A program made the translations under genes and the position numbers. The notes beneath the pieces are model-generated. The model had not been told where the DNA came from and searched no databases. It saw only the letters and a list, made by a program, of their open reading frames with translations. A stretch of 34,150 nt of DNA from an uncultured Bacilli bacterium. GTDB lineage: Bacteria; Bacillota_I; Bacilli_A; RF39; UBA660. The DNA lies in assembly GCA_947624275.1 (NCBI GenBank), contig CANQJR010000005.1, forward strand, positions 1 to 34,150, given 5' to 3'. This document shows, one piece after another, positions 1-34,150 of the stretch; the stretch's first letter is position 1, and each line of letters opens with the position of its first letter.

Positions 1-68
1 TTGACTATAAATGTGCTTATGATATAGAATTAAAATATAAATAAATGGTGCGGTTGAAATTTTAATAA

Positions 69-98
69 AGAAAAAAGCTTGTAAAAAAGCTTTTTTTT
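69..98 (-). terminator. Rho-independent terminator (bidirectional-looking) after the thioredoxin/CcdA gene
   Basis: AAAAAAGCTT-gtaaaa-AAGCTTTTTTTT inverted repeat flanked by A/T runs. Confidence 0.7.
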
Positions 99-1296
99 AA
101 AAATTTAACATAATCCATTCCGGTTTAAATATTAACAGTATTCCCATCAATAACATTAAAATACCACCGATTATTTTGATCAATTTATTGTACTTAGTCG
201 TCATTCCAGCAATCGTCAAAGTACATACTGAAATAGTGAAGACAACCATGTCATCTATCATGTAAAAAATGACATAAACTATCAAATAGATAATGCGAGC
301 AATGCCACGCACACCATTGGCCACCATAACTTCACTAAAAATCATTGGAAAGCCGGCACTACATGCCAATTCGACCATGTTGACAGATATGGCCAACAAC
401 ACTATTCCCCCAAGAGCCAAGAAGAAATTATTGGCATTTTTTATCTTTTTAACTTTGCGCATGATACTCTTGCGCTTTTTTTCGTCAACGACTTGACATC
501 CATCTTCCAATTGGCGATCGCGAAAATAGACATATAAATTATAAATTCCAAAAGCGATGGCCACGAGACCGATTAAACTTCTAATCTGCGTTATGGAAAC
601 AAAATCTAAAACTAAATTGATTCCCAATAGCGAAAAGAAATAAAAGAGTCCAGAAGTGAAGAGAAAAGTGAAACCTAATATGAACATTTTCTTTCTATCA
701 TTCATGCCGATGAGCATACTTATGATAAATAATAATACCCACATGGCACACGGATTAAAACCGTCGACAAATCCTAAAATGACAGCCGCTACAGAAACAG
801 CTGTATCACTAGCATCGACCTTACCCAAGAAAGGAATTTCAACTTTGTTCTCCTCTACGACAGTATCTTCTTTTTCGATGTCATCGAGTTCCAAATTGAG
901 TCTAATCTGTTTTTCCAAATCGCTACCAACCCATTCAGAATAACCCGAATAACTCTTTTCACCAATGGCAGTAAACGGAACAGCGCCATTGACAGTTTCA
1001 CCAAATCTTTTTTTAACTTCTAACATAGTTTGTTTATTGGTGTTATTCGACCACGTCTCATAGCGATAAATCTTAATTCTATCCTGATATTTTTCTTGTA
1101 GTTGATCAAGAACTTTTTCTTCTTTAGCACAATGAGGGCATCCATCGCCATAGAAAAAGTAAATGTTGACTACTTCTTCTTTGACTTCGACGTTGACGTA
1201 TTCATGGGCAATATCTACATAACTTTCATTCAAAGCATAACTACTGATTGGCCAAAAGACAAATAAAACAATTAATAAGATTCCTATTTTTTTCAT
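97..1296 (-). CDS. Secreted-side thioredoxin-like domain fused to CcdA/DsbD-like transmembrane electron-transfer protein
   Basis: Signal-like N-terminus, GDGCPHC thioredoxin motif, then multi-TM region with GFNPCAMW and VELACSAGFP cysteines typical of CcdA. Confidence 0.8.
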   Translation of the reverse strand: MKKIGILLIVLFVFWPISSYALNESYVDIAHEYVNVEVKEEVVNIYFFYGDGCPHCAKEEKVLDQLQEKYQDRIKIYRYETWSNNTNKQTMLEVKKRFGETVNGAVPFTAIGEKSYSGYSEWVGSDLEKQIRLNLELDDIEKEDTVVEENKVEIPFLGKVDASDTAVSVAAVILGFVDGFNPCAMWVLLFIISMLIGMNDRKKMFILGFTFLFTSGLFYFFSLLGINLVLDFVSITQIRSLIGLVAIAFGIYNLYVYFRDRQLEDGCQVVDEKKRKSIMRKVKKIKNANNFFLALGGIVLLAISVNMVELACSAGFPMIFSEVMVANGVRGIARIIYLIVYVIFYMIDDMVVFTISVCTLTIAGMTTKYNKLIKIIGGILMLLMGILLIFKPEWIMLNF

Positions 1297-1298
1297 AA

Positions 1299-1568
1299 TT
1301 ACCTATTTCTTTCTATAGCTTCATATATTTCTTCTTTACTCTTCTCACCAATTAAACGTTCTACTTCGACGTCTTCATTCATAAAAATAACAACCGGCAA
1401 AACTTTGCCAACTTCATATTTTTTAACTTCATCTTCATCAAAATCATAATCTAATTCTTCGATATCTAAATCGCCATAATCTTCTTTAGCCTTTTTCCAA
1501 ATCTTATTATCGATAATACAAGCTGGACACCAAATGGCACTTATTTTTATGATTTTCATCTCTTTCAC
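1299..1568 (-). CDS. Small cytosolic thioredoxin-family protein
   Basis: 89 aa with WCPAC motif; ATGA overlap with the upstream gene. Confidence 0.75.
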   Translation of the reverse strand: MKEMKIIKISAIWCPACIIDNKIWKKAKEDYGDLDIEELDYDFDEDEVKKYEVGKVLPVVIFMNEDVEVERLIGEKSKEEIYEAIERNR

Positions 1569-2692
1569 CTCAAACTAGTAAGTCTATTATAACATTTATC
1601 AAATACTTCTAAAAACTTTTCTATCTCTTCTTCAGTCGTCTTATAAGACAAACTGATGCGAACACTCGATTTACTGCGATCGCTATCCTTGGTCAAGGCA
1701 TAGACCGCTTTCGATTCATCGTTTTTACTACTGCAAGCTGTTTGGGTCGATATGTATATCTCATCATTTTCGAGTGCGTGTTGCAAAACCTCAGGTTTCA
1801 CTCCCAAGACACTGATATTTAAAATGTAAGGCAAGGCATCACTAGGACTATTGATTCTGACCTTGTCATATTTAGTCAACTGTTGACGCAAATAAGTATT
1901 GATCTTTTGAACATAGCGATTGTGTTCATCCATATCAGTATTTACCAAGCGCAAAGCCTTGGAAATAGAAGCGATGAGAGGAGTTGCTGGAGTACCACTG
2001 CGATAAATAGTAGTGCTCTTGCCCCCATGAATCAATGGCTCGAGATCTATTCGCTCCTTCTTCATCAAAACGCCTACACCCTTTACCCCGAAAAATTTAT
2101 GAGCTGAAAAACTGGCCATATCGACATTGGACAAATCAATTTTTTGTTTGCCAATGCTCTGGGTCAAATCGACATGAAAAAAAACTTTGGGGTAGTCTTT
2201 CAACAATAGACCAATCTCTTCAATGGGCTCAATTATACCTATTTCACTATTGACAGCAGTTATGCTCACTAAAATGGTATCATCACGAATTAAACTTTTC
2301 AAATCATCGAGATCAATTTTTCCATTATCGAGCGTTTTGACAAAATCCACATCAAAACCGTGTTTCTGCAGATAACCCAAAGGTCCATAAATTGAAGAAT
2401 GTTCAAATTCAGTCGTGATGATGTGCTTACCACGATTTTGATATTTATCACATATTCCTTTGATGGCCAAATTATTGCTTTCACTCGCACCAGATGTATA
2501 GATTATTTCTGATGATTTAACTCCTAAAATATCGGCTATCTGTTTAGTCGATGCGTTGATGAGAGCATTGGCTTTCACTCCCTCTTTGTGTAAAGAATTG
2601 GGATTGGCCCAAAAATCTTCACAAGCTTTAGCAAAAGTTTTGATGACCTCCCCATCAACTGGCGTCGTCGCCGAATAATCTAAATATATCAT
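1565..2692 (-). CDS. Cysteine desulfurase (NifS/IscS family)
   Basis: MIYLDYSATTPVD start, SAHKFFGVKGVGVL PLP-lysine motif, STQTACSS active-site Cys region. Confidence 0.9.
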   Translation of the reverse strand: MIYLDYSATTPVDGEVIKTFAKACEDFWANPNSLHKEGVKANALINASTKQIADILGVKSSEIIYTSGASESNNLAIKGICDKYQNRGKHIITTEFEHSSIYGPLGYLQKHGFDVDFVKTLDNGKIDLDDLKSLIRDDTILVSITAVNSEIGIIEPIEEIGLLLKDYPKVFFHVDLTQSIGKQKIDLSNVDMASFSAHKFFGVKGVGVLMKKERIDLEPLIHGGKSTTIYRSGTPATPLIASISKALRLVNTDMDEHNRYVQKINTYLRQQLTKYDKVRINSPSDALPYILNISVLGVKPEVLQHALENDEIYISTQTACSSKNDESKAVYALTKDSDRSKSSVRISLSYKTTEEEIEKFLEVFDKCYNRLTSLR

Positions 2693-2706
2693 TTTTTCAC
2701 CTCTAC

Positions 2707-3336
2707 CTACACTTTATAATACGCAATTGAATGACCATTCGTACCTAACTTGATCAAATAACTGGACACCTCTTGCGGAACTTCAAAAGCGACAGTAACC
2801 GTTCCGGATTCATTGTTCAACACTCCGGTCTTTTCATCTAATGTCGTACTCTTGACGATTTGTTTCACTCCATTTACGACAAAAGAATTGTCATTTGTAT
2901 CAGTCACTTCCAAATCCAATTTGACATCGCTACCAAATGATTCCGTTTCAAAATTGATCAATGTCACTTCATAGTCCAAAACGACTAATTTATATCCTTT
3001 TTCAGCAACAACTTTAGCATCTTGGTGTTTAGCATTATAATCGTTGATGATCGTATCGACATCATCATATATTTTCACTAATTTGACATCGACATCGCGA
3101 TAATCTTCTAAAACGGCATTGTATTTACTCGCAATACCGACACTGCCAATTTTTAACGGATTGGTCTTACTAGATAAAATGCCTACGCTTTCTTTCTGTT
3201 CGACTTGGGTCTCATCAGCTGCGACGTCGTTCAAATCACTTCCTGCTTGCTCTTGTTCATCACTCAATTTTATAGTGCATCCCGTCACAAAAAAAACTAA
3301 TAGCATAGCTAAAAAAATCTTTTTCATACTCTTCAC
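2707..3336 (-). CDS. Putative lipoprotein (DUF4352-like fold possible)
   Basis: Signal peptide with lipobox FVTGC; beta-rich C-terminal part; start may be the internal Met at 3327. Confidence 0.6.
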   Translation of the reverse strand: MKSMKKIFLAMLLVFFVTGCTIKLSDEQEQAGSDLNDVAADETQVEQKESVGILSSKTNPLKIGSVGIASKYNAVLEDYRDVDVKLVKIYDDVDTIINDYNAKHQDAKVVAEKGYKLVVLDYEVTLINFETESFGSDVKLDLEVTDTNDNSFVVNGVKQIVKSTTLDEKTGVLNNESGTVTVAFEVPQEVSSYLIKLGTNGHSIAYYKV

Positions 3337-3962
3337 CTCAACAACTCTATTCTTTCTTCTAAATCATCACCATTTAGCACAAAACTGCCACTTACGACCA
3401 TGTCGCTCTTGACCAATTTAGCTGTTTCTGAATTGATGCCTCCATCGACACTGATGATGATGTCGCGATTCTCGATCATCTTCTTTATCTCCGAAATGCG
3501 TTTGACGCTATCATAGATGAACTCTTGTCCTCCCTTTCCCGGAACGACACTCATGATCAAAATCATGTCGATATCATCTAAAAACGGTTCTAAATAATAC
3601 AAATCGGTATTGGGACAAATGGCTAGACCACATTTAATGCCATAAGATTTAATGTGTTCTAAGAGAGCTAGAATATCTCTTTTCAATTCGCAATGAATAG
3701 TTATATATTCACAATTCAATTCACTATAATCATCGATATATTTTTTAGGATCTTCAACCATGAAATGAACGTCTAAACGTTTAGTCAAAGCCCCTTGAAG
3801 TTCCTTTAATTCTCTAATGGGATTAAATTTGTTACTGACAAATTTTCCATCACCGACGTCGACATGAATGTAATCGGCCGTCGTATCGCACAAATCGATC
3901 AAATCATCCTCAATATTATCGCTACTCAAAAAAGAGACCGATACCTTTTTATGTATCATCAA
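3333..3962 (-). CDS. rpe: Ribulose-phosphate 3-epimerase family protein
   Basis: IHVDVGDGKFV, LDVHFMVEDP, MSVVPGKGGQEFI, SVDGGIN motifs; located after rsgA as in B. subtilis. Confidence 0.85.
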   Translation of the reverse strand: MMIHKKVSVSFLSSDNIEDDLIDLCDTTADYIHVDVGDGKFVSNKFNPIRELKELQGALTKRLDVHFMVEDPKKYIDDYSELNCEYITIHCELKRDILALLEHIKSYGIKCGLAICPNTDLYYLEPFLDDIDMILIMSVVPGKGGQEFIYDSVKRISEIKKMIENRDIIISVDGGINSETAKLVKSDMVVSGSFVLNGDDLEERIELLR

Positions 3963-4786
3963 ATATCACCTACTATTTTTTGATAATCATTATAACGCGT
4001 TGCCAAAATTTCGCCATTTTGAACAGCTTTTTTAACTTCGCACTCTTTTTCATTCAAGTGCATACAATCTTTAAATTTACAAGAATACTTTCTGAATTCT
4101 ACGAATGAATCACGAATGACTTCTCTACTGATATTATTGAACTCCAAACTAGAAAATCCTGGTGTATCCAAAACTTTTCCATCAAATAATTCGATCAATT
4201 CGACATGTCGCGTCGTGTGACGACCACGTCCTAAAGACTTGGAAACCTCACCTATTTGAAAATTCAATTGAGGATTCAAACGATTTAATAGGGAACTTTT
4301 ACCAGCTCCCGTCTGACCAGTAAAAACGGTTATCTTGTCTTTAAATATCTTTTTGAGTTCATCGATATCATCATTAAAGAAAACAGAATAACCAATTTTT
4401 CGATAATAATTTACATACTTTAATATTTCTAATTTTGCAGCATCATCTATTAAATCCATCTTCGTAATGCAAATGATTGGTCTGACGTCATTAATCTCCA
4501 TCAGAGTTATCAATTTATCCAATAATATCGGAGAAAAGTCAGGTATTTTGACACTAGTGACGATAAGACCTTGATCAACATTGCTGACCATAGGTCTTAT
4601 CAAGCGATTCTTACGTTTTTCCACTTCTAAAATATATCTATTCTTTTCATCAATGGTGACATAATCACCGACGACAGGTATGATGTTATCCTTACGAAAT
4701 TTGCCACGACTATTACAATCGTATAAAATGCCATTACAATTGACAGTATATAAATTGCTTATTATCTTAACGATCTGCCCCTTCAT
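3959..4786 (-). CDS. rsgA: Ribosome small subunit-dependent GTPase A
   Basis: Circularly permuted GTPase motifs TGQTGAGKSSLLN, DTPGFSS, C-terminal Cys/His zinc region (CKFKDCMHLNEKEC). Confidence 0.93.
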   Translation of the reverse strand: MKGQIVKIISNLYTVNCNGILYDCNSRGKFRKDNIIPVVGDYVTIDEKNRYILEVEKRKNRLIRPMVSNVDQGLIVTSVKIPDFSPILLDKLITLMEINDVRPIICITKMDLIDDAAKLEILKYVNYYRKIGYSVFFNDDIDELKKIFKDKITVFTGQTGAGKSSLLNRLNPQLNFQIGEVSKSLGRGRHTTRHVELIELFDGKVLDTPGFSSLEFNNISREVIRDSFVEFRKYSCKFKDCMHLNEKECEVKKAVQNGEILATRYNDYQKIVGDI

Positions 4787-6640
4787 CTAAACACCATCAC
4801 TCGAACTGCTAGAAGAAGAACTAGAACTTCCGTCAGTAGTCGAATCACTGCTCTGACCACTATTATTATCACCATCAGTCGTATTGGAAGGCTTTTCCAT
4901 CTCTTTAGCAATAGTTATGACAAGAGTGGCACCACTAACTATTTTAGTATTCGCCTCTCGTGATTGACGAATGATACTACCAGGTGCATAATTGGATGTC
5001 TCTTGATATTTCTTTTGAAGACTAATGCCATAAGTACTGCAGAAAGTTTCGACATCGCTGACGGTCCATTGCTCATTGACAAAATCAGGATATTTATCAA
5101 AGATATCAGGAACGTAGAGAGTTACTTTTTCGCCTTTCTTGAGAACGGTTCCCTCTTCTGGTTCTTGACCGATAATGGTCTTATCATCAAGAGCTTCCAT
5201 ATCCTCAATTCCATCTATGCTTTCTACTCCTTCAATGCTCTTCTTAACGATATCAACCGTTATTTCATATTTGCGCAAACGCTCTTGAATGGCATCGACA
5301 CTTTCGCCAGTAAAGTTCTCAACTGTATAAGTCTCTTCACCAATCGATTCATAAATAGTTATCTCTGTTCCTTCTTTGACCGTGCGCCCAGCAATCGGAT
5401 CAGTCTTGACAACAAGACCAGCTTCATATTTAGCACTCACCATTTTTTCAGTCTCACTTGCAACTTCAAAACCGCTATCGTGCAAAACCGTCTCAGCATC
5501 GATGACACTCAAACCAGATACATCAGGTATTTCGACATCTTTGACTTTTTTGAAAAAGCTGGGAAGAAATAGACAGGACAACACGATGATCAATAAAGTT
5601 AAAAGACCAAATAGTGACCAAATGACAATGCGAAGTTTACTCTTTTCCGGTTTTTCATCATCATCTTCCTCTTCGTCAACTTCAATCTCTTCTTTAGGTT
5701 TTGCTTCTTCTTTTTCAGGTTTTTTAGATTTGATAGTCGGAATGGTTTCCTTGTTCTCCTCACTCTCGTGTTCAGGATATTTATAGACATAACGCTCTTG
5801 ATTCATGACGTCAGGATCCAAACAAACTCGCAAATCTTGATACATCTCTTTGACGTCATCATATCTGTTTTTAGGATTCTTAGCCGTTGCACGCAAAATG
5901 ATATTTTCAACGCTTTGCGGAATATTAGCATTTTGTTTGCGAACGCTAGGTAATGGTTCTTTCATATGTTTTAGAGCTATTTCTACAGCATTGTCACCTT
6001 TAAAAGGCAAAACACCTGTCAACAATTCATAGAACAAAATACCCATGGAGTAAATGTCACATTTGATGGTCGCACCTTTACCACTGGCCTGTTCTGGTGG
6101 CAAGTAGTGAACGCTACCCATGACTGAATTGGTTTGTGTCAACTGAGTTGAATTGAGAGCCATCGCAATACCAAAATCGGTAATTTTTATTTGGCCATCT
6201 TCTTGAATCATGATGTTTTGTGGTTTTAAATCGCGATGGATTATGTAACTGTCATGTGCATGAGCAATTCCGTCAGTCAATTGCAACATGATGTCAACAG
6301 CTTCACTAACTGTCAAATTGCCCCTTTTTTTGAGCAATTGTTTTAAAGTTTTTCCCTCAATGTATTCCATGACGATGAAGTGATTTCCATTATCCTCACC
6401 GACGTCATACATCTCCACGATATTGGGATGTGATAAAGATGAAGCTGAAAGTGCTTCTCTTTGAAAACGACGAATGAATTTTTCATCATTAGCCAAATCG
6501 CCACGCAAAACTTTAATTGCTACTTTACGGTCTAATATCGTATCTTGAGCAAGATAGACATTGGCCATACCACCTTCACCAATACTTTTAATTATTTCAT
6601 AACGATCATTTATTTTTTGCCCCTTTGTTATCACTATCAT
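4787..6640 (-). CDS. prkC: PASTA-domain Ser/Thr protein kinase
   Basis: Kinase motifs IGEGGMANVY, HRDLKPQNI, DFGIA; TM segment; PASTA-like repeats; Ser-rich tail; adjacent PP2C phosphatase. Confidence 0.93.
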   Translation of the reverse strand: MIVITKGQKINDRYEIIKSIGEGGMANVYLAQDTILDRKVAIKVLRGDLANDEKFIRRFQREALSASSLSHPNIVEMYDVGEDNGNHFIVMEYIEGKTLKQLLKKRGNLTVSEAVDIMLQLTDGIAHAHDSYIIHRDLKPQNIMIQEDGQIKITDFGIAMALNSTQLTQTNSVMGSVHYLPPEQASGKGATIKCDIYSMGILFYELLTGVLPFKGDNAVEIALKHMKEPLPSVRKQNANIPQSVENIILRATAKNPKNRYDDVKEMYQDLRVCLDPDVMNQERYVYKYPEHESEENKETIPTIKSKKPEKEEAKPKEEIEVDEEEDDDEKPEKSKLRIVIWSLFGLLTLLIIVLSCLFLPSFFKKVKDVEIPDVSGLSVIDAETVLHDSGFEVASETEKMVSAKYEAGLVVKTDPIAGRTVKEGTEITIYESIGEETYTVENFTGESVDAIQERLRKYEITVDIVKKSIEGVESIDGIEDMEALDDKTIIGQEPEEGTVLKKGEKVTLYVPDIFDKYPDFVNEQWTVSDVETFCSTYGISLQKKYQETSNYAPGSIIRQSREANTKIVSGATLVITIAKEMEKPSNTTDGDNNSGQSSDSTTDGSSSSSSSSSSDGV

Positions 6641-7377
6641 TCACCGCTCTCTCTAAAATCTAAATAAGCCACCGAGATATTATCAGATCCACCACGATTG
6701 TTACTCTTTCGAATCAATTTGATAACTTTATCCTCAATATCTATATCGCTCAACAAAACTTTTTCGATTTGTTCATTGTCAAGCATCGTCGTGAGTCCAT
6801 CACTGCACAAAAGAATGGAATCGATATCCATATCACAATCAAAAATATCAATATCAATGGGATTGTTGGCTCCAAGCGCTTTCATCAACACATTCTTTTT
6901 AGGATGATCTTTGGCTTCCTCTTCAGTCAATTCACCGGCTTTTAAAAGAAGATTTACCAAAGTGTGATCGTAGGTTACTTTATGCAGTTTACCCTCTTTC
7001 ATCACGAACCCTGATGAATCACCGATATTGCCGAACAATACATAATCTTTAGTGACGATGGCAACGACTAGCGTCGTACCCATCCCTTTGCTTTCAGGAT
7101 GTTTGCTGGCATAGTCAAATATCAAATCATTAATCTCAATGACTGTATCGCGCAACCAATTGACCGCTTGCACTTTTTCGAGATTCAAAAAATTATTATT
7201 GAACATATTGCTCAAATGAGAAATGGCAATACTACTAGCCACTTCACCAGCTGAATGACCACCCATTCCATCAGCCACCGCTAATAAATAATCATGATTG
7301 CTATTCTCTAAAATGATTAAACTGTCTTCATTATGGCCTCTTACTTTACCAGTATCCGTCAAATAAAATGATTTCAT
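6637..7377 (-). CDS. prpC: PP2C-family protein phosphatase
   Basis: DTGKVRGHNEDS, VADGMGGHSAGEVAS, SDNISV motifs; overlaps the kinase gene. Confidence 0.92.
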   Translation of the reverse strand: MKSFYLTDTGKVRGHNEDSLIILENSNHDYLLAVADGMGGHSAGEVASSIAISHLSNMFNNNFLNLEKVQAVNWLRDTVIEINDLIFDYASKHPESKGMGTTLVVAIVTKDYVLFGNIGDSSGFVMKEGKLHKVTYDHTLVNLLLKAGELTEEEAKDHPKKNVLMKALGANNPIDIDIFDCDMDIDSILLCSDGLTTMLDNEQIEKVLLSDIDIEDKVIKLIRKSNNRGGSDNISVAYLDFRESGE

Positions 7378-8408
7378 AAATCCTCCTTTTTACTTCTCAG
7401 TTGTCCACAAGCAGCACTTATATTACTGCCAAATTCTCTTCGGATTGTAACATTTATTTTTCTTTTTTTAATTATATCATAAAATTTAGAAATAGTCTCT
7501 TTTTTACTTCTTTTATACCCTAAATTATCGGTTTCATTATAAGGAATGAGATTTATATAACAATTTAGACCACTCACCAATGCACATAGTTCATTAGCAC
7601 ATTCTTCACTATCATTGATTCCATCTAACAAAATATATTCAAAAGTTATTCTTCTATTAGTTTTTTCATTATACTTTTTCAAAGTTTTCATCAAATCTTT
7701 TAGGGGATAAACTTTGCTGATTGGCATCAATTCATTACGAATTTTATCATTGGGAGCATGAAGACTAATGGCTAAATTGACTTGATATGGAAAATTGGTA
7801 AACTCTTCGATTTTAGGAATTAGTCCACAAGTTGAAACAGTGATATGACGACTTCCAATATTGATACCTTTTTGATAGTTAATGATTTGAACGAAACGTT
7901 TGAAATTATCAAAGTTGTCAAAGGGCTCACCAATTCCCATGATGACGACGTGCGTGATGCGCATCTTTATATCCTCTTCCACCATTAAAATCTGCTCGAC
8001 CATTTCGCCAGCAGTCAAATTGCGCACCTTTTTGAGTCGACCACTCTCACAAAAACGACATCCCATATTACAACCGACTTGACTAGATATGCAAATGCTC
8101 GTTCCATAATCGTGACGCATTAAAACCGATTCGATGTGATTACCATCACTGAGAGTGAACAAATACTTATTCACTTCCACATCTCTTTCAACTTTGTCTA
8201 GTCGTAAACTAGTGATGATGTAATCCTTTTTTAATAATTCAATGACTTCCTTTTTGATATTGCTCATCAAATCAAAAGAAGTAACTCTTTTTGAGTACAA
8301 CCAATCAAAAACTTGTGATGCCTTAAAACGCTTTTCACCATTTTCTTCAAAATAACTAACCATTTCATCAAAAGTCTTATCATATATACTTTTCATCAAC
8401 TTCACCAC
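7374..8408 (-). CDS. rlmN: 23S rRNA (adenine2503-C2)-methyltransferase
   Basis: Radical SAM CNMGCRFCESG, IGEPFDNFDN, conserved C-terminal RREFGSNISAACGQLR. Confidence 0.95.
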   Translation of the reverse strand: MVKLMKSIYDKTFDEMVSYFEENGEKRFKASQVFDWLYSKRVTSFDLMSNIKKEVIELLKKDYIITSLRLDKVERDVEVNKYLFTLSDGNHIESVLMRHDYGTSICISSQVGCNMGCRFCESGRLKKVRNLTAGEMVEQILMVEEDIKMRITHVVIMGIGEPFDNFDNFKRFVQIINYQKGINIGSRHITVSTCGLIPKIEEFTNFPYQVNLAISLHAPNDKIRNELMPISKVYPLKDLMKTLKKYNEKTNRRITFEYILLDGINDSEECANELCALVSGLNCYINLIPYNETDNLGYKRSKKETISKFYDIIKKRKINVTIRREFGSNISAACGQLRSKKEDL

Positions 8409-8429
8409 ATAAAAATTATAGCATTATAA

Positions 8430-8470
8430 ATAAAAAAAAGATATGGATTTAACACATCTTTAATGCGATT
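8430..8470 (-). terminator. Putative terminator after the DUF1292-like gene
   Basis: Minus strand AAAGATgtgttaaatccatATCTTTTTTTT. Confidence 0.5.
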
Positions 8471-8715
8471 TACAAAAGACCTAATTTAGCTCCTTTGACG
8501 AATAACTCGTATATCTTCTTTTTCTCACTCTCTTCATCGATAATCTCTAATTCCACTATATTGGAAGAAGTCTCTTCCTCTCTAGCCATCAAAATATTTA
8601 GAGGTGAATTGCTGCTCATCAAATAGACGTAACTATTCTTTTCATAATTTATACGCCCCAACAATATATATTCTCGTTCATCGACGACAATAATGCGACC
8701 AATATCGTTATACAA
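8470..8715 (-). CDS. DUF1292-family small protein
   Basis: 81 aa acidic protein, DEREYILLGRINYEKNSYVYLM; apparent TTG start after an AGGTG SD. Confidence 0.6.
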   Translation of the reverse strand: MYNDIGRIIVVDEREYILLGRINYEKNSYVYLMSSNSPLNILMAREEETSSNIVELEIIDEESEKKKIYELFVKGAKLGLL

Positions 8716-8774
8716 GCTATCACCTACTACTCTAGATTTATTATAACATCATAATAAAAAAGAATAAAGATTAA

Positions 8775-11741
8775 TTATTCTTTATTCTTTTTAAAGACGA
8801 ACAACTTACTGAAGACATAGTTCATGACCATTATTAGAACTTGAGTGACTATCGTCCAAATCAAGACCCATAAATCTGTATTCAACTTCAATAAAGTGAC
8901 GAAGAACCACATGATGACCATTTCCATTAATAATGTCAAGATGCGAGCTCCAAAGAATTGTAACATCTCTTTAATAATATTCTTATTTTTACTGTAGAAG
9001 ACAAAGATGCGATTAGCAAAATAGGCAAAGAGAACAGCACATATCCAAGAGATGATGATAGCTATTTGTAATTCTACCGCTTTAGCTGCATCCAAAATGG
9101 TGAATAATAAAATCCATTTCGTGGCTAGGCTGACAACAGTTGTCAAGACACCAACGACCAAATAATTAAATATCTCTCTATATTTTTGGTATGTTCCCAC
9201 AATGAACTTAAACATTTTTGTCTTCGGTTCCTTTAGTTCAGAAACTAAAGTTCCCACTCCATTCAATATTCCAATCATCAAAATCTCTCCTATGAATAAA
9301 ACTGATCCAACAATTGATATTATAACACATATTCCTTTAAATGGTGAATCATATGTTATTTTTATGTCGTGATGACCAGCTTCAATCGCAAAACCGATAA
9401 AATCAAAATCAACGCGTTCATAAGATCTTTTCTCACCATCGACATAAATTGTAAATCCTTGGTCATACGGAATGGACAAGTTAAAGTATCCATCATCAAC
9501 GACGTCGATTGAACCGATTATGTCATCGCCTTTAGTGCGTTGGCGATCTATCACTAATTGATCGATTCCTGAAGTTGCTCGGTACAAGTCGTCATAATCA
9601 ATCGAATAGACTTGAAAATTGGATAACAAAAATTTACCTTTAGAAAAGGAAAGATTTAAAGTGGACAAATCGTTACTGGATAATACGTATTCAAAAGTAT
9701 AATTTTTATTGTTGTATTTCCATCCTCGACAAGTCAACTTATTCGTCAAACCATTTATGTCTATATATGTATCTCCTACTTCACATCGTTCTTGATAATC
9801 CATATCAAAACTGATCAACAAAACTTTATCGCGCAAATCGTCATTTATTTTAACTTTAACTTTGCTATTGTTTTTAGAAGATCTGATTTCCAATTTATCA
9901 TCAATTCGTTTTGATTCAACCTCACTAGATAATATTTGGTAATCAATATTTTCAGCGACAAATGGTGAGATGAATTCCTCATCAGCGACATCTTCATCAA
10001 CAATTGAATAATTTAAATAGGCATAGAGATTATCTGGATATGCTAAAGTGTCATACTGATTAGAACTCATCATCCTTCTCGTCGCATACCCAACTGGTAA
10101 TACTTTTTCATTGACATAGATGCCATCACTTTTTAAGACGTATGGTAAAGAATCAAAATTCTTACCAATCACATATTTATTGCCCAAATACATATTGTAA
10201 AACAAATTGTTGGGATTGATCATTTGACGATAACTGCGACATAGTATTTCATTAGAAATGCGATTGTAATAGAAATCGTCATAATTCATCGATTGACTCG
10301 AAGAATAGATCATCGTTCCATAATATTCCATATCATAGCCGCGGTTAGCACTAGTAAGTTTTTTATCATAGACGTTGATGCGATAAAAAGAATCATCGTT
10401 TTCAAGGACGTCACCGACATATTGGAAATTGTGATCAACGTCATTGATCGCCACCAAATTATCACCGCGATTAAAATTGATACTGATGAGAAGCAAGACT
10501 GGAAAGTATAAAAGATAGAACAATTTATAGTTCTTCATACGACTCAAGAATGTCAAAGACAAAATGACAACGCCAAGTTCTAATAATAAAATATCGTTAA
10601 AACTGCTCCTCTTCAACAAAATGAAAAGACACGCCAATAAAATTGTCAACATTGAAAGATTGACGATCCTTTTTTCTCCAGTAACTATTTCTTTCAAAGT
10701 TTCACTGATCAAGATGATGAAAAGAGGAATGAGAGGAATTAGAGCTTTGTAATCGACGTATAATCCACCATTCAATAAATAAGTAAAAATGGGAAAAGTC
10801 AAGATGATTAAAAGAATGATCGTCAAAACCAAATTTTCTTTCTTCTTACTGAATAAATTAAAGAGAAGACTGAATAGAGCAAGCGAAGATAAACCCAAAG
10901 TATAAGAACTGTACAAGAGTGTTTTCAAATTAAAATCAGGTAAAAAGAGAGATAGAATATCACTTCCTTGGGAAGCACTTCTTCCATTCAATAAGGAATA
11001 AAGAGTTGGACCAGTTAGTATGGCTGACATCATTATTCCAATCACAATCGGTATTAAAAATTTGATGCCATCGAGAAAAAATGATTTAACTGTCACTTCA
11101 TCTTTAGTTGATATGTAACAATAGATACCATATATGACGATTGATAAAAGGCCACCAACACTAAAAAAGTAACTAGTCATGATCATCAGAAAGACGGATA
11201 GCGTTAAAAGAGCCCAATTCTTCTTCTCAAAATATTTCTCACAACCGATATACCCCATTAATAAAAAGGGAAAATAATTCATGAACATGATGTGGCGATG
11301 AGAATGATATATGAGAGGCGTAGCCATTAAGAAGACAAAACTGCTGATGAGAGCTATTTTACTATTAGACCTCTTCTTGATGAAAAAATACATGATGATC
11401 ACACTGATCAACAACATCACAATAGTCGACGATATCATATAGATGTCCATCGGAACGAATGGTAAGAGATAAGAAAAGATGATGATGGGACTCAATAAAC
11501 CATAATAAGAAAAATTGTATATGTTTTGACCACTACCTAAATTAAAAGCAAAATCGGGAAACAGATCATGAGTTTCATAAAATAGATTGCGAAAATATTC
11601 TGGAATGATCCAGTGTTGTTGTGACCAATCTTTGGTAGATCCGTACAAATGTGTAAATTGCGTTATGGCCAAAAAGACGATCAAAAAAGATGCGATTAAA
11701 ATGATGATGTTAATCAAGTCTTGTCTAGTATTTTTTTTCAT
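8775..11741 (-). CDS. YfhO-family membrane glycosyltransferase-like protein with C-terminal GtrA-like domain
   Basis: 988 aa uninterrupted ORF; multi-TM N-terminal half and YfhO-like extracellular region; C-terminal ~135 aa (FNYLVVGVLTTVVSLATKW...FAYFANRIFVF...NYVFSKLFVFK) resembles a GtrA four-TM domain. Confidence 0.85.
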   Translation of the reverse strand: MKKNTRQDLINIIILIASFLIVFLAITQFTHLYGSTKDWSQQHWIIPEYFRNLFYETHDLFPDFAFNLGSGQNIYNFSYYGLLSPIIIFSYLLPFVPMDIYMISSTIVMLLISVIIMYFFIKKRSNSKIALISSFVFLMATPLIYHSHRHIMFMNYFPFLLMGYIGCEKYFEKKNWALLTLSVFLMIMTSYFFSVGGLLSIVIYGIYCYISTKDEVTVKSFFLDGIKFLIPIVIGIMMSAILTGPTLYSLLNGRSASQGSDILSLFLPDFNLKTLLYSSYTLGLSSLALFSLLFNLFSKKKENLVLTIILLIILTFPIFTYLLNGGLYVDYKALIPLIPLFIILISETLKEIVTGEKRIVNLSMLTILLACLFILLKRSSFNDILLLELGVVILSLTFLSRMKNYKLFYLLYFPVLLLISINFNRGDNLVAINDVDHNFQYVGDVLENDDSFYRINVYDKKLTSANRGYDMEYYGTMIYSSSQSMNYDDFYYNRISNEILCRSYRQMINPNNLFYNMYLGNKYVIGKNFDSLPYVLKSDGIYVNEKVLPVGYATRRMMSSNQYDTLAYPDNLYAYLNYSIVDEDVADEEFISPFVAENIDYQILSSEVESKRIDDKLEIRSSKNNSKVKVKINDDLRDKVLLISFDMDYQERCEVGDTYIDINGLTNKLTCRGWKYNNKNYTFEYVLSSNDLSTLNLSFSKGKFLLSNFQVYSIDYDDLYRATSGIDQLVIDRQRTKGDDIIGSIDVVDDGYFNLSIPYDQGFTIYVDGEKRSYERVDFDFIGFAIEAGHHDIKITYDSPFKGICVIISIVGSVLFIGEILMIGILNGVGTLVSELKEPKTKMFKFIVGTYQKYREIFNYLVVGVLTTVVSLATKWILLFTILDAAKAVELQIAIIISWICAVLFAYFANRIFVFYSKNKNIIKEMLQFFGARILTLLMEMVIMWFFVTLLKLNTDLWVLIWTIVTQVLIMVMNYVFSKLFVFKKNKE

Positions 11742-11916
11742 ATTTCTCTCCCCTAAATATATTTATGATCTCAAGCAATAGATTTTAAAAGTTTCCCATT
11801 CTCAATCTCACTATTGACATTATAGCACAACCCCTAAAGTTTTAAAATTATTTGTATCATAATTAGATATTTAAATTTTGACAAATTTATAGTAAGATAA
11901 AATTAGGAGATATGTT

Positions 11917-12858
11917 ATGAAAAAAGAAGTTAATAAAAATTTAAAAAATAATGATGAATATAAAAACGGTTGTATTAGAGAAAAAGATGAATACGTCTTA
12001 AAAGTTTATAATGGTAAAAAGACGACAGTTCGCGATTTACAGTTAGAAATAATTGAAATAATGGATGAAATTCATCGCGTTTGTGTCAAAAATAACATTC
12101 AATATGCTCTAATGGCCGGTTCAGCATTAGGAATAGTCAACTATAAAGGTTTCATTCCTTGGGATGATGATATGGATGTAATCGTTCCTCGTAGTGATTG
12201 GCTCCGTTTTGTCGAGGCTATGAAAAAAGATTTAGGTGACAAGTTCTATTTTCAATGTTATGAAACGGATAAAAAATATAACGTCATCATGGGTCCAACG
12301 ATGAAAGTTCGTAAAAAAGGGACTTGGATGGAAGAAGTAAACTTTCTCTTAAAGAATCGCTGTCAAGGTGGTGACGGAGTATTCATCGACGTCATCATTT
12401 ACGACAATGTCGCCGAAAATAAATTTGTCTTTGAACGCGATTTATTATTGATCAAGTTGTTGATGCCAATATATGTCTTATTAGACAATCTTCACCTTCC
12501 CCACGATCACCTCTCACGTTTCATCCGCTGGTTTGCCAATCACCATTCCCGCAAAAATGAAAACAGTTCGTTAGTATCTCAACCAATTTCAGTGCCATGG
12601 GAAAAGTTTTTACACGAGCCCGTTTTCAAAAAAGAAGATGTCTTTCCTTTCAAACTATATGAATTTGAAGGAAGAGAGTACTACTCTTATAACAACATTG
12701 AAAAGATTTTAAAAGAATGGTATGGACCTAATTGTTTAAAAAAATGGGATGGAAAAAAATGGGTGGAAACGCTTCCCATCGAAAAGCGCAAACCAAAGCA
12801 CACAGCTAATCTCAATCTGTACAGCGAACAGAAACAAAAAGAAGACAAAAAAAGTTAG
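11917..12858 (+). CDS. licD: LicD-family protein (putative cell-surface phosphocholine/phosphosugar transferase)
   Basis: MDEIHRVCVKNNIQYALMAGSALGIVNYKGFIPWDDDMDVIVPRSDW motif. Confidence 0.88.
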   Translation: MKKEVNKNLKNNDEYKNGCIREKDEYVLKVYNGKKTTVRDLQLEIIEIMDEIHRVCVKNNIQYALMAGSALGIVNYKGFIPWDDDMDVIVPRSDWLRFVEAMKKDLGDKFYFQCYETDKKYNVIMGPTMKVRKKGTWMEEVNFLLKNRCQGGDGVFIDVIIYDNVAENKFVFERDLLLIKLLMPIYVLLDNLHLPHDHLSRFIRWFANHHSRKNENSSLVSQPISVPWEKFLHEPVFKKEDVFPFKLYEFEGREYYSYNNIEKILKEWYGPNCLKKWDGKKWVETLPIEKRKPKHTANLNLYSEQKQKEDKKS

Positions 12859-12878
12859 ATACATCATCTAACTTTTTT
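12853..12878 (+). terminator. Terminator of the licD gene
   Basis: GTTAGAT-acatc-ATCTAAC-TTTTTT, overlapping the stop codon. Confidence 0.8.
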
Positions 12879-12888
12879 CTAGATTTTT

Positions 12889-13770
12889 TTAGGCCTTAAT
12901 TTTATCTTTTTTATGGCGGATGATACTATAGACGACACCTAATATGATCATGACTACTAGTATGATGACAGAAAGTTTTAAGCAGGCTTTTAACAAATGA
13001 CTCACGACATCAAAAGATAGATCATAATCTTCCAAAATCATTTTACTGAACAATAACAAAAGACAATTGACAATAGCACTTAAAAAAGCAGCAATACCAA
13101 CTGTTATAGATGTCCAATTCAACCAACTAGCATTCTTCCACTTTAGAAGCATGATTAACAAAATCGAAATAGTCATCACTAGAATTAAATACATTTCTAA
13201 CTCGCTACCTAAAACGAGATGGATCATATCTAAATATTTATGATCTTCTTTCTCGATGACTGTTTCAATGACACTCGTATCAGGTAACATTTCTTGATAT
13301 TTATCTGTTTCTTTTTTGATTGTAGATATTATTTTATTTTTATCACTCGTCTTAATTTCATAATAACCACTAGCATTGATGTCATCAATCGCATCACTGA
13401 CTAATTTCTCTATATCATCATTCGTAATCAATTTTTGATTTTTACCAGTGACGGCATAATTGACAAGGTTACCTGTGACATCACCAAAAATACCTTTGAC
13501 TTCTTTAGAATCAATGAGTTTTATAACGACTTCATCTTTAACTCCCAATTCACGTGTCACTTCATAGATCGGTTCAAATAAATCGTCTAATTCCTTTTTC
13601 AATTCAGGAGACTCATCAACAATTTTTTCCACTTCTATATTTTGGACAAATTTTTTGACATTTTCTTTGACAAGAGCATTTTTAATGGGAAAAAGAAATA
13701 ATAAACCACTAGTCGATATGAACAAAACGATTATCAAAATGCTCAAAAATATCCCTTTAAAAAACTTCAT
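12889..13770 (-). CDS. Hypothetical membrane protein with large extracytoplasmic segment and several C-terminal TM helices
   Basis: 293 aa; N-terminal TM, ~150 aa polar domain, then three hydrophobic segments. Confidence 0.65.
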   Translation of the reverse strand: MKFFKGIFLSILIIVLFISTSGLLFLFPIKNALVKENVKKFVQNIEVEKIVDESPELKKELDDLFEPIYEVTRELGVKDEVVIKLIDSKEVKGIFGDVTGNLVNYAVTGKNQKLITNDDIEKLVSDAIDDINASGYYEIKTSDKNKIISTIKKETDKYQEMLPDTSVIETVIEKEDHKYLDMIHLVLGSELEMYLILVMTISILLIMLLKWKNASWLNWTSITVGIAAFLSAIVNCLLLLFSKMILEDYDLSFDVVSHLLKACLKLSVIILVVMIILGVVYSIIRHKKDKIKA

Positions 13771-13995
13771 AACTCACCCCAGAATAAAACTATTCATTAA
13801 GATTATAACATAAATATGATAATCTAATTAATTTCTTTTATTCACAACACATTTGAATATTAATATCAAACGATGTTTTTGTAAGTCGTCTTTTACGATG
13901 CTCAAAAATTTGCGATTACTATTTATCCGGTGTCCTAAAGAAAGAAGTTCAACAACTTTTTAATATTTATCTCTTTACCATACGAACACATTGTT

Positions 13996-14025
13996 TTGAC
14001 AATATACAAGTGTGTTTTCTAAATT
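13996..14025 (+). promoter_or_regulatory. Candidate promoter of the 25-aa peptide transcript
   Basis: TTGACA (13996-14001), 18-nt spacer, TAAATT (14020-14025). Confidence 0.45.
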
Positions 14026-14113
14026 AAAAAATTTAGTATCAATCCCCATTGTATGAAGAACATATGTTTGATACAATATTCCTGGATACATTTGAAATAT
14101 ATCAGGTGTTTTC

Positions 14114-14144
14114 CCTTTCTAGTTATCGAAAGATAAGAGAAAGG
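14114..14144 (+). promoter_or_regulatory. SD-proximal hairpin with GAAA tetraloop
   Basis: CCTTTCT-ag-TTATC-GAAA-GATAA-g-AGAAAGG; the 3' arm enters the AGGTGG Shine-Dalgarno (14142-14147). Confidence 0.6.
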
Positions 14145-14156
14145 TGGTGGTTCATT

Positions 14157-14234
14157 ATGACAAAAAGAGAACTTTCTCAATTTATTATAATTCTACTATT
14201 ATTTTTTGTAGTAATCACCTTACTATTTAGATAA
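14157..14234 (+). CDS. 25-aa hydrophobic single-TM peptide MTKRELSQFIIILLLFFVVITLLFR
   Basis: ATG preceded by AAGGTGGTGG SD at good spacing; charged N-terminus, hydrophobic core, C-terminal Arg; followed by hairpins and a terminator. Confidence 0.6.
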   Translation: MTKRELSQFIIILLLFFVVITLLFR

Positions 14235-14240
14235 TAAAAA

Positions 14241-14272
14241 CATCTGATTTCAACAATTGTTGATTTCAGATG
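14241..14272 (+). repeat. Near-perfect 32-nt inverted repeat
   Basis: CATCTGA-tt-TCAACAATTGTTGA-tt-TCAGATG. Confidence 0.7.
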
Positions 14273-14283
14273 CAATCCATAAG

Positions 14284-14328
14284 GGATAACATCTGATTCA
14301 CCCAATCAAATGTATCCTTTTTTATTTT
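14284..14328 (+). terminator. Rho-independent terminator of the peptide transcript
   Basis: GGATAACATCTGATT-caccc-AATCAAATGTATCC followed by TTTTTTATTTT. Confidence 0.75.
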
Positions 14329-14360
14329 ATGCAAGTTTCCTTGACAAATACATCGTAACA

Positions 14361-14386
14361 TAAAAACGCACTTTTATCAAGTGCGT
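14361..14386 (-). terminator. Terminator of the minus-strand tRNA transcript
   Basis: ACGCACTT/AAGTGCGT stem followed by TTTTT on the minus strand. Confidence 0.75.
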
Positions 14387-14426
14387 TATCTATTTCTACT
14401 CGAAAAGTCCGAGTTGGGTATCTATC

Positions 14427-14510
14427 TGGTGCAAGAGAGGAGACTTGAACTCCCACGATTTGCATCACTACCACCTCAAAGTAGCGTGTCTACCATTCCA
14501 CCACTCTTGC
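14427..14510 (-). tRNA. tRNA-Leu (GAG)
   Basis: GCAAGAG...CTACT-TTGAGGT-GGTAG...variable arm...GGGAGTTCAAGTCTCCT...CTCTTGCACCA; encoded CCA. Confidence 0.93.
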
Positions 14511-14554
14511 ATTATGACATAATAAAACCCTTGCACAAGGGTCTATTACATAAA

Positions 14555-14631
14555 TGGTGTCCCATGAGAGATTCGAACCCCCGACACACGCCTTAGAAGG
14601 GCGTTGCTCTATCCAACTGAGCTAATGGGAC
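14555..14631 (-). tRNA. tRNA-Arg (UCU)
   Basis: GTCCCATTAGCTCAGTTGGATAGAGCAACGCC-CTTCTAA-GGCGT...GGGGGTTCGAATCTCTC...ATGGGACACCA. Confidence 0.93.
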
Positions 14632-14676
14632 ATGTATAACTCAGATACATCTAGAATTATACATCAAAACATATAA

Positions 14677-15618
14677 TTATTCAACATTTTTCATTTCTTT
14701 TTTCAAAATTTCCTTACCATTTACTTGTAGAATAACTCTACTGACATCATAATTGCTAAAAAAAGTGTTAGTTATTGGATAGACTACCTCTTCTTTAATC
14801 ACATCATTATTTAAAAAGATACTATTGTTGAAGTTCAATGTCATCTCATCATTAGATATATCATAATTTATGAGTTCCAATTTTTCACTGGCAATACTTA
14901 TCAAATTGGGTTGATAGATGTAACTGCTCGACAAGTCTTCTATGATGACATTTATTTTATCTCTCTCCGAGTTGATATATTTAGTTATTGGTACATAATA
15001 AGTATTATCTTTTATATTCTCTGTGTAATAGACGACATATTTTAAAATATTATCAGTATTATTGATCTCATATTTTTTATTGATACCAAAATCTTTAGTC
15101 AAAATATATGGTACTTCAAAGTCCACTAATTCACTAATATTGGTACCTTCTACATAAATTCCTACACCATTTATCTTATTAGTACTCAAAATAGTAAAAC
15201 TGATTGCTTCTAAAAGACGCATCATCTTTTTATCATCAATCTTCAACATTTCTTTGGAAAAATTTAAATCGGCTAGATATTCATCAACCTTGACATCTAA
15301 CAATTTGACATCTTTGGGCATGACGGAATTAAGACCATTAGGTATTATTTCATTACTGGAATCACTTAAATTTTTAATCAACGTCTTAATCATATCTACT
15401 AAATTCCCATTATCAATGGTCGAAATAGTCGATTCTACTAAAAGACCATTATCATCTAATAGATATATGACATTGTTGGTTAAGTCGACATAATTGACCG
15501 AAGTTTTAACTTGATTATTCTTTAATTCAATTACACCTGGCATCAAATATATCAATAAAATGATGATGACAATAGAAGAAGTTATGAACATCTTTCGCAA
15601 CACTTTTTTAGTAAGCAT
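14677..15618 (-). CDS. GerMN-domain protein (GerM-like, sporulation/germination)
   Basis: N-terminal TM anchor and two GerMN-like repeats (LIKNLSDSSNEIIPNGLNSVMPKDVKLLDVKVDEYLADLNFSKE; YIYQPNLISIASEKLELINYDISNDEMTLNFNNSIF). Confidence 0.75.
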   Translation of the reverse strand: MLTKKVLRKMFITSSIVIIILLIYLMPGVIELKNNQVKTSVNYVDLTNNVIYLLDDNGLLVESTISTIDNGNLVDMIKTLIKNLSDSSNEIIPNGLNSVMPKDVKLLDVKVDEYLADLNFSKEMLKIDDKKMMRLLEAISFTILSTNKINGVGIYVEGTNISELVDFEVPYILTKDFGINKKYEINNTDNILKYVVYYTENIKDNTYYVPITKYINSERDKINVIIEDLSSSYIYQPNLISIASEKLELINYDISNDEMTLNFNNSIFLNNDVIKEEVVYPITNTFFSNYDVSRVILQVNGKEILKKEMKNVE

Positions 15619-15660
15619 AATATCACCTATAAAATATTATGAGAAAATTGACCATTTATT

Positions 15661-15883
15661 CTATAAAGAAAGCTCATTTAACTTCAAAAGTTCGACAACT
15701 GCTCCTGCTCTACCTTTGACACCTAACTTTTGCATGGTGTTAGAAATATGATTGCGAACAGTTTTTTCACTTATGTTCAAAGTTTCTGCGATCTCTTTAG
15801 TACTCTTATTTAAAATTAATAATTCAAAAACTTCTCTTTCGCGAAGTGTTAATATTTTTTTGATAAAAATTACCCTCTTTCAT
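15661..15883 (-). pseudogene. gerE: GerE homologue (LuxR-type HTH spore regulator) with a +1 frame discontinuity at an A7 run
   Basis: Frame with HTH: ILTLREREVFELLILNKSTKEIAETLNISEKTVRNHISNTMQKLGVKGRAGAVVELLKLNELSL, very similar to B. subtilis GerE; start MKEGNFYQK (cf. MKEKEFQSK) is in another frame, separated by CAAAAAAATATT. Could be slippage, sequencing error or true pseudogene. Confidence 0.85.
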
Positions 15884-15901
15884 ATATATAAAATCTCATA
15901 G

Positions 15902-15910
15902 TATTTTATG
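15902..15910 (-). promoter_or_regulatory. Candidate sigma-K-like -10 element upstream of gerE
   Basis: Minus strand CATAAAATA fits CATANNNTA, with an AC dinucleotide 15 nt upstream. Confidence 0.35.
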
Positions 15911-15940
15911 ATTATTTAAATATATGTTGAGGGTAATTAC

Positions 15941-16441
15941 CTAACTTTCAAATTTTATCGTTATGTATTTATTAGTGTCGAATTCTTCTTGGATAGAACG
16001 CATGATATTATTAGCTAAATTATTGTTGTGATCAGAAGATGAACAAGTCGTCGTTATGGCTGAACTCTTTATTTGTACACAGCAATCCAACTTGAAATTT
16101 TTCTTAATTTTAGCTTCTAATGAGTCTTCTAAGGATGCGTTTTCTTTCAACGATTTGATACTTTCTAATGCTTCATTTTTTTGTTCACTAGTACTTTCGG
16201 TATTAGTGATGACTTCTTGATAACCAGCTTCTAAAGACATGCGTTCTTCTTCTTTAGTGATGCGTAGGGCTGAAATGATTTCTGATTCATCAATGACGGC
16301 TGATACCAAGTCATCTTTTTCTTCTTTGTTGTAATCACTATTATTACTTAATAGTAAATCATTTGGCATCGTAATGTAATAGATGCTCAAGACTAATATT
16401 AGACTGAATAATGTCACAAACCATAAATTTTGCTTATTCAT
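15941..16441 (-). CDS. spoIIIAH: Stage III sporulation protein AH (SpoIIIAH-like)
   Basis: N-terminus MNKQNLWFVTLFSLILVLSIYYITMP matches the SpoIIIAH TM region; YscJ/FliF-like C-terminal part. Confidence 0.8.
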   Translation of the reverse strand: MNKQNLWFVTLFSLILVLSIYYITMPNDLLLSNNSDYNKEEKDDLVSAVIDESEIISALRITKEEERMSLEAGYQEVITNTESTSEQKNEALESIKSLKENASLEDSLEAKIKKNFKLDCCVQIKSSAITTTCSSSDHNNNLANNIMRSIQEEFDTNKYITIKFES

Positions 16442-16488
16442 ATTTCCACCTCAATAAATAATATTAAAAAGATGGAATTATATGAATA

Positions 16489-17739
16489 CTATTTATTTTT
16501 TAACATCGAAATCGTTTTCATAATGGCCAATTTACCATATGGATAAGCAAGACTTCCCTGTTGATAAGCAATGTATGGCTCACGCAATGGACCGTCACAA
16601 GATAATTCGATTGAAGAACCTTGAACAAAGGCCCCAGCTGCCATGATGACTTGATCATCATATCCTGGCATGTCACTAGGGATTGGCAAAGCTGCACTAT
16701 CAACTGGTGAAGAACTTTGAATTCCTTGACAGTATTTGATTAACATATCGCGATTTCTAAAGATGATGTTTTGGACGATATCAGCTCTTTCTTCGTCATG
16801 TCTTGGCTCCACGTCATAACCCATTTTTTCCATTACCAAGCTGGTCAAGACGGCTGTTTTTAGACTGCTGGCAACGACACTAGGAGCCATGAAAAGGCCT
16901 TGGAGAAAATTCCTATTAGCCCCTAGCGATGGACCTACTTCTCTTCCTTCTCCAGGAAGGGTCAAACGTTCACCAACCAATTCGACTAAATCGCTTCTTC
17001 CCGCTACGTAAGCTCCGTTTTGCGCAATGCCACCACCAAGATTTTTGATCAATGAACCGACCATGATATCGGCACCAACTTTGGTTGGTTCTTCATCACT
17101 GACCATTTCACAATAACAATTGTCGACCATGACGATGACGTCCCGAGAAATATTTTTTATGAAAGCGATGACTTTAGCCACTTTGGCCATCGTCAAACTC
17201 TTACGCGTCGAATATCCTTTAGAGCGTTGAATCTCAATCACTTTGATCTTCTCATTCTCTAACACTTCGCGAATCTTTTCATAATCAAAATCATTATCAA
17301 TTAGATCAATTTGTTCATAATTGATGCCAAAAGAAGCTAGAGAACTAGCATTTTCCTTGATGCCAATGACTTCGTGTAGGGTGTCATAAGGTAAACCACT
17401 GATACTCAAAAGCGTATCTCCTGGTCGCAAAAGAGCAAACAGAGTGACGTTTAAAGCATGCGAACCAGAAATGAACTGATTTCTGACGAGGGCATCTTCA
17501 CTCTCCAAAACTCTAGCAAAAATTTTTTCACAAACATCGCGACCAATATCATTATAACCATATCCAGTCGTCGCATTTAAGTGGACTTCAGACAATTGAT
17601 ATTCATTGAATGCCTTTAAAACTTTTAAACTATTTTTTTCACAAGTCATATCTATTTTTTGATAAATATCCTGTAGTTCTTTTTCACATTCATTGACTAA
17701 ATCATATGCTTCTTTAGTAATTCCATAACTCTCATACAT
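16489..17739 (-). CDS. Methionine gamma-lyase/cystathionine beta-lyase family PLP enzyme (YnbB/'aluminium resistance' family)
   Basis: NATTGYGYNDIGRDVCEKIFA, MVDNCYCEM, GSLIKNLGGGIAQNGAYVAGR; start at 17739 follows a GGAGGTAC SD and overlaps the SDR stop. Confidence 0.88.
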   Translation of the reverse strand: MYESYGITKEAYDLVNECEKELQDIYQKIDMTCEKNSLKVLKAFNEYQLSEVHLNATTGYGYNDIGRDVCEKIFARVLESEDALVRNQFISGSHALNVTLFALLRPGDTLLSISGLPYDTLHEVIGIKENASSLASFGINYEQIDLIDNDFDYEKIREVLENEKIKVIEIQRSKGYSTRKSLTMAKVAKVIAFIKNISRDVIVMVDNCYCEMVSDEEPTKVGADIMVGSLIKNLGGGIAQNGAYVAGRSDLVELVGERLTLPGEGREVGPSLGANRNFLQGLFMAPSVVASSLKTAVLTSLVMEKMGYDVEPRHDEERADIVQNIIFRNRDMLIKYCQGIQSSSPVDSAALPIPSDMPGYDDQVIMAAGAFVQGSSIELSCDGPLREPYIAYQQGSLAYPYGKLAIMKTISMLKNK

Positions 17740-18487
17740 TGCTAGTACCTCCATCGACAACTATTATTTCGCCATTTATATACGAAGCATCATCGCTAGC
17801 CAAAAAAACAGCTACTTTAGCGATTTCTTCTTCTTTTGCAAAACGGCCAAGGAGAATTTTTTCACTCTCACTCGTGACGAATTGTCCATTTAATTCGTCG
17901 TTTAATTTTTTATTTTTTTCAGTCAACACCCAACCAGGAGCAATGGCATTAACCCTGACATATGGAGCAAACTCTTTAGCCATGACCTTCGTCAAAATAT
18001 TGATTCCCGCCTTACTCACATCATATTCAAGCGTTTCAGGAGCATATTTGTCGATGCCATTATTGGATGATATATTTATGATACTACCAGTTTTTGCCTT
18101 TCTCATGTGATGACTCGCTTCTCTACTGACCAAAAAGCTACCGATCATATTAGTGCCCAACACTTCATCAAAAGTTTTCTTACTCTTCTCATCAAAAGAA
18201 CTGGTATTCTCAATGGCGGCGTTGTTGACTAAAACGTCAAGTCTTCCAAAATGTTCAATGATTTCAGCAATCATCTGTTTCACTTCGACGTCATCTTTCA
18301 CATCACATTTAATATTCAAAGCTGTAACGCCATATTTATTTTCTACTTCTATCTTTAAAGTTTCTGCTTCCCTTTGGGAATTATGATAATTGATGACTAC
18401 GTCATAGCCCTTTTTGGCAAATTCCAAGATGCAACTTCGCCCAATTCCACGACTACTTCCCGTCACTAATACTACTTTTCTTTTCAT
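17732..18487 (-). CDS. SDR-family oxidoreductase (FabG-like)
   Basis: VTGSSRGIGRS, NNAA, YDVSKAG motifs; start reset to MKRKVVLVTG. Confidence 0.88.
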   Translation of the reverse strand: MKRKVVLVTGSSRGIGRSCILEFAKKGYDVVINYHNSQREAETLKIEVENKYGVTALNIKCDVKDDVEVKQMIAEIIEHFGRLDVLVNNAAIENTSSFDEKSKKTFDEVLGTNMIGSFLVSREASHHMRKAKTGSIINISSNNGIDKYAPETLEYDVSKAGINILTKVMAKEFAPYVRVNAIAPGWVLTEKNKKLNDELNGQFVTSESEKILLGRFAKEEEIAKVAVFLASDDASYINGEIIVVDGGTSNV

Positions 18488-18502
18488 ACTATTTCCCCTA
18501 AC

Positions 18503-18530
18503 CAAAAAAAGAGCCTTACGCTCTTGATGA
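18503..18530 (-). terminator. Terminator of efp, overlapping its stop codon
   Basis: Minus AAGAGC-gtaag-GCTCTTTTTTT. Confidence 0.75.
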
Positions 18531-19073
18531 ATACTTTCCATCAGCACTAGTCACTAAAATTGTTTCTCCTTCATTGATGAATAATGGCACTTTAACGACC
18601 AAACCGTTTTCCAAAGTAGCATCTTTCATAGCACTACTAGTCGTATTTCCTTTGACTGCTGGTTCAGTAGCCGTAACGACATATTCAATCTTATCAGGAA
18701 GAACAAGACCAATTACTTCACCTTCATACATCGTAATGTATACAGAAATGTTCTCTTTTAAAAATTTGACATCATCACCAATAGATTCCTTTTTCAATTC
18801 TATTTGATCATAAGTCTGCATATTCATGAAATAATAAGTATCACCCTGTGAATATAGATATTGCATTTCTCTTCTATCAATTCGGGCAGCTTCAACTTTG
18901 ACACCAGCATTAAAAGTTGTCTCAATAGTAGTACCATTTTTGACATTTTTCAATTTAGCGCGCACAAAAGCTGAACCTTTACCAGGTTTAACGTGTTGAA
19001 AATCGATGACAGTATAAATATTATTATCAATTTTAATAGTTAAACCATTTTTAAAATCATTAACATTTATCAT
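18516..19073 (-). CDS. efp: Elongation factor P
   Basis: MINVNDFKNGLTIKIDNNIYTVIDFQHVKPGKGSAFVRAKLKN; start reset to the internal Met. Confidence 0.95.
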   Translation of the reverse strand: MINVNDFKNGLTIKIDNNIYTVIDFQHVKPGKGSAFVRAKLKNVKNGTTIETTFNAGVKVEAARIDRREMQYLYSQGDTYYFMNMQTYDQIELKKESIGDDVKFLKENISVYITMYEGEVIGLVLPDKIEYVVTATEPAVKGNTTSSAMKDATLENGLVVKVPLFINEGETILVTSADGKYSSRA

Positions 19074-19146
19074 AAGAGTATCCTTTCTCACTATTATTAA
19101 GATCTTCTAATCAAAATTGTTTTTATCCACGATTAAAAGATATTGT

Positions 19147-19311
19147 CTATTTCTTCTCTTTATGTTGAGTATGTTTTTGACATCTAGGACAATATTTATT
19201 GAGTTCTAAACGCTCTGTCGTATTTTTTACATTTTTTTGTACGCGGTAGTTTTCCTCGTTACATTCAGTACAAACTAAAGTTTTATATTGTCTATTTCCA
19301 ACTTTTGCCAT
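19147..19311 (-). CDS. rpmG: 50S ribosomal protein L33 (Cys-containing form)
   Basis: Translated by hand: [54 protein letters not shown]; 54 aa, absent from the ORF track. Confidence 0.93.
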
Positions 19312-19378
19312 AATATCCCTCCTCGTTTTCTATTGGTATTATATCAAATAAATGCCAATTTGCCAAAGGTTTTTTTAT

Positions 19379-21352
19379 TTATTGATACATTTTGAAAAAT
19401 TTTTCACTAATTCGTCTAGTTATGCGATGATTAGCATAGCTCCTTGACGATGATTTACTGTTGACATTAACTATGTTAGGAGAGACGACTGTTATAGTCA
19501 TAACGGGATTCTTATAAGGAGCATAACCGATGAAAGTATTGCTCAAAGTCGGCTTGTCAATAATACCATCACGATTGCTGTCAATAAAGGATTCACTAGT
19601 TCCCGTCTTGCCAGCTGGACTTTGGACAGAACCCATATAATTGCGCCCCAATCCGTAACTCATGACACCGCGAAAACCTTTTTGGATCCTTTTTAAATAT
19701 TTGTTTTCTAAGGTCAATTCATTCAAAATCGTCGGTTCTACATCTCTTCTTTCACCGTCGGCAAAATAAGCTTTTAAGAGATGGGGTTTGAGGCGTTTAC
19801 CATCTGAAGCAATCGTCGTGATGTATTGAGAAAGTTGTAAAGCCGTATAAGTATCATATTGGCCAATCGTATAATTTAGAAGCAAATCGCTCGACTCATC
19901 TTTACCGATATTGCCAGCTGTCTCATTGGGAAGATCAATTTCTGTTTTCACTCCTAGACCATATTGATTGAACATTTGGCGATAAGTAGCAAAAACCCCT
20001 TCTTTTAAATCAAATTTTTTATTATAGCTATAGTTGAATCCTGCGACTTTAAAGGCTGTTTTGAACTGATAGATATTGGAAGAATAAGCTAAAGCATCCA
20101 AATCGTTGATTCGTCCCAACTTACTCCAAGAACATTTAGCCGGTTTAGAATAAATTTTAATGCATGAATCATACATGTATTCACCAATTTTAATTGCTCC
20201 CGTACTATAACCGACTGACATCGAAGCACCTTTGACAATACTTCCAGGCGTCACTGTATCAGTTAAAATATTGGGCGTGTAATCATAAACTTTATATCCC
20301 TTATTATTTTTGACAATTTGTTTTCCACTGATAGTTAGTATTTCCCCGGTATTGGGCTCTTGAATGATGACAAAGGCGTGATCGTAATACTCCGTTGCCC
20401 CATAACTTTGCGCGGCAATCAATTCTTCTTCCAAGATTTTATCAACAGCTTTTTGAAGTTTAATATCGATGGTCAAAACGATATCGTTGCCCTTTTTACC
20501 CTCTTCAATTAAGTTGAGTTTTTTATTGATGATTTCATATTTGGCTTTTTGACCTTTGAGAATAGATTCGTATTGTTTTTCCAAATAACTGGTACCAACG
20601 ATGTCATTCAAACTGTAACCATTGGCCAAATAATAATTCTTTTCTTCTTTACTGATACTGGAAATATTGCCCAAAAGTCCACGAAAAGTATCGCCATATG
20701 GATAGACTCTCTTCCAATTGTATTTGATGTTGAATCCTCCCAAATTCTCATAATTCTCAGCGACATAAGCTATTTCTTTATCCGTTATATTCACATCTTT
20801 AATGACTTTATCTTCATAATAATAGCCTTTATTCATCAAATGATAAATATAGGCAACCATCAAATCTTCCTTCGTCAATTTTTTGATTTCCGCATCACTG
20901 ATGCGTTGACATTTAAGGTCATAGATTTCATCACTACTGAGCTTACGATTTCTATAGTCATCCCATTCTTTTTCAGTAATTTTATCAGACAATTTATTCT
21001 CATCTCTATCGATTAAAAAACTTTTGATGTCATCTTTGGTCAATTGACTATAATCAACCTTTATGTGCTTTACTATTTCATAAGCATATTTTATTTCTTC
21101 AACACTATCTAAATTATTAGGATTGTTATAATAGATCACGGGAATACTTTTATTATCGACTAATAAGTTCATATTGCGATCATAAATTCGCCCTCTAGGC
21201 GTAGAGTTGCCCCAGACGATGTTATAAGTCATATCGCTTAGTTTTTCACTATAATAGTCACCATGTATAACTATTAAAGAGAAAAGTCGCATTAGAATGA
21301 TTGAAAAAGATAATACGATGATGGCTCCTAAAAAATTAATTCTCTTTTCCAT
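19379..21352 (-). CDS. Class B penicillin-binding protein (PBP2-like transpeptidase)
   Basis: RGRIYDRN, SIVK (SxxK), SSN, KTGTSE motifs; N-terminal TM. Confidence 0.93.
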   Translation of the reverse strand: MEKRINFLGAIIVLSFSIILMRLFSLIVIHGDYYSEKLSDMTYNIVWGNSTPRGRIYDRNMNLLVDNKSIPVIYYNNPNNLDSVEEIKYAYEIVKHIKVDYSQLTKDDIKSFLIDRDENKLSDKITEKEWDDYRNRKLSSDEIYDLKCQRISDAEIKKLTKEDLMVAYIYHLMNKGYYYEDKVIKDVNITDKEIAYVAENYENLGGFNIKYNWKRVYPYGDTFRGLLGNISSISKEEKNYYLANGYSLNDIVGTSYLEKQYESILKGQKAKYEIINKKLNLIEEGKKGNDIVLTIDIKLQKAVDKILEEELIAAQSYGATEYYDHAFVIIQEPNTGEILTISGKQIVKNNKGYKVYDYTPNILTDTVTPGSIVKGASMSVGYSTGAIKIGEYMYDSCIKIYSKPAKCSWSKLGRINDLDALAYSSNIYQFKTAFKVAGFNYSYNKKFDLKEGVFATYRQMFNQYGLGVKTEIDLPNETAGNIGKDESSDLLLNYTIGQYDTYTALQLSQYITTIASDGKRLKPHLLKAYFADGERRDVEPTILNELTLENKYLKRIQKGFRGVMSYGLGRNYMGSVQSPAGKTGTSESFIDSNRDGIIDKPTLSNTFIGYAPYKNPVMTITVVSPNIVNVNSKSSSRSYANHRITRRISEKFFKMYQ

Positions 21353-21429
21353 ATTATCACCTATTATTATTTTGGTTAAAAGGAAAGTAATTATTTATAA
21401 AAATAAACATATATTTTACTGGTGATAAA

Positions 21430-21678
21430 ATGGAAGAAATGTTAAAAGAATACGTAAAAAATATTGATGAATACACAATTGACAAATTTGCTAAAAGTCA
21501 TCAAATCGCTCTATCTGATGATGAAATAAAAATAATTTATTTATACATCAAAAATTATTGGTATGAATTTTATAAGGGAAATCCCAAAGATTTATTCGCT
21601 GAATTAAAAGAACAAATTTCAAAAGAGAACTATGAAAAAATAGAAGAATTGTATTATGAATATAAAAAGAAGATTTAA
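21430..21678 (+). CDS. Small YqfT/DUF2624-like protein
   Basis: 82 aa; helical, adjacent to nfo as yqfT is in B. subtilis. Confidence 0.55.
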   Translation: MEEMLKEYVKNIDEYTIDKFAKSHQIALSDDEIKIIYLYIKNYWYEFYKGNPKDLFAELKEQISKENYEKIEELYYEYKKKI

Positions 21679-21700
21679 ATTTTAAATCTTCTTTTCATTT
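21669..21700. terminator. Bidirectional terminator between convergent genes
   Basis: GAAGATTTAAA-T-TTTAAATCTTC perfect 11-bp arms flanked by A and T runs. Confidence 0.75.
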
Positions 21701-22577
21701 AGTCCTCTGAAAGAATTTTATCCTTTAATTGGTCATCAAATTCTCTTTTCCTAATCATGGCAATCTCTTCTCTATAAGGTGGTTTATCACCGACGTATGG
21801 CGTCTCTAAAATTTTGGGAATATCTTTCAATTTGTCATTGTAAATGATCTTTATTAGAGAATCAAAACCGATTGTTCCAAAACCGATGTTTTCATGACGA
21901 TCTTTATGGGCACTGCGCTCATTTTTACTGTCGTTGATATGAATGCATTTGACATATGATAGACCGACGACGCGATCAAACTCTGCCAAGAGATCATCAA
22001 ACTTATTGACGTCATATCCAGCATCATTCAAATGGCATGTATCGAGACAAACACCTATTCTCTCCTTGTTCGAAACGCCATCAATAATTTTTTTTATCTC
22101 CTCGAAGTTGCGACCGATTTCACTACCTTTACCAGCCATCGTCTCCAAAAGGATGGTGACAGAGCTATTAGTTAAAATTTCATTTAAACCCTTAACAATA
22201 TTAGCAATCCCCACTTCTTCACCGAGACCGATATGACTACCTGGATGCAAGACCATCCACTTGACGCCCAACTCAGTACATCTATTTATTTCTTCTTTTA
22301 AAAAGCGCACGGAAAATTTAAACTTATCTTCATCACCATTAGCTAAATTGACAATGTATGGTGCATGAACAACTACTTTACTATAATCAATATCTCTTTC
22401 TTTCATTAAAGCAATGGCTTTATCCGTCAAATCTCTATCTATTGGGGAACGATTAGTATTTTGTGGCGCTCCCGTGTAAAACATAAAGGTATTTGCACCA
22501 TAGCTTAGTGCTTCTTCCAAACTTCCCAACAATTGGCTCTCTTTATTGAACCCGACATGACAACCTATAATTAACAT
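21699..22577 (-). CDS. nfo: Endonuclease IV
   Basis: GCHVGFN, FYTGAPQNT, HPGSHIG, CLDTCHLNDAGYD, HINDSKNERSAHKDRHENIG. Confidence 0.95.
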   Translation of the reverse strand: MLIIGCHVGFNKESQLLGSLEEALSYGANTFMFYTGAPQNTNRSPIDRDLTDKAIALMKERDIDYSKVVVHAPYIVNLANGDEDKFKFSVRFLKEEINRCTELGVKWMVLHPGSHIGLGEEVGIANIVKGLNEILTNSSVTILLETMAGKGSEIGRNFEEIKKIIDGVSNKERIGVCLDTCHLNDAGYDVNKFDDLLAEFDRVVGLSYVKCIHINDSKNERSAHKDRHENIGFGTIGFDSLIKIIYNDKLKDIPKILETPYVGDKPPYREEIAMIRKREFDDQLKDKILSED

Positions 22578-22607
22578 ACGAAACACACCTCACCTAAATT
22601 ATACAAC

Positions 22608-22636
22608 AAAAAAAGATTTAGATAAATCTAAATCTT
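22608..22636 (-). terminator. Terminator of the prepilin-like gene
   Basis: AAAGATTTAGAT-aa-ATCTAAATCTTT with T-run on the minus strand. Confidence 0.7.
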
Positions 22637-22652
22637 TAAAACTGATTAATCC

Positions 22653-23210
22653 TTAAGCAGCTGCTTCAGTTGAACAATTCTTTTCTGGAGTAACCTCAAC
22701 TACTTGTAATTCATCTCCACCAGTGATCTTTTGTGTTTTGATGTTGGTCTTGAAGTCTTGAGTAGCACCTGATTTAATACTTCCTCCACTTGGTAGTATC
22801 TTTGAAGATTCAGTTAATGGCATATGGTATCCAGCAGTATCATAGAATGTGAAATAGTAATCGAAGCTTGATCTTTCAGAATTATAATGAGCTACTACAT
22901 AAGCTTCTGACCACTTACCAAATGGATCTGCTCCACCTTTCTCCAATTCTACACAAGATTCGTCTTCTTCATTAGATACTTTGATGTAGATCAAATCACC
23001 GCTATATACACCTGATCCAAAATCATTATTGTTTACTTTATTAGTTGCACTAGTTATAAATGAATCAATACTATTAGTCATTGTCTTTAGTCTTGATTGT
23101 GTTATATATCTAGTAACACTTGGAATTGCTATTGCCATCAATAGACCTAAGATTACGATAACTGCTAACAATTCGATCAAAGTAAATCCTTTTCTGTTCA
23201 TTTTTTTCAT
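22653..23210 (-). CDS. Type IV pilin-like (prepilin) protein
   Basis: MNRKGFTLIELLAVIVILGLLMAIAIPSVTRYI prepilin peptidase motif and hydrophobic helix. Confidence 0.85.
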   Translation of the reverse strand: MKKMNRKGFTLIELLAVIVILGLLMAIAIPSVTRYITQSRLKTMTNSIDSFITSATNKVNNNDFGSGVYSGDLIYIKVSNEEDESCVELEKGGADPFGKWSEAYVVAHYNSERSSFDYYFTFYDTAGYHMPLTESSKILPSGGSIKSGATQDFKTNIKTQKITGGDELQVVEVTPEKNCSTEAAA

Positions 23211-23311
23211 TTTTATTTTTCCTCCTATCGTATAACTTAATATTATTACAACTTTTTTATTTAGTCAATAAAATTTCTAAAAATATATCATTTTTGTAAA
23301 TCATTTTACAT

Positions 23312-23857
23312 TTATTCAAAACCATATTTAGATAAACTTATATTTTGAAACTTTTCATTGATATTATATATCAAACTGGCATCAGCACCACTTGATTTGA
23401 ACAACTCAAAACGGTCATCATCATTGAGTCTCGAAACTTCAATCAATTCAATTCCACGCCAATCTTTAGCAACACCGCGATCACAACCATCTTTATTAGC
23501 GCATGATACCAAATGGACATAATAAGTATATTTGTTATCCTTTAGAGTTGCGACAACAAATGAAGCTTGTTTGTCATAAAATTCCCCATATGGGCTTTCT
23601 TCAACGTCACTAGTATTTAAATATTGGAGCGTGATTACTACACCCGTTCCAGCAGTTGGAACTGGCAAACTCTTATCAGTCTTCAATTTGCTTTCAACTA
23701 ATGAGACAAACGTCTTAGCATTTTCAATATAATTAGTTTTCTTATTTTTATCGATTAAAGCAATCGTATTGGGAATAGCTATAGTCATTAGTACACCCAA
23801 AATGACCACGACCGCTAATAATTCAATCAACGTAAAACCTTTATCATTCTTCATCAT
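23312..23857 (-). CDS. Type IV pilin-like (prepilin) protein
   Basis: NDKGFTLIELLAVVVILGVLMTIAIPNTIALID. Confidence 0.85.
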   Translation of the reverse strand: MMKNDKGFTLIELLAVVVILGVLMTIAIPNTIALIDKNKKTNYIENAKTFVSLVESKLKTDKSLPVPTAGTGVVITLQYLNTSDVEESPYGEFYDKQASFVVATLKDNKYTYYVHLVSCANKDGCDRGVAKDWRGIELIEVSRLNDDDRFELFKSSGADASLIYNINEKFQNISLSKYGFE

Positions 23858-23910
23858 TACACCTACCCTAAATATAGTATAGCTTTTTTCTTTTTTTTTA
23901 TCAATAAATA

Positions 23911-23940
23911 AAAAAGTAAAGGTTAAACCTTTACTTTTAT
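23911..23940 (-). terminator. Terminator of the 142-aa hypothetical gene
   Basis: AAAGTAAAGGTTtAACCTTTACTTTT. Confidence 0.7.
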
Positions 23941-23944
23941 TTGA

Positions 23945-24373
23945 CTATTTTTGTAACAAATTTAATAAATTTACTTTAAACATATCTTTTTCTGGATTAG
24001 ATTTAGAAATCATGACACCTTTATAAGTACCCAATTCAGCACGATGACCTTCATCCAAGATTCCTTCAGGTGTAATATTGGTCAAGAGAACGATGTTTTT
24101 ATCTTCATAAACCGTGTAGTGCAATTTTATTTCACCATGAACTTTGATAAACAATTCATCAGTTGGCAACTTCAATTCATAATCTTTGGTTTGAGCCTTT
24201 TTGTTGACCGCAACCATCTCACCTAAGAAATTACCATTTCTGATTTCTGGATAATATTCAAATGTCAACTTTTTATAAGCGAGCATGTTATATTTTCGCA
24301 CTGTTCGCTCTTTCTTTCTAAAATCGTTTTCGTTAAGATATTCAAAGATATAAGTCTGTTTCATAATATTCAA
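23945..24373 (-). CDS. Hypothetical protein
   Basis: 142 aa ORF with own terminator; start may be the internal Met of MKQTYIFEY. Confidence 0.6.
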   Translation of the reverse strand: MNIMKQTYIFEYLNENDFRKKERTVRKYNMLAYKKLTFEYYPEIRNGNFLGEMVAVNKKAQTKDYELKLPTDELFIKVHGEIKLHYTVYEDKNIVLLTNITPEGILDEGHRAELGTYKGVMISKSNPEKDMFKVNLLNLLQK

Positions 24374-24499
24374 CCCCTACCCTCTATATAATATATAAAT
24401 TAACCCCTAATTATTCTCTCAATGTGCTGTTATTATAACATAAACATTTCAAAAAGTCAAATATTTTTATAATTTATGGGTATGGATATGAAAAAAGAC

Positions 24500-24760
24500 C
24501 TATTTGGTCTCAACGATCAACTTGATGGCTGTCTTTTCTTCGCCGTCAATAACTATATCGGTAAAAGCGGGAATGCACACGATATTCTTACCACTAGGTG
24601 CAATAAAACCACGAGCAATGGCGATGGCTTTGATGGCCTGATTGACAGCGCCGGCTCCTATCGTTTGGATTTCAATGCTGTCACGTTCCCTAAAAGCATT
24701 GGCCAAAGCTCCAGCCACTGAATTGGGATTTGATTTAGATGATACTTTCAATATTTCCAT
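24500..24760 (-). CDS. spoVS: Stage V sporulation protein S
   Basis: MEILKVSSKSNPNSVAGALANAFRERDSIEIQTIGAGAVNQAIKAIAIARGFIAPSG. Confidence 0.95.
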   Translation of the reverse strand: MEILKVSSKSNPNSVAGALANAFRERDSIEIQTIGAGAVNQAIKAIAIARGFIAPSGKNIVCIPAFTDIVIDGEEKTAIKLIVETK

Positions 24761-24815
24761 AATTTCATTCCTTTCATTAATTTATATGTCAAAGAATGGG
24801 TTTTATGAAAATAAA

Positions 24816-24842
24816 AAAAAGAACTTCATACGAAGTCCTTCT
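24816..24842 (-). terminator. Terminator of the P/A/E/T-rich protein gene
   Basis: GGACTTC-gtat-GAAGTTC-TTTTTTTT on minus. Confidence 0.7.
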
Positions 24843-25591
24843 TAAAACTCTAATGTTTCTACATCGTCGGTAGGTGTAGCTTGTGAAGATGGTTTTTCTT
24901 CAGTTGCTGCTGGTGCAGCTGGTGTTTCAGTTGGAGTTGCTGGAACTGGTTCAGCTGGTGCAACTTCTGGGGTAGCACTTGGCTCAGCTGGAGCAACTGG
25001 TTCAGTTGGAACTTCAACTTTTGGTAATGCTCCCGTATTTTCTAAAGGATCAGCTCCACCATAAGCTTTTCTCTCTTCTTCAACTGGTGTCATATCGACT
25101 TGAGGACTTGCTCCTCCATAAATAGATACTGCACTTCCATCTTCTTTTGGAGGTTCAGTAGTAGTAGGTGCCACTTCCACAGTTGGTACTACCGCTTCAG
25201 GTGCTGGTTCAGCAGGAGTTTCAACTGGAGTAGCGTTTTCCTGAGCAACAGGAGCAGCTTCTACTGGAGCAGGTGTTGGAGCAACTTCAGGTTGAACTGG
25301 TTCTGCTGGAACAGCTTCAGGTGCAGCACTTGGTTCAGTTGGTACCGCTACTGTTTCAGGAGTTGCAACAGGTTCTGTAGGTTGTGTCTCAACGGTAGCA
25401 GTTGGTGCTACAGCTGGAGCAGCCTCTTGAGGAGTCTCCGTTTCAGGTTTGACAGCATCTTCTTTCTTTTTATCTTTCTTTCCACTTAGAATAAATACTA
25501 TTAGTCCAACAACTAATAATACCAAACCAACGGTAATCAATATACCAGGTAATGTTGTGAACCAACTAGCATCAAAGCTCATATATTGCAT
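24842..25591 (-). CDS. Membrane-anchored Pro/Ala/Glu/Thr/Val-rich low-complexity protein
   Basis: Single N-terminal TM (ILITVGLVLLVVGLIVFIL) then a long A-P-E-T repeat-like tail. Confidence 0.75.
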   Translation of the reverse strand: MQYMSFDASWFTTLPGILITVGLVLLVVGLIVFILSGKKDKKKEDAVKPETETPQEAAPAVAPTATVETQPTEPVATPETVAVPTEPSAAPEAVPAEPVQPEVAPTPAPVEAAPVAQENATPVETPAEPAPEAVVPTVEVAPTTTEPPKEDGSAVSIYGGASPQVDMTPVEEERKAYGGADPLENTGALPKVEVPTEPVAPAEPSATPEVAPAEPVPATPTETPAAPAATEEKPSSQATPTDDVETLEF

Positions 25592-25687
25592 AATAATTCA
25601 TCTCCCTCGATATTCCCAATATACATATCTTCATATTCTATTAACAATATATCAAAAATAAAAAACAAATGCAAGCATTTATGAAAA

Positions 25688-26359
25688 TTATATTTTAAAT
25701 TTTCGCCATTCGTCATGATTGGGTAAAGGAACTGTAAATGTCATAATTTCTTTGCTGGTGGGATGGACAAAAGATATCTGATAAGAAAAGAGCATAATCT
25801 GTTTTTTATCTTGGACACCATAGCGCTGATCTCCCAATAGTGGATGCTTTCGCGATGCGAATTGTACTCTGATCTGATGATGCCTTCCCGTCTTTAGAGA
25901 AATGTCTACTAAACTCAAATTGGCTAAAGCGTCATGCTTGACAATTTTATAACTGAGTTCTGCATATTTTCCATTATCGGCATCAGTTATGACACCATTA
26001 TTATTCTCATCTTTACACATGAAATCTTTTAGTACATCTTCGCTTTTCAAAGTGCCATCATCATGAACAATGGCATAATATTTCTTATGGAATTGGTGGT
26101 TCTTTACTTGTTCTGTCAAGCGCGAAGCAGCTTTTGACGTTTTAGCGAAGACCATCACTCCACCAACTGGTCGATCCAAACGATGAACAAGTCCTAAATA
26201 GACATTGCCAGGTTTATGGTATTTTTCTTTTAAATATTTTTTGATCATCGTCAACATATCGATATCTTTAGTGTCATCTGCTTGACTTAAGACATTAACA
26301 GGTTTTACCACTACAATTATATGATTGTCTTCATACAATATTTCCAAATTATTCATCAT
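25688..26359 (-). CDS. RluA-family RNA pseudouridine synthase
   Basis: YLGLVHRLDRPVGGVMVFAKTSKAA (HRLD motif), SLKTGRHHQIRVQFA. Confidence 0.92.
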   Translation of the reverse strand: MMNNLEILYEDNHIIVVVKPVNVLSQADDTKDIDMLTMIKKYLKEKYHKPGNVYLGLVHRLDRPVGGVMVFAKTSKAASRLTEQVKNHQFHKKYYAIVHDDGTLKSEDVLKDFMCKDENNNGVITDADNGKYAELSYKIVKHDALANLSLVDISLKTGRHHQIRVQFASRKHPLLGDQRYGVQDKKQIMLFSYQISFVHPTSKEIMTFTVPLPNHDEWRKFKI

Positions 26360-27227
26360 TAGAAAACCTCGTCACGATGCCACAGGGCAAGATGAGATCA
26401 CTATCTTTAATTGGGATTCCAATCTCTTCCGAATATATTGACCCCTTATGAGTTCGACCAACAGTCAGTTTTAAAATGTTGACAAAAATATCTTTGGATA
26501 GACCAGTAGAATAAGAATTGATGATGAAGAACAACGGTTCAGCAACCAATAGATTATCACATAGGGAAACTAATTGGTACAAATCTTTGGTGATGTCCCA
26601 AATCTCACCATTATTGCCACGTCCATATGATGGTGGATCCATGATGATGGCATCGTATTTATTCCCTCTTCGAATCTCCCTTTTGACAAATTTGATGACG
26701 TCATCGACAATATAGCGAATTGGTCTATCCTCCAAATGACTAGCTTTGACATTTTCTTTAGCCCAATCGACCATGCCACGCGACGAATCGACGTGAACGA
26801 CACTCGCTCCCGCTTTTAAACAGGCAACACTTGCTCCGCCAGTATATGCAAACAGATTTAGAACCTTTACTTCTCTATTAGTCCTTTTTATTTTTTCCAT
26901 CATATAATCCCAATTTACAGCTTGTTCAGGAAATAAACCAGTATGTTTAAAACCCATCTGTTTGATATTGAAAGTCAAATCTTTATAATTGATGCGCCAA
27001 CTCGCAGGGGTCTTTTTTAAATTTTCCCAGTTTCCTCCACCCTTATTACTGCGATGATAATGACTATTTATGCCAACATATTTATCGATTAAATTGCCAT
27101 TATCCCAAATGATTTGTGGATCTGGTCTAAGCAATAAAACATCGCCCCATCTCTCCAATTTTTCACCATTTGAACAATCGATCAGTTCATAATCTTTCCA
27201 ATCACTTGCTAAAAGCATATCTATCAC
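26349..27227 (-). CDS. Class I SAM-dependent RNA methyltransferase (COG1092/RlmI-like)
   Basis: VLNLFAYTGGASVACLKAGASVVHVDSSRGMVDWAKENV, IMDPPSYGRG. Confidence 0.88.
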   Translation of the reverse strand: MIDMLLASDWKDYELIDCSNGEKLERWGDVLLLRPDPQIIWDNGNLIDKYVGINSHYHRSNKGGGNWENLKKTPASWRINYKDLTFNIKQMGFKHTGLFPEQAVNWDYMMEKIKRTNREVKVLNLFAYTGGASVACLKAGASVVHVDSSRGMVDWAKENVKASHLEDRPIRYIVDDVIKFVKREIRRGNKYDAIIMDPPSYGRGNNGEIWDITKDLYQLVSLCDNLLVAEPLFFIINSYSTGLSKDIFVNILKLTVGRTHKGSIYSEEIGIPIKDSDLILPCGIVTRFSNDE

Positions 27228-27256
27228 CGAGATAATTATATCACATTCTCCAAAGA

Positions 27257-27285
27257 AAAAATCTAGTCAAGTTAACTAGATTGTT
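27257..27285 (-). terminator. Terminator of the pfl operon
   Basis: Minus AATCTAGTTAACTTGACTAGATTTTTTC. Confidence 0.7.
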
Positions 27286-28003
27286 CAAAGTCTTCCATAA
27301 ATTTTTGATACAATTCATCACACTTCTCTTTATCCATCGGTTCTAAGTCACCTAGAGGATAATCGATATTCAATTCTTTATATTTGCTCTTGGCCAAAGT
27401 GTGATATGGCAAAAACTCTATTTTTTCAATATTGGAAGCAATTATGTTGGTCTTGATAAAGACCTTTAAACGCTCCATGTATTCATCATTGTCCATGATG
27501 CCAGGTACGATTACTTGACGCACCCAGAATTTTTTATTCATGCGATTGGCCACTTCTAAAAACTTGAAAACTTCTTCTATATCGCCACCGGTCAAATCTT
27601 TATACCCTTCACTATCGACATGTTTGACATCAAAAATGATCAGATCGACATTTTTAAGAATTTCTTCATATTTGCCAACGCCGATTCCAGCTGTATCTAA
27701 AGCGACATGTATTCGTTCTTTCTTTAAAAGACGACACATCTCGATTAAAAAGTCAGCTTGTAAAAGAGGTTCACCTCCGGAAAAAGTAACTCCTCCTTTT
27801 CCTCTTCGGAAATACGGTTTAAAACGAAGTAACTTGCGCAAGAGAAAATCACTATCGATATTATCTTCTTTCTTCGTCCAACCTTCAGGATTATGACAAT
27901 ATTTGCAGCGTAATCTGCATCCATTTAAAAAGACAACAGCGCGAATTCCAGGACCGTCGACTAGTCCAAAAGATTCGACTGAACTTACATTACCTCTTAC
28001 CAT
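27272..28003 (-). CDS. pflA: Pyruvate formate-lyase-activating enzyme
   Basis: GIRAVVFLNGCRLRCKYCHNPEGW radical SAM; VTFSGGEPLLQ. Confidence 0.95.
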   Translation of the reverse strand: MVRGNVSSVESFGLVDGPGIRAVVFLNGCRLRCKYCHNPEGWTKKEDNIDSDFLLRKLLRFKPYFRRGKGGVTFSGGEPLLQADFLIEMCRLLKKERIHVALDTAGIGVGKYEEILKNVDLIIFDVKHVDSEGYKDLTGGDIEEVFKFLEVANRMNKKFWVRQVIVPGIMDNDEYMERLKVFIKTNIIASNIEKIEFLPYHTLAKSKYKELNIDYPLGDLEPMDKEKCDELYQKFMEDFEQSS

Positions 28004-30240
28004 TACATCTTCTCATGAAAAGTACGAGCAATTACTTCTTCTTGTTGTTTTCTCGTCAAGCGATTGAAACGTACTGCATAACCAGAAACGCGAATGGTTA
28101 AAAGTGGATATTTTTCAGGATGATCCATGGCATCAATAAGCGTTTCACGGTTTAAGACATTGACGTTCAAATGATGCGCATCTTGAACAAAATATCCCTC
28201 CAATAGAGATACCAAATTGTCGACTTGTTCCTCTTTGGTCTTTCCAAGAGAATTTGGTACGATGGAGAATGTATTAGAAATACCATCTTTACAACAATTT
28301 CCATATTCCAACTTAGCAACAGAATTCAAACTGGCGATGGCTCCACTACTATCACGACCGTGCATTGGGTTAGCACCTGGGGCAAAAGGGACACCTGCTT
28401 TACGACCATCTGGTGATGAACCAGTCTTACCACCATAGACGACATTTGACGTAATTGTCAATACGCTCATCGTCGGTTCAGCTCCACGATATGTCGGATG
28501 TTTTTTCAATTCCGAGTACATCTTTTCCAAAATTTCTTTGGCGATGTCATCAACGCGATCATCATCATTTCCATATTTAGGGAAGTCACCCTCGATTTCA
28601 AAATCAATCGCAATGCCATCCTCATTTCTGATCGGTTTGACTTTGGCATATTTGATGGCCGATAAACTATCAGCTGCGACTGATAATCCCGCAACACCAT
28701 AGGCCATATAGCGATGGACATCAGTGTCGTGCAAAGCCATTTGGCCAGCTTCATAAGCATATTTATCATGCATGTAGTGAATGATATTGACGCTATCAGA
28801 ATAAATTTTGGCTACTTTTTCTAACATTTTAAAATATGCAGTGCGAACTTTATCATAATCTAAAACTTCGTCAGTCATTTTTTCAAATCCCGGAATGACC
28901 AATTGGTTTGTCATCTCATCGATTCCACCATTAATAGAATATAGCAATGATTTAACTAAGTTACAACGCGCTCCAAAAAACTGCATGTCTTTACCGAGAC
29001 GCATCGCCGATACACAACAAGCGATGGCATAATCATCACCATAGATAGGTCGCATCAAGTCATCATTTTCATATTGAACGGCATCAGTATCAATCGATAT
29101 TCCAGCACAGAACTCTTTGAAACTTTCAGGTAGATGTTCACTCCAAAGAATTGTCATATTTGGTTCTGGTGATGGATGAAGATTGTGCAATGTGTTCACA
29201 ATTCGATAACTCGTTTTAGTGACCATGCTCTGTCCACTATTATTGACACCACCAATTGAACAAGTTACCCAAGTTGGATCACCAGTAAACAACTCATCAT
29301 AATCAGGAGTGCGCAAATGTCTTACCAAGCGCAATTTGATGACGAATTGATCAATTAATTCTTGTGCCTCTTCTTCAGTTATCAATCCCTGTTTTAAATC
29401 TCTTTCAATATATATGTCAAAGAAAGCATCGACACGTCCCAAACTCATAGCTGCGCCATTGTTCTCTTTGACGCTTGCCAAATAACCAAAATAAGTCCAT
29501 TGAATGGCCTCTTTGGCATTTTTAGCGGGAACGGAGATGTCAAATCCATACTTTTGAGCCATCTTTTTGATGTCGTCTAAAGCGCGATACTGCATCGATA
29601 TCTCTTCACGGATACGAATTAGTTCATCACTCATATGACCAGTTGACTGATATTCGTTCTCCCATTCTTCTTTCTTCTTCTCCATCAAGTAATCGATACC
29701 ATAAAGGGCCACACGACGATAGTCACCGATGATGCGCCCACGTCCATAGGCATCAGGAAGCCCTGTCAACAGACCGACATGACGCGCTATTCTTATTTCT
29801 TTGGTATAGGCATCAAATACTCCTTGATTGTGACTCTTGCGATATTCATTAAAATATTTATCAACATTTTTATCCAATTCATAGCCATATGCTTTCAACT
29901 CTTCATAGACCATTCTAATGCCACCATAAGGATTTACCATTCGCTTAAGAGGGGCATCGGTTTGAAGTCCTACTATTACATCATCATCTTCAGATATATA
30001 ACCGGCTTCAAAACTATTGATACCTGACATGTGAACAGTATCAATGTCTAAAACATGTTTCTTTCCTTCTTCTAAAATCAATTCTTCGTAACGATTCAAA
30101 ACTCTTAAAGTCTTTTCGGTCGGTTTAACTAAAAATGACTCATCATCATTATAGGGACAATAATTGTTTTGAATGAAATTGCGAACATTGATTTCTCTAG
30201 TCCACTCACCTTCTTGAAATCCTTTCCATTCTTCTCTCAT
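28003..30240 (-). CDS. pflB: Formate C-acetyltransferase (pyruvate formate-lyase)
   Basis: [23 protein letters not shown] active site; C-terminal [14 protein letters not shown] glycyl-radical motif. Confidence 0.97.
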
Positions 30241-30417
30241 GACGTACCTCCTATTATCCTAATCATCATATCATATTTACGTTTGTTTTACTATAATGTA
30301 TTTTAAATTTGACATTGTTATTATGTACAATTAACACAATATTATTTTATAAATAATTGAATATGTATTTTAAAGATGATTTCTATTATGTTATAATATC
30401 TACAAGTGGAGGAAATT

Positions 30418-30831
30418 ATGGAAAATAAAAACACTACCAAAGACTCTCTCAAAGACGTTGATTTCAATATTTTATGGGAAGGAAAACCCTGTGGTCTACT
30501 CCAAAGGTTTTTGACTAAGATCAAATTAAATTTTACGACTTATCAAATAACTAAAGATGAACTGATAATAATCACTGGTTTTTTCAAGAGAAGACTCAAT
30601 TCTTGTGAACTATATCTATTAAAAGATCCAGATTTGACTGATAACATCTATCAAAGACTTTTGGACATAAGCACCATAACAGTCACAGTCGATACGCATA
30701 CTGATGGTTCTGGTCCAAAATACATAAAACTCAAGAATATTCAAGACGGATCTAAGGTGCGCAAGTTATTGCGTGATGCCATTGAAAGAGATGTCATGGA
30801 AAGAAAAATAAGTTACTTTGATAAAGTATAA
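30418..30831 (+). CDS. Small protein with PH-like domain
   Basis: ITKDELIIITGFFKRRLNSCELYLLKDPDLTDNIYQRLLDISTITVTVDTHTDGSG resembles bacterial PH domains; GGAGG SD before ATG 30418. Confidence 0.6.
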   Translation: MENKNTTKDSLKDVDFNILWEGKPCGLLQRFLTKIKLNFTTYQITKDELIIITGFFKRRLNSCELYLLKDPDLTDNIYQRLLDISTITVTVDTHTDGSGPKYIKLKNIQDGSKVRKLLRDAIERDVMERKISYFDKV

Positions 30832-30855
30832 AAGAGAACGATGTTCTCTTTTTCA
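30830..30855. terminator. Bidirectional-looking terminator
   Basis: AAAGAGAAC-gat-GTTCTCTTTTTC. Confidence 0.75.
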
Positions 30856-30858
30856 TTT

Positions 30859-31521
30859 TCACAATTTTAATGTCTTAATCATTTCAAAGACATCATCATC
30901 GATGTGAGAAATGTTGGTATTGTCCAAAATTAGTGACAACACTAAACACTTTCCATCATTAGTGTAGACATAATAGGTCTTACCCCTATTCCTCTTTTCA
31001 GTGACATCTTGGAAATCAGCCGTAAAATAATAATAATCAGTTCCAACGAGCGGTTTGATGTCCGCCATTATATTGGTGTAGATGACATTTGGCGTCTTGC
31101 CGAATTGTGTCAATTGGAGTTGATACAGATTTTCACGCATTTCATAGTCATCTAAATTGATATCTATTTTGATGATCTTTGATGCGAAAACTAAATAAGT
31201 AGAAGTCCCATTATTGTATTTCAAAGTTAGGTTGTCATTTCCTTCAACTTCATATTCATGCCATTTTTTAAAAAAGTAATCCACCATGAAATCACCATTG
31301 TCATAATTGACGATTTTGAGATTATATTTATGATTAGTAAAAATGGCAATGGACACGATTAACAATAAAATTGCTGTCATCGCAAGCGCACTACAAAGCA
31401 TCTTTAATCTCGAATGTTTCGCATCAATTGGACGATTATCGATGTACATGCCGCAAGTTGGACAAGGCCTATTCACATCTTTGATCAATGTACCACATTT
31501 TTCACAACGCATTTCGTTCAC
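30859..31521 (-). CDS. Zinc-ribbon single-TM protein of unknown function
   Basis: MRCEKCGTLI...CPTCGMY zinc ribbon followed by TM and extracytoplasmic domain. Confidence 0.7.
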   Translation of the reverse strand: MNEMRCEKCGTLIKDVNRPCPTCGMYIDNRPIDAKHSRLKMLCSALAMTAILLLIVSIAIFTNHKYNLKIVNYDNGDFMVDYFFKKWHEYEVEGNDNLTLKYNNGTSTYLVFASKIIKIDINLDDYEMRENLYQLQLTQFGKTPNVIYTNIMADIKPLVGTDYYYFTADFQDVTEKRNRGKTYYVYTNDGKCLVLSLILDNTNISHIDDDVFEMIKTLKL

Positions 31522-31652
31522 CTATTATAACAATAACACATTTTGACATATCGATAGACAATATTATTGAACTATATGACATTTTTACATCACTTTGACA
31601 TTTGATAAATTCATTTTTATGTTAGAATATTAATAGGATGTGATAAAAATAT

Positions 31653-32261
31653 ATGTTATTTATAACGCGAAGAAGTGAAAAAGTTAAGAAGAATTTACAG
31701 AAATATCGCAACACAAAATTCAATTATGAAAATTTTATAAGTGAGTATTACATCGATGAAGATGGCAATTCCTATATATCGACCAAAGTCAATTCCATAG
31801 ATGATATAATATCTCCTCATTCCATCAAAAACTATGAATGGGTCAATTTGGAGTTTGTCAATTATGTCGAAAACGTAGCTAACTACATTCCCATCGAAGA
31901 ATCAATCGTCTTAGAAATTTGTGGTTGTAAATTCACTGATGAAGAACAGAAGTTGATCAAAAAAGTACTGACTACCTACTTCGGTTTAAAATTGGGTGAT
32001 GCTATAATCGACGTCAACATCAACAGAAAAAGAGCGATGATTTTATTGACTTTTGGAATTATAATTTTACTCATCTTTTCTCTTTTGAGTTTTACTAAAA
32101 TAGTATCGACATTTACTGAACTGATCGTTTTGGGATTATGGTTTTTCATATGGGAATACTTAGACGTCCGCCTTTTAGAGGGAAGCAATTTGAGTGTCAA
32201 GAAAATAGAGGCCGCGCAATTGGCCAATTTAAAAATAATCTTTAACGAAGAACAAAAATGA
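31653..32261 (+). CDS. Hypothetical protein with two TM helices near C-terminus
   Basis: 202 aa ORF with upstream AGGATGTG; hydrophobic segments after residue ~125. Confidence 0.6.
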   Translation: MLFITRRSEKVKKNLQKYRNTKFNYENFISEYYIDEDGNSYISTKVNSIDDIISPHSIKNYEWVNLEFVNYVENVANYIPIEESIVLEICGCKFTDEEQKLIKKVLTTYFGLKLGDAIIDVNINRKRAMILLTFGIIILLIFSLLSFTKIVSTFTELIVLGLWFFIWEYLDVRLLEGSNLSVKKIEAAQLANLKIIFNEEQK

Positions 32262-32272
32262 GAAAACGAACA

Positions 32273-33103
32273 TCATTTTCTCAACCAATAGAAATTAGAT
32301 TTTTGAGCACCCCAAGGATAATTTAAAAGATTATCCTTTTTATTATCAATAATTATCTCGGTCAAATAATCATTATTACTAAAAGCATCTTCTGCGATAT
32401 TTTTGATGTTGTTAGAGAGATATAATTCCACTAGATAATTATTTTTAAAAGCATCTTTTTTTATCTGTTCAACAGTCTTCGGAATGGTAATAGCTATTAT
32501 GTCGTTATCGGCAAAACTCTGTTCACCAATTATTTTTAAATCGGTTTTTTCTACGCTTTCAGGAATGATGACACTGCTGCGCATTTTGCCACCATAACTG
32601 ATAATTTCACTATGATCAATCGTACCATCTTCTCTAACTCGATAGAAAAAGGCATCTTCATCGGCCAATTGATTATTGTTAAAGCAGGCGTTACCATAAA
32701 CGACACCTTTTCGCATCTTCAATGAGCTAATTTTATTATTGCTGAAAGCTCCTGTACCAATCGTTTTCACACTGTCCGGTATTTCCACCCTCGTCATATT
32801 GTTATTGGCAAAAGCATATGAGCCTATCGCCGTAATAGTATCGGGAATAATCACGCTATCAATGCCCAAATCGGCAAACGCATAATCGGCAATTTCGGTA
32901 ACAGTCACCCCATCAATCGTTTGTGGAATGATGACATTGCCACTTCCTTCATACTTGATGATGCGCGTACCTTCCATTTGAAAACCGTCATGGGAAAAGA
33001 ACAGATATGGCGTTTTCTCTTGATAGATATTAAATATTTTTAATAGTAAAAAGGTACATAGAATGAGCACTATCATTACATAAACATTAAATTTTTTATT
33101 CAT
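32273..33103 (-). CDS. BspA-like leucine-rich-repeat (LRR_5) membrane-anchored protein
   Basis: Repeats such as VIIPDTITAIGSYAFANNNMTRVEIPDSVKTIGTGAFSNNKISSL; N-terminal TM. Confidence 0.85.
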   Translation of the reverse strand: MNKKFNVYVMIVLILCTFLLLKIFNIYQEKTPYLFFSHDGFQMEGTRIIKYEGSGNVIIPQTIDGVTVTEIADYAFADLGIDSVIIPDTITAIGSYAFANNNMTRVEIPDSVKTIGTGAFSNNKISSLKMRKGVVYGNACFNNNQLADEDAFFYRVREDGTIDHSEIISYGGKMRSSVIIPESVEKTDLKIIGEQSFADNDIIAITIPKTVEQIKKDAFKNNYLVELYLSNNIKNIAEDAFSNNDYLTEIIIDNKKDNLLNYPWGAQKSNFYWLRK

Positions 33104-33203
33104 ATTAAATTAGATGAAAGCAATTGTAAAAAATGCATAATTCTTTATCAAATTGTATAAACGAAATAATTTTGTTCATCATATATTTGAAAGGAAGATT
33201 GAG

Positions 33204-33641
33204 ATGAAAGATCGAAATGAGTTATTAGAATACATATATCAAACTGTTGATATGGGAAAGAACAGTTTAACTACTCTGTTAAATGCTTTAGAGGATAGAG
33301 ATAATAAAATTAAAAAAACTGTCGAAAAGCAAAAAGAAGAATATGAAAACTTCTATAAAGAAAGTGAGAAGTTATTGAAAAAAAACAAAGTAAAACCCAA
33401 ATCTAAAGGTATGATGGCAGATATGATGAGTACTATGGGTATCAACATGAATGTGATGAAGGACAACAGCGATTCTAAAATGGCCGAAATGATTCTTCAA
33501 GGATTGACGATGGGAATTGTCGAAATGGAGAAAAAGATTAAAGATTATGAGGATGAAGTTGACAAAGATGTATTAAAGTTGGCCAAAAACGTTTTGAAAT
33601 TCCAAGAAAAAAGTATTGAAGAAATCAAAGAATATTTATAA
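33204..33641 (+). CDS. Hypothetical coiled-coil protein
   Basis: AAAGGAAGA SD before ATG 33204; Lys/Glu-rich heptad-like sequence. Confidence 0.6.
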   Translation: MKDRNELLEYIYQTVDMGKNSLTTLLNALEDRDNKIKKTVEKQKEEYENFYKESEKLLKKNKVKPKSKGMMADMMSTMGINMNVMKDNSDSKMAEMILQGLTMGIVEMEKKIKDYEDEVDKDVLKLAKNVLKFQEKSIEEIKEYL

Positions 33642-33728
33642 AAATATTTTCATTCTCTTTTGATTAGTTCGTATTGTTTACGATATTAATATCTCAAATT
33701 TTTGAACATAATAATATTGGTGATGTAT

Positions 33729-34007
33729 ATGACTAAGAGCAATGACTTTTATGAACGTACAGAATTTATTAAGACGATTAAATATAATCTTCGCAGAATT
33801 ACAAAAGAGAATCATTTAACTGTCAATGAATTATCATTGAAAATTGATTTACAATTTCAATCATTGGCTGATATGGAAAGTATGACTTTGATTGAGAGAT
33901 ATCCATCTCTGGAGACGTTGAGAAGAATTTGTATTGCGACGAATACCGATATAGATGAATTTTTCAAACCGATTCCTGAAAAAGAAAAAGAAAAGATTTC
34001 TAAATGA
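33729..34007 (+). CDS. XRE-family helix-turn-helix protein
   Basis: IKTIKYNLRRITKENHLTVNELSLKIDLQFQSLADMES...PSLETLRRICIATNTDIDEFF. Confidence 0.75.
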   Translation: MTKSNDFYERTEFIKTIKYNLRRITKENHLTVNELSLKIDLQFQSLADMESMTLIERYPSLETLRRICIATNTDIDEFFKPIPEKEKEKISK

Positions 34008-34024
34008 AGAGAAATCTTTTTTTT
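33993..34024 (+). terminator. Terminator overlapping the HTH gene stop codon
   Basis: AAAGATTTCT-aaatgaag-AGAAATCTTTTTTTT. Confidence 0.75.
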
Positions 34025-34032
34025 ATAAATAA

Positions 34033-34053
34033 AAAAGTTAGAATGCTCTAACT
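34033..34053 (-). terminator. Terminator downstream of the tRNA-Pro transcript
   Basis: Minus GAGTTAGAGCATTCTAACTTTTTT. Confidence 0.65.
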
Positions 34054-34065
34054 CATGAACTAATA

Positions 34066-34142
34066 TGGTCGAGAAGACAGGATTTGAACCTGCAACCCCC
34101 TGGTCCCAAACCAGGTGCTCTACCAAATTGAGCCACTTCTCG
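34066..34142 (-). tRNA. tRNA-Pro (UGG)
   Basis: CGAGAAGTGGCTCAATTTGGTAGAGCACCTGG-TTTGGGA-CCAGG...GCAGGTTCAAATCCTGTCTTCTCGACCA. Confidence 0.94.
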
Positions 34143-34150
34143 GACTGGTG

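Follow-up and report, generated by a model that had tools for sequence, protein, structure and literature searches.

The window, a stretch of 34,150 nucleotides of DNA that was analysed as a whole, belongs to a genome of 1.04 Mb that is 91% complete. Between a minus-strand gene (12889-13770) and a tRNA-Leu(GAG) gene, whose 3' end at 14427 forms the far border, it holds a compact unit composed of a promoter, a structured leader, a short ORF and a 3' module, with a predicted antisense RNA gene on the opposite strand (Table 1). The SD, the ORF, the two 3' hairpins and the U-tract described in the original prediction were all found in the sequence at their places; the antisense RNA gene is an element that it had missed.

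Table 1 Features of the unit and its surroundings, in window coordinates
Feature	Position	Strand	Sequence or elements	Basis or remark
Degenerate trailer, then tRNA 3'-end-like sequence	13877-13955		GGTGTCCT (tRNA 3'-end-like)	trailer part 13877-13934
Upstream block	13984-14032	+	AACACATTG..CAAGTGTGTT; CTAAATT..AATTTAG	two inverted repeats
Toxin mRNA promoter	14049-14077	+	TTGTAT 14049-14054, 17 nt, TACAAT 14072-14077	aligned leaders, 90 units
LexA/SOS box	14058-14070	+	GAACATATGTTTG	between -35 and -10 of the toxin promoter
5' clamp arm	14084-14095	+	GGATACATTTGA	predicted mRNA 5' end; perfect 12-bp complement of 14306-14317
Second clamp arm	14101-14110	+	ATCAGGTGTT	pairs with either AACATCTGAT copy (14239-14248 or 14288-14297)
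SD-masking hairpin	14114-14144	+	CCTTTCT..AGAAAGG	fold
SD	14140-14147	+	AAAGGTGG	read from sequence
Toxin-like ORF, 25 aa	14157-14234	+	MTKRELSQFIIILLLFFVVITLLFR	sequence; dN/dS 0.22 within type A
Hairpin H1	14241-14272		T-run 14240-14236	mRNA 3' UTR stem; in the minus-strand reading, antisense intrinsic terminator
3' stem and U-tract	14283-14323	+	GGGATAACATCTGATT..AATCAAATGTATCC	mRNA terminator
Predicted antisense RNA (antitoxin), ~113 nt	~14345 to ~14233	-		conserved promoter, 5' hairpin, terminator
Antisense 5' hairpin	14343-14332	-	CAAGGAAACTTG	
Antisense promoter	14380-14352	-	-35 TTGATA 14380-14375, 17 nt, extended -10 TGTTACGAT ending 14352	
Trailer with two hairpins	14368-14426			joins unit to tRNA 3' end; nhmmer E = 4.4e-15 (training member)
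tRNA-Leu(GAG)	14427-14510	-		3' end abuts unit

When nine genomes of the genus were searched by BLAST with the unit, several yielded strong relatives, which differed in sequence but kept the layout. As the 3' modules could not be aligned across types by MAFFT alone, nine of them were arranged manually, with N padding and the removal of a few loop or linker letters; in this alignment, two rows out of nine are shifted by one column. The covariance model built from these modules (R1; 139 positions, 36 pairs) matched in 100 of the 146 genomes sampled across the family, where a single genome holds up to 19 copies. Across the order it matched in 210 of 288 genomes, all, among the matches listed, in family f1. 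In a sample of 388 genomes of the phylum there were matches in nine, again all in f1, and the module was not found in the other families of that sample. These genome counts, for which stricter filters were used, are lower bounds. An independent search with a 29-base pattern taken from the 5' end of the antisense RNA gave at least 116 matching stretches among GTDB species genomes; their titles include uncultured Bacilli, uncultured Tenericutes and Candidatus Ventrenecus, and the order carrying the family is probably GTDB RF39. In relatives, both the ORF and the structure were found to be conserved.

The ORF is intact in 90 of 137 located units, which carry at least five peptide types on one RNA chassis. 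The dN/dS values, pooled per type, are 0.22 for type A, the type of the window (MTKREFSQFIIILLLFLVVIILLLK), 0.45 for type B (MKTKTFIIKVLKLIAIILFLLIIMIVVIKK), 0.14 for type C (MKKKDLLISFLILIIILLIVSLMILSIKK), 0.19 for type D (MNKKDFLILSLVILIFLLILLLFIVLI) and 0.52 for type E (MRKSEKYLCTIIILLIIVILVILIKIVPTV), and the peptides are under purifying selection. All five types share a basic polar N-terminus and one long hydrophobic stretch, mostly with K/R near the C-terminus. By strict criteria, an intact ATG ORF is present in 87 of the 124 units with full upstream sequence. The non-intact units show a frameshift, a nonsense mutation, a lost or altered start or a deletion beside a recognisable 3' module, and broken toxin ORFs next to 3' modules account for about a quarter of full-length copies. 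Such decay of the ORF beside kept antisense modules is as expected of a harmful gene, and bears only indirectly on toxicity, which is inferred. Two individual copies are recorded here separately: the window genome has a second 3' module copy, of another type, at a contig edge (G000:C50:1-90, L002), and L025 (G007:C1) has lost its ORF by deletion and kept the leader, the 3' module and the antisense promoter, the composition of a solitary antitoxin.

Comparison of the 90 intact relatives also placed the start of the toxin mRNA. Their aligned leaders have the form TTGTAT-17-TATAAT, with GAACAAATGTTTG within the spacer. The original prediction had assigned the promoter to TTGACA (13996-14001) and TAAATT (14020-14025), 18 nt apart. 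Both motifs are present, within an upstream block of a kind that also precedes other copies of the family, but the role of toxin promoter passed to the conserved pair ~50 bp further downstream, because relatives keep it, together with a LexA box, immediately ahead of the conserved mRNA start. From this promoter, transcription is predicted to begin at ~14084 and to yield an mRNA of ~242 nt (~14084-14325) that opens with the 5' clamp arm, and the 5' UTR shrinks to ~73 nt instead of the ~125 nt first proposed.

The box in the toxin promoter matches that of the SOS regulon of its own genome, which encodes LexA. The sequence GAACNNNNGTTYG has two exact matches in the window genome, one in the toxin promoter and one in the recA promoter, and lexA is preceded by two AAACAATTGTTTG sequences. 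In relatives, the box or a one-mismatch variant lies upstream of 19 of 20 recA and 20 of 21 lexA genes. Scored with a position weight matrix built from these recA and lexA boxes, the window box reached 18.9, and the median of the boxes themselves is 18.9. The same matrix found a LexA box in 41 of the 90 intact units, mostly directly before the -10, and ~0 in shuffles. We infer from the box, with no binding data, that the toxin promoter is probably switched by LexA. Not every member of the family can be taken as SOS-controlled: at the threshold used, a LexA box is missing from about half of the intact units, and control is mixed because other units carry GTTCGCTTGTTT at the -35 instead. This motif, or one similar to it, lies across the -35 of many type B and C units and some of types D and E (L075, L113, L122, L154 and L158 among them), where it replaces the LexA box.

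Folding bore out the earlier view of a self-contained structured unit and placed it beyond chance. The RNA 14032-14330 has a minimum free energy of -84.7 kcal/mol (z = -8.3), and 0/200 shuffles were equally stable. In addition to its role in the terminator stem, the 3' strand of that stem (14306-14317) forms pairs with the 5' end of the mRNA. In the full predicted mRNA, the probability of being unpaired is 0.19 for the SD and 0.00 for the start codon, and SD-masking hairpins occur in all five peptide types, each of different sequence. Across 76 units, the complementarity between leader and 3' end averages -23.9 kcal/mol within units versus -13.0 kcal/mol against other types, a cross-type contrast that is less sharp in types B-D, and 0/2000 permutations reached the sum observed for own partners, also when units were shuffled within types. 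Changes on both sides were seen in 31 of the 36 R1 pairs among 111 distinct modules, and compensatory change at 14/14 pairs of H1 (111 sequences). The covariation score of the 3' helices is 0.381, compared with 0.128 for shuffled and 0.045-0.062 for slid controls. As this alignment was fitted to the model, the shuffle and slide controls flatter the result; the leader complementarity test is independent of that alignment.

The predicted antisense RNA has its promoter just past the point where the mRNA terminates. Among 76 non-redundant units, 74 have the extended -10 (5.9 in shuffles), a statistic that is inflated since the family was partly gathered via the antisense promoter. The -35 lies outside both model R1 and the 29-base pattern and thus offers an independent test; it was found in 70/74 units, with 10 expected. 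By prediction only, the two transcripts converge and overlap at their 3' ends (mRNA end ~14325, antisense 14345-14233): the antisense RNA covers ~90 nt of the mRNA 3' UTR and spares the ORF except for the last 1-2 bases of the stop codon. The conserved elements make up a gene for an antisense RNA that could pair with the mRNA of the toxin; that it is transcribed is inferred.

Searches of sequence collections gave no name for the unit or its peptides, neither of which had a match in Pfam, NCBIfam, PADLOC, PHROGs, Rfam or the PDB sequence set, in agreement with the original prediction, which had placed the peptide outside any named family. An hmmscan of the five peptide types against Pfam (E<=10) returned no Fst, Ldr, Hok, TisB or Ibs, a search in which short peptides limit power, and Rfam returned no known RNA family at gathering or relaxed thresholds. 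Homology to TxpA/BsrG was not found at the profile level in Pfam, NCBIfam or Rfam (no direct comparison), and, as regards AapA, neither Pfam and NCBIfam nor the PDB sequences gave a match (no direct AapA comparison). Small-protein prediction catalogues outside the libraries searched could contain the peptides. A phage or plasmid origin was rejected after blastn against phages and plasmids gave nothing and two exact patterns matched 0 of 2.9 million viral contigs. In the full-text literature, we found no paper linking RF39 or uncultured Mollicutes to type I systems.

The idea of a type I toxin put forward for the 25-aa peptide is well supported, with toxicity and transcription inferred. The 90 intact relatives share the structured mRNA, the masked SD, the single-TM cationic peptide and the stable 3' end on which it rested; compensatory changes and purifying selection keep this layout, and the antisense RNA gene with its conserved promoter is present. 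We therefore read the unit, at a probability of about 0.83, as a member of an SOS-inducible chromosomal type I toxin-antitoxin family. The promoters, the LexA box, the ORF under selection, the helices, the antisense gene architecture and the copy number were established by computation, and transcription, LexA repression, toxicity, the part of RNase III and activation by 3' trimming are inferences. Purifying selection on the peptide would also fit a non-toxic small regulatory or structural membrane protein under antisense control, for instance an SOS-induced modulator of division or of the envelope; LexA control suits division inhibitors, and toxicity data are absent. We nevertheless consider this unlikely, as many paralogues with dissimilar peptides on a common RNA chassis, an ORF that is often lost where the antisense module is kept, and a double lock on translation are all traits of toxins and not of housekeeping small proteins.

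The neighbourhood of the units raises the question of mobility. An opposite-strand tRNA lies downstream of 40 of the 137 located units (~29%), nearly all 53-69 nt from the module, compared with 4.7% for random positions. The 101 tRNAs in the fetched loci divide into 37 with trailer and unit, 10 with the trailer only, 52 with neither and 2 with the unit only, a split that makes the trailer part of the element rather than a general feature of tRNAs. Units keep a fixed distance of ~57 nt to many different tRNA genes (Leu, Thr, Met, Arg, Phe and Ala), measured from the tRNA 3' end, and the terminator loop of the shared two-hairpin trailer (~60 nt) carries the antisense -35. Tandem arrays of units occur at L143 and L161. 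Upstream of the window unit, the degenerate trailer matched the nhmmer trailer profile at E = 0.58 over ~650 kb, and the sequence that follows it resembles, by eye, the 3' end of tRNA-Arg present beside other copies; with low confidence, this stretch is possibly the remnant of an older, decayed unit.

In two congeners (L280 and L281), a LicD gene directly adjoins tRNA-Arg. Relative to them, the window genome has ~1.6 kb extra at 12859-14555, consisting of the minus-strand gene, for which a Pfam match was not found, the unit and tRNA-Leu. Two further congeners carry yet other genes at this site. The LicD/tRNA-Arg site is variable, and the sequence comparison is compatible with an insertion, which is not proven. 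ARAGORN called 14555-14631 as tRNA-Pyl(CTA); this was rejected, since the loop CTTCTAA and the tRNA-Arg TCT of L280 indicate tRNA-Arg(TCT).

Up to 19 copies, tandem arrays, a constant spacing from tRNA 3' ends, a trailer common to the units and a locus that varies between congeners could all be explained by a mobile repeat, either MITE-like or a tRNA-targeting cassette, with ends that fold by chance and a peptide that is incidental or an aid to persistence. Such a repeat would not account for an ORF with dN/dS of 0.14-0.52 or for two oppositely placed conserved promoters and a LexA box; moreover, the complementary ends lie inside the repeated block, not at its borders, and a simple motif scan found no tyrosine recombinase signature near the units. 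As a full explanation it is thus quite improbable, and mobility and toxin-antitoxin function are not mutually exclusive. Finally, AT-rich sequence readily produces short hydrophobic ORFs and hairpins, but the fold z-score, the family-wide covariation and the peptides conserved in 90 intact units make a chance occurrence in AT-rich intergenic sequence beside a tRNA terminator extremely improbable, and it was rejected.

For the SOS-inducible toxin-antitoxin family, we propose the following course of events. LexA would keep the toxin promoter down until DNA damage relieves the repression. The toxin mRNA would be born closed, with local hairpins masking the SD and the start codon, and its 5' end would pair with the 3' end once the transcript is complete. 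The antisense RNA, starting downstream, would pair with the last ~90 nt of the mRNA, which probably makes the mRNA a target of RNase III, on the model of txpA/RatA and bsrG/SR4; at least a fragment of an RNase III gene was found in the window genome. Upon SOS or loss of the locus, the mRNA may outrun the antisense RNA, trimming or refolding could then open its ribosome site, and the 25-residue single-pass cationic peptide would enter the membrane and stop growth. For the opening step, either 3' trimming as in AapA or a change of the RBS stem as in bsrG could apply. The SD hairpin is local, and the SD is still paired in folds of the 3'-trimmed RNA; as far as these models go, simple 3' trimming does not explain activation, and the opening step is the weakest link of the proposal.

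The kind of system is already known; the family is apparently new in its sequence, its clade and its combination of controls. The aapA/IsoA systems of Helicobacter and related Epsilonproteobacteria encode small single-TM cationic peptides in several chromosomal copies, and their mRNAs combine a 5'-3' long-distance interaction and local SD hairpins with a cis antisense RNA (PMC6733600, PMC8309996) and are opened by 3' trimming (PMC6733600). The window family is alike in peptide length, membrane topology and charge, in copy number, in the 5'-3' lock and in its predicted cis antisense RNA. Unlike in aapA/IsoA, its antisense RNA overlaps only the 3' UTR, its toxin promoter holds a LexA box, its hosts are uncultured gut Bacilli and no profile links the peptides. 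In txpA/RatA and bsrG/SR4 of Bacillus subtilis, convergent genes give a toxin mRNA and an antisense RNA that overlap at their 3' ends, an arrangement attributed to every type I system of Gram-positives known by 2014, and the RBS of bsrG is held in a stem that changes on antisense pairing (PMC4147584). The predicted transcripts of the window family overlap likewise, and its RBS lies in a stem, as in bsrG; by contrast, the txpA and bsrG toxins are longer (TxpA 59 aa), sit on the skin and SPbeta elements and are not described as LexA-controlled in PMC4147584.

LexA-repressed, SOS-induced type I toxins are known from Escherichia coli as tisB/istR-1, dinQ/agrB and symE/symR, and TisB is a hydrophobic, membrane-inserting peptide of 29 aa (PMC4147584). 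The LexA box in the toxin promoter is what the window unit shares with these systems of Pseudomonadota. Unlike the antisense RNA here, IstR-1 is encoded divergently and targets a standby site within the 5' UTR. To our knowledge, neither a comparable 5'-3' clamp nor multicopy arrays are known for tisB, dinQ or symE. In hok/sok, the full-length mRNA is inert and closed by 5'-3' pairing, as proposed here; in contrast to the window family, Sok blocks translation of the upstream mok frame and the hok peptide is larger, and there is no Pfam match. The fst/ldr (par) family resembles the window family in its short single-TM toxin and, in Gram-positive members, its 3'-overlapping convergent RNA, yet none of the five peptide types matches Fst or Ldr in Pfam, and Rfam gave none.

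Descriptions of type I systems give them a narrow distribution, a pattern presumed to stem from search methods (PMC12390103). Here, a structure-based model exposes a dense family in an order of gut bacteria with small genomes: most of the genomes sampled have it, and 1-1.5 Mb can hold up to ~19 copies. Three kinds of control that mostly occur separately come together in it, namely a LexA promoter, an mRNA closed by 5'-3' pairing and a 3' antisense RNA in the Gram-positive style, and as a natural series of covarying RNA pairs it lends itself to studying the evolution of sense/antisense specificity. More tentatively, the family might be a self-spreading, SOS-wired chassis that swaps at least five peptide types, places a ~0.45-kb cassette at tRNA 3' ends and stacks in arrays; this we regard as possible and no more. 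The family offers a concrete DNA-damage response to seek in gut metatranscriptomes and, if the latter proposal is true, a whole order of gut bacteria would carry up to ~19 DNA-damage-triggered membrane toxins per genome.
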